Assembly: GCA_021162065.1 (NCBI GenBank)
Contig: JAGGZK010000045.1
Location: 1 to 39,143, forward strand
DNA from: Thermoplasmata archaeon
GTDB taxonomy: Archaea; Thermoplasmatota; E2; UBA202; JdFR-43
Length of the DNA stretch: 39,143 bases
Direction of reading: 5' to 3'
Part shown: positions 1-39,143 of the stretch, piece by piece
How positions within the stretch are numbered: the stretch's first letter is position 1
Layout: every line of letters begins with the position of its first letter
Position numbers and translations under genes: made by a program
The notes under the pieces: generated by a model
Databases searched by the model: none
Seen by the model: the letters and a program-made list of their open reading frames with translations, nothing else
What the model was told of the DNA's origin: nothing

Positions 1-93
1 GATGCAGAAACAACAATAAATTATGTTAGAAATCACAAAACTCAGCAAACTTCTCTCAATGATTTCAATGTGCCTGCTCCTGCCTCTCTGTAG
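1..93 (+). CDS. tnpB: TnpB C-terminal end (partial, runs off the left edge)
   Basis: Reading from base 1 in frame 1 gives 30 residues ending in a proline/alanine-rich tail (VPAPASL) and a TAG stop at 91-93. It is followed at once by a hairpin typical of the right end of IS200/IS605 elements, so I read it as the last part of a TnpB RNA-guided nuclease encoded upstream of the window. The catalytic RuvC-like residues and zinc finger are not in view, so the call rests on the tail composition and on the element end next to it. Whether the gene is intact cannot be told from here. Confidence 0.65.
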   Translation, partial: DAETTINYVRNHKTQQTSLNDFNVPAPASL

Positions 94-126
94 AAGCCCC
101 ACCATTTATGGTGGGGAGAATGTCAC
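94..126 (+). mobile_element. Right end of an IS200/IS605-type element (hairpin)
   Basis: A perfect 8-bp stem, CCCCACCA at 97-104 and TGGTGGGG at 109-116 with loop TTTA, lies 3 nt after the tnpB stop and is followed by GAGAATGTCAC. This hairpin plus trailing ATGTCAC is the familiar subterminal structure of IS200/IS605 right ends. The exact cleavage point is not defined here; I place it near 126. In this family the same segment forms the 3' part of the omega (reRNA) guide RNA, with the flanking host DNA just downstream acting as the guide. Confidence 0.72.
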
Positions 127-127
127 A

Positions 128-730
128 GCCCTTGGTTATATCCTGCCGGAAGACATCTCAGAGATGTACTGGGGTTTCTTTTTCATATGGGGGCTCCTGA
201 TTGCCTATGTGGTAAGGCTGGCGATGGAAAAATTGGGCGCGGGAGGCATAATGGATTCGGGATTGCAGAACAGGATAACGGGATGGGGTGTGGATGTGCT
301 GGTTGTTGCCTCCATTTCCTCCATCTCTTTAAGGATAATTGGAAAATATGCCCTTCCCATACTTTTCATATCCGCCCTGACGGGGGTACTCACTTTGATA
401 TGGATATTCTATCTCGGGAGGAGATCATGGAGGGAATACACCTATGAGAGAATAGCAGGTCTGTATGGAATGGAAACGGGAACCATAGCCACAGGGCTTG
501 TGCTTGTGAGAATGCTCGACGCTTCTTTCAAAACACCCGTCGCCGTGGATCTTGCAGTGAGTGGGATAATCGCCCTCCCCTTTATGTTCATAATGATGCA
601 CATAATGGTGGCCCCCATTCTGTGGGGATGGAATCTTGGCAGCACCCTTGCGGTATATTCCCTCTTTCTCCTTATTTCCACCCTTCTTGTCATCTTCATG
701 GGCAAAACCTACGACGAAAATTTTATATAG
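128..730 (+). pseudogene. C-terminal half of a GltS-like sodium:carboxylate symporter, cut by the IS element
   Basis: The open frame from about 128 to the stop at 728-730 encodes about 200 residues with several hydrophobic helices. It includes a stretch resembling GltS-type symporters (LQNRITGWGVDVLVVASISSI, followed by hydrophobic helices and GMETGTIATGLVLVRMLD). Full family members are about 400-450 residues, so the N-terminal half is missing. The frame can be extended back to an ATG at 23, but that part is the IS end and tnpB tail read in another frame, so it is not native coding sequence. An internal ATG at 164 could start a truncated product of about 188 residues. The N-terminal half is expected on the far side of the IS element. 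It is most likely inactive as a transporter. Confidence 0.65.
721..729 (+). promoter_or_regulatory. TATA box of the thermosome gene
   Basis: TTTTATATA lies about 36 nt before the ATG at 761 and overlaps the stop of the truncated transporter gene. Transcription would start near 751, leaving a leader of about 10 nt that holds GGTGATG as a ribosome binding site. Confidence 0.6.
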
Positions 731-760
731 AAGAATTATTATACCCATCGGTGATGTAAG

Positions 761-2395
761 ATGATGTCAGGAAGAACACCAATTTTGATATTGAAGGAAG
801 GAACGGAAAGAGAGAAAGGTAGGGAAGCGCAGTTCAACAACATAAGGGCTGCAATGGCGATAGCAGATGCTGTACGCTCTACCATGGGACCCAAGGGCAT
901 GGACAAAATGCTCGTGGACAGCATGGGCGATGTGGTGATAACCAATGATGGTGTCACAATCCTGAAGGAGATAGAGGTGGAGCATCCCGCAGCCAAGATG
1001 ATTGTTGAGGTAGCAAAAGCACAGGATGAGGAGTGCGGCGATGGGACAACGACGGCCGTAGTTCTCGCGGGAGAGCTGCTCAAATATGCTCAGGATTTGA
1101 TAGAGCAGGATATTCATCCCACCGTCATAGCAGAGGGTTATCGCCTTGCCAGCAAGAAGGCATGTGAGGTGCTGGACAGCATTGCCCTGGACATAAAGCC
1201 AGACGATGAAGAAATGCTCAAGAGGATTGCTGAGACATCGATGACGGGAAAGGTGGCAGGAGCCAACAAGGAGATGCTGGCTGAGATAGCATACAAGGCG
1301 GTGAAGGCCATTGCAGAGGAGGTTAATGGTCAGATAAGGGTGGATCTGGACAACGTGAAGGTGGAGAAGAAGCAGGGCGGCTCTGTGGAGGATACGGAGC
1401 TCATCAACGGCATCATACTGGACAAGGAGAGAGTTCATCCAGATATGCCCACTATAGTAAAAGACGCCAAGATTCTGCTCATCAATACCTCACTGGAGGT
1501 AAAGAAGACCGAGGTGGATGCCCAGATACGCATAACGGATCCTGAGCAGCTGCAGAAGTTCCTGGATCAGGAAGAGCAGATGATAAAGGACATGGTTCAG
1601 AAGATAAAGGCGAGCGGTGCCAACGTCGTCATATGCCAGAAGGGAATTGATGACCTTGCGCAGCACTATCTGGCAAAGGAGGGAATATTTGCTGTCAGAA
1701 GGGTGAAGAAATCCGACATGGAGAAGCTGTCAAGGGCTACAGGCGCTTCCATACTGACTGACCTGGACGAAATCAAGCCGGAGAACCTCGGAGAGGCAGG
1801 AAAGGTGGAAGAGAAGAAGGTGGGCGACGACAAGATGGTGTTCATAACAGAGTGCAAAGAGGCAAAGGCGGTGAGCATACTGGTGAGAGGGGGCACAGAG
1901 CATGTGGTGGATGAGATAGAGCGTGGACTCAATGATGCTCTCAACGTCATAGCAGTTGCTCTGGAAGATGGCAAGATGATTACCGGTGGCGGCTCAGCAG
2001 CCATAGAGATTTCCATGGCCCTCCGCGATTATGCAGAGACGGTGGGAGGAAGAGAGCAGCTGGCCATAAATAAGTTCGCCGATGCCATAGAGGTGGTGCC
2101 CAGAGCTCTGGCGACCAATGCGGGCATAGATCCCATAGACATACTCATAAAACTCAAGAAAGAACACTCCGAGGGCAAGAAGCATTATGGTGTCAACGTT
2201 CACAAAGGCGATGTGGGCGACATGCTGGAGCTCAATGTGCTGGAGCCAATAAGAGTGGGCAAGCAGGCAGTGAGAAGCGCAACAGAAGTGGCGATAATGA
2301 TTCTCCGCATTGACGACGTCATAGCAGCCAGGGAGATATCCAAGGGCAAAGGCGGTGGCGGCGGAGAAGGCATGGAAGGAATGGGAGAGTACTAA
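761..2395 (+). CDS. thsA: Thermosome subunit (group II chaperonin)
   Basis: This 544-residue protein is a complete archaeal group II chaperonin subunit, which forms a double-ring ATP-driven folding chamber in the cytoplasm. The ATPase motifs are intact: [10 protein letters not shown] at residues 41-50, TNDGVTIL at 61-68 and GDGTTT at 93-98, with the C-terminal GGG nucleotide-binding loop near residue 410. It ends in the usual flexible glycine/methionine-rich tail. Length fits the family (about 540-550). The ATG at 761 is followed directly by a second ATG at 764, and GGTGATG upstream fits either. It has its own promoter and no operon partner. Which thermosome paralogue (alpha or beta) it is cannot be told from the window. 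Confidence 0.97.
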
Positions 2396-2423
2396 ACTAC
2401 TCCCCCCTCAACCCTCTTTTAAG

Positions 2424-2433
2424 TTTTTATATC
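2424..2433 (+). promoter_or_regulatory. TATA box of the deoxyhypusine synthase gene
   Basis: TTTTTATATC is centred about 24 nt before the ATG at 2452, so the mRNA should be leaderless. The T-rich run just before and after it may also serve as the terminator of the thermosome transcript. Confidence 0.65.
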
Positions 2434-2451
2434 TCCTTTTCTTTTGCATTT

Positions 2452-3354
2452 ATGCACGTTGAGGATATCAACATTGAAGATGCTGCGGATGTTGACTCGC
2501 TGGTGAGGCAGTTCTACAAAGCAGGAGGTTTCACTGCAAAGAAGGTGGCGATGGGCGTTGACATAATGGAGGAGATGATCAAGGATGATTATTTCACATT
2601 CCTCACATTTCCCGCCTGCATCCTTGCTACAGGAACGAGGGGCGTGATAAGGGAGATGGTGAAAAGGAAGATGGTGGATGCCATAATAACAACATGCGGC
2701 AGTTTAGATCATGATCTGGCAAGATGCTATCGCGCCTACGAGCACGGAAGTTTTGATGCAGATGACAGCGAGCTGCACAAAAGAGGAATAAATCGGCTGG
2801 GCAACGTATTCGTGCCCAACGAGAGCTATGGCATAATAATCGAGGAGAAGATGAGGGAGTTCTTCGGCGATTTTGAGGGAAGGATGAGCACCAAGGAGGT
2901 GGCATGGGAGATAGGAAAGCATCTCTGCTCCGATTCTTTCCTTTACTGGGCATGGAAGAACTCCATTCCAGTGTATATCCCCGCCATAACGGATGGAGCA
3001 GTGGGCTCCCAGCTCTTCATGCTTTCCCAGGAGAAAAAGATTGAAATAGATGTTTTCAAGGATGAGAGGGAACTGGCGGACATATTCTTTGAAAAGGAGA
3101 GGATAGGAGGAATAATAATCGGTGGAGGAGTATCGAAGCATCACCTCATATGGTGGGCCCAGTTTCATGGCGGCTTAGATGCTGCCGTCTACATAACAAC
3201 GGCGGTGGAGTGGGACGGCTCTTTGTCGGGAGCAAGGTTGAAAGAGGCGATTTCATGGGGTAAGGTGAAGGAGAGGGCGAAGAAAGTTACCATAGAGGGA
3301 GATGCAACTGTCCTCCTTCCTTTAATGGTGGCATCGCTTGTAAAAAGAATATGA
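2452..3354 (+). CDS. dys: Deoxyhypusine synthase
   Basis: A 300-residue deoxyhypusine synthase, which transfers the aminobutyl group of spermidine, using NAD, to one lysine of translation factor aIF5A as the first step of hypusine formation. The NAD/spermidine signature TTCGSLDHDLAR is at residues 80-91. The active-site block VEWDGSLSGARLKEAISWGKVK ends with Lys271, which corresponds to the lysine that carries the enzyme-imine intermediate in the eukaryotic enzyme. Length is normal for archaeal members (about 300-330). It stands alone with its own TATA box and a leaderless start. aIF5A itself is not in the window. Confidence 0.95.
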   Translation: MHVEDINIEDAADVDSLVRQFYKAGGFTAKKVAMGVDIMEEMIKDDYFTFLTFPACILATGTRGVIREMVKRKMVDAIITTCGSLDHDLARCYRAYEHGSFDADDSELHKRGINRLGNVFVPNESYGIIIEEKMREFFGDFEGRMSTKEVAWEIGKHLCSDSFLYWAWKNSIPVYIPAITDGAVGSQLFMLSQEKKIEIDVFKDERELADIFFEKERIGGIIIGGGVSKHHLIWWAQFHGGLDAAVYITTAVEWDGSLSGARLKEAISWGKVKERAKKVTIEGDATVLLPLMVASLVKRI

Positions 3355-3382
3355 TGCCTCCCTTCGATGATTGTACCAAACT

Positions 3383-3392
3383 CTTTATAAAA
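3383..3392 (+). promoter_or_regulatory. TATA box deciding the start at 3413
   Basis: The T-rich TATA element CTTTATAAAA is centred about 26 nt before the ATG at 3413. This supports a leaderless mRNA starting there rather than the upstream TTG. Confidence 0.6.
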
Positions 3393-3412
3393 CACAGGGG
3401 GATAAAAGGAAG

Positions 3413-4453
3413 ATGAAAGGTATCCTGCCCATCCTGATGCTTGCCATTCTTATTCTGCCCTACTCAATGGCAATAGACCTGGGAGATCTGGAATGGAAGG
3501 ATGGGAAACTTTTTGGAAAGTATGTGCCATCAGGCATGGAGGGCGTTATATCCTGCTACTCCAGCGGAAAGCACATAATGGACATAGTTTACAGAAATGA
3601 TTCCATAGAGCTGGATATAAAGTATTTTGACAACTTGGAGAAAATAATAGAGAGAAACCCCTTCCTGAAGGATGAGTTCGAGAATTCCATAATTCCTCTC
3701 AACATAAGAGGCTCCTCCTTCCACATAGAGTATGCCGGATGTGTTGTTGAACTGCATGACGTACCCACCCGCTTTCTGAGGGTGGAAGCGGATAAAATAG
3801 TGGTGAGCGGTATAAACTACAATGTGAGTGTGGAAGACAGCAACTCTCTAACGCTCAGCGGTGAAAACTTCAGCGCCATTCTCATAAGCGATGGAGGGAT
3901 AGAGTATGACGGCAGCATTATAACAGCCCACAGCGATCTCATGCTTGCCAGCTTCATGCAGGAGGAGGAGAAACTGGAGGAGAGCATAAGGAACAGGACC
4001 ATGGGAGGGGAGATAACCATAATGGATTACAGCGTGAATGATACGGACTACATCTCCTACTTCGGAAATGTCAGCGTTGTTCCCGCGGAGATATCAAAGG
4101 AAGGCATAGTGCTTCGTGTGACGGGTGACCATACAAGCGGGGGGAAAATACTGAAGATAAACCTCGGAAAGAAGGTGTGCAAAGCTGGGTTTAGAATAAA
4201 GTTTGACGGCATTCCCGTTGTTAAGGCGGACAGCTTTGATGACATAATGAATCCAGATGATGACGGCATCATGCCGGAGTACTACAACATATCAACGGAT
4301 GAGGGGGAAATACTTCTGATAACAATTCCGCATTTCAGCGAGCATCAGATAAGCATAGAGTTCATAACGGAGAATGTGTGGGCGACCGTGGCGGCCATAG
4401 CCATGGGCATCATATTCATTCTGCTTGCCGCCGCCTACATGTTCAGGAAATAA
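3413..4453 (+). CDS. Secreted/membrane-anchored protein of unknown function
   Basis: The product is about 346 residues from the ATG at 3413. An upstream TTG at 3371 is in frame, but the TATA box lies inside that extension, centred 26 nt before 3413, which favours 3413. The first 20 residues after the start (MKGILPILMLAILILPYSMA) are a signal peptide. The body is a mixed, acidic, beta-rich sequence with several N-x-S/T sites and no family I recognise. A single transmembrane helix near the C-terminus (VWATVAAIAMGIIFILLAAAYM) is followed by FRK. This predicts a protein outside the cell held by a C-terminal anchor. No archaeosortase tripeptide such as PGF precedes the helix, so I do not call it a sorting substrate. 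Confidence 0.75.
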   Translation: MKGILPILMLAILILPYSMAIDLGDLEWKDGKLFGKYVPSGMEGVISCYSSGKHIMDIVYRNDSIELDIKYFDNLEKIIERNPFLKDEFENSIIPLNIRGSSFHIEYAGCVVELHDVPTRFLRVEADKIVVSGINYNVSVEDSNSLTLSGENFSAILISDGGIEYDGSIITAHSDLMLASFMQEEEKLEESIRNRTMGGEITIMDYSVNDTDYISYFGNVSVVPAEISKEGIVLRVTGDHTSGGKILKINLGKKVCKAGFRIKFDGIPVVKADSFDDIMNPDDDGIMPEYYNISTDEGEILLITIPHFSEHQISIEFITENVWATVAAIAMGIIFILLAAAYMFRK

Positions 4454-4981
4454 TCATCTTCCGAAGCCGGTCCACGCCTCCACGAACTTGTCCACCGCTT
4501 TATCGAGAAAGGTGCTCCTGTAGGTGATTATCAAATCCGCCGTCTTCTCAGGATTCTTCACCACATAGGCCTTCTCTCTTCCGAGAGATATTTCATCCAC
4601 TATGCCGGCATCGATGAGCTTTTTTATGTGGAAGGAGATGGTGGAGGGCGCCTTCTTCACCGCCTCGCATATTTCCTTATGAATTGCCTGGGGATGCTGT
4701 AAAAGGAAGAGGACTATTCTTCGGGGCGTTTCCTGGCGGAGCAGGGGCATTATCCTCTTGTCCATCGCCTCCGTTTTTTCTGAGACGAAGTATCGCTTGT
4801 ATTTCCCGTCCTGGCGGGCTGTGAGTATGCCCTTCCTTTCCATGTAGTGGAGGTGGTAATCTATGGTGCTCAGGGACATGCTGAGCTCTCTCGCAATCTC
4901 CCTTTTATGGAGACCTGGGGAAGAAGAGATGAGATCATATATCCTTTTTCTCGTCTCGAGAGCGAGGTAATCTTCCTTCAT
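4454..4981 (-). CDS. Transcription regulator with two winged-helix domains
   Basis: This 175-residue protein holds two ArsR/MarR-like winged helix-turn-helix units: residues about 5-65 (HKREIARELSMSLSTIDYHL then a wing) and about 80-145 (HKEICEAVKKAPSTISFHIK then a wing). It has no visible ligand or metal site. It is the second gene of a two-gene operon and overlaps the upstream small membrane protein gene by 4 nt, which implies translational coupling. Pairs of a tandem-wHTH regulator and a small membrane protein recur in archaea, and I infer that the membrane partner controls the regulator. Its targets are unknown. Confidence 0.85.
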   Translation of the reverse strand: MKEDYLALETRKRIYDLISSSPGLHKREIARELSMSLSTIDYHLHYMERKGILTARQDGKYKRYFVSEKTEAMDKRIMPLLRQETPRRIVLFLLQHPQAIHKEICEAVKKAPSTISFHIKKLIDAGIVDEISLGREKAYVVKNPEKTADLIITYRSTFLDKAVDKFVEAWTGFGR

Positions 4982-5226
4982 TTTCCTGCCGCAGCCAGAT
5001 ACAGCATGAGCACAATGATGAAATCCATGAAGACAAGGGAGTTGAGGAAGTCCTGGTATATAAGCGAGATCATTGCCTTTATGAAGAGGATGAGTAGAGC
5101 AAGAGAGATGAAGAGGAGTTTTTTCTCCCTCAACCTGTGAAATGATACCATGGATATGAAGAACAGCAGGAAGGAAAGGCCCGCCGTAACCGTGGCTGAA
5201 AACAGCAGTATCTCCTTTATTTTCAC
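4978..5226 (-). CDS. Small membrane protein partnered with the wHTH regulator (DUF7521-like)
   Basis: An 82-residue protein that is almost entirely hydrophobic, with three likely transmembrane helices (about residues 5-28, 34-55 and 62-80) and a short basic loop FHRLREKK. It resembles the small membrane proteins found beside tandem winged-helix regulators in archaea (annotated DUF7521 in haloarchaea), though I assign this by context and shape rather than by motif. A strong ribosome binding site, AAAGGAGGTG, sits just before the ATG at 5226. It is first in the operon. It may act as a membrane sensor or anti-regulator for the downstream gene. Confidence 0.7.
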   Translation of the reverse strand: MKIKEILLFSATVTAGLSFLLFFISMVSFHRLREKKLLFISLALLILFIKAMISLIYQDFLNSLVFMDFIIVLMLYLAAAGK

Positions 5227-5260
5227 ACCTCCTTTTATCTTATTGTCTTATCTGCGGCAA

Positions 5261-5270
5261 ATATAAAAAT
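5261..5270 (-). promoter_or_regulatory. TATA box of the small-membrane-protein/wHTH operon
   Basis: On the minus strand ATTTTTATAT is centred about 40 nt before the ATG at 5226. Initiation would fall near 5240, leaving a short leader that contains the AAAGGAGGTG ribosome binding site. Unlike most genes here, this one is leadered. Confidence 0.55.
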
Positions 5271-5292
5271 TTTATTGGATTTTTTGGAATAA

Positions 5293-5370
5293 CAGCAGGA
5301 AGCGTAAAAGAGGCAGGGCAGCGGAGCGGGCGGTAAGGTAAGTGGGCGCAGGCCCACATCTCGCAAGGTT
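5293..5370. other. GC-rich patch with a short hairpin, possible structured RNA or terminator
   Basis: This intergenic stretch is much richer in G and C than the surrounding AT-rich DNA. It contains a perfect 6-bp stem GTGGGC/GCCCAC at 5343-5348 and 5353-5358 with loop GCAG, followed after about 10 nt by a run of T on the plus strand. I cannot match it to tRNA, rRNA or a C/D box RNA. It could be a small RNA, a terminator, or the edge of the inserted island. Confidence 0.25.
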
Positions 5371-5379
5371 TTTATTATC
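5368..5379 (+). promoter_or_regulatory. TATA-like element before the 55-aa ORF
   Basis: GTTTTTATTATC is centred about 26 nt before the ATG at 5399, the spacing seen at the leaderless genes in this window. It supports the small ORF as the first gene of a transcript that also includes the GHKL-HEPN gene. Confidence 0.45.
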
Positions 5380-5398
5380 AAAAGTTATATGAAATTAA

Positions 5399-5566
5399 AT
5401 GGTGCAAAGGGTTAGAGAAGTTCGTTTTAATTTAAAGAGGAAAAATCTGAAGGATAAAAATTTCAGATATGCCCTAGAGAAAAACCTAAATCTAGAAGAG
5501 TTGAGAGAGGGGATGATGAGAAAAACATGGGAAATCTTGTATCGGGCATTTGGAAGAGGTGTTTAG
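5399..5566 (+). CDS. Small basic protein upstream of the GHKL-HEPN gene (unknown)
   Basis: An ORF of 55 codons starts at ATG 5399 and stops at 5564-5566, 24 nt before the ATG of the GHKL-HEPN gene. The product is strongly basic and probably helical (for example EVRFNLKRKNLKDKNFRYAL), with no cysteines or membrane segments and no family I recognise. A TATA-like element lies at leaderless spacing, and base composition matches the AT-rich island. It could be an antitoxin, an adaptor for the large protein, or a remnant of a longer gene. Confidence is limited by its length. Confidence 0.4.
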   Translation: MVQRVREVRFNLKRKNLKDKNFRYALEKNLNLEELREGMMRKTWEILYRAFGRGV

Positions 5567-5590
5567 TGGAAGTTATGAGGTGACAAGAAT

Positions 5591-7216
5591 ATGGGAGATG
5601 TATTTATAGGAGAAATTGATGCAACACCCAAGAAAAATGTTCTAATGTCTATATCTAAAGATATAGATTTATATCATGGCATATGTGAAATGATTGATAA
5701 TTCTATAGATAATTGGAAGATAAACGGTAAAAAAGAAGAATTAAAGATAACCCTGTTTTTTGATGAAGGGGATAATAAAATAGAATATGAAGATAATTCA
5801 GGAGGCATTCGGGAGGATATTCTCTCCATGATTATTCAGCCGGGTGGAACCGAACGAACGCTTGATGAGGAAACTCTCGGTATTTTTGGCGTAGGATCTA
5901 AAAGAGCACTAATTGCGTTGGCAGGATATTCAGAGACTATAAGCAGATATGGCACTAATGATACATTTAAGATAATAATAGATGATGAGTGGCTTAGCAA
6001 CGAAAGTTGGAAGGTAAAAAAGTTCAAGACAGACAACATAGAGCCTGGAAAAACGAGATTCATATTAAAACAATTAAAATTCAGAATAAATGATAAAGTG
6101 ATCAACGATATCAAACAGAAGATAGCCGAAACATATTTTTATTATATGCACGAACATGGAGTTAGAATCAAGGTAAATGGAGTCACTCTTACTCCAATAA
6201 TATTTGATAGATGGGCCTATCCTCCAGGAAGAGAACCTCGAAGATACCTATTTAATATTCCTTGTGAAAATGAAGAATATGTTAGAGTTGAGTTATTAGT
6301 CGGACTTATGCTAGAATCAAGTCAAACAGGTGAATATGGTTTCGATGTCTATTGCAATGATAGAATGATTCTTAAGAATGTGAATGATCATCGTTTAGGA
6401 TTTAAATCTGGAATGCTAGGGCAGCCCCATCCTACTGTTGCTTGGTTTAAGGGGATAATTAGGCTAAATGGAAAAAATCGATTTATGCCTTGGAATAGTT
6501 CAAAATCCAATATAGACTCTCTTAATCCTACATATCAAAAACTCCTTGATTTAATATTAAAATATGCAAAACCTTATGTCCAACTCAGTAGAAGACTTTC
6601 TTCAAGTTCCGATGAGGAGATCAAACCATATCGCACCGGCTCGATAATCACCATAGATTTAAGATCAAGAGACCCCAGAGATAGTGATTTTCCTCAATTG
6701 CCCCCAGGTAAAGAATCATATTTCAATAAAGCACTTAAAGAGAATAGAGAAATAATAAAAACATCTCCATGGTCCAGAGGGATTCTAGAAAACATTTTGG
6801 CAGTTGACGCTATACTAAAAACAAAATTAGAAAATAAAAACAGATACGCATTGATATTGCTTGATAGTTGTCTTGAGATAGCATTCAAAGATTATTTAGT
6901 ATGGATTAAGAAAATAAAGATTAACAAATCGCAAGAAAAATACAGAGAGAGACTCCACAAAATTATAAGGAATCAAAAAATAATTCCTGAGAAATATTGG
7001 GATAGAATTGCCTATTATTATGATTTAAGATGTAGACTATATCATGAAGATGCTACACCCACAATTACCGATTCAGATATATTAAATTTTAGATATCTTG
7101 TATGTGAGATCCTTGAAAGGATGATGGGATTAACTTTTGATTTCACACAACATGCTTCCTTTATTAAAAAGATGAAAGCTGAATCTGCTCACAACGATGG
7201 GATAGATGATGAGTAG
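5591..7216 (+). CDS. GHKL-type ATPase fused to a C-terminal HEPN-like domain (candidate defence protein)
   Basis: A 541-residue protein. The N-terminal part is a GHKL (Hsp90/MutL/histidine-kinase type) ATPase: N-box EMIDNSIDN at 33-41, an Asp/Gly motif YEDNSGG at 66-72 and a lid motif GIFGVGSKRA at 97-106. The middle (about 180-330) looks like the transducer domain that usually follows. The last 130 residues are helical and contain D-L-R480-C-R-L-Y-H485, an R-x4-H arrangement like the catalytic motif of HEPN ribonucleases. GHKL plus C-terminal HEPN is the architecture of sacsin-like proteins, and both parts are common in antiviral and abortive-infection genes. Codon use is very AT-rich compared with neighbours, so the gene was probably acquired. 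A ribosome binding site (GAGGTGA) precedes the ATG. The antiviral role is my inference. Confidence 0.75.
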   Translation: MGDVFIGEIDATPKKNVLMSISKDIDLYHGICEMIDNSIDNWKINGKKEELKITLFFDEGDNKIEYEDNSGGIREDILSMIIQPGGTERTLDEETLGIFGVGSKRALIALAGYSETISRYGTNDTFKIIIDDEWLSNESWKVKKFKTDNIEPGKTRFILKQLKFRINDKVINDIKQKIAETYFYYMHEHGVRIKVNGVTLTPIIFDRWAYPPGREPRRYLFNIPCENEEYVRVELLVGLMLESSQTGEYGFDVYCNDRMILKNVNDHRLGFKSGMLGQPHPTVAWFKGIIRLNGKNRFMPWNSSKSNIDSLNPTYQKLLDLILKYAKPYVQLSRRLSSSSDEEIKPYRTGSIITIDLRSRDPRDSDFPQLPPGKESYFNKALKENREIIKTSPWSRGILENILAVDAILKTKLENKNRYALILLDSCLEIAFKDYLVWIKKIKINKSQEKYRERLHKIIRNQKIIPEKYWDRIAYYYDLRCRLYHEDATPTITDSDILNFRYLVCEILERMMGLTFDFTQHASFIKKMKAESAHNDGIDDE

Positions 7217-7352
7217 TATATTGTGGATGATCTCAAAATATCTATTAGAAAATGATTCTCTTCGTCTACAACTCTCTGCCTTAACTCCAACTCTTAGGAT
7301 TTGGGTAACAGTTAGGGCGGTGGTAGATTTGTTTTATTATATTCTTAGATAG
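7206..7352 (+). CDS. Small ORF overlapping the end of the GHKL-HEPN gene
   Basis: An ORF of 48 codons begins at ATG 7206 (followed by a second ATG at 7209) inside the last codons of the GHKL-HEPN gene and ends at 7350-7352. The 11-nt overlap is typical of translationally coupled genes. The product is partly hydrophobic, ending VRAVVDLFYYILR, with no recognised family. It could be a real small partner of the large protein or a chance ORF in AT-rich DNA. Confidence 0.25.
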   Translation: MMSSILWMISKYLLENDSLRLQLSALTPTLRIWVTVRAVVDLFYYILR

Positions 7353-7400
7353 GTTGATGTCCATCAAAAAAGTAAGAAGGGATATCAGATAATTTTCTTC

Positions 7401-7508
7401 CCCCTTTCATAAACCTATAAATAATCTCGCCCAATTACTCATGTGGAGAAGTGGCAATCTCGCTTTGCGTTTTTGATGGCCGCCATCGGTTCTGCTGTTG
7501 GCTTAGGC
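7401..7508 (+). repeat. Direct repeat, left copy: promoter and 5' end of the NSS transporter gene
   Basis: Bases 7401-7508 match 8320-8427 without gaps and with only six mismatches, five of them inside the nine bases at 7425-7433. The copy includes the TATA box at about 7416-7424, the GTG start at 7443 and the first 22 codons of the transporter, which are identical in both copies. After codon 22 the frame meets TGA at 7509-7511, so this copy encodes only a 22-residue stub. It marks the left edge of a 919-bp repeat-bounded segment. Confidence 0.9.
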
Positions 7509-7509
7509 T

Positions 7510-7656
7510 GAGAGGGAGAAGGTGACATTCAAAAATTTTGCAGGCTTGATAGATTATCTGGAAATGGAAAATATGTCTGGGAGACCTGTGAACACAATAA
7601 CTCCGGCAGGGATAGAAGCCATAAGAATCAATGAGATAAAAGAGGAGATAAAATAA
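7510..7656 (+). pseudogene. Remnant of an MNT-type nucleotidyltransferase antitoxin (C-terminal end)
   Basis: Directly after the repeat, an open frame without a proper start encodes about 48 residues ending in TAA at 7654-7656. The pattern FAGLIDYLE...GRPVNTITPAGIEAIR...EI resembles the C-terminal end of MNT-domain (MntA-like) nucleotidyltransferases, where an LE segment is followed by G-R-x-V-D-L-V-T-P. The catalytic GSRARG and D-x-D part is absent, cut off by the duplicated repeat. In intact systems this antitoxin modifies and silences a HEPN toxin encoded next to it, and a fragment of such a toxin follows here. Confidence 0.55.
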
Positions 7657-7735
7657 GGAGTATCTAAGGGACATACCCATGGCATGCAAGAATATTATCG
7701 TATACATTACAGAACATGACTTCAATAGATTTTAA
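7652..7735 (+). pseudogene. Remnant of a DUF86/HEPN (HepT-like) toxin, N-terminal end
   Basis: Overlapping the end of the MNT remnant, a short frame encodes EYLRDIPMACKNIIVYITEHDFNRF and then a stop. It resembles the start of DUF86 HEPN toxins (Y-L-x-D-I-x-x-A-x-x-x-I-x-x-Y followed by F-x-x-F). The R-x4-6-H ribonuclease motif that would come later is gone. Gene order and the small overlap match MNT-HEPN (type VII) toxin-antitoxin pairs. The match is short, so the call depends on the adjacent MNT remnant. Confidence 0.45.
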
Positions 7736-7772
7736 AATTGGTTTGGTGAGATTTTGATGTCTGACTTTTGCG

Positions 7773-7817
7773 TTACATTGATATACTATTATTGCATTGT
7801 ATTACACTGGTGATATA
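7773..7817 (+). promoter_or_regulatory. Putative operator/promoter of the RHH-RelE pair
   Basis: Two similar elements, TTACATTGATATA (7773-7785) and TTACACTGGTGATATA (7802-7817), stand about 29 nt apart just before the antitoxin start at 7820. Paired sites upstream of a ribbon-helix-helix antitoxin gene are expected for autorepression. The promoter element is weak, and ATATACTATT at 7781-7790 is the best candidate. Confidence 0.35.
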
Positions 7818-7819
7818 GT

Positions 7820-8038
7820 ATGTCGGTTGCGCTATCTGTTCGGTTGCCTGATAATATTATGCGTGAGTTAGAGGAAGTGGCTAATCTGTTGGAACGTCCT
7901 AAAACGTATATTGTTCGTAAGGCGTTAGAGGCTTATTTGGAGGAGTATTCTGATTATTTGATAGCATTGGAAAGATTAAGAGACAAAGATGATTCGATCA
8001 TTTCAAGTAAAGAGCTGAGGGAGCATCTTGGCCTATAA
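7820..8038 (+). CDS. Ribbon-helix-helix antitoxin (CopG/RelB-like)
   Basis: A 72-residue protein. Its first 45 residues have the ribbon-helix-helix pattern: a short strand (VALSVRLPDNI), then helix, turn and helix (RPKTYIVRKALEAYLEEY). The C-terminal part is acidic and would bind the toxin. The toxin gene starts inside its last codons, the normal order for antitoxin-toxin operons. It is expected to dimerise, repress its own promoter and neutralise the RelE-type protein. The gene is AT-rich like the rest of the island. Confidence 0.85.
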   Translation: MSVALSVRLPDNIMRELEEVANLLERPKTYIVRKALEAYLEEYSDYLIALERLRDKDDSIISSKELREHLGL

Positions 8039-8279
8039 GATAGAATATAAATCTTCGGTAATAAAAGATCTGAAAAAATTGGATAAAAAAGTAGCTATGC
8101 GTATCATTCAACAGCTGGAAAAGAGTCTGGGTGAGAATCCGGACCGTGGGACGCCTTTATCAGGACAATTCAAAGGGTTGTTTAAGTACCGGATAGGAGA
8201 TTACCGTGTCATATACGCCAAAACCAGAAAGGGAGTACTTATTCTCCGAATCCGTCACAGAAGCAAAGCATACCGATAA
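8028..8279 (+). CDS. RelE/ParE-family toxin
   Basis: An 83-residue RelE-fold protein that starts with a TTG at 8028, overlapping the antitoxin gene by 11 nt. The fold markers are present: the N-terminal strand (YKIEYKSSVIKDLKKL), a helical hairpin, then LSGQFKGLFKYRIGDYRVIYA and the C-terminal strand with IRHRSKAYR. The basic residues Lys/Arg of the YRIGDYR strand and the terminal HR...YR match ribosome-dependent mRNA-cleaving RelE homologues. It appears intact. An alternative is a ParE-type gyrase poison, which I consider less likely given the YRIGDYR strand and terminal tyrosine-arginine. Confidence 0.85.
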   Translation: MAYKIEYKSSVIKDLKKLDKKVAMRIIQQLEKSLGENPDRGTPLSGQFKGLFKYRIGDYRVIYAKTRKGVLILRIRHRSKAYR

Positions 8280-8319
8280 AACTTGCTACCAACGTCATAT
8301 ATACCCGGAACATTAACCT

Positions 8320-8427
8320 CCTCTTTCATAAACCTATAAATAACCTCCTCTCATTACTCATGTGGAGAAGTGGCAATCTCGCTTTGCGTTTTTGATGGCC
8401 GCCATCGGTTCTGCTGTTGGCTTAGGC
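8320..8427 (+). repeat. Direct repeat, right copy (part of the intact NSS gene)
   Basis: This copy pairs with 7401-7508. It comprises the TATA region (TATAAATAA at 8335-8343), the GTG start at 8362 and the first 22 codons of the functional transporter gene. The 66 coding bases are identical to the left copy, including third codon positions, so the duplication is recent or kept uniform. Confidence 0.9.
8335..8343 (+). promoter_or_regulatory. TATA box of the NSS transporter operon
   Basis: TATAAATAA is centred about 24 nt before the GTG at 8362, predicting a leaderless mRNA. The same element is present in the left repeat copy before the 22-codon stub. Confidence 0.6.
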
Positions 8428-9822
8428 AACATATGGCGGTTTCCCTACGTGGCATATAAGAATGGGGGTGGCGCCTTTCTGATTCCCTACTTCGTTGCCC
8501 TCTTCACTGTTGGCATTCCTCTGCTCATAGCCGAGTACTCCGTGGGAAGCATGTTCAGAAAATCCGCTCCCATGGCGATGAGAAGCATACATCGCAAGGT
8601 GGAGTGGGTGGGATGGTGGGGCGTCTTCTCCGCCTTTCTCATAGCCATATACTACTCCGTGCTGATGGCGTGGTGCCTCTGCTACCTCTTCCACTCCTTT
8701 GGCCTGGTGTGGCAGCCCGATGCCTCCAGCTTCTTCTTCAATGATTTTCTTAAAGCAGGCACCTCCCTCTCCCTGGGGGGAGGAATAAACATGCAGATTG
8801 TTTTTGCCCTCCTTGCCATATGGACATCCATATATCTCATTCTCTACAAGGGAGTGAAATCCATTGGAAAGGTTGTTGCCATAACCGTGCCTTTGCCGAC
8901 GATACTTCTCCTCATTTTAACCGTAAGAGGCCTCACCCTGCCCGGCGCTTCCATGGGGCTGGAATTTTATCTCGCCCCCGATTTCTCCAAGCTGTCCATG
9001 CCATCCGTGTGGCTCGCCGCCTACGCCCAGATATTCTTCTCCCTCTCCCTCGCACAGGGAATAATGATTGTCTACGCCAGTTTCCTGAAGAAGGGCTCGG
9101 ACATAAATAACAATGCGTTCATAACAGCGCTCGCTGACGGCGGCACCGCCTTCCTTGCCGGCTTCGCCGTTTTCGCAGTCCTTGGCTACCTAGCGTATCA
9201 GACGGGAATGCCCATGGAGGAGGTGGCGGGCGGCGGCATAGGTTTGGCGTTCATTACATATCCCACTGCCATAGCAAAGATGCCTATCCTTGCCTCCTTC
9301 TTCGGTGTCATATTCTTCATGGCCCTCCTCACTTTCGGCATCGATTCCGCCTTCTCCATGGTGGAGGCCATAACCAACGGCATGAAGGACAAATTTGGAG
9401 TAAGCAGGGAGAAGATTACATTAATCATATGCATAATGGGATTCCTGCTGGGCTTACTGCTTGTCCCGGGCTCAGGCATCCACTGGATTGAAATAATGGA
9501 TCACTTCGTTTCCAACTTTGCTCTGGTGTTCATCGGCCTGCTGGAATGTCTTGTTTTTGGATATGTTCTGGGAGGAGAAAGAATAAGGAAATATGCCAAT
9601 GATGTTTCCGATATAAGGGTGGGCAGATGGTTCAGCATAATGCTGAAACTCTTCGCCCCCATTGTGCTCATTTCCATAGCAGCCGCCTCTCTGGTGGAAT
9701 TGATGGTGAATGGATATGGAAACTACCCATCATGGAGCATACTGCTGGCTGGCATGATTGTGGCAGCCAGTTTTATAACTGCAATAGTATTTGCGAGGTT
9801 AAAATGTCGGGAGGAGCAATAG
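8362..9822 (+). CDS. Sodium-dependent transporter of the NSS (neurotransmitter:sodium symporter) family, MetP-like
   Basis: A 486-residue, LeuT-fold membrane transporter with about 11 helices. The N-terminal sodium and substrate site signature GSAVGLGNIWRFPY is intact at about residues 16-29, and the unwound helix 6 region (around FSLSLAQGIMIVYAS) is recognisable. The start is the GTG at 8362: the TATA box fits a leaderless mRNA starting there, and the ATG that overlaps it by two bases is out of frame. A 31-codon gene resembling the MetS subunit overlaps its end, so methionine or small neutral amino acids are the likely substrates. Its promoter and first 22 codons are duplicated upstream. Confidence 0.92.
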   Translation: MEKWQSRFAFLMAAIGSAVGLGNIWRFPYVAYKNGGGAFLIPYFVALFTVGIPLLIAEYSVGSMFRKSAPMAMRSIHRKVEWVGWWGVFSAFLIAIYYSVLMAWCLCYLFHSFGLVWQPDASSFFFNDFLKAGTSLSLGGGINMQIVFALLAIWTSIYLILYKGVKSIGKVVAITVPLPTILLLILTVRGLTLPGASMGLEFYLAPDFSKLSMPSVWLAAYAQIFFSLSLAQGIMIVYASFLKKGSDINNNAFITALADGGTAFLAGFAVFAVLGYLAYQTGMPMEEVAGGGIGLAFITYPTAIAKMPILASFFGVIFFMALLTFGIDSAFSMVEAITNGMKDKFGVSREKITLIICIMGFLLGLLLVPGSGIHWIEIMDHFVSNFALVFIGLLECLVFGYVLGGERIRKYANDVSDIRVGRWFSIMLKLFAPIVLISIAAASLVELMVNGYGNYPSWSILLAGMIVAASFITAIVFARLKCREEQ

Positions 9823-9899
9823 CCATGGCTGTGTTCGGATGCATAATATTCTACGGAGGCTTAGCATACTGCATATATCGGGCCACCAGAAAGGGCTAA
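9804..9899 (+). CDS. metS: MetS-like small subunit of the NSS transporter (31 aa)
   Basis: A 31-codon gene begins at ATG 9804 inside the last codons of the transporter gene and ends at 9897-9899. The product starts MSGGAIAMAVFG and has one transmembrane helix with a G-G-L-A-x-C-I pattern and a basic tail (YRATRKG). This closely resembles the small MetS subunit that bacterial MetP-type methionine/alanine importers need for activity. Translation is coupled to the transporter by the 19-nt overlap. A longer upstream frame exists but is only the shadow of the transporter gene. Confidence 0.8.
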   Translation: MSGGAIAMAVFGCIIFYGGLAYCIYRATRKG

Positions 9900-10084
9900 T
9901 TCCCCCAGAAAAGAATTATGGCCACGTAGGCAAAGAAGGCGAAGAGGAGGAGCACAAGAAGCGCCAGGCGGAGGTGCCCAAAGAAGGCAAAGATGAAGAT
10001 TACCCACAGCATGGCAATGCTTATGAAGGCGACGGCCAGGAGTTTCTGAAAGGATATTTCCACGCTTTTATAACCGCCCCACAT
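9896..10084 (-). CDS. Small two-helix membrane protein
   Basis: A 62-residue protein with two transmembrane helices (about residues 14-34 and 38-58) separated by FGHLR. It lies 18 nt downstream of the decarboxylase gene on the same strand, as the last gene of the gcvT-xse-archaeosortase operon. Its stop overlaps the metS stop from the other strand by 4 bp. A TATA-like GGTTATAAAAG lies inside its first codons, so a shorter internal start is possible. Its role is unknown; its place suggests a link to lipid or surface-protein processing. Confidence 0.6.
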   Translation of the reverse strand: MWGGYKSVEISFQKLLAVAFISIAMLWVIFIFAFFGHLRLALLVLLLFAFFAYVAIILFWGN

Positions 10085-10102
10085 TTCAATCTTTCTGAAT
10101 TT

Positions 10103-10687
10103 TCACTCAACCGCTATCGTCGTTCCTGCCTTTATTTTCTGCCCCCTCTTCACCACCACCCTCCATTTTTCAGGTAAAATGACGTCTACCCTTGAGCCAA
10201 ATCTTATTATCCCCATTTTCTCTCCCTTTTTCAGCACATCACCCTCCTCCACATAAGGCACTATCCTCCTGGCCACCATTCCCGCAATCTGGATAACCTT
10301 TATTTTCCCGGCACTGCTCTCAATATCAATCTCCATTCTTTCATTTTTCCCCACATCTCCGTAGGCGGGGGCGTGTCTGCCGGGATAATGCCTCATTCCC
10401 ACAATCTTGCCGTCACAGGGCATGAGATTCACATGCATATCAAGCAGGCTCATAAATATGGAAACTCTGCCATCTCCAGCATGCATCACCTTTCCATCTG
10501 CGGGAGAAATTATGCCCTCCTCTATGCTGCGAGGCATGTCCCGGAAGAAAAACAGGAAGAATATTTGCAGGAGTAAAAATATGGGAAGGAGGTAGAGGAA
10601 AAATGACGAAAAGAGGGTGAGGGTGGCAAACAATAAAAGGAAGGGCAGGGGAAGCAGAGCGATATGAAGGCATTTCCTGGCTATCAT
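10103..10687 (-). CDS. asd: Phosphatidylserine (archaetidylserine) decarboxylase-like enzyme
   Basis: A 194-residue pyruvoyl enzyme of the phosphatidylserine decarboxylase family, which in archaea makes archaetidylethanolamine. Residues 1-48 form two membrane helices. The core begins at SPADGKV (61-67), followed by SLLDMHVN (80-87) with the catalytic histidine region. The self-cleavage site is FGSRVDV (163-169), where Ser165 would become the pyruvoyl group. Length fits the short archaeal/proteobacterial type. The start overlaps the archaeosortase stop by 4 nt. This pairing fits knowledge from Haloferax, where archaeosortase-dependent lipid anchoring needs archaetidylethanolamine synthesis. 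Confidence 0.9.
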   Translation of the reverse strand: MIARKCLHIALLPLPFLLLFATLTLFSSFFLYLLPIFLLLQIFFLFFFRDMPRSIEEGIISPADGKVMHAGDGRVSIFMSLLDMHVNLMPCDGKIVGMRHYPGRHAPAYGDVGKNERMEIDIESSAGKIKVIQIAGMVARRIVPYVEEGDVLKKGEKMGIIRFGSRVDVILPEKWRVVVKRGQKIKAGTTIAVE

Positions 10688-11604
10688 TTTATCAGTTTCC
10701 TTATTCCCCTCTCTATGGGTCCGTTTCTTTTTGGGAGGTTGAATATGGCGATTATGTTGTCATAAAGTTCTGGCAGCAGTTCAAACACTATGAAGGCGAG
10801 GACGATGAGGGCAATCAATGAGCCGATCTTGCCTATCACATTGTGCATCATGTAAAAGGACAGCCCGAGTTCCTCCATTCCATATATGACCCCAACATTT
10901 CTCACAAGATTGAGAACATAGATGGTGGGCACGGTGTACAGAAATGCCTTCATCCTTCTCTTTGTATCCGCCTTCAGGGCCGCCAGCACCCCGATGAAGA
11001 CGGCCATGGATTGCAGGCCCGTGCATGCGAGAATGAGCTGAACGCTCTCATGACCATTGAAGTATATGGGAACCTCTATGCTCACCCCATAATGTATGGT
11101 GCCCGCCTCCACGTTGTAGCCGAGAATACGCATTATGGCCGCCGTCTGCTCCGCCACCCCCTTTATGAGCCATCCAGAAAGGATGTCTATTTTGAGTATG
11201 AGGAAATAGAGTATGCCCGCAAAGAAGGTCGCACCCGCAAGAAAATTCAAACTCTCCACATCCTCATTTCTCTTGAGGGAGAGATACTCATGATATGAGA
11301 GGTAGGAGAGGAAGTAAACGCCCACTATGCAGAAAACCGCGTTGACCGTGTCCCCCTCTCCCTTATAGTAAAGATACTCCGGCTGGGTCGCCCAGTAGAG
11401 GGCAAAGATGAACCATCCAAGGAGGGAAAGGATGTGTTTTCTCTCCTTTACTTCAAAAAACCCCATGCCGAGGAGGATGAGGCCTGCAAAAAGAATGGGA
11501 GTGGTGATGGCGTTGAAGGTGGAGATGCTCTCATTCACAATTGTATAATGGGTGGCGAGCATCACGGCCGTGGGTATGCCAAAGAAGAACAGGGCATGCT
11601 TCAT
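10684..11604 (-). CDS. Archaeosortase (exosortase-family transpeptidase)
   Basis: A 306-residue multi-spanning membrane protein of the exosortase/archaeosortase family. These enzymes cleave C-terminal sorting signals of exported proteins and attach them to membrane lipid. The three catalytic positions are present: Cys194 in LACTGLQS, Arg235 in LVRNVGVIYG, and His254 in MMHNVIGKIGS. The N-terminal 120 residues add extra helices, as in ArtA-type proteins. The gene is wedged between xseB and the decarboxylase gene with 4-nt overlaps on both sides. Which Art subfamily it belongs to, and so which tripeptide it recognises, cannot be decided from the window. No clear substrate tail (PGF- or PEF-like) is seen nearby. 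Confidence 0.88.
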   Translation of the reverse strand: MKHALFFFGIPTAVMLATHYTIVNESISTFNAITTPILFAGLILLGMGFFEVKERKHILSLLGWFIFALYWATQPEYLYYKGEGDTVNAVFCIVGVYFLSYLSYHEYLSLKRNEDVESLNFLAGATFFAGILYFLILKIDILSGWLIKGVAEQTAAIMRILGYNVEAGTIHYGVSIEVPIYFNGHESVQLILACTGLQSMAVFIGVLAALKADTKRRMKAFLYTVPTIYVLNLVRNVGVIYGMEELGLSFYMMHNVIGKIGSLIALIVLAFIVFELLPELYDNIIAIFNLPKRNGPIERGIRKLIK

Positions 11605-11807
11605 ATTTCTCCGCTCAACTCCTCTATTCTCGCCTCAGCCCTTTCCAGTTTTTCCCTGCATATTTTGAAGAGACGGATGCCTTCCTCAAATTTCTTCAGC
11701 ATTTCATCTAAAGTCAAATCGCCCTTCTCCAGCTCCTCCACCACCCTCTCCAGCGCCTTCAGAGCATCCTCAAACTTTATTTCCTTCTCTTCTCCTCCAT
11801 CCTGCAT
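11601..11807 (-). CDS. xseB: Exodeoxyribonuclease VII small subunit
   Basis: A 68-residue, all-helical protein with the XseB pattern: FEDALKALERVVEELEKGDLTLDEMLKKFEEGIRL followed by a second charged helix. It binds the C-terminal helices of XseA to make the nuclease that degrades single-stranded DNA to oligonucleotides. Its start lies within the end of xseA (31-nt overlap) and its stop overlaps the archaeosortase start. Length is typical (60-80). Confidence 0.92.
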   Translation of the reverse strand: MQDGGEEKEIKFEDALKALERVVEELEKGDLTLDEMLKKFEEGIRLFKICREKLERAEARIEELSGEI

Positions 11808-12967
11808 TTTGCTTCACCATCCTTCACAATAACTCTCAGCACATCTCCAATATCCGCATCCCCTATGCTACTAAATACTTTGTTATCCTTTTCCCTTATG
11901 CAAATGCTGTATCCCCTCTCCAGCACCCTGTACGGGCTCATGGCTTCCAGCGCCGTGTGAAGCACCTCCATGTCATGCCTCCGGGAAGCAATGAGAGAGT
12001 TCATTACACCCTCCATCTCCTTTACAACACCCTCACACCTTTCCCTTTTTCTCTCCACCCCCCTTGCCGCATGAATCATCATCCTCTCCGGCCTCATCCC
12101 CTCCAGAGTTTCCATTGCTCTTCCTACCCGCCTCGCCACCAGAGAAAGCATTCTTTCCATGGCCTCATCCATCCACTCCATTATTTCCCTTCCATCGGGC
12201 ACCGCCATCTCTGCGGCAGCAGAAGGTGTAGCCGCTCTAACATCGGCAACAAAATCGGCTATGGTGAAATCGCTTTCATGCCCCACCCCGGAGATTATGG
12301 GAATTCTCGAGCGAAATATGGCCCTTGCCACCTTTTCCTCATTGAAGGCCTGCAAATCCTCCCATCTCCCGCCGCCTCTGGCGAGTATTATGACATCCAC
12401 ATCATCCCTCTCATTCAGCGCCTCTATGGCTCTAACAATCTCATCCGCCGCCGTCTCGCCCTGAACCCTCACAGGAGCAAGGACAATGCGGAGGGGAAAT
12501 CTTCTTGAGATCACGTTGTAGATGTCATGGATGGCAGCCCCTTCCTTAGAGGTTATGACCCCGACGGTGGATGGAATGGGAGGTATGGCTTTTTTATATC
12601 TCCTGTCGAAGAGCCCTTCCTTTTCCAGTTTCTCCTTCATTTCAAGAAATTTTATGAAAATTTCCCCTATGCCCCCTATCTTTATTTCCCTGACATATAA
12701 CTGGTAGTATCCTCTTTTTTCGTATACGCCAACATCGCCCTTCACAATCACCTTCATGCCCTCTCGAAGCGATGCATTTTCCGCGTTAAACATGACGCAT
12801 TTTATGCTTGCCCTCTCGTCCTTCAGGGAGAAGTAGCAGTTATTTCCCACCTTTCTGTAGTCGGATATCTCACCCTCCACCCATATGTTCCTTAATTCAT
12901 CCCTCTCCAGCAGATTCTTTATGAAGTTGGCTATCTCACCAACGCTGAATATCTTTTTCTTCAGCAT
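11777..12967 (-). CDS. xseA: Exodeoxyribonuclease VII large subunit
   Basis: A 396-residue XseA. The N-terminal OB-fold (about residues 5-100: FSVGEIANFIKNLLERDELRNIWVEGEIS) binds single-stranded DNA. The nuclease core follows with the conserved ITSKEGAAIHDI, a VQGE segment, and the signature VIILARGGGRWEDLQAFNEEKVARAI near residues 195-220, then GVGHESDFTIADFVADVRAATPSAAAE. A helical C-terminal region holds the XseB contacts. It is slightly shorter than bacterial homologues (about 400-450). Exonuclease VII is mainly bacterial and patchy in archaea, so an old transfer is likely. It overlaps gcvT by 7 nt. Confidence 0.95.
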   Translation of the reverse strand: MLKKKIFSVGEIANFIKNLLERDELRNIWVEGEISDYRKVGNNCYFSLKDERASIKCVMFNAENASLREGMKVIVKGDVGVYEKRGYYQLYVREIKIGGIGEIFIKFLEMKEKLEKEGLFDRRYKKAIPPIPSTVGVITSKEGAAIHDIYNVISRRFPLRIVLAPVRVQGETAADEIVRAIEALNERDDVDVIILARGGGRWEDLQAFNEEKVARAIFRSRIPIISGVGHESDFTIADFVADVRAATPSAAAEMAVPDGREIMEWMDEAMERMLSLVARRVGRAMETLEGMRPERMMIHAARGVERKRERCEGVVKEMEGVMNSLIASRRHDMEVLHTALEAMSPYRVLERGYSICIREKDNKVFSSIGDADIGDVLRVIVKDGEAKCRMEEKRRK

Positions 12968-14058
12968 TCTCCCTTCTTCACAAATGGCCCCTTAATGATT
13001 TCCGCCTCTATATCCCTCCTTCCCCTTATCGTTACCATATTTCCCACATCCCTGTATTTTGTGTTTACGTAGGCGAGGGCTATGCCCTTTTTCAAACACG
13101 GAGAGAAATTGCCGGACGATACCACCCCAATTCTTTCCCCGTTCAGTATCACCTCATCCCCGTGCCTGGGGATACCGTTGCTCCTGCATACTAAATAGGT
13201 TATTTTTTCGTACTCCTCTCTCTTCTTGAACTCCATCACCGCCTCCTTTCCTATGAAATCGTGCTCCCAGTCGATGGTCCATTCAAGGCTGGCCTCTATG
13301 GGATTTCTTCCCCCCTCAAATTCATTGCCTGCCAGCATGAAGCCCTTTTCAAGGCGGAGCGTGTCTCTTGCCCCCAGCCCAATGGGCATTATGCCATATT
13401 TCTCACCCCTGGTAAGAATTTCCCTGAAAACATCTATTGCCTCCTCCGCCGGATGAATATACATCTCGTAGCCCTTTTCTCCCGTATAACCGCTCCTGGA
13501 CACAATGCATCTTCCATCGAAGGGCATTCTGAATTTATTTCCAACTTCCTCGCATCCGAAAAATTTGAGAGTGGAAAAGTCGAAATCTATTATCTCTTTC
13601 ATCACCTCCTCGGAATGCGGGCCCTGAACAGCCAGTATTGAATAATCATTAGTGACATCCTCTATCTCCACATTCCCCTCTGCATTCTCCTCCATCCATT
13701 TCACCACCTTCTCATGCATGCCGGAGTTGGGAATGATGAGATACTCGTCGTTTCCTAAATTGAAAAACAGCTCATCATCTATTATGCTTCCATCGGGGTT
13801 GAGAAGCAGGGTGTACTGTCCCATGCCCCTCTTTATCTTCTCCGCCCTCTCCACCGTGATTCTGCTCAGCAGTTTTTCCGCATCCCTTCCCCTTATTATC
13901 ACATTCCCCATGTGACTCACATCAAATATTCCCACTTTGTGGCGAACGTTGAGATGCTCCTCCTGAATGGAGGTGTATCTTAAAGGCATCTCATAGCCTA
14001 TAAAATCGGTGAAGGAGGCGCCCAATTCCTTGTGAAGTTCATACAATGCCGTTCTCAT
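12961..14058 (-). CDS. gcvT: Aminomethyltransferase (glycine cleavage T protein)
   Basis: A 365-residue GcvT/folate-binding enzyme, which releases ammonia from the aminomethyl-lipoyl H protein and passes the methylene to the tetrahydropterin. Motifs include the start MRTALYELHKELGASFTDFIGYEMPLRY, FDVSHMGN, the pterin-binding SRSGYTGEKGYEMY with its glutamate, and GARDTLRLEKGFMLAGNEF. An extended frame reaches an ATG at 14073, but a TATA-like element centred near 14084 lies 26 nt before the ATG at 14058, where family homology begins, so I choose that. It leads a compact operon with xseAB. The other glycine-cleavage genes are not in the window. Confidence 0.94.
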   Translation of the reverse strand: MRTALYELHKELGASFTDFIGYEMPLRYTSIQEEHLNVRHKVGIFDVSHMGNVIIRGRDAEKLLSRITVERAEKIKRGMGQYTLLLNPDGSIIDDELFFNLGNDEYLIIPNSGMHEKVVKWMEENAEGNVEIEDVTNDYSILAVQGPHSEEVMKEIIDFDFSTLKFFGCEEVGNKFRMPFDGRCIVSRSGYTGEKGYEMYIHPAEEAIDVFREILTRGEKYGIMPIGLGARDTLRLEKGFMLAGNEFEGGRNPIEASLEWTIDWEHDFIGKEAVMEFKKREEYEKITYLVCRSNGIPRHGDEVILNGERIGVVSSGNFSPCLKKGIALAYVNTKYRDVGNMVTIRGRRDIEAEIIKGPFVKKGEC

Positions 14059-14130
14059 GGGCATAAAATGCATAGGATGTTAAAATGTTTTTGCGGTTGT
14101 AAAGTTAACAGCACCCTGCATTGGGAAAAA

Positions 14131-14159
14131 GTATATATAAATGGTATAATTATAAAAAG
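14131..14159 (+). promoter_or_regulatory. Promoter region of the sensor/receiver operon
   Basis: Two TATA-like elements, GTATATATAA at 14131-14140 and AATTATAAAAAG at 14148-14159, precede the sensor gene. Either would give a leader of about 60-80 nt. That is unusual in this window, where most mRNAs look leaderless, and it fits the clear ribosome binding site GGAGGGG at 14227-14233. Confidence 0.5.
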
Positions 14160-14238
14160 TAGAAAGATAGAATGAATGGGATAGAAAGGATGCGGAATGG
14201 GATAATGGTTGTCTCATTATTTTTTTGGAGGGGTATTG

Positions 14239-16536
14239 GTGAGTAAAAAGTTGAATGAAGGCGAAATTAAATCTGAAATTTTTGGAAGGGATGCAAAGTC
14301 AAAAGAAAAGACAAAACTGGAGGAAATGTATAAAGCAGTTGTAGAAAAAGCCAACGACGGAATCTGCATTATTCAGGATGGTATGATAGTATATGCAAAT
14401 CCAAAAGTTCTTGAAATGGGGGGTTATAAAAAAAATGAGATTGTAGGAAAACCTTTTGCTGATTTTATTTTTTCTGAGGAGAAGGAGGAAATACTGAAAA
14501 AATACAAGAGACGCATGAGAGGGGGAAAAGTAGAAGAGATATATGAAATGATTTTTGTGAGAAAAGACGGCAGCAAGGTTTGCGCTCAGATCACTGTAAC
14601 TTTAATAGATTACAGAGGAAAACCTGCTGAACTCGTTATCATAAGGGATATAACTGAGAAGAAAGAAATCAAGGAAAAATATGGTGCCATGATAGATGCT
14701 TTGGAGGATTATGCAATTTTCATGCTGGACGAAAAAGGAAATGTTATAAGCTGGAATAAAGGGGCAGAGCGAATTAAGGGATATAAAGCACATGAAGTTC
14801 TTGGCAAGCATTTCTCCATTTTTTATACTGAGGAGGATAGAAAGGAAGGCAAGCCTGAAAAGGAATTAAGAATGGCAGTGAAAAAGGGTAAGATTGAGGT
14901 GGAGGGATGGCGTGTTCGTAAAGACGGTTCTCGATTCTGGGCTGATGTTGTTATCACTACATTGAAAGACAGAAAATTAAGAGGGTTTGTTAAAGTAACG
15001 CAAGACCTGACAGAACGAAAGAAAATGGAAGAGGCATTGAGAGAGGAAAGAAATTTGTTCATCAGCGGTCCTGTTGTGGTTTTTAAATGGAAAGCAGGAG
15101 AAAAGAAGATCCCTGTTGAATACGTTTCTCCAAATATAAAGAATGTTTTTGGTTATAAACCCCAAGAATTTACAAAAGGAAAAATTAGATACGAAGATAT
15201 TGTTCACCCTGAAGATTTGGAAAGAATTGTAAAGGAAATCCAATATTACAGGAAAAAACAGATTCCTTATTTTGAACAGGAATATCGTATCATTGATGCA
15301 AAAGGAAATGAAAGATGGGTCCATGACTTTACCATAGTAAGAAAAAATGGAGAGGGAAAGATAACGCATTATCATGGCTATATTGTTGATATCACAGAAA
15401 AGAAGATGGCGGAGGAAAAATTAAGGAAAAGCAACCGCATGTTTAAGGTACTTTACAAATGCAATGAGGTGCTGGTTTTTGCAAAAAGCAAGAAAGGATT
15501 GATGGATAAGGTTTGCAGGGTGATTGCTGAGGAGGGAGGATATCCTCTGGTGTGGATTGGAGTTGTTGAAAAAAATAAAGAGGTACATCCTGCTGCTGTG
15601 GTTGGAAAAGCCAAAGAATATGTGAAAAAATTAAAAATTACCTTGGATAATGGCAAGTACGGAAATTGCCCCACTTGGACAGCCATTGAAACAGGCAACC
15701 CTTCTGTTGTTAGAGATATGGAGGAAAATGCTGAACGTACTCCATGGAAAAAGAAAGCCACAAAATATGGTCTCAAATCGTCTATTGCCATCCCTCTTAT
15801 TGCCAACGGAAAGGTTGTTGGTGCACTGAATATTTACTCTGAGGAAAGAGATGCCTTTCAAAGAGAAGAAATTACTTTTCTCTCCCAGCTAGCGCATGAT
15901 CTGGCATATGGAATTGTTTTCTTGGAAACCAGGGAGAGGGAAAAGAAAATGGAGAGAAAATTAGAAAAGGAGAGAGCACAGATTCTCTCCATTTTTGAGG
16001 GAATCGACGAGCCAATTTATGTGGCTGACCCTGAGACTTATAAGATTTTGTATGTGAATAATGCACTGAAAAAATTTTTTGGTAAAAATATCACAGGAAA
16101 GAAATGTTACGAGGTGTTTCAGGGATTAGACAAACCATGTGATTTCTGTACCAATGACAAAATCTTTGGTGAAAATTTTGAGAAAACATATGTGTGGGAA
16201 TTTGAGAACAAAAAAGTTGGTAGATGGTATCGATGTTTCGACCGTGGAATCACATGGCCCGATGGAAGAAAGGTCAGACTTGAAATAGCAATGGATATAA
16301 CCGATAGAGTTCATGCAGAGCAAAAATGGAGAGAGGCTCTGGAACAGGAGAGACAATTCAAACTTGATACAGCCCACTATTTCTTCAACCCCATAGCAAT
16401 AGCCAAAGGTTATCTTCAACTCGCTTTGGAAGAAAAAGGCGAGGAGGAGGATAAAATCAGAAAGGCAATAAAAGCAATAGAGAGGGTCGAAAATGTGGTC
16501 AAAAATGTTACTCAAAAGGGTGAAATTCGTGAATAA
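14239..16536 (+). CDS. Multi-PAS/GAF sensor protein with a histidine-containing C-terminus but no visible ATPase domain
   Basis: About 765 residues from the GTG at 14239, chosen because GGAGGGG stands 5 nt before it; a TTG at 14209 is also in frame. Domains in order: PAS (about 30-145), PAS (150-265, with ISWNKGAERIKGY), PAS (270-385, PEDLERI and RWVHDFTIV), GAF (395-565) and PAS (585-690). The end has a phosphoacceptor-like helix DTAHYFFNPIAIAKGYL with His713. Only about 50 residues remain after it and no N, G1 or G2 boxes follow, so no HATPase domain is present. No membrane helix is seen, so it is a cytoplasmic sensor. The next gene, a receiver protein, overlaps its end. Signals sensed are unknown. 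Confidence 0.85.
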   Translation: MSKKLNEGEIKSEIFGRDAKSKEKTKLEEMYKAVVEKANDGICIIQDGMIVYANPKVLEMGGYKKNEIVGKPFADFIFSEEKEEILKKYKRRMRGGKVEEIYEMIFVRKDGSKVCAQITVTLIDYRGKPAELVIIRDITEKKEIKEKYGAMIDALEDYAIFMLDEKGNVISWNKGAERIKGYKAHEVLGKHFSIFYTEEDRKEGKPEKELRMAVKKGKIEVEGWRVRKDGSRFWADVVITTLKDRKLRGFVKVTQDLTERKKMEEALREERNLFISGPVVVFKWKAGEKKIPVEYVSPNIKNVFGYKPQEFTKGKIRYEDIVHPEDLERIVKEIQYYRKKQIPYFEQEYRIIDAKGNERWVHDFTIVRKNGEGKITHYHGYIVDITEKKMAEEKLRKSNRMFKVLYKCNEVLVFAKSKKGLMDKVCRVIAEEGGYPLVWIGVVEKNKEVHPAAVVGKAKEYVKKLKITLDNGKYGNCPTWTAIETGNPSVVRDMEENAERTPWKKKATKYGLKSSIAIPLIANGKVVGALNIYSEERDAFQREEITFLSQLAHDLAYGIVFLETREREKKMERKLEKERAQILSIFEGIDEPIYVADPETYKILYVNNALKKFFGKNITGKKCYEVFQGLDKPCDFCTNDKIFGENFEKTYVWEFENKKVGRWYRCFDRGITWPDGRKVRLEIAMDITDRVHAEQKWREALEQERQFKLDTAHYFFNPIAIAKGYLQLALEEKGEEEDKIRKAIKAIERVENVVKNVTQKGEIRE

Positions 16537-16993
16537 AAAGGTTTTGATTGTTGATGATGAACCAGATATGCATCATCTGTTAAAAAAATTTATCAGGAAA
16601 ATGGATGAGGAGATTGAGGTGGTGAGTGCGTACACCGGAGAGGAAGGAATAGAAAAGTATAGAAAAATGCATAAAATGGGAGATGCACCCTCTTTGATAA
16701 TAATGGATTTAAATTTATCTGGAAGAAAGGGAATAGAAAAACTGGATGAGCATATAGAAGGAAAGGACGAAAAGATGAGTGGGGCCCAGGCAACTGCTGA
16801 GATTCTAAAAATAAATCCCCGGGCCACCATATGGGGGTATACGGCATGGTTCAGCTCTTACTGGAAAGATGCTTTAAAGAAAGCAGGAGCGGAGAGGGTT
16901 ATAGAGAGGTCTGTACCCTTTCATGAGGTGGCCAAAATGATCAAGGATTTTTTGGAGAAGGATAAAAACTTCACAGGTCATCAAACATTTTAA
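16529..16993 (+). CDS. Response-regulator receiver protein, overlapping the sensor gene
   Basis: A single receiver domain of about 154 residues from the GTG at 16529, which overlaps the sensor gene by 8 nt and follows AAAGGGTGA. In-frame starts upstream (16493, 16505, 16520) would add residues before the first strand NKKVLIVDDEPD. The acidic pocket (Asp9, Asp10) and the phospho-acceptor Asp60 (LIIMDLN) are present, as is the switch threonine in WGYTAW. A 25-residue insertion follows the phospho-site, and the usual Lys-Pro of the last strand is replaced by ERSVPF. No output domain is attached. It presumably acts by protein contact with the sensor or an unknown partner. Confidence 0.85.
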   Translation: MNKKVLIVDDEPDMHHLLKKFIRKMDEEIEVVSAYTGEEGIEKYRKMHKMGDAPSLIIMDLNLSGRKGIEKLDEHIEGKDEKMSGAQATAEILKINPRATIWGYTAWFSSYWKDALKKAGAERVIERSVPFHEVAKMIKDFLEKDKNFTGHQTF

Positions 16994-16996
16994 ATA
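16988..16996 (+). promoter_or_regulatory. TATA box of mptA
   Basis: The AT-rich TTTTAAATA-type element ends the receiver gene and is centred about 25 nt before the ATG at 17017, giving a leaderless mRNA. Confidence 0.55.
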
Positions 16997-17016
16997 GAGC
17001 AATTTTTTGCATTAGC

Positions 17017-17856
17017 ATGGTGTTGCCGGATGTGCAGTCCTGGAGACCAAATGCAACCTTCAAGCTCACGAGAGTGGGAATAAAGGGAATAAAAAAGCCG
17101 GTGATGGTGAGAAGAAATGGAAAGGACGTTACGCTCCTCACCACCATAAACCTTTATGTGGATTTGCCGGCAAGCCGCAAGGGAAGCGATTTATCGAGAA
17201 ACGCAGAGGTGATAGAGGAAATAGTGGATGAATCCATAAGGGAGCCATCAAGGGGAATAGAGTATCTGTGCGAGAGGGTGGCTGAAAAGCTTCTGGAGCG
17301 CCATGAATATGCCAGCTGTGCAGAGGTGAGCGCCTCATCCGACTACTTTCTGGAGAAGATGACACCCAAGGGAAAAAAAACCTTAGAGCCTTACAGGATA
17401 ATGGGCAGGGCGATTGCGGAGAGGGACGGCAGCAAAAAGGTTTTCATAGGAGTGGAGGTGGTGGGCATGACCGCCTGCCCCTGCGCCATGGAGAACATAA
17501 AGAAGGCGTATGGGGAAAGATACACCCACAACCAGAGAAATGTGGCCACCCTTATTCTGCAGAATGACGGGAGTGTGGATGCCGATGATTTGATATTCAT
17601 CGCCGAGAATGCCATGAGCAGCCCCACCTTTGAGATTCTGAAGAGGAACGATGAGATGGAGGTGGTGAGGCGGGCGCATGAAAATCCCAAGTTTGTGGAG
17701 GACGTTGTCAGAGACATGCTCAAGCAGATAATGGAGAAATACGGGCATCTTGATGATGACACCATGGTGATAGCGAAGAGCGAGAGTTTTGAATCCATCC
17801 ACAAGCACAACGCATATGCGGAGCGCACCACCACCATGGGCGAATTGAGGAAATAA
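17017..17856 (+). CDS. mptA: GTP cyclohydrolase MptA (FolE2 family)
   Basis: A 279-residue GTP cyclohydrolase of the MptA/FolE2 type, an Fe(II)- or Zn-dependent enzyme that opens GTP to a dihydroneopterin phosphate. The product feeds tetrahydromethanopterin-type cofactors and possibly the preQ0/archaeosine route. Family landmarks are DVQSWRPN near the N-terminus, RGIEYLCERVAEKLLERHEYASCAEV (79-104), the conserved cysteine motif MTACPCA (151-157) and YGERYTHNQR (165-174). Length is normal for archaeal MptA. It is followed 30 nt later by kptA, which has its own promoter. Confidence 0.93.
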   Translation: MVLPDVQSWRPNATFKLTRVGIKGIKKPVMVRRNGKDVTLLTTINLYVDLPASRKGSDLSRNAEVIEEIVDESIREPSRGIEYLCERVAEKLLERHEYASCAEVSASSDYFLEKMTPKGKKTLEPYRIMGRAIAERDGSKKVFIGVEVVGMTACPCAMENIKKAYGERYTHNQRNVATLILQNDGSVDADDLIFIAENAMSSPTFEILKRNDEMEVVRRAHENPKFVEDVVRDMLKQIMEKYGHLDDDTMVIAKSESFESIHKHNAYAERTTTMGELRK

Positions 17857-17857
17857 T

Positions 17858-17867
17858 TTTTATATCA
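17858..17867 (+). promoter_or_regulatory. TATA box of kptA
   Basis: The TTTTTATATC element is centred about 24 nt before the ATG at 17886, predicting a leaderless start. Confidence 0.6.
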
Positions 17868-17885
17868 CCTCCCATTCAAAGTTCA

Positions 17886-18518
17886 ATGCTTGCGGAATGC
17901 CAAGAGCATGGCTTCTACAGGGGCATAAAATGCCCAGTATGCAAAAAGGATGGCAAGTTCCTCATGGATGACTGGGAGGTGAAAAAACTGAGCAGCATAC
18001 TGGTTGGCATCCTGCGCCATTTTCCTCAGCAGTTTAATGTGGAATTAGATGAGCATGGATGGGGGGACGTGGAGGAGATAAGGAAGGCCATAAAGAACAA
18101 GATAGACAGATTCTACTGGCTCAGGAAGAAGCACATAGTTGCCCTCGCCCTCACCGACGAGAAGGGGAGATATCAGCTGAGGGAGGGAAAGATAAGGGCG
18201 ACCTATGCCCATACCATAGAGGTCGATCTCTCCGACCTGCCGGATGCAGATGTGGACTTCCTCTACTATCCGGTGACGGAGGAGGAGGCGGAGATAGTTC
18301 TCGAGCAGGGCCTGCTGCCAACGGACAGGAACAAGGTGCATCTCAGCGGCAGCATTGAAAAGGCCATAGAAGCGGGAAAAACAAGGGTGGACAACCCTGT
18401 GATACTGGTGGTGGATGTAAAAAAGGCCATGGAGGATGGCGTTGTTATAAAAAAGGCGGGAAGGGATGTTTACATAGCAGATGAGATTGCTGCAAAGTAT
18501 CTCAGCATACATGAATAG
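17886..18518 (+). CDS. kptA: RNA 2'-phosphotransferase (KptA/Tpt1) with an N-terminal zinc ribbon
   Basis: A 210-residue KptA, which removes an internal 2'-phosphate from RNA in an NAD-dependent reaction that releases ADP-ribose 1'',2''-cyclic phosphate. Catalytic landmarks are KLSSILVGILRHFP with Arg44-His45, the RATYAHT segment with Arg104 and His109, a GLLPTDRNKVHLS block, and the second conserved arginine inside it. Residues 1-20 add Cys5, His8, Cys16 and Cys19, a probable zinc site that many archaeal members carry. No tRNA ligase producing 2'-phosphates is in the window, so the natural substrate in this organism is unknown. Confidence 0.92.
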   Translation: MLAECQEHGFYRGIKCPVCKKDGKFLMDDWEVKKLSSILVGILRHFPQQFNVELDEHGWGDVEEIRKAIKNKIDRFYWLRKKHIVALALTDEKGRYQLREGKIRATYAHTIEVDLSDLPDADVDFLYYPVTEEEAEIVLEQGLLPTDRNKVHLSGSIEKAIEAGKTRVDNPVILVVDVKKAMEDGVVIKKAGRDVYIADEIAAKYLSIHE

Positions 18519-18596
18519 TTAAAATTTATTTTGTATAGTATGGAAATTATTCCACTTTACTGTTTCACCATCTCATGTAAACCATGAACACCAGAA

Positions 18597-19811
18597 TCAG
18601 ATTTCATAGGGTTCCATGGCAGGATTGAAATCAAACACAACCCATTTATGGCGGAATGGCTCCCATATTCTCCCAAAAATCGGTTTTGGCAGTGAGAATC
18701 TCCAGTCACTCCAGTAATTTCTATCCCATGTATTTTCATAGGGATGGCCTTCGTAGGAATGGCGGTAAAAAGAGAATCTGGCATTGATTCCATTCTCCAC
18801 AATATTATTTTCCACTATGGAATTGTTTGAGCCAGAGCCAAGTAAATAAACGCCCTTGTCCTTATTATATGCTATCATATTCCTGTAAATTATGTTGCCG
18901 TATGTTATTAAAGGAGATGAATAGGCACTTTTCAATACTATTCCACTTCTTCCATTTGAAGATATGTTGTTATGAGCAATGATATTATAGGAGGTATCTG
19001 CAGCTATGAGTCCCTCCTGCCCATTATGGCATATTTCATTGTAGAGAATTTTATTATGGGAGCCATGGCTGAACATGATTCCTCCCTGTCTGTTATACGA
19101 GATAATGTTATGCGAGATGTTGTTGTTACTTTCGATAAAATCGATGCCATGGTAATTGTGTGTTATTATATTCCATGCAACTGTATTGTTTGATCCTCCT
19201 GGGTCAACGCCGATTGCATAGGGGTTATGGGAAATGTTGTTGTAAATTATTGTATTGTTACCCTCCCAGCATACTATCCCTGTCCACCATGCCTTGCTGA
19301 TTGTATTGTTAACTATCATATTATTTGGAGAGGACATACGAATACCATCCCAGTTGCATTGGATTATATTGTTTTCCACTAGATTGTTTCTGGAGTTTAT
19401 TTCGATGCTCATCCCCCATTCTGATGGGGGCCAATCGGAAAAATCTCCGAAATTGATTATTTTAAAATTTTTGATTTTACATCCATCTGCGGTTATATTC
19501 ACAGCAGTTCTATTTCCTCCTCCGTCTATTATTGGCCTCTCTCCTTCTTTTTCTATACCAATCAGGGAGATGCTTTTGTTTATGACAATGCTTTCATTGT
19601 AATTGCCGGGATAAACATAGATGGTATAGCCGTTGCTGGCAGCATCTATTGCCTCCTGTATGGTTGTGTAGTTGCCTTCGCCATTTCCTCCAACGTATAT
19701 GATGCCCTCTCCATTACCTTTGCTTTCTTTTAAAGAAATTTTATTTCCATTTATGGATGCAAAGGGAATGAATAAAAGAATTGCAACCATTGCTGCAATA
19801 GTTTTATTCAT
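18597..19811 (-). CDS. Secreted parallel beta-helix protein (NosD-like PbH1 repeats)
   Basis: A 404-residue protein with a signal peptide (MNKTIAAMVAILLFIPFASING). It starts with the usual entry motif of the fold, IYVGGNGEGNYTTIQEAIDAASNGYTIYVYPGNY. Ten or more degenerate 20-25-residue turns follow, rich in Asn and Ile (N-x-I-x-x-N/H steps), as in NosD/CASH-domain proteins that bind or process polysaccharides. The end has ENTWDRNYWSDW and a Pro-rich close. Codon use is AT-rich compared with neighbours. There is no C-terminal anchor or sorting signal. The TATA box at about 19837 gives a leaderless ATG at 19811. It may bind surface glycans; the specific ligand is unknown. Confidence 0.85.
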   Translation of the reverse strand: MNKTIAAMVAILLFIPFASINGNKISLKESKGNGEGIIYVGGNGEGNYTTIQEAIDAASNGYTIYVYPGNYNESIVINKSISLIGIEKEGERPIIDGGGNRTAVNITADGCKIKNFKIINFGDFSDWPPSEWGMSIEINSRNNLVENNIIQCNWDGIRMSSPNNMIVNNTISKAWWTGIVCWEGNNTIIYNNISHNPYAIGVDPGGSNNTVAWNIITHNYHGIDFIESNNNISHNIISYNRQGGIMFSHGSHNKILYNEICHNGQEGLIAADTSYNIIAHNNISSNGRSGIVLKSAYSSPLITYGNIIYRNMIAYNKDKGVYLLGSGSNNSIVENNIVENGINARFSFYRHSYEGHPYENTWDRNYWSDWRFSLPKPIFGRIWEPFRHKWVVFDFNPAMEPYEI

Positions 19812-19831
19812 GAATCCATATCATATCCATT

Positions 19832-19842
19832 TTTAAATTTCT
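19832..19842 (-). promoter_or_regulatory. TATA box of the beta-helix gene
   Basis: On the minus strand AATTTAAAAAT is centred about 26 nt before the ATG at 19811. Confidence 0.5.
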
Positions 19843-19978
19843 TTTGACATATCCATGAGAGACCCCTCTGAAAATTTGTTGGTTTATTTATGAGGATTAT
19901 GGGAGGAATAAAATATACCGCACTCAACAAGTTAAAATTTATTTGAAAAAACTTAAATAGAATTTGAGAAATATATCT

Positions 19979-21061
19979 GTGGAGCCATTTCATTTATTTT
20001 TGCTCACTGCAGGCATTCTCAACTTTGCCGGGGGAGTTCTATCTGTGGCCTCATGGGGTTTTGTGAGGCGAAAATACGAGAAAACACCGGATGGAAGAAA
20101 AGATTACAGGGTAAGCGTAATAGTGCCCTCAAGAGGGGGGATAGACGTAAAGGCGATGGAGAATCAGGACTATGAGGATTATGAAATAATAGTAGTGGTG
20201 GACGAGGAGGAAGAAAAAAGAGAGGTGGAGAGGAGAACTGGAGAAAAGACAAGGGTCATAATCTCTGAAAAATATCCCAGCTGCAGTGGAAAAAACTCGG
20301 CACTTCTTACAGGAATAAAGCATGCATCCGGAGATGTTTTCCTATTTGCGGATGACGACATACTACCCCATGAAAAATGGATAAGCCACATGGTTTCATC
20401 CATGGATGAGGTATCCACAACTTACAGATGGTATTTTTCCCCGCCCATGCTGTGTGTGTGGAATGCCGCCGTCGCCGCCGTGATGTTCTATCCCCGTTTC
20501 AACTTTGCATGGGGGGGCTCCACGGCCATAAAGAGGGAGGTTTTTGAAAAATACGACATAGAGAATATATGGAAAAGGGAGCTGGTGGACGATCTCACCC
20601 TCACCAGGGTTATGAAGGAGAACGGGGTGAAAATAAAATTTGTGCCCCAGGCAATGGTGGAATCGATGCCGGAGGAGAACATCTTTTCATGGATGAACAG
20701 AGAGTTTGCATGGCTGAGATACTATTTTCCTTCTCTATGGGCAATCGCCCTTTTCTTCAATGCCGGCATGAGAATATCCAACATCGCCGGTGCTATCTAT
20801 ATGTTTATAGATCCGCTGGTTGGAATGCTTCTTCTTTCCTCCCTTCTCTTCGATTTTGTCAGGGGATGGCAGGAATATGCAACATATGTGCATCTCATGG
20901 AATATCCGAAGCATAGATTTCTGCATCCCCTTTACCACTTCTTTCTCCGCCCTGTGGCATCCTTCATAATATTCTACAACATGATATCATCCGCCTTCAT
21001 AAGAAAGATAAACTGGAAGGGAAGGGAGTATTCTATTCAAGAGGTCTTCCGCCAAACATGA
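19979..21061 (+). CDS. Family 2 glycosyltransferase, membrane-bound (ceramide glucosyltransferase-like)
   Basis: A GT-A fold glycosyltransferase of about 360 residues. The start is placed at the GTG at 19979 because ACTTAAATAG is centred 26 nt upstream; a TTG at 19964 is also in frame. The N-terminus has one membrane helix, then VSVIVPSRGG, the nucleotide-sugar motif VVVDEEEE, the metal-binding ADDDI, a second acidic motif VDDLTLTRVM and REFAWLRYYFP, which stands in the place of the Q/R-x-x-R-W motif. Two or three helices follow at the C-terminus. This order matches membrane GT2/GT21 enzymes that glycosylate lipids. The sugar and lipid are unknown. Its end overlaps the convergent UbiA gene by 29 bp. 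Confidence 0.88.
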   Translation: MEPFHLFLLTAGILNFAGGVLSVASWGFVRRKYEKTPDGRKDYRVSVIVPSRGGIDVKAMENQDYEDYEIIVVVDEEEEKREVERRTGEKTRVIISEKYPSCSGKNSALLTGIKHASGDVFLFADDDILPHEKWISHMVSSMDEVSTTYRWYFSPPMLCVWNAAVAAVMFYPRFNFAWGGSTAIKREVFEKYDIENIWKRELVDDLTLTRVMKENGVKIKFVPQAMVESMPEENIFSWMNREFAWLRYYFPSLWAIALFFNAGMRISNIAGAIYMFIDPLVGMLLLSSLLFDFVRGWQEYATYVHLMEYPKHRFLHPLYHFFLRPVASFIIFYNMISSAFIRKINWKGREYSIQEVFRQT

Positions 21062-21998
21062 TTTTCAGCACACCAACTATCCAGAGGGGAGGGAGGACAA
21101 CTATGGCAAATGCCAGGAAAGCGCTGCAGTTCATGGCGACGTAATCATATGGAATGGAGGCAATGGCCACATAGGTTATTATCTCATGAATCTCTGCATA
21201 AAACAACATGGCCGGCCTGTTGTTCACGTTCTCAAATATTCTGGGTATGGTGTAGAGCATCGCTGCTATGGAGGCAAGGACAAGAAATGGGGAAATGTAG
21301 GCGGGATAGAAGTAAAGGGAAGCTATGGCTATGAGGGCAAAAATTATTTTCAGGATGTAGGCATAGTTCATGAAGTTTACGGGAATATGAACCATATCAT
21401 CCGCATATGCCCCGAATATGGCAGGAGTCGTAACAATGCCCTGCATGGAGTCGTATTTCAAATCCTTGATATTCGCAGACACTCCAACATTGAACGCATA
21501 TTTGATTAGTGGAAGGAATGCCATGAGCATGGTGGCGGTGTTTATATCCCTCCTGAGGGAGGTGGCGCCGGCCAGGAAAAGCATCGTCCCCGCCATTCCC
21601 AGGGCGTATTCCATCCATGCAAATCTCTTGCTGAAGCGGTTGTATATGGTGTAAAAGAGATAGTAGAGCAGAAGGAAAAGGAGGGAGAGATACGAGAAGA
21701 AGGCGAGGGTGATGGAGATGGATATCACAAAAAGCAGGGCCATGAGCGCAATCGCCTCCCCTCTGGAGATGGTGCCGCTTGCAAGGGGGCGGTCTGCGAC
21801 GTAGCCCGATTTTTTATCTATCTCGATATCAAAATAGTCGTTCTGCACAAAGCCGAAGATGTTGGCGGAGATGCCCACCAGCAGCAGGAAAAAGAGTTTA
21901 TCGAAGATGCCATTGGAGAGGGCGCCCAGCAGAGGCATCATGGCCATGAATATGCCGTAGAGGCGCATGAGCTGAACATATGCCTTCCACCTCTCCAT
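21033..21998 (-). CDS. UbiA-family prenyltransferase
   Basis: A 321-residue membrane prenyltransferase with about nine helices. The first Asp-rich motif is NDYFDIEIDKKSG (53-65), followed by DRPLASG (69-75), which binds the Mg-diphosphate of the prenyl donor. The second motif is NIKDLKYDSMQGI near residues 180-192. Archaeal members include geranylgeranylglyceryl-phosphate geranylgeranyltransferase (ether-lipid synthesis) and quinone or heme enzymes. The neighbouring glycosyltransferase makes a lipid role plausible, but the motifs do not settle the substrate. A TATA element near 22023 gives a leaderless ATG at 21998. Confidence 0.88.
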   Translation of the reverse strand: MERWKAYVQLMRLYGIFMAMMPLLGALSNGIFDKLFFLLLVGISANIFGFVQNDYFDIEIDKKSGYVADRPLASGTISRGEAIALMALLFVISISITLAFFSYLSLLFLLLYYLFYTIYNRFSKRFAWMEYALGMAGTMLFLAGATSLRRDINTATMLMAFLPLIKYAFNVGVSANIKDLKYDSMQGIVTTPAIFGAYADDMVHIPVNFMNYAYILKIIFALIAIASLYFYPAYISPFLVLASIAAMLYTIPRIFENVNNRPAMLFYAEIHEIITYVAIASIPYDYVAMNCSAFLAFAIVVLPPLWIVGVLKIMFGGRPLE

Positions 21999-22062
21999 GT
22001 ATTGTAATATCGATGCCCTTTAAATGGATTTATAAATTTTCTGCCGCCTCACCAAAAATAGG

Positions 22063-22078
22063 AAAATTTAATTAATTA
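22063..22078 (+). promoter_or_regulatory. TATA-like element of nadM
   Basis: The A/T stretch AAATTTAATTAATTAC is centred about 26 nt before the ATG at 22096. Confidence 0.45.
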
Positions 22079-22095
22079 CTCATGTTGTTTGGACA

Positions 22096-22608
22096 ATGAG
22101 GGGCCTGATAATAGGACGTTTCCAGCCATTTCATAAGGGGCATGCGGAGATGGTGCAGAGTGCAAGGAAATATGAAATCATACTGGTGATTGGCTCGGCC
22201 CATCAGAGTTACACCTTTGAAAACCCCTTCACCGCCGGCGAAAGATATGAAATGATTCTCGGGGCAATGGGGGAGATGGGAATAGAAAGGTTTCATATCA
22301 TTCCTGTGGCGGACATAAACAGATACTGCATATACGCGAAGCATGTGGCTGAGGTGGTGCCATCCTTCGATGTGGTGCTCTCCAACAACCCCGTCATAAG
22401 GGAGATTTTTGAAAAGGAAGGATATAAGGTGGAGGATGTACCCTTTTACAGAAGAGAGGAATATCAGGGGAGAATAATAAGGGAAAGAATAGCCAAGGGG
22501 GAGAAATGGGAGCATCTCGTGCCGAAAAGTGTGGCGGAGTATATCAAAAAAATAGACGGGGAAAGGAGGATAAAGAATCTATTCCCCAAGAGGGCTGCAG
22601 ATTTTTAA
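22096..22608 (+). CDS. nadM: Nicotinamide-nucleotide adenylyltransferase, archaeal type
   Basis: A 170-residue nucleotidyl transferase that joins NMN (or the nicotinate form) with ATP to make NAD. The phosphate-binding GRFQPFHKGH motif is at residues 7-16. The archaeal pattern SAHQSYTFENPFTAGERYEMI follows, and the second ATP-binding region is around EEYQGRIIRERIAKGEKWEHLVP, where the usual I-S/x-T-x-x-R helix is represented by GRIIRERI. Length is typical (165-185). It is leaderless and is followed 21 nt later by the E1-like gene, which seems to have its own TATA box. Confidence 0.94.
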   Translation: MRGLIIGRFQPFHKGHAEMVQSARKYEIILVIGSAHQSYTFENPFTAGERYEMILGAMGEMGIERFHIIPVADINRYCIYAKHVAEVVPSFDVVLSNNPVIREIFEKEGYKVEDVPFYRREEYQGRIIRERIAKGEKWEHLVPKSVAEYIKKIDGERRIKNLFPKRAADF

Positions 22609-22609
22609 A
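22600..22609 (+). promoter_or_regulatory. TATA box of the E1-like gene
   Basis: The TTTTTAAAT-type element overlaps the end of nadM and is centred about 26 nt before the ATG at 22630. Confidence 0.5.
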
Positions 22610-22629
22610 TCCATAATTTATTTTGTTTC

Positions 22630-23412
22630 ATGCACATAAGGGCTGGCGGGATTGATGAAGACAAGTACAGCCGCCTCAAACTTTTTGAGTGGTATGATGT
22701 GGAGAGAGTGAAAAGGCAGAAAGTGATGGTGGTGGGAGCAGGAGCATTGGGCAACGAGGTGTGCAAAAATCTTGTTTTATCGGGCTATCGACGCCTCACC
22801 ATCGTGGACATGGATAGAATAGTGAAGTCGAACCTCAACAGATGTGTGTTTTTCAGCGATGAGGACGCCGAAAGGCAGAGGTATAAGGCGGAGGTGATTG
22901 CAGAGAAAATAAAGGAAATGGAGAAGGAAGTGGAGGTGGAGTATTATACCAAAAGGATAGAGGAATTTCCCGAAGATTTTATCAGAAAACATGACCTCGT
23001 TATGGGATGCGTTGACAACGTGGCGGCCCGTCTCCACATAAATGCATCATGCTATGCCCTAAGAATCCCCTACATAGATGGGGCCACCCACGGGCAGGTG
23101 GGCAAGGTACAGGTTGTTATGCCGCCAGAGACAAGTTGCCTTGAATGTGGAATGAATGCCACGCATGCAAAGATAATGCAGAAGAGATTCAGCTGCACTG
23201 GCAAGGATATACATTACTTCGAGCCGAAGATTGCCGCGGATATCAACACAACGAGCATCATAGCAGCCATACAGGTTCAGGAAGCATTGAAAATAACCCA
23301 TGAAAGGGACAACTACATAAGAAATGTTTTTTATTTCGATGGCAGCAGAAACTTCTTCTCCACTCTTGATTTACCTATAAATCCCCGATGCCCTAATCAT
23401 GCCTCATTATGA
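22630..23412 (+). CDS. E1-like (ThiF/MoeB/UBA family) adenylyltransferase
   Basis: A 260-residue protein that would adenylate the C-terminal glycine of a ubiquitin-like sulfur carrier or modifier (SAMP, ThiS or MoaD type). Visible parts: GAGALG (36-41), the acidic pair D60-x-D62, SNLNR (67-71), and GCVDN (126-130). Cys170-x2-Cys173 gives half of a zinc site, and the other half is reduced to CPNH (254-257) at the very C-terminus. The FSCTGKDI loop (187-194) offers a candidate catalytic Cys189, and the INTTSIIAAIQVQEALKI helix resembles eukaryotic E1 proteins of the UBA3 kind. The ubiquitin-like partner is not in the window. It overlaps the convergent GNAT gene by 20 bp. Confidence 0.9.
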   Translation: MHIRAGGIDEDKYSRLKLFEWYDVERVKRQKVMVVGAGALGNEVCKNLVLSGYRRLTIVDMDRIVKSNLNRCVFFSDEDAERQRYKAEVIAEKIKEMEKEVEVEYYTKRIEEFPEDFIRKHDLVMGCVDNVAARLHINASCYALRIPYIDGATHGQVGKVQVVMPPETSCLECGMNATHAKIMQKRFSCTGKDIHYFEPKIAADINTTSIIAAIQVQEALKITHERDNYIRNVFYFDGSRNFFSTLDLPINPRCPNHASL

Positions 23413-23905
23413 TGAATATGCCGTGCCTCCCCACCTCCCGAAATCCGTTTTTTATGTAAAAATCATATGCATCTATAATATCGGACGTGGAAACGTGGGC
23501 ATGCATTTTTCGCCTCCTTATTTCATCAAGAAGAAAGGCAAGGATTTTTTTGCCATATCCCCTCCCCCACAGGGATGGGGAAACCATAAAGAATTCGATG
23601 AACGCATTTCCTTTCCTCCTGAATGATTCGGGAATCCATTCCATATCCTTTCCTTCAAAATCATAAACCAGGGCAGCGGTCGCCTCTATGGATTGCTTCC
23701 CCCATACATACATTTCATCAAATTCCTTATCCATTCTTCTGCGGAGAAACGGCTCATAAACGGATTTGAAGGCGGGAAAATCCTCTGGAGATGGCTTCTC
23801 ATCCACCCACTCCAGCAGAGGATATTTGCCATCCGTTGCCCGGTAGATGGAGTGAACGAATTCCAGCAATTCCCCCACACTATAACTTTCCCTTCTCTGG
23901 AGCAT
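23393..23905 (-). CDS. GNAT-family N-acetyltransferase
   Basis: About 170 residues with the GNAT acetyl-CoA-binding region near FFMVSPSLWGRGYGKKILAFLLDEI (R/Q-x-x-G-x-G/A as GRGYGK), followed by a DAYDFYIKNGF motif and the final strand HGIFIIMRHD. The frame extends up to an ATG at 23944, but I prefer the ATG at 23905 (MLQRRESYSVGELLEF), which reduces overlap with the phosphorylase gene to 26 nt. It is the last gene of the RAM/EamA/phosphorylase operon. The substrate is unknown. Confidence 0.82.
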   Translation of the reverse strand: MLQRRESYSVGELLEFVHSIYRATDGKYPLLEWVDEKPSPEDFPAFKSVYEPFLRRRMDKEFDEMYVWGKQSIEATAALVYDFEGKDMEWIPESFRRKGNAFIEFFMVSPSLWGRGYGKKILAFLLDEIRRRKMHAHVSTSDIIDAYDFYIKNGFREVGRHGIFIIMRHD

Positions 23906-24614
23906 ATCTGCACCTGCAACCCCTATGCTCTGGTATTCTCTCAACGCATCTGTCCACTATGGAGATTAAGTCCTCCTTCCTGGTGGCGTGCACCCTCTTT
24001 ATCTCCTCTATGTCGAGACTTTCCTGCATTCCCGCAGCATGATTGGAGACGATGCATATGGAGGCATAGCATATCCCCTTTTCTCTCGCAAGAATCACTT
24101 CAGGCGACAAAGTCATGCCCACCACATGGCCAAAGTTTCTCATCATCTCTATCTCCGCCTTTGTTTCCAGTCGCGGGCCGTTGGTCACAACATACACGCC
24201 CTCCTTAGCATCCTTTGCCTCCTCCAGAAGTGTTTTTCTCACCACCGGGCAGAAGGGCTGGCTCATATCTATGTGGATGGCCTGGTCATCAAAAAAGGTG
24301 CTTTTTCTCCCGCTCAGGTCTATGAAATCATCCGGAATGAAGATGGAGCCAACGTTTATATCTTTCCTCATGGAGCCAACGGTGTTTATGCCTATGATTG
24401 CCTCCACACCCATCAAATACATGGCCTCCACGTTCGCATGGTAATTCACCATATGAGCGGGGATATGCTTCCTTCCATGACGGGGTATGAAAAATACGTC
24501 TCTCCCTCCCCTCACGAAATGGAATGCCGCCACCTTTCCATAACGGGTTTCCACCTCTATCTCATCGCCCTCCGCCTCGTAGAAACCCGTGCCCCCTATT
24601 ATGCCTATCTTCAT
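23880..24614 (-). CDS. MTAP/PNP-family nucleoside phosphorylase, possibly 6-oxopurine specific
   Basis: A 244-residue phosphorylase starting at the ATG at 24614 (MKIGIIGGTG); a longer frame to 24647 exists but overlaps the upstream gene more. The family core is clear: IGGTGFY, a PRHGRKHIPAH phosphate/ribose motif, NTVGSM, NGPRLETKAEIEMMR and VGMTLSPEVILA. The base-recognition segment reads SNHAAGM rather than the D-Y-D-C-W type of adenine-specific MTA phosphorylases, and an Asn here is the mark of 6-oxopurine (inosine/guanosine/methylthioinosine) enzymes. It therefore may act on methylthioinosine or guanosine. The name S-methylthioadenosine phosphorylase, often given to such genes, is less secure. 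Confidence 0.85.
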   Translation of the reverse strand: MKIGIIGGTGFYEAEGDEIEVETRYGKVAAFHFVRGGRDVFFIPRHGRKHIPAHMVNYHANVEAMYLMGVEAIIGINTVGSMRKDINVGSIFIPDDFIDLSGRKSTFFDDQAIHIDMSQPFCPVVRKTLLEEAKDAKEGVYVVTNGPRLETKAEIEMMRNFGHVVGMTLSPEVILAREKGICYASICIVSNHAAGMQESLDIEEIKRVHATRKEDLISIVDRCVERIPEHRGCRCRYAPEKGKL

Positions 24615-25837
24615 ATTTCCTCCCACTCCTTCAATATGGAATGCCATTCAAACTTTTCTATGCCGTTTATCTCCTCCAGCTCCCTTATGATTCTCTCGTA
24701 CCCCTTACCCAGGGTTCTCATTCTCACCTTTGAAATTATATCATACCTGCCCGCCACCGCCGCCACCGCCGTGACCCCCTTTATGGCCCATATGTCATTT
24801 ATGAGGTCGGTGCTCGGGTGGCCGGTCTTGGCCTTTATGAATATGTAGGCCCTCACCTCCGTAAGGGCAAAGGATATGACCCCCATGATGACAAGAATTA
24901 TGCCCATGACCTTTATCACCAGCTGGGGAATGCTTTCGTAGAAGGAGAGGGGGATATAGCTGGCAAGCAGGAAGGAGAGGGGGATGGAGAAGATTATGGT
25001 GGATGACTTCACCGCCTGCGTGACGCTGGCCTTCCCCAGCCCCAGGGCGCGGATGTAAAAGATGTAGGAAAAGAAGGTTGTTCCCATGGAGAGGAACATG
25101 ATGGGCCAGTATTTCAGCGCATCTATGGCGGCGAAGAAGTGCTTTGTGTCGATGAAATAAACCAGAATGGCGGTGAATATGGTGGTGAAGAAAAGGTTCC
25201 AGAATCTTATGTTTATGGCGTCATTATGCCTTCCATTTATCCTCAGGAGTTTGAGTTTTCTCTGGTAAATGGAAAAAACCACCCATGCGGGATTGAGGAC
25301 CAGGAAAACTATTAGCAGCCCTTTCAAATTTAACTCGCCGGTGAAGGAAAAGGACGCCATTATGGCTCCGAAGGTGACTATTATGGAGGACTCCACCTCG
25401 GCCATGGAGGGGGCGTTCTTCTCCGCAATTGACTCCGTTATAAGCAGATAGAGAATCACCACCTCGAAGAATGAGAGGATGGTGGACGGGTCCTGATATA
25501 TGGATATTATGAAGAAGTAACCCACGGTGGCTACGGCGTTTCCCATGCCTGCCATAATCTGATATGGAACCTCCTCCTTCCTGAGCAATCTGAGACCGGG
25601 AAAGGACGGATCTATTCTCGCACCCAGAGGTTTGCCCCCGATGGGTATGGAAAGGATGACAGAGAGGATAAAGGTGATGACTATGCCCGCTATGAATATC
25701 ACCAGGCATAAACTCCAGGGATTTATGTTGTATTCCAGAGAGATGTAGGTATCTATTACAGTAACCACTGCCCCTATCACAGATGATGTTATGGCAAGAA
25801 GGTAGAACAGGTTTTTCTTTCTTACCCTTATCCTCAT
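24611..25837 (-). CDS. EamA-like transporter fused to a C-terminal Lrp/AsnC-type RAM domain
   Basis: A 408-residue protein. Residues 1 to about 325 have ten hydrophobic helices arranged as two repeats, as in the drug/metabolite transporter (EamA) superfamily. Residues about 328-405 (AYIFIKAKTGHPSTDLINDIWAIKGVTAVAAVAGRYDIISKVRM...) form a complete RAM domain, the amino-acid-binding alpha/beta module of Lrp/AsnC regulators, with the usual AVAGRYD-I motif. Such a fusion suggests transport gated by a small ligand. It overlaps the start of the phosphorylase gene and is preceded, with a 4-nt overlap, by a stand-alone RAM gene, which fits heteromeric RAM assembly. The transported compound is unknown. 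Confidence 0.82.
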   Translation of the reverse strand: MRIRVRKKNLFYLLAITSSVIGAVVTVIDTYISLEYNINPWSLCLVIFIAGIVITFILSVILSIPIGGKPLGARIDPSFPGLRLLRKEEVPYQIMAGMGNAVATVGYFFIISIYQDPSTILSFFEVVILYLLITESIAEKNAPSMAEVESSIIVTFGAIMASFSFTGELNLKGLLIVFLVLNPAWVVFSIYQRKLKLLRINGRHNDAINIRFWNLFFTTIFTAILVYFIDTKHFFAAIDALKYWPIMFLSMGTTFFSYIFYIRALGLGKASVTQAVKSSTIIFSIPLSFLLASYIPLSFYESIPQLVIKVMGIILVIMGVISFALTEVRAYIFIKAKTGHPSTDLINDIWAIKGVTAVAAVAGRYDIISKVRMRTLGKGYERIIRELEEINGIEKFEWHSILKEWEEI

Positions 25838-26073
25838 TCTCTTATCTCTTTCTCTATCACCTGAGTGTTGGTTCTCTTAACCCCCTTTATGGAATGAATC
25901 TTATTGGTGATTTCCATCAAATCCTCCAGTTCCTCCACCTCCACCTTCACTATTATGTCGTAATCCCCAGCCACCACCGCGATGCTCTCCAGATTTTCTA
26001 TCTTCCTCATCTCCTCAAGCACCGTCTTGAGATTGCCGACATAGGTGAGCACAAGAATGTACGCCTTTATCAT
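25834..26073 (-). CDS. Stand-alone RAM (Lrp/AsnC ligand-binding) domain protein
   Basis: A 79-residue protein from the ATG at 26073 (MIKAYILVLTYVG). An ATG at 26088 is in frame, but the TATA box is centred 26 nt before 26073. It consists only of the RAM fold: YILVLTYVGNLKTVLEEMRKIENLESIAVVAGDYDIIVKVEV, and has no DNA-binding helix-turn-helix. RAM domains form dimers and octamers that bind amino acids between subunits. The fused RAM domain of the next gene has the same motif (AVAGRYDI), so the two could assemble together. It is first in a four-gene operon. Confidence 0.85.
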   Translation of the reverse strand: MIKAYILVLTYVGNLKTVLEEMRKIENLESIAVVAGDYDIIVKVEVEELEDLMEITNKIHSIKGVKRTNTQVIEKEIRE

Positions 26074-26094
26074 GTTTATGAAATCCATAGCAAA

Positions 26095-26105
26095 TTATAA
26101 ATTTT
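26095..26105. promoter_or_regulatory. Shared TATA element for the divergent RAM and pit operons
   Basis: A single A/T block, TTATAAATTTT, is centred about 26 nt from both the minus-strand ATG at 26073 and the plus-strand ATG at 26124. Both genes fit leaderless transcription from it, so one element may serve both directions, with polymerase choice at one promoter excluding the other. Confidence 0.5.
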
Positions 26106-26123
26106 TACAAACATTTCCCTCCA

Positions 26124-27323
26124 ATGATTGTCATACTTGCCCTTCTCGCCATATTCGCAGGACTATATATGGCCTGGAACATAGGAGCAAACGATGTTGC
26201 CAACTCCATGTCCACCGCCGTCGGCTCCAACGCAATAACACTTCGCCAGGCGTTAATCATCGCATCCATCCTCAATTTTCTTGGAGCGGTTCTTGTGGGA
26301 AAGCATGTTACAGATACAATACAGAACAAGATTGTGGATGTTGCCCTCATCGCCGACCATGAACTCATGCTGGGTTTCATGGCCGCCCTGCTATCCGCAG
26401 GAATATTCGTCACCCTCTCCACCTGGAAGGAGTTGCCCGTCTCCACCACCCATGCAGTCATAGGAGGGATTATAGGTTTTGGATTGATAGAGGGGGGAAT
26501 GAACATGGTGAAATGGGGGACTGTGGAAAACATAGCAGCATCCTGGGTAATCTCCCCCATTGCCGGAGGCGTGCTGGCTTTCATAATGTTTAAAGTAATA
26601 GCAGCCACCATATTCTCCAGCAAGGAGCCGGGGAGGATGGCAAAGAATACCGGACCCATATTCATTACCCTCACTCTCTTCATCATAATGCTCTCCGTTT
26701 TCATGAAAACAAAACTCGGGGCAATGATGGGGGACTTCACCGTAATGGAATTTGTCGCCATATCATTGGGAATAGCCTCCCTTGGGGGAATCATCGGCTT
26801 CTTTCTCCTGAAAAGGGTGAAGGGGAAGGGCTATGACCTGGTTGAAAACCTCTTTCGCCGCCTCCAGGTGATGACCTCCTGCTACATCGCCTTCTCCCAC
26901 GGAGCGAACGATGTGGCCAACGCCGTCGCCCCCGTGGCGATGGTGCTGATGCTGGCGTGGAAGCAGATAGATGCCATCTATCTGCTAGCCATCGGAGGAT
27001 TGGGAATAGCGGTGGGCATATTAACCTGGGGATACAAGGTTATAAAGACGGTGGGAGGGAAGATAACGGCTTTAACAAACACCAGGGGCTTCTCCATCGA
27101 TTTCAGTGCTGCCACCGTTGTTCTGGTTGCCTCCAAACTCGGTTTACCCATATCCACCACTCATACGGTGGTTGGGGCAGTAATAGGGGTGGGACTGGCC
27201 AGGGGACTGGATGCCGTGGATTTGTCGGTAATAAAAAAGATAGTTTACTCCTGGCTTCTAACACTGCCGGCGAGCGCGGCATTATCGATATTGATTTATA
27301 GGGGGTTGATAATATTATTCTAA
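26124..27323 (+). CDS. pit: Inorganic phosphate transporter, Pit family
   Basis: A 399-residue membrane protein with two inverted repeats, each carrying the PHO-4/Pit signature: GANDVANSMSTAVGS from residue 21 and GANDVANAVAPVAM from residue 260. About 10-11 helices are visible. It imports phosphate using a cation gradient. The stop codon overlaps the ATG of the DUF47 gene by 1 base, as in many pit operons where the DUF47 protein tunes transport. Confidence 0.94.
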   Translation: MIVILALLAIFAGLYMAWNIGANDVANSMSTAVGSNAITLRQALIIASILNFLGAVLVGKHVTDTIQNKIVDVALIADHELMLGFMAALLSAGIFVTLSTWKELPVSTTHAVIGGIIGFGLIEGGMNMVKWGTVENIAASWVISPIAGGVLAFIMFKVIAATIFSSKEPGRMAKNTGPIFITLTLFIIMLSVFMKTKLGAMMGDFTVMEFVAISLGIASLGGIIGFFLLKRVKGKGYDLVENLFRRLQVMTSCYIAFSHGANDVANAVAPVAMVLMLAWKQIDAIYLLAIGGLGIAVGILTWGYKVIKTVGGKITALTNTRGFSIDFSAATVVLVASKLGLPISTTHTVVGAVIGVGLARGLDAVDLSVIKKIVYSWLLTLPASAALSILIYRGLIILF

Positions 27324-28006
27324 TGCCTTTCAGAGCGCCTGTTTCCGACACGTACCGCAAAAAGTCGCCCTTCGAGGGACTTCTGGAACACATAGCGAAG
27401 GTTAGAGAATGCGTTCATATACTGAGGGATGGGATTATAAAATACATAGATGAAAACTTCGAGAACTTTCATGAGATTGCCGAGAAGGTGTCGGAACTGG
27501 AGCATGAGGCAGATCTGATAAAGGGGAACATAAGGGCACACCTTCCCCGCTCCGTTTTGATGCCGGTCGATAAAAGATATTTCCTCTGGCTCCTGAGGGA
27601 GCAGGACGCCATACTTGACCATGCGGAAAACCTCGCCCAGCTGCTGGATTTGAGGCACACCATCATCCCCAAGGAGATGAAGGATGATTTCAAGGATCAT
27701 ATGAATCTTGTGGCTGCCACCGTGGAGGAAATGGAAAAGGCGGTGGAGAATGTGAAGGATTTGCTCATGACAAGTTTTTCCGGAAGGGAAAGGGATGAAA
27801 CGAAGGAATATATCCATAATGTGCATCAAAAGGAATGGGAGGCGGACCAGAAAAGATATGCCATCACCGCCAAGATTTATGAGATGGAGGACAAGCTGGA
27901 TGCCATGGACGAATATCATCTCCTGAAAATAGTGGACTGGATTGATGACATAGCAGACCATGCGGAAAATGCCGCCGACTGGCTCCGCGCCATGATTGCA
28001 AAATGA
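27323..28006 (+). CDS. DUF47/PhoU-like Pit accessory protein
   Basis: A 227-residue, all-helical, highly charged protein of the DUF47 family, related to PhoU. It shows the start KKSPFEGLLEHIAKVREC and repeated E-x-x-A-D helices (ELEHEADLIKGNI, IDDIADHAENAADWLRAM) that resemble PhoU metal-binding motifs. It lies directly behind pit and overlaps the RaSEA start by 4 nt. It probably controls the phosphate transporter. Confidence 0.9.
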   Translation: MPFRAPVSDTYRKKSPFEGLLEHIAKVRECVHILRDGIIKYIDENFENFHEIAEKVSELEHEADLIKGNIRAHLPRSVLMPVDKRYFLWLLREQDAILDHAENLAQLLDLRHTIIPKEMKDDFKDHMNLVAATVEEMEKAVENVKDLLMTSFSGRERDETKEYIHNVHQKEWEADQKRYAITAKIYEMEDKLDAMDEYHLLKIVDWIDDIADHAENAADWLRAMIAK

Positions 28007-28977
28007 AGGAACTTCAGGATTTTGTGAGGTTAAACAGGGGAGAGATTATAAAAAAGGTGAAGAAGCCCAGAATATGGAAGGAGAAGGATTTGCTGGATGG
28101 CAGAATTGTTGATTCCTTTGTTCTCATCCTCCGCACCTCCGGATGCAGATGGGCTCATCACTCTGGCTGTACCATGTGCGGCTATTTCAAGGAGACATAC
28201 AACGCGGGGGAGAGGGAGATAATGAGGCAGGTGGAGGAGGCAATGGAAAAATATGAGGGGGAGGAACTGGTCAAAATCTTCACCTCTGGGAGTTTTCTGG
28301 ATGAGAGGGAGATTCCCATAAGAATTCAGAAGTACATACTGAGAAAATTTGAGGCGGCGGAGAAGATAATAATAGAGAGCAGGCCCGAGTTCATAAAAAA
28401 CCTTTCCCTGCTGGAGGATGAAAGACTGGAGGTGGCCATGGGGTTAGAGTCGGCCAACAACAAGGTTTTAGAGTACTCCATAAACAAGGGTTTCACCTTC
28501 GAGCAGTGGATGAAGGGGGCGGAGGAGGTGAAGGAGAGGGGCTTGAGTCTGAAGGTGTACATTTTGATAAAGCCCCCCTTCATGACAGAGAAGGATGCCA
28601 TAAGGGATACGGTGGAGAGTGTGGAAAAAATAAAGGATGTTGCCGACACCATCTCATTCAACCCCGTGGCAATCCATGGAAAGACGATGGTAGAATACCT
28701 CTGGAGAAGAAATCTTTACAGGCCTCCATGGCTCTGGAGTGTGGTGGATGTTATCAAACAGGCGGGGAAAATCTTCAGGGGCGTTGTGAAATGCGATGTG
28801 GTGGCGGGAGGAAAGGCAAGGGGGGCGCACAACTGCGGCCAGTGCGACAGAGAGTTCCTCACTGCCATAAGAGAGTTTTCCCTGAGCCAGGATTACGGAT
28901 TATTCAAAAAACTGGACTGTTCCTGTAGGGAGGAATGGATGGATGTGCTGGAGATGGAGGAGTTTCTCCGCGGCTAG
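28003..28977 (+). CDS. Archaeosine biosynthesis radical-SAM enzyme (RaSEA)
   Basis: A 324-residue radical-SAM protein. The cluster cysteines are Cys48, Cys56 and Cys59 in SGCRWAHHSGCTMCGYF, an atypical C-x7-C-x2-C spacing that marks this family. Other landmarks are FTSGSFLDE, IIIESRPEFI and GLESANNKVLEYSINKGFT, and a C-terminal NCGQCD with SCREEW that may bind metal. In known systems it works with ArcS to turn preQ0-derived lysine-adducted tRNA into archaeosine at position 15 of tRNA. ArcS is not in the window. It is the third gene of the pit operon by overlap, although the pathway is unrelated. Confidence 0.88.
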   Translation: MKELQDFVRLNRGEIIKKVKKPRIWKEKDLLDGRIVDSFVLILRTSGCRWAHHSGCTMCGYFKETYNAGEREIMRQVEEAMEKYEGEELVKIFTSGSFLDEREIPIRIQKYILRKFEAAEKIIIESRPEFIKNLSLLEDERLEVAMGLESANNKVLEYSINKGFTFEQWMKGAEEVKERGLSLKVYILIKPPFMTEKDAIRDTVESVEKIKDVADTISFNPVAIHGKTMVEYLWRRNLYRPPWLWSVVDVIKQAGKIFRGVVKCDVVAGGKARGAHNCGQCDREFLTAIREFSLSQDYGLFKKLDCSCREEWMDVLEMEEFLRG

Positions 28978-29312
28978 AAAGTTCTGAGTTTCCTTCTGTC
29001 TATTTTCACGCCCGTGGGGGTGATTATGAAGTGATGCCTGTCAAGGCCGGCGATATCTCCATTTATGTCTCTGGCTATTTTTTTCAACTCATTGGTCGCC
29101 CTCTCCAATTCTATGTCATCCACCGATATGGGGGAAACATCGAGAATGAGTATGTTACCCTCATAAACATACTTTGCAAACTCTTTCAAATCATCGTATC
29201 TCTGGAGTTCCGCCACTTTCAGGTACATGTTCGCCTCTGGTAGACCCTCCACTTCCACATCCTCAAGGTCAATATACTCCTCACTCTTCTTTCCGAATAT
29301 CATCTTAATCAT
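28974..29312 (-). CDS. sepF: Archaeal SepF-like cell division protein
   Basis: A 112-residue protein with the SepF/DUF552 fold. A short amphipathic N-terminus (MIKMIFGKKSEEYIDLED) could attach to the membrane, then comes the core VAELQRYDDLKEFAKYVYEGNILILDVSPI and DINGDIAGLDRHHFIITPTGVKI. In archaea SepF anchors FtsZ at the division site. A TATA element near 29336 fits a leaderless ATG at 29312; the ATG at 29303 is an alternative. Its stop overlaps the RaSEA stop by 4 bp. FtsZ is not in view. Confidence 0.88.
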   Translation of the reverse strand: MIKMIFGKKSEEYIDLEDVEVEGLPEANMYLKVAELQRYDDLKEFAKYVYEGNILILDVSPISVDDIELERATNELKKIARDINGDIAGLDRHHFIITPTGVKIDRRKLRTF

Positions 29313-29329
29313 TTTAGAAATGCTTTTGG

Positions 29330-29342
29330 TTTATAAAAACTT
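29330..29342 (-). promoter_or_regulatory. TATA box of sepF
   Basis: On the minus strand GTTTTTATAAACC is centred about 25 nt before the ATG at 29312. Confidence 0.5.
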
Positions 29343-29343
29343 T

Positions 29344-29508
29344 TCAAAATTTGTAAAAGGAGATGAATATAAATAATGCCATAACGAACCACGTCAACGG
29401 CAACACATAGATCCACATGTTGTATATCTTTGCCATTGCTCCTCCCAGCATTATCAGCAACGGGAGCAGGAAGCCCACCACGGCATATATCACGCTTTCC
29501 ACCTTCAT
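29344..29508 (-). CDS. Small membrane protein (54 aa)
   Basis: A 54-residue protein from the ATG at 29508 with two hydrophobic helices (about residues 5-22 and 30-50). The frame continues upstream to 29730, but that part is antisense to mobB. A TATA element (ATTTTTATTTTAG on the minus strand, centred near 29534) lies 26 nt before this ATG, which supports the short form. I do not recognise a family. It is divergent from mobB. Confidence 0.6.
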   Translation of the reverse strand: MKVESVIYAVVGFLLPLLIMLGGAMAKIYNMWIYVLPLTWFVMALFIFISFYKF

Positions 29509-29562
29509 TGAAGGTGTATGTGCTTCTAAAATAAAAATGTTGGGGAAAATTCGCATCAAAAA

Positions 29563-29571
29563 GAATTTATC
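29563..29571 (+). promoter_or_regulatory. TATA box of mobB
   Basis: The GAATTTATC-type element is centred about 24 nt before the ATG at 29591. It helps to choose that start over the long upstream frame. Confidence 0.45.
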
Positions 29572-29590
29572 TCCCATCTCTTTTAAACCC

Positions 29591-30124
29591 ATGATAATCG
29601 CCATAAAAGGTAAAAAGAACTCCGGAAAAACGGCATTCATAGAAAAACTTCTGAAAAAACTTAATGGGTATAGAGTGGTTGTCATCAAAAGCAGCGGGCA
29701 TGAAAGAATAGACGACGAAAGCAAAGACACCTTCCGCTACAGGAAAGCAGGCAGCAGAGCGGCGCTGATTGCTGTAAAGGAAGAGAGCGTGCTTTTCATG
29801 GATTCTATGGGGCTGGAAGATGCCGTCTCCTTCGTGAGAAGAAAACTCGCCCCCGATTTCATAATAGTGGAAGGATATAAAAGCGTGGAGAATCTTAAAT
29901 GCAGAGTAGTGGATGTGGAGGAAAAACCGGATGTGGAGGCCATATATCAGGACATGATTAAAAGTTTGAAGCGCAGGAGAATGGAGATATTTGTGGACGG
30001 AAAAAGACTGCCCATGAATGAATTTGTGGAGGAGATGATGTACAATGTGGTAAAATCCATGCTCTCCACCCTGAAAAGAGGAGAGGGAAAGGAAGTGGAG
30101 ATTCTGCTGCATGAGAGGGCATAA
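29591..30124 (+). CDS. mobB: MobB-like GTP-binding protein of molybdopterin cofactor biosynthesis
   Basis: About 177 residues from the ATG at 29591. A frame running back to 29417 is open, but homology begins at MIIAIKGKKNSGKT, and a TATA element fits this start. The P-loop GKKNSGKT is at 7-14. IKSSGHERIDDESKDTFRYRKAGSRAALI and DFIIVEGYKSVE follow, both typical of MobB, the adapter that helps MobA attach GMP to molybdopterin. The C-terminal 60 residues are longer than in E. coli MobB and strongly charged. No other molybdenum genes are in the window. Confidence 0.88.
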   Translation: MIIAIKGKKNSGKTAFIEKLLKKLNGYRVVVIKSSGHERIDDESKDTFRYRKAGSRAALIAVKEESVLFMDSMGLEDAVSFVRRKLAPDFIIVEGYKSVENLKCRVVDVEEKPDVEAIYQDMIKSLKRRRMEIFVDGKRLPMNEFVEEMMYNVVKSMLSTLKRGEGKEVEILLHERA

Positions 30125-30134
30125 ATGATATATC
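30119..30134 (+). promoter_or_regulatory. TATA-like element of the tRNA thiolase gene
   Basis: GCATAAATGATATATC overlaps the mobB stop and is centred about 26 nt before the ATG at 30154. Confidence 0.45.
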
Positions 30135-30153
30135 CCATGCCATATTCTCTCCC

Positions 30154-31068
30154 ATGAAGTGCAGCAAGTGCGACAAAGAAGCAATAACTTTCATAAGATA
30201 CAATGGCACATGGCTGTGCAGGGAGCATTTCATGAATTTTGTGGAGAAAAGAGTGAAGAAGGAGGTGAGAAAGCAGCCCTTTCCCAGGGGAGTAATAGCA
30301 GTGGCATTATCAGGGGGGAAGGACAGCATCGTCGCCACCTATCTCATGCATAAAATTACGGAAAAGGACGCCAGCAGGGAAGTGCATGCAATAACGGTGG
30401 ATGAAGGGATAGACGGCTATAGAGATAAAACCATAAAAATTGCGGAGAAATTCTGCAATGAATACGGCATCCCTCACCACATCATATCCTTCAAGGAGGA
30501 GTATGGATTCACCCTCGATGATATAAGCAAGGTAAGGAGGGAACTGGCAGAGTGCACCTACTGCGGCGTTTTCAGGAGGCAATGCATAAATAAGGTTGCT
30601 GAAAGCATAGGGGCCAAGGCCATAGCCATGGGCCATAATTTAGATGACGTGGCTCAAACAATACTCATGAATTTTGTGAGGAGCGACGTGGAAAGAATGG
30701 CAAGGATGGCGCCCCACAGGAAAGTGCAGCCAGGGCTTATCCCTCGCATCCTTCCTCTCAGGAGCATACCTGAAAAGGAAGCTACTTTATACGCATACCT
30801 CATGGGTTTCGAGATAAGCGAGGACGAATGCCCCTATGCAGTGAGGGCCATGAGAGGAATATACAGGGACTTCATAATGGATCTGGAGAAAAATCATCCG
30901 GGAAGCAGGCACAGCATACTGAAGAGCTTTCTTGAGCTGGAGGACTGCATAAGGAGTAAATACCCTCCTGCTCAGCTGAAGGCCTGCGGCATCTGCGGAC
31001 AGCCCACCTCCGAGCAGGTATGCATGGCGTGCCAGCTCAGGGAGAAAATAATGGAGAGGATAAAATGA
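30154..31068 (+). CDS. tRNA 2-thiolation enzyme of the TtuA/Ncs6 (TtcA-like) family
   Basis: A 304-residue ATP-dependent tRNA thiolase. An N-terminal zinc site (Cys3, Cys6, Cys22, His25) is followed by the ATP-pyrophosphatase P-loop SGGKDS (53-58). Cys134-x2-Cys137 and Cys226 match the three cysteines that hold the 4Fe-4S cluster in TtuA, and GHNLDD is at 160-165. The C-terminus has a second zinc finger (CGICGQP...CMAC). The enzyme takes sulfur from a ubiquitin-like carrier activated by an E1-like protein, such as that at 22630. TtuA (position 54) and Ncs6/NcsA (wobble uridine 34) are hard to tell apart by eye. Confidence 0.9.
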   Translation: MKCSKCDKEAITFIRYNGTWLCREHFMNFVEKRVKKEVRKQPFPRGVIAVALSGGKDSIVATYLMHKITEKDASREVHAITVDEGIDGYRDKTIKIAEKFCNEYGIPHHIISFKEEYGFTLDDISKVRRELAECTYCGVFRRQCINKVAESIGAKAIAMGHNLDDVAQTILMNFVRSDVERMARMAPHRKVQPGLIPRILPLRSIPEKEATLYAYLMGFEISEDECPYAVRAMRGIYRDFIMDLEKNHPGSRHSILKSFLELEDCIRSKYPPAQLKACGICGQPTSEQVCMACQLREKIMERIK

Positions 31069-31081
31069 GATTGTCGGATGA

Positions 31082-31311
31082 ATGAAGGTCTCCATGGTGG
31101 CGGTGGTGTGCATTTTAATGATTACCATCGTTTCAAAAAACGTTATTCATGCGGAGATGGATTTTATATTCCAATACACGCCGTATGGATACTTGTTGCC
31201 TTCTTATTCACCATAGAGGAGTGTGAGGAGAGAATGTGCAAATGCCCCATCTTCTGGTCTGGGATTATGGTCGCCGCAACCCTGGCAGTTATTGCAACCC
31301 ACACATTGTGA
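31082..31311 (+). pseudogene. Possible frameshifted small membrane protein gene
   Basis: Between the thiolase gene and sucC no single convincing ORF exists. One frame from ATG 31082 gives a hydrophobic start (MKVSMVAVVCILMITIV) and stops at 31214-31216. Another frame, open from 31078 to 31311, carries two hydrophobic stretches only in its second half (AVWILVAFLFTI and FWSGIMVAATLAVIATHTL). Joining the two halves would give a three-helix protein of about 76 residues, so a single frameshift is plausible. Alternatively a short 44-residue protein ends at 31216. No promoter of its own is seen. Confidence 0.3.
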
Positions 31312-31324
31312 TGCTGCCTCAACA

Positions 31325-31335
31325 AATTATAAAAA
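31325..31335 (+). promoter_or_regulatory. TATA box of the sucCD operon
   Basis: AATTATAAAAA is centred about 27 nt before the ATG at 31357, predicting a leaderless mRNA. Confidence 0.6.
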
Positions 31336-31356
31336 GCGGGGAGGCATTTCCACACC

Positions 31357-32427
31357 ATGAAACTGCTGGAACACATGGGTAAGGAGATTTTCAGGGAATA
31401 TGGCATTCCCGTACCGGCTGGCATGGTGGCGGAGAAGAAGGAGGATCTGGAGAGAATCGATATTCCATTCCCCTGGGTGATGAAAGCACAGGTTCTCGTG
31501 GGAGGAAGAGGAAAGGCAGGGGGCATAAAGTTTGCATCCAGCATGGAAGAGGCAAAGAATGCTTTCGATGAGATAATGGCCATGGAAATCAAGGGGGAAA
31601 GAGTGAGGCGTGTTCTCGTGGAGGAGAAACTGAGCATAGAGAAGGAATACTACCTCAGCTTTTTCCTGGACAGGAGTAGCAGAAACTACCTCATGATGTT
31701 CTCCTCCCAGGGAGGGGTGGATATAGAGGCAATGGCAGAGAACATAACGAAGGTTTACATAAATCCCCTTGCCGGACTGCAGGGTTACCATCTCAGAAAG
31801 ATTCCAAAGGAGGTGAGGGATGTGGCAAAGCGACTTTACAAAATTTTCACCGAAAAGGACTGCGAGCTGGCGGAGATAAATCCTCTGGTAATATCGGAGG
31901 GAAAAGCCATTGCCGCCGACTCCAAAATAATAGTGGACAACAACTCCCTCTATCGCCATCCAGAGTTGCCGGCGGAGGATGTGGAGCTGACTCCTCTGGA
32001 GAGGGAGGCAAGGGAGAAGGGCATAGCATTTATTCAGCTGGATGGAAACATAGGAGTGATAGCCAATGGCGCGGGATTAACCATGGCAACGCTGGATGCC
32101 CTCAATGAATTTAATGGCAGAGGGGGCGTTTTCCTTGATCTCGGAGGCACGGATAACCCGGAGAAGGTGAAGCAGGCCTTCGAACTCATGGTGAAGGCAG
32201 AGCCAAGCGTCATTCTGCTGAATCTATTTGGAGGCATCACAAAATGCGACACGGTGGCGAGAGGAATAATAGAGTTCATGAGCCAGCACGAAATAAAATG
32301 CCCGGTGGTGGCAAGGATAAAGGGTATGAATGAAGAGGTGGCAAGGGAAATGCTGAAGGATTATGTAATAGCCGTCGAGTCCTTCCAGGAGGCGGCAAAA
32401 AAGGCAGCAGAGCTGGGAGGTGATTGA
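31357..32427 (+). CDS. sucC: Succinyl-CoA synthetase (ADP-forming), beta subunit
   Basis: A 356-residue ATP-grasp subunit that binds nucleotide and, with SucD, interconverts succinyl-CoA + ADP + phosphate and succinate + CoA + ATP. Seen: [15 protein letters not shown] in the ATP-grasp lobe, EINPLVI and [11 protein letters not shown] for metal binding, and the C-terminal CoA-ligase part [43 protein letters not shown] and [10 protein letters not shown]. Slightly shorter than bacterial SucC (about 385). The sucD start follows immediately. Confidence 0.95.
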
Positions 32428-32428
32428 A

Positions 32429-33298
32429 ATGGCCATATGGGTTGATGAGGACATCCGCCTTCTTGTGCAGGGAATTACGGGGCATCAGGGGCAATTCCAT
32501 ACAATGGCAATGAAGGAGTTCGGCACCAATGTTGTGGCGGGCGTCACTCCAGGGAAGGGAGGCATGAAGGTGCATGATGTGCCTGTGTATAATACGGTGG
32601 AGGAGGCCATGGAGAAAGAGCCAAATGCCAGCATCGTTTTCGTGCCTGCGCCCTTCGCCAAGGATGCGGTGATGGAGGCACTGGACGCGGGAATAAAATT
32701 TGTGGTGGTGATAACGGAGAACATACCCTTCCATGACGCCATGGACTTCGTTCACTACGGCATATACAGGGGTGCGAGAATAGTGGGACCCAACTGCCCC
32801 GGTATAGCATCTCCAGGAAAGGCGAAGGTGGGGATACTCCCCAACACCATATTTAAGGAGGGGAGTATAGGCGTCGCATCCCGTTCCGGAACGCTTACAT
32901 ATGAAATAGTGAACTCCCTCACCCGGGCGGGACTGGGGCAATCAACCTGCATAGGGCTCGGCGGCGATCCAGTAATCGGCTCAACCTTCATAGACGCCCT
33001 CAAGGCCTTTGAGGAGGATGATGAAACAGAGGCCATGGTTCTCGTGGGAGAGATAGGAGGGACGGCGGAGGAGGAAGCAGCGGAGTACATCGCATCCAGA
33101 ATTTCCAAGCCCGTCTATGCATACATCGCCGGAAGAACAGCGCCACCGGGCAAAAGAATGGGGCATGCGGGGGCCATAATATCCGGAGGGAAAGGAACGG
33201 CAGAGTCAAAAATAAGGGCTCTGGAAGAGGCAGGCGTTAAGGTGGCCCGCTTCCCCCATGAGATTGCTGAAATGATAAAAAATGATAAGAGAGTTTAG
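32429..33298 (+). CDS. sucD: Succinyl-CoA synthetase (ADP-forming), alpha subunit
   Basis: About 289 residues from the ATG at 32429; a GTG at 32420 is in frame, but GGGAGGTGA stands at the right distance for the ATG. The CoA-binding Rossmann motif [13 protein letters not shown] is near the N-terminus. [19 protein letters not shown] and [10 protein letters not shown] follow, and [17 protein letters not shown] carries the histidine that is phosphorylated in catalysis. It is coupled to sucC and overlaps the start of the next gene by 17 nt. Confidence 0.95.
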
Positions 33299-33767
33299 AG
33301 GGAAAAGGCCTGTTGTTCACTCTGCAGCCATCATAGACAGCACGGCCCTGGTGATGGGAAACGTTGTCATAGAGGAAGGCGCAACCATCTGGCCCCATGC
33401 TTTATTAAGGGCGGATGAGGCGAGGATAGTGGTAAAGAAAAATGCCTGCATACTGGACAAGGCCTTTGTGGAGGCACCCCGCAATACCATAATAGGAGAG
33501 CGATCCCTAATATCTCATGGAGCGATAGTCCATGGGTCAATCATAGGCAATGATGTTCTGGTGGGGATGGGCGCCATAGTGATGGAGGTGGAAGTGGGAA
33601 GCAAAAGCATGGTGGCGGCCGGCTCGGTGGTGAGGGAAGATGTGGAGCCCGGTGTGGTGGTGGCGGGCGTGCCTGCTAAAAAGATAAGGGATGTTAGCGA
33701 GGATGATATGAAAATGCTTGAAAAAATGAGGGGGGAGCTTGCAGAGAAGGCGGCATATTTAAAATGA
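33282..33767 (+). CDS. Gamma-class carbonic anhydrase-like left-handed beta-helix protein
   Basis: A 161-residue trimeric hexapeptide-repeat protein of the gamma-carbonic anhydrase/YrdA type, with [53 protein letters not shown] and AAGSVV repeats and a C-terminal helix. Two of the usual three zinc histidines can be seen in SHGAIVHG. The first one, normally in a D-G-S-x-x-H segment, is replaced here in [11 protein letters not shown]. It may therefore lack carbonic anhydrase activity. It is in line with sucCD, with short overlaps on both sides, though the metabolic link is unclear. Confidence 0.82.
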
Positions 33768-34387
33768 AAGAAGTTAAGATAGGAAAAAGCAGGATATACA
33801 TTCTTCCAGTGATACATGCTCTGGCAGGGGAGGAGAAAAAGGTGGAGGAGGCCTTCAAAAAGATTAAACCGGATTGCATAGCAATGGCCCTTCCGCCGGA
33901 GGATCTTGAAATAATAGAGAGCATGAAGGAAAATCAGGATTTTGAGATGAGCATGCAGCATCAGTACTATCTCATGCGTCTTTCCCAATATGGAAAGATT
34001 TCCCTCCCGCCGGAGGACATCATAACGGCCCATAAACTTGCCAGGGATAACGGGGTGGCGATAAAACCGCTGGATGTGGACGATGGGGAATATGCGGACC
34101 TGCTTACGGAGCACGTTTCCATAATTGCCCTCATAAGGCATTCCAGAAAGATAAAGAAGATGAGAAAGAGAAAATTCAGGGCCACCAATGCGGAAGAGTT
34201 TGTTGTGGAATGGGACAGGGAGATAAATTCCATAAAGGGCTTCAGGGAAATTGAGGAGATAAGGATGGAGAGGATGGTGGAGAATCTGGTAAAACTTGGA
34301 AAAAAACACAGCAGAATTCTTGCCATATTTCCATACGAAAAGTATGATGGAGTGGTAAAGAGGTTAGAAAGATATAAAAAATGGTGA
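33764..34387 (+). CDS. TraB-like domain protein of unknown function
   Basis: A 207-residue soluble protein. Its start, SRIYILPVIHALAGEEKKVEEAFKKIKPDCIAMALPPEDLEII, resembles the opening of the TraB/PrgY/GumN fold (a V-x-L-I-G-T-A-H-type strand followed by a helix and D-x-V-x-x-E-L). The match is weak because the usual G-T-A-H is I-H-A here and the glutamate is missing. The rest is helical and charged. It overlaps the carbonic-anhydrase-like gene by 4 nt. Its function is unknown. Confidence 0.55.
   Translation: MKEVKIGKSRIYILPVIHALAGEEKKVEEAFKKIKPDCIAMALPPEDLEIIESMKENQDFEMSMQHQYYLMRLSQYGKISLPPEDIITAHKLARDNGVAIKPLDVDDGEYADLLTEHVSIIALIRHSRKIKKMRKRKFRATNAEEFVVEWDREINSIKGFREIEEIRMERMVENLVKLGKKHSRILAIFPYEKYDGVVKRLERYKKW
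34370..34380 (+). promoter_or_regulatory. TATA box of the cyclic DPG synthetase gene
   Basis: GATATAAAAAA lies at the very end of the TraB-like gene and is centred about 25 nt before the ATG at 34401, giving a leaderless start inside the operon. Confidence 0.55.
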
Positions 34388-34400
34388 GCATTCCCAGAAC

Positions 34401-35717
34401 ATGGCAAGAAAGAAAGTTATAATAATGGGGGCAGCAGGAAGGGATTTTCACAACTTTAATGTTTTTTACAGAGACAATGAAGAATATGAAGTGGTTGCCT
34501 TTACGGCGACGCAGATACCGAACATATCCGGAAGAAAATATCCCGCGGAACTTGCCGGCAGGTTATATCCGGACGGAATCCCCATATATGATGAGAAGGA
34601 TTTGCCTGAGATCGTTAAAAAATATGGCGTTGATGAGGTGGTTTTCTCCTACAGTGATGTTTCGTATCCATATATAATGCACCGCGCCTCCATAGCCAAT
34701 GTGGCAGGAGCAGATTTCAGATTGCTCAGCCCCGAACATACAATGATAAAATCCAGCAAGCCGGTGGTGGCGGTCTGCGCTGTAAGAACGGGATGCGGCA
34801 AATCCCAGTTTTCCCGAAAGATTTTCGAGCTTCTTTCCAAGAAGTACAAGCCGGTGGCGATACGCCACCCCATGCCCTATGGCGATTTAGCAAAGCAGAA
34901 ATGCCAGAGGTTCGCCAGCTATGAGGACATGGATAAACATGAGTGCACCATAGAGGAGAGGGAGGAATATGAGCCGTACATAGACATGGGAGGCATTGTT
35001 TACGCGGGCGTGGACTATCAGGAGATTCTGAATGAGGCGGAAAAGGAGGCGGATGTGATAATATGGGATGGCGGAAACAACGACTATCCCTTCTACAAGC
35101 CGGATTTGCACATCACCATCGCAGACCCGCACCGCGCAGGACATGAACTTGCTTACTATCCGGGGGAGATAAATCTCAGAATGGCGGATGTGGTGATAAT
35201 AAACAAGGTGGATACAGCAAAGGAGGAGAACATAAGGAAAGTGGAGGATAATATAAAGGAAGTGAATCCTGAGGCGAGGATAATAAAGGCCTCGTCCCCA
35301 ATCCATGTGGAGGGAGACATCAAGGGCAAGAGAGTCATAGTGGTGGAAGACGGGCCCACGGTGACACATGGAGAGATGCCCTACGGGGCGGGAGCCATAG
35401 CAGCCCAGCAGCACGGAGCGGAGATGGTGGATGCAAGGAAATATGCTGTTGGTTCAATAAAGGCAACCTTTGAGAAGTATCCACACCTGGACAGAATACT
35501 GCCAGCCATGGGATACGGAAAGCAGCAGATGAAGGAACTGGAGGAAACGATAAACGCCGCCGATTGTGATGCTGTTCTTGCTGCAACGCCCATAAATCTG
35601 GCGAGGGTAATAAACGTGAACAAGCCCATCATAAGGGTGAGATATGGCGTTGGAAAGGACGTGGAGGCGGAACTGCAGGAAATACTGGATGATTTTCTTG
35701 CGAAAAAGGGGATGTGA
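34401..35717 (+). CDS. cpgS: Cyclic 2,3-diphosphoglycerate synthetase
   Basis: A 438-residue enzyme that cyclises 2,3-diphosphoglycerate with ATP to the thermoprotectant cyclic 2,3-diphosphoglycerate, known from methanogens and other thermophiles. The start VIIMGAAGRDFHNFNVFYRDN and the Rossmann-like first 115 residues are typical. The P-loop is TGCGKS (130-135), with IRHPMPYGDLAKQ and NKVDTA further on. The C-terminus has GAIAAQQHGAEMVDARKYAVGSI. Length is usual (about 450). Some relatives of this family have been annotated as GTPases, so the product is inferred from family resemblance. Confidence 0.85.
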   Translation: MARKKVIIMGAAGRDFHNFNVFYRDNEEYEVVAFTATQIPNISGRKYPAELAGRLYPDGIPIYDEKDLPEIVKKYGVDEVVFSYSDVSYPYIMHRASIANVAGADFRLLSPEHTMIKSSKPVVAVCAVRTGCGKSQFSRKIFELLSKKYKPVAIRHPMPYGDLAKQKCQRFASYEDMDKHECTIEEREEYEPYIDMGGIVYAGVDYQEILNEAEKEADVIIWDGGNNDYPFYKPDLHITIADPHRAGHELAYYPGEINLRMADVVIINKVDTAKEENIRKVEDNIKEVNPEARIIKASSPIHVEGDIKGKRVIVVEDGPTVTHGEMPYGAGAIAAQQHGAEMVDARKYAVGSIKATFEKYPHLDRILPAMGYGKQQMKELEETINAADCDAVLAATPINLARVINVNKPIIRVRYGVGKDVEAELQEILDDFLAKKGM

Positions 35718-35760
35718 AAGATTTACACTGGGGTGCTAACATACCATAGTCACAAATAAA

Positions 35761-35770
35761 GTTATAAAAA
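35761..35770 (+). promoter_or_regulatory. TATA box of the DUF457-like gene
   Basis: GTTATAAAAA is centred about 24 nt before the ATG at 35789. Confidence 0.55.
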
Positions 35771-35788
35771 ATTGGCTTATTTCGTTTT

Positions 35789-36352
35789 ATGCAAAGAATT
35801 ACTCATCTCTATTTTGCATTATTTTTATTTGCGATAATTTGGGTAACTCTCGATTTAGGATTAGAAATATCAATAGCTGTTGCATTTGGAGCAATATTTC
35901 CTGACTTTGATATTGCAAAACCTGTTAGGCGATACCACAGAAAATTACTCCATAACATATGGGTTCTTATAGCCATCTCAGCAATCCTATTAATATTTTT
36001 TATTAACTCAGATCCTCTGGTTGGTATCGAGTTGGGTTTAGGTTTTTTGCTTGGTGGTCTAAGTCACCTCCTTATGGACAGCCTCACAATTTGGGGGATA
36101 TGGCCCTTATGGCCTTTGAAGAAAGAGAAAAATGGACTCCATCTATTTAAAGATAAAAAGAAATGGCTGACAACAGGTGGAAGAAAGGAAAGAGTGCTTG
36201 CATCTGCATTTCTCATTCTTGGTGCATTTTTATTTTTCTTAAAACTTCTTAATTTTGACATACTCATTGCAACAATAGCCACCGGAGGTTTTGTAATAGG
36301 AATTTTAGAAGGAGAGAAAAAATATTTACCAAATGTTTATAGAGAAGATTAA
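35789..36352 (+). CDS. YdjM/DUF457-like membrane-bound putative metal-dependent hydrolase
   Basis: A 187-residue protein with about four or five membrane helices. It has the family pattern: THLYFALFLF near the start, AFGAIFPDFDIAKP, then YHRKLLHNIWVL and GGLSHLLMDSLTIWGIWPLWPL, where the His and Asp residues would bind metal. The AT-rich codon use differs from the neighbouring cpgS and SAM synthetase genes, suggesting later acquisition. It stands alone with a leaderless start. The substrate of this family is not known; in bacteria it is linked to SOS-regulated membrane functions. Confidence 0.8.
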   Translation: MQRITHLYFALFLFAIIWVTLDLGLEISIAVAFGAIFPDFDIAKPVRRYHRKLLHNIWVLIAISAILLIFFINSDPLVGIELGLGFLLGGLSHLLMDSLTIWGIWPLWPLKKEKNGLHLFKDKKKWLTTGGRKERVLASAFLILGAFLFFLKLLNFDILIATIATGGFVIGILEGEKKYLPNVYRED

Positions 36353-36426
36353 ATTCTACATAATCCAACATTCACTCTTAGAGTAAGTTTAACTCAATCA
36401 TAAGGAAAAGGATGGAAGGGAGAATA

Positions 36427-37593
36427 TCAGAACACCGATATTCTTCCTGCGAGGATGTCGTCCTTTATCTGGGGTATTTTTTCCAGATTTTCCCTGACTA
36501 TTTCCTCCACTCCGGAATCAACCTTTCCGCCCACAACACTTATTCCGACACTGAGTGGGTCAACAACGGGCCTTCCAATCTGGGAAAGCATCTTCACATA
36601 TACTTCCTCCACCTCGTAGTTTCTTACTATGTCCTGAGCTATCCTTCCAGCGGTGATGTTGTACAGCTTACCCACGTGGGTAACGGGGTTTTTGCCCGCC
36701 GGCGCCTCCATGGATGCGGGGCGGTTCGGTGTTATGAGCCCGTTCAACCTATTTCCTCTGCCTACAGAGCCATCGTCGCCGTTCTCCATGCTTAAACCCG
36801 TGACAGTCAAATAGAAAACATTTTTCTCCACGTCATCGGCGGTGTTTATCTGGAGTTTAACATCCCTGTCGGTGTGGCGGGAGGCGAAATCCAGCAGTTG
36901 CTCTGCCACCTCCTCCTTAACGCTTATGTAGTGGTCCGCATCCGGAATGTATCTGTCCACCATGGCCATGGCAACGGTGATGCTTATCTCATTCCCTATT
37001 CTCGAACTCATGACTTTAACGTCCTCTCCTATCTCCTTGTACTTGTTTCTCATGTCTATGTTGATGTATCTCTCCATCTGAAGCGTTAGTCTTTCCGTCT
37101 CGGTGAATGGAGCATAGCCGACGCCTATGGAAGTATCGTTGGCGAGCATTTTTCTTGGATCATAAACGCTTCTCAGGTCATAGCTCCCCTCCCCTATCTT
37201 GCAATCTATGATTATATCCGTGTCTGCATCAAGATTTCTGAAATTCTTCTCCAGATATTCATGGGCGGCCCTTACAGCAATGGCCCTTATGGGCAACCTC
37301 CTTTTCTCATAAACGGCGGTGGCCCTTCCGACAAGGAGAATGTAGGCAGGGGAGAGAATGACTCCGCCTCCGAACTCCGGTTCCGACTGGCCGCCCACAA
37401 TCTGGCACTCGTCAGTATTATGATGCAGAATGTATCCAAAATTCTGAAGATATTCCCTTGACAACGCCCTTGAAACGGATTCCGCCAGACCGTCGGCGAT
37501 GGAGTCGGGATGGCCAACGCCCTTCCTCTCCACGATTTCTATCTTCTGTTTCTCCACAGGCACACTATTCAGGTCTTCGATGGTGATATTCAT
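36427..37593 (-). CDS. mat: S-adenosylmethionine synthetase, archaeal type
   Basis: A 388-residue archaeal methionine adenosyltransferase, which makes SAM from methionine and ATP. Features: [24 protein letters not shown] (the archaeal form of the ATP-binding GHPDK motif), [54 protein letters not shown] and [18 protein letters not shown]. Length is standard (about 390-405). A TATA element centred near 37621 lies about 26 nt before the ATG. Confidence 0.96.
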
Positions 37594-37616
37594 AAAATCA
37601 GGATTGTGAAGATATA

Positions 37617-37626
37617 CTTATATTTT
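37617..37626 (-). promoter_or_regulatory. TATA box of the SAM synthetase gene
   Basis: On the minus strand AAAATATAAG is centred about 26-28 nt before the ATG at 37593. Confidence 0.5.
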
Positions 37627-37646
37627 GCCACAGGGAAAGGGGTGCA

Positions 37647-38822
37647 TCATCTTCTCTTTCTTGTCCTTTTAACGAGCCATCTGTATATTACAGGGTACAC
37701 CTCTTCCCTCACCCTTCTGCCTGCCGTGAGGTCCATGTGGCCGTAGTCGGCCCTGCATTTTATTCCATGGATTTCCTCTCCTTTTCTGAAAATCACATAC
37801 TCCTTGTCCCTGCTCCCCACATTCTCATAGGCATATCTCACCTCCTCAGGCGGGGCCGTCCTGTCTCCTCCTCCGGCGATGGCGAGCAGAGGGGTATCAA
37901 ACTTTCTCAGATTGTATTTGTAGCTGTGGGGTGCGAAATATCTTTCCAGCATGGGAATGCTTCTGAAGGCGTCATAGAGCCAGGGGTTGCGGGGATATCT
38001 GCAGAAGTTGCGATGATTCAAAAATATCCCAAAATGCGAGAAAACGCGGGAGGAAATTATGTTGTCCATCCCTTTCTCAATGTAATCCTTCAGTATGCTG
38101 GGAGCAATGTTTTTCTGATTGGCCATCATTTTTTTGAGTGCCTCCATCATGCCCAGTCGCCTGACCCATCTCAGCCAGGCGAGAGGCACGCCTCTCCTCC
38201 TGGGATAGGCCCTTCTCAGGGTTTTGAGGAGATAGGGCAATTCATTGCCCATATACTCGAAGGCAACGGGAGAGGATAGAGTTACAACGCCTGCAAAATC
38301 CTTTTTCATTTCCTCCCCGTAGGCATATGCAATCATTCCTCCCATGCTCTTACCCACCCAGAAGATGCGCGGCTTCCTTCCTCCCTTCCTGCCATGAGTT
38401 CTGACAAAATTTATTATGGCCGGCATATCCTTCTCGATGTAGTCATCGATGCACCAGTTGTATTTTCTGGGATGGAGAAGAGGAGAAAAGGTGGCGCTTC
38501 CATTTCTCCCCCGCAACTCAGCCACCCACACCTCAAATTTTAAGTCGCCGTCTCCTCCGCTATAGAGATAGTGGGCAAGGCTGTACCTTTCCCATTTTTT
38601 GCTTCCCGGCCTGCCAAAATCCATCACATAGGCATTGGCTCCCAGCCCGTGACACAGCACCACAGGATTGGCGGCAACCCTGCCATGTGGCATATAGCGG
38701 CGGAGAGCCAGCTCCCATCCATCGGATGTTTTCACCTTGAAGGTTTCATAGTCAACGCCTCCCCGCCTCCCGTGAGAAGAGTTATCATGAAGCATATATG
38801 TAATTCTCTCCTCTTTTATCAT
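37647..38822 (-). CDS. Alpha/beta-fold hydrolase, lipase-like
   Basis: About 391 residues from the ATG at 38822. ATGs at 38873 and 38981 are also in frame, but a TATA element near 38864 and AGGAG at 38832-38836 support 38822. The hydrolase fold shows the oxyanion VVLCHGLGANAY, a lid-like insertion, the nucleophile elbow VGKSMGG, then AIAGGGDRTAPPEEV for the acidic residue and ADYGHMDL for the catalytic histidine. The layout resembles lysosomal-acid-lipase/abhydrolase proteins. No signal peptide is seen. It acts on an ester or lipid that cannot be named. Confidence 0.85.
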   Translation of the reverse strand: MIKEERITYMLHDNSSHGRRGGVDYETFKVKTSDGWELALRRYMPHGRVAANPVVLCHGLGANAYVMDFGRPGSKKWERYSLAHYLYSGGDGDLKFEVWVAELRGRNGSATFSPLLHPRKYNWCIDDYIEKDMPAIINFVRTHGRKGGRKPRIFWVGKSMGGMIAYAYGEEMKKDFAGVVTLSSPVAFEYMGNELPYLLKTLRRAYPRRRGVPLAWLRWVRRLGMMEALKKMMANQKNIAPSILKDYIEKGMDNIISSRVFSHFGIFLNHRNFCRYPRNPWLYDAFRSIPMLERYFAPHSYKYNLRKFDTPLLAIAGGGDRTAPPEEVRYAYENVGSRDKEYVIFRKGEEIHGIKCRADYGHMDLTAGRRVREEVYPVIYRWLVKRTRKRR

Positions 38823-38840
38823 TTTTGCGCCTCTCCTGAA

Positions 38841-38868
38841 ACATTTAAAAACATCTTTTTCATATACT
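38841..38868. promoter_or_regulatory. Divergent promoters of the hydrolase and the C25-like gene
   Basis: On the plus strand CATTTAAAAA centred near 38847 is 25 nt from the ATG at 38872. On the minus strand AAGTATATG centred near 38864 would start RNA near 38838, just before the ribosome binding site of the hydrolase. The two promoters overlap and face apart. Confidence 0.45.
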
Positions 38869-38871
38869 TCC

Positions 38872-39143
38872 ATGAAGTCAATGGCAGTATTTGTGGCTTT
38901 TTTGTTCCTTGCTTTTGGAGCGATGGCGACCTTCAGCAACGTGGATGTTAAGAAGGAAGTGGCGATGGAAGCAAAAAACATCGACTTCCATTCTCTTCTG
39001 AAGGAGAACTATTCCGTGCTGATTTCTGAAAACAGGCCTGTCATTCCCTACTACACCAGAACTTACATCCTGCCGGCGGGAAGCAGATTCAGCATAGATG
39101 TTGAGGCAAGGGGAATAAAAAATCTTGGAAGGCTCGATATGGA
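38872..39143 (+). CDS. Secreted protein resembling the propeptide of C25 (gingipain-type) peptidases, partial
   Basis: An ORF opens at ATG 38872 and runs off the right edge (90 complete codons). It starts with a signal peptide (MKSMAVFVAFLFLAFGAMATFSNV). After about 50 residues comes RPVIPYYTRTYILPAGSRFSIDVEARG, a pattern like the start of the propeptide of family C25 peptidases (P-x-I/L-P-x-Y-T-x-T-x-x-L-P-x-G). The catalytic domain would lie beyond the window, so the peptidase call is provisional. The TATA box fits a leaderless start. Confidence 0.6.
   Translation, partial: MKSMAVFVAFLFLAFGAMATFSNVDVKKEVAMEAKNIDFHSLLKENYSVLISENRPVIPYYTRTYILPAGSRFSIDVEARGIKNLGRLDM

Follow-up and report, generated by a model that had tools for sequence, protein, structure and literature searches.

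The 39,143-nucleotide window (the whole stretch of DNA that was analysed) carries a gene for a 541-residue protein in which an N-terminal GHKL ATPase and an S5-type middle domain are joined to a C-terminal domain with the predicted fold and motif of HEPN ribonucleases. The GHKL-HEPN identity is supported by profile matches, conserved residues and predicted structure, and a defence role is likely. On balance, the protein is probably a defence effector that stands alone, encoded by one gene, with an RNase that would be controlled by an ATP-gated clamp; this reading leans on modelled structure and on the comparison of homologues. On the evidence presented here, the 541-residue protein alone is the whole functional unit. 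The GHKL-HEPN protein is thereby placed in a Thermoplasmatales-related archaeon, and a low prevalence of CRISPR-Cas is reported for the Thermoplasmatota (PMC12988326). The features of the region are listed in Table 1.

Table 1. Features in and around the GHKL-HEPN gene, in window positions.
Feature	Position	Strand	Basis or remark
55-codon ORF (55 aa)	5399..5566	+	
DNA block common to the window and the G006/L011 copy	5550..7282	+	88% identical; horizontally inherited unit
Shine-Dalgarno-like GAGGTGA	5577-5583	+	inside the DNA block common to the G006/L011 copy
GHKL-S5-HEPN protein, 541 aa	5591..7216	+	15 aligned homologues; 90% identical copy in G006/L011
GHKL (Bergerat) ATPase domain, about residues 4-195	5600..6175	+	Pfam match, invariant columns, PDB sequence relatives
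E33 codon, presumed general base	5687-5689	+	
S5/middle (transducer) domain, about residues 204-335	6200..6595	+	conserved MPW-x-S-x-K motif; structural match
HEPN-fold helical domain, residues 394-512	6770..7126	+	AF2 model of residues 386-541; PDB matches
E429 codon, conserved acidic residue of a HEPN helix	6875..6877	+	absent, like H485, from one clade
R480-x4-H485, predicted RNase motif	7028..7045	+	conservation among 15 homologues
48-codon ORF (48 aa)	7206..7352	+	11-nt overlap (7206-7216) with the 541-aa gene
RelB/RelE type II toxin-antitoxin pair, intact	7820..8279	+	neighbour, outside the unit

The ATPase and middle domains

The N-terminal region matches HATPase_c (E=2.8e-6) and HATPase_c_3 (E=5.7e-6), both above the Pfam gathering score. 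The superfamily pattern E..DN, DxxGG and GxFGxG is present, with D68-x-S-G-G and G97-x-F-G-x-G as the glycine-containing motifs, and E33, D36, N37, D68, G72, G100, G102 and K104 are invariant in all 15 aligned homologues. The profile match and the Bergerat-fold motifs place the protein in the GHKL ATPase superfamily, so that the GHKL ATPase with its nucleotide motifs, as read in the first-pass annotation, stands. The AF2 model of the whole protein (pLDDT 80.5) matches TRAP1/Hsp90 and MORC2/3 over the N-terminal and middle domains when compared with the PDB. By sequence, the best PDB relatives of the N-terminal module are MORC4 and MORC3, with TopoVI-B also matched, and the Morc6_S5 profile gives a weak match in one family member. 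The S5-like second domain and the affinity with the MORC branch fit the MORC/paraMORC (GHKL plus S5) group, and, as far as sequence comparison can tell, the N-terminal module is closest to MORC-type GHKL-S5 ATPases rather than to sacsin.

The predicted HEPN domain

Residues 386-541, folded separately with AF2, give a model (pLDDT 82.7) with the four/five-helix fold of the HEPN superfamily, and the 13 best PDB matches found with Foldseek are all (13 of 13) HEPN-fold structures, among them MntA-HepT/HEPN-MNT toxins, the human sacsin HEPN domain and MtlR. These matches have probabilities of 0.69-0.97 and E values of 0.21-0.82, none significant singly, so the fold assignment rests on their unanimity together with the motif. 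Pfam, NCBIfam and PADLOC models do not name the C-terminal domain, and a HEPN profile gave no meaningful match among PDB chain sequences. The residues R480 and H485 lie where the earlier annotation placed them, and the model obtained shows the HEPN fold whose absence would have refuted its reading. R-x4-H arises by chance in 25% of shuffled C-terminal regions, which makes the motif weak alone; it is the conservation and the fold that carry the case. R480 is kept in 14 of the 15 homologues, and H485 and E429 in 13 each, which bears out the expected conservation; the Rx4-6H site of the superfamily is complete in 13 of the 15 members and lost in a Septu-linked clade.

The two exceptions are L021 (I480, Y485, T429) and L023 (R480 kept, F485, T429), and S426 is lost in both. 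Both retain an intact GHKL site and group in a single clade with full support, the motif loss mapping to one event on the sequence tree. In addition, a frame-broken copy on a Rhizobium plasmid (L008), 55-61% identical to L021, has also lost the histidine and E429. Its neighbours, an AAA ATPase and an endonuclease, occupy the same divergent position as Septu, and the HEPN histidine and E429 are gone in all three copies, beside Septu in L021 and L023 and beside this ATPase-endonuclease pair in L008. Judged from these substitutions, L021, L023 and L008 represent a predicted, natural nuclease-dead clade.

Distribution and horizontal spread

The gene has a GC content of 33.3% (26% at third codon positions), against 48.7% for positions 1-5000 and 49.0% for 8320-14000, and equally AT-rich stretches make up 0.3% of the 1.6-kb stretches of the window. 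It thus differs from its neighbours as first described; the flanking genes, with about 49% GC, look like core archaeal chromosome. Among 59 related genomes, one copy with 90% identity was found in a different genus of the same family, and another, 37% identical, within the same class; a scan by pattern of some 85,000 species genomes returned 16 loci, in Thermoplasmatota, Methanosarcinaceae, DPANN, Bathyarchaeota, Pseudomonadota, Bacteroidota, Chloroflexota, Ignavibacteria and WOR-3. The family is rare and patchy (3 of the 59 relatives; 2 of the 337 genomes of an alphaproteobacterial sample), and its members, across archaea and bacteria, are mostly 30-40% identical to the window protein. In the tree, archaeal and bacterial members are interleaved, with only some forks well supported. 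The gene is horizontally acquired and moving. The pattern scan returned no relatives of the GHKL-HEPN protein on viral contigs, and in phage records the GHKL half only was found, in the filamentous phage PfAC20.

DNA similarity between the window and the 90%-identical sister copy (locus L011 of genome G006) is confined to the shared block in Table 1, and in a comparison aimed at an empty site by the symporter gene, blastn detected no similarity between the left-hand genes of the window and the DNA upstream of that gene in relatives. On either side of the sister copy lie direct repeats of about 53 bp that are 94-95% identical (L011:5801-5853 and L011:7753-7806); they possibly mark a mobile cassette, or else a dispersed repeat. 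The sister copy is preceded by a reading frame that ends in LPKELLEKAFRGEL and whose stop codon overlaps the Shine-Dalgarno sequence; this end resembles those of HsdS proteins. Pfam did not find Methylase_S in the frame, and tblastn gave no annotated HsdS match to it. The idea that the gene once lay behind hsdS was kept as a lead only, the HsdS proteins of both genomes ending differently.

The small ORFs and the neighbours in the window

The first-pass annotation described the gene as the centre of a candidate three-part system with a small ORF on either side. All three ORFs are present at the positions given, including the 11-nt overlap, and yet the small ones do not accompany the gene elsewhere. 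Since the DNA shared with the sister copy ends at the block borders, the 55-codon ORF lies outside it except for its last 17 bases; the 48-codon ORF is partly inside, and indels break its frame in the sister copy. Neither was found at the 13 loci beyond the sister copy, no small ORF beside the gene is common to any two loci, and no homologue of the 55-codon ORF was detected in relatives, plasmids or the 14 other loci. Searches of families and sequence collections with the small ORFs gave no match. When the 350-nt region of each small ORF was shuffled, a plus-strand ORF of its length arose with a frequency of 9% for 55 codons and 21% for 48 codons, so neither is clearly above chance. The 55-codon ORF is probably spurious or a leader sequence, and the 48-codon ORF probably spurious. 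With the small ORFs absent or frame-broken in every other copy, the expectation that they would stay beside homologues failed, and the three-part layout is thus not supported as a system.

The only conflict-type neighbour of the gene within the window is RelBE, which is not present beside the sister copy. Two toxin-antitoxin loci had been reported next to the gene; RelBE is one, and is intact, and the second proved to be only a decayed reading frame (7510-7656) that precedes it. Both sit between direct repeats of 108 bp, 94% identical, at 7401-7508 and 8320-8427, which duplicate the promoter region and the first 22 codons of a symporter gene (8362-9822) and occur as a single copy in relatives. 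This suggests that the segment between the repeats is a separate small insertion with target duplication.

Genomic neighbourhoods of the homologues

Defence or DNA-modification genes adjoin 8 of the 14 homologue loci, several in apparent operons. In L022, genes for a DndC-like protein (PAPS reductase), PbeC/DndD and DndE-HerA lie directly upstream, with an 8-nt gene overlap, and in L019, PbeA, DndE and a DndD-like SMC ATPase are found just upstream. L018 has HerA, NurA and an N6/N4 methylase, which ends 2 nt before the gene; together the four genes form an apparent operon (L018:1368-7584) in an Anaerolineales genome. Divergent Septu genes are present in L021 (PtuA and PtuB models) and L023 (PtuA). 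A full-length Dsr1 lies just upstream of the sister copy, with HicB/HicA-like ORFs, recognised by eye, downstream. L024 has Lambda-5_A, a Dam methylase and RhuM-Fic, and L014 has TIR/SEFIR. L016 adjoins a HerA/TraG-like ATPase, L020 lies near HNH genes, and in L012, L013, L015 and L017 no nameable defence gene was found nearby.

GHKL-S5 relatives with other C-termini have also been observed. On haloarchaeal plasmids, they adjoin Dam methylases. The first gene of the Pseudomonas filamentous phage PfAC20 (L010:280-1605) encodes another such relative with a different C-terminus, near a cytosine (C5) methylase, and is possibly phage-borne defence cargo.

Proposed function and alternative explanations

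In GHKL proteins such as MutL, Hsp90 and MORC, ATP binding closes the N-terminal dimer, and in HEPN RNases, which are active as dimers, the Rx4-6H site is composite. In the proposed mechanism, ATP binding would close a dimeric clamp that may sense invader DNA or a failed restriction/modification event; the two HEPN domains would then meet and form a composite, metal-independent RNase site. Host or invader RNA would be cut, with tRNA as a plausible target, and this cleavage would stop translation and virus growth and arrest the infected cell. Its mode of action would resemble that of PrrC and RloC, the ABC ATPase being replaced by a GHKL clamp. ATP-driven control of an RNase had already been proposed in the first-pass annotation, and the predicted fold, the conservation of R480, H485 and E429 and the defence neighbourhoods all support it; the gating itself, the sensing and the target we infer. 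The invariant GHKL motifs, the patchy occurrence, the mixing of archaeal and bacterial members in the tree and the precedent of VcSduA also favour a defence effector. Against it weigh the HEPN-fold matches without singly significant E values, the lack of a named model for the C-terminal domain, the homologue loci L012, L013, L015 and L017, and RelBE as the sole conflict-type neighbour in the window.

A different role, which we regard as possible but rather unlikely, is that of an ATPase accessory to systems of DNA modification or restriction. The GHKL-S5 clamp would then loop or sense DNA, and the HEPN domain would serve chiefly for dimerisation or RNA binding and not as the killing enzyme. 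The links to Dnd/Pbe and methylase operons would suit such a role, as would the Septu-linked clade, which keeps all GHKL motifs without H485 and E429, and the haloarchaeal plasmid proteins beside Dam methylases. However, the full HEPN motif is retained in 13 of the 15 members, in archaea as well as bacteria, and only a single clade has lost it. The similarity of the predicted fold to the N-terminal and middle domains of Hsp90 and to the sacsin HEPN domain, and the homologue loci without recognisable defence genes, would fit a chaperone-like or housekeeping protein, active in sacsin-like protein folding and moved horizontally by chance. This is improbable given a rare, patchy and horizontally moved family that adjoins defence systems in most contexts and whose nearest GHKL branch by sequence is MORC.

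The least probable reading, largely refuted, is a toxin-antitoxin or three-part system with the 55- and/or 48-codon ORF as regulator or antitoxin. The short ORFs do closely flank the gene, and an AT-rich, TATA-like stretch lies about 25 nt before the first ATG, but neither ORF is kept in the 90%-identical copy or at any other locus, and both are homologue-free ORFs of unexceptional length. The preferred reading, a single-gene defence effector with an ATP-gated RNase, can be extended in a tentative, more speculative direction. This HEPN family, which is distinct and unnamed, might together with its paraMORC-type clamp constitute a back-up RNase, mobile and encoded by one gene, that can be coupled to several unrelated systems of DNA recognition (phosphorothioation Dnd/Pbe, HerA-NurA-methylase, Dsr1 and Septu) and is triggered once they are breached. 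In the clade linked to Septu, the protein would have a dead nuclease and would have become a pure clamp or sensor for PtuAB.

With its 15 aligned members, its clear catalytic motif, its operon-like phosphorothioation links and, beside Septu, a natural clade with a dead nuclease, the family makes both the ATP-gate model and the portable back-up RNase idea directly testable. Among the novelties, this Septu-linked clade and the members in phosphorothioation operons lend themselves best to testing.

Comparison with known systems

The first-pass annotation did not recognise the layout as a described system. The architecture had, however, been predicted in 2013: Ymh-type HEPN domains (PF09509) fused to paraMORC GHKL ATPases were found in restriction-modification neighbourhoods and a PrrC/RloC-like role was proposed (Anantharaman et al. 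2013, PMC3710099), the paraMORC families having been described before (Iyer et al. 2008, PMC2292703). The present protein shares the GHKL-S5 ATPase, the C-terminal HEPN domain, the neighbourhoods of restriction-modification type and the proposed role, but its neighbourhoods are mostly Dnd/Pbe, Septu, Dsr1 and HerA-NurA-methylase and not classical restriction-modification. Membership in Ymh was considered and rejected: none of the 15 members matches PF09509 at E values up to 10, and a profile-profile comparison (hhalign) with seven Ymh domains gave a probability of 0.8%, yet with the HEPN motif in register. No GHKL-Ymh fusion for direct comparison was present in the 337 genomes. This HEPN family has no Pfam or NCBIfam match, and no system protein model of PADLOC-DB 2.0.0 matches the 541-residue protein at E values up to 1. 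In the literature searched, most subscription journals and all preprints excepted, neither the family nor its association with Dnd/Pbe and Septu appears to have been described, and the same literature held no report of an experimental test of the GHKL-gated HEPN nucleases predicted in 2013.

Sacsin also combines Hsp90-like ATPase modules with a C-terminal HEPN domain, which the predicted HEPN domain matches (3o10, TM-score 0.56 by query). It is, however, a eukaryotic protein of giant size in which three Hsp90-like modules are accompanied by a DnaJ domain, and the human sacsin HEPN domain is without the catalytic motif (PMC3710099). PrrC and RloC back up restriction as a second line, with an ATPase that gates the HEPN RNase (PMC3710099). 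Compared by description, they share with the GHKL-HEPN protein the combination of ATPase and HEPN RNase (predicted in the present protein), and differ in having an ABC ATPase in place of GHKL and known tRNA targets. The closest experimental precedent, by analogy of architecture, is VcSduA, a GHKL-containing Shedu protein (paraMORC3) for which phage protection needs both E27 and the nuclease site (PMC12137116). It is likewise a single protein in which an N-terminal GHKL ATPase is thought to control a C-terminal nuclease. The Shedu DUF4263 nuclease domain has no Pfam match in the present family: in VcSduA, the nuclease is a PD-(D/E)xK enzyme (DUF4263) that acts on DNA, whereas here a HEPN RNase is predicted.
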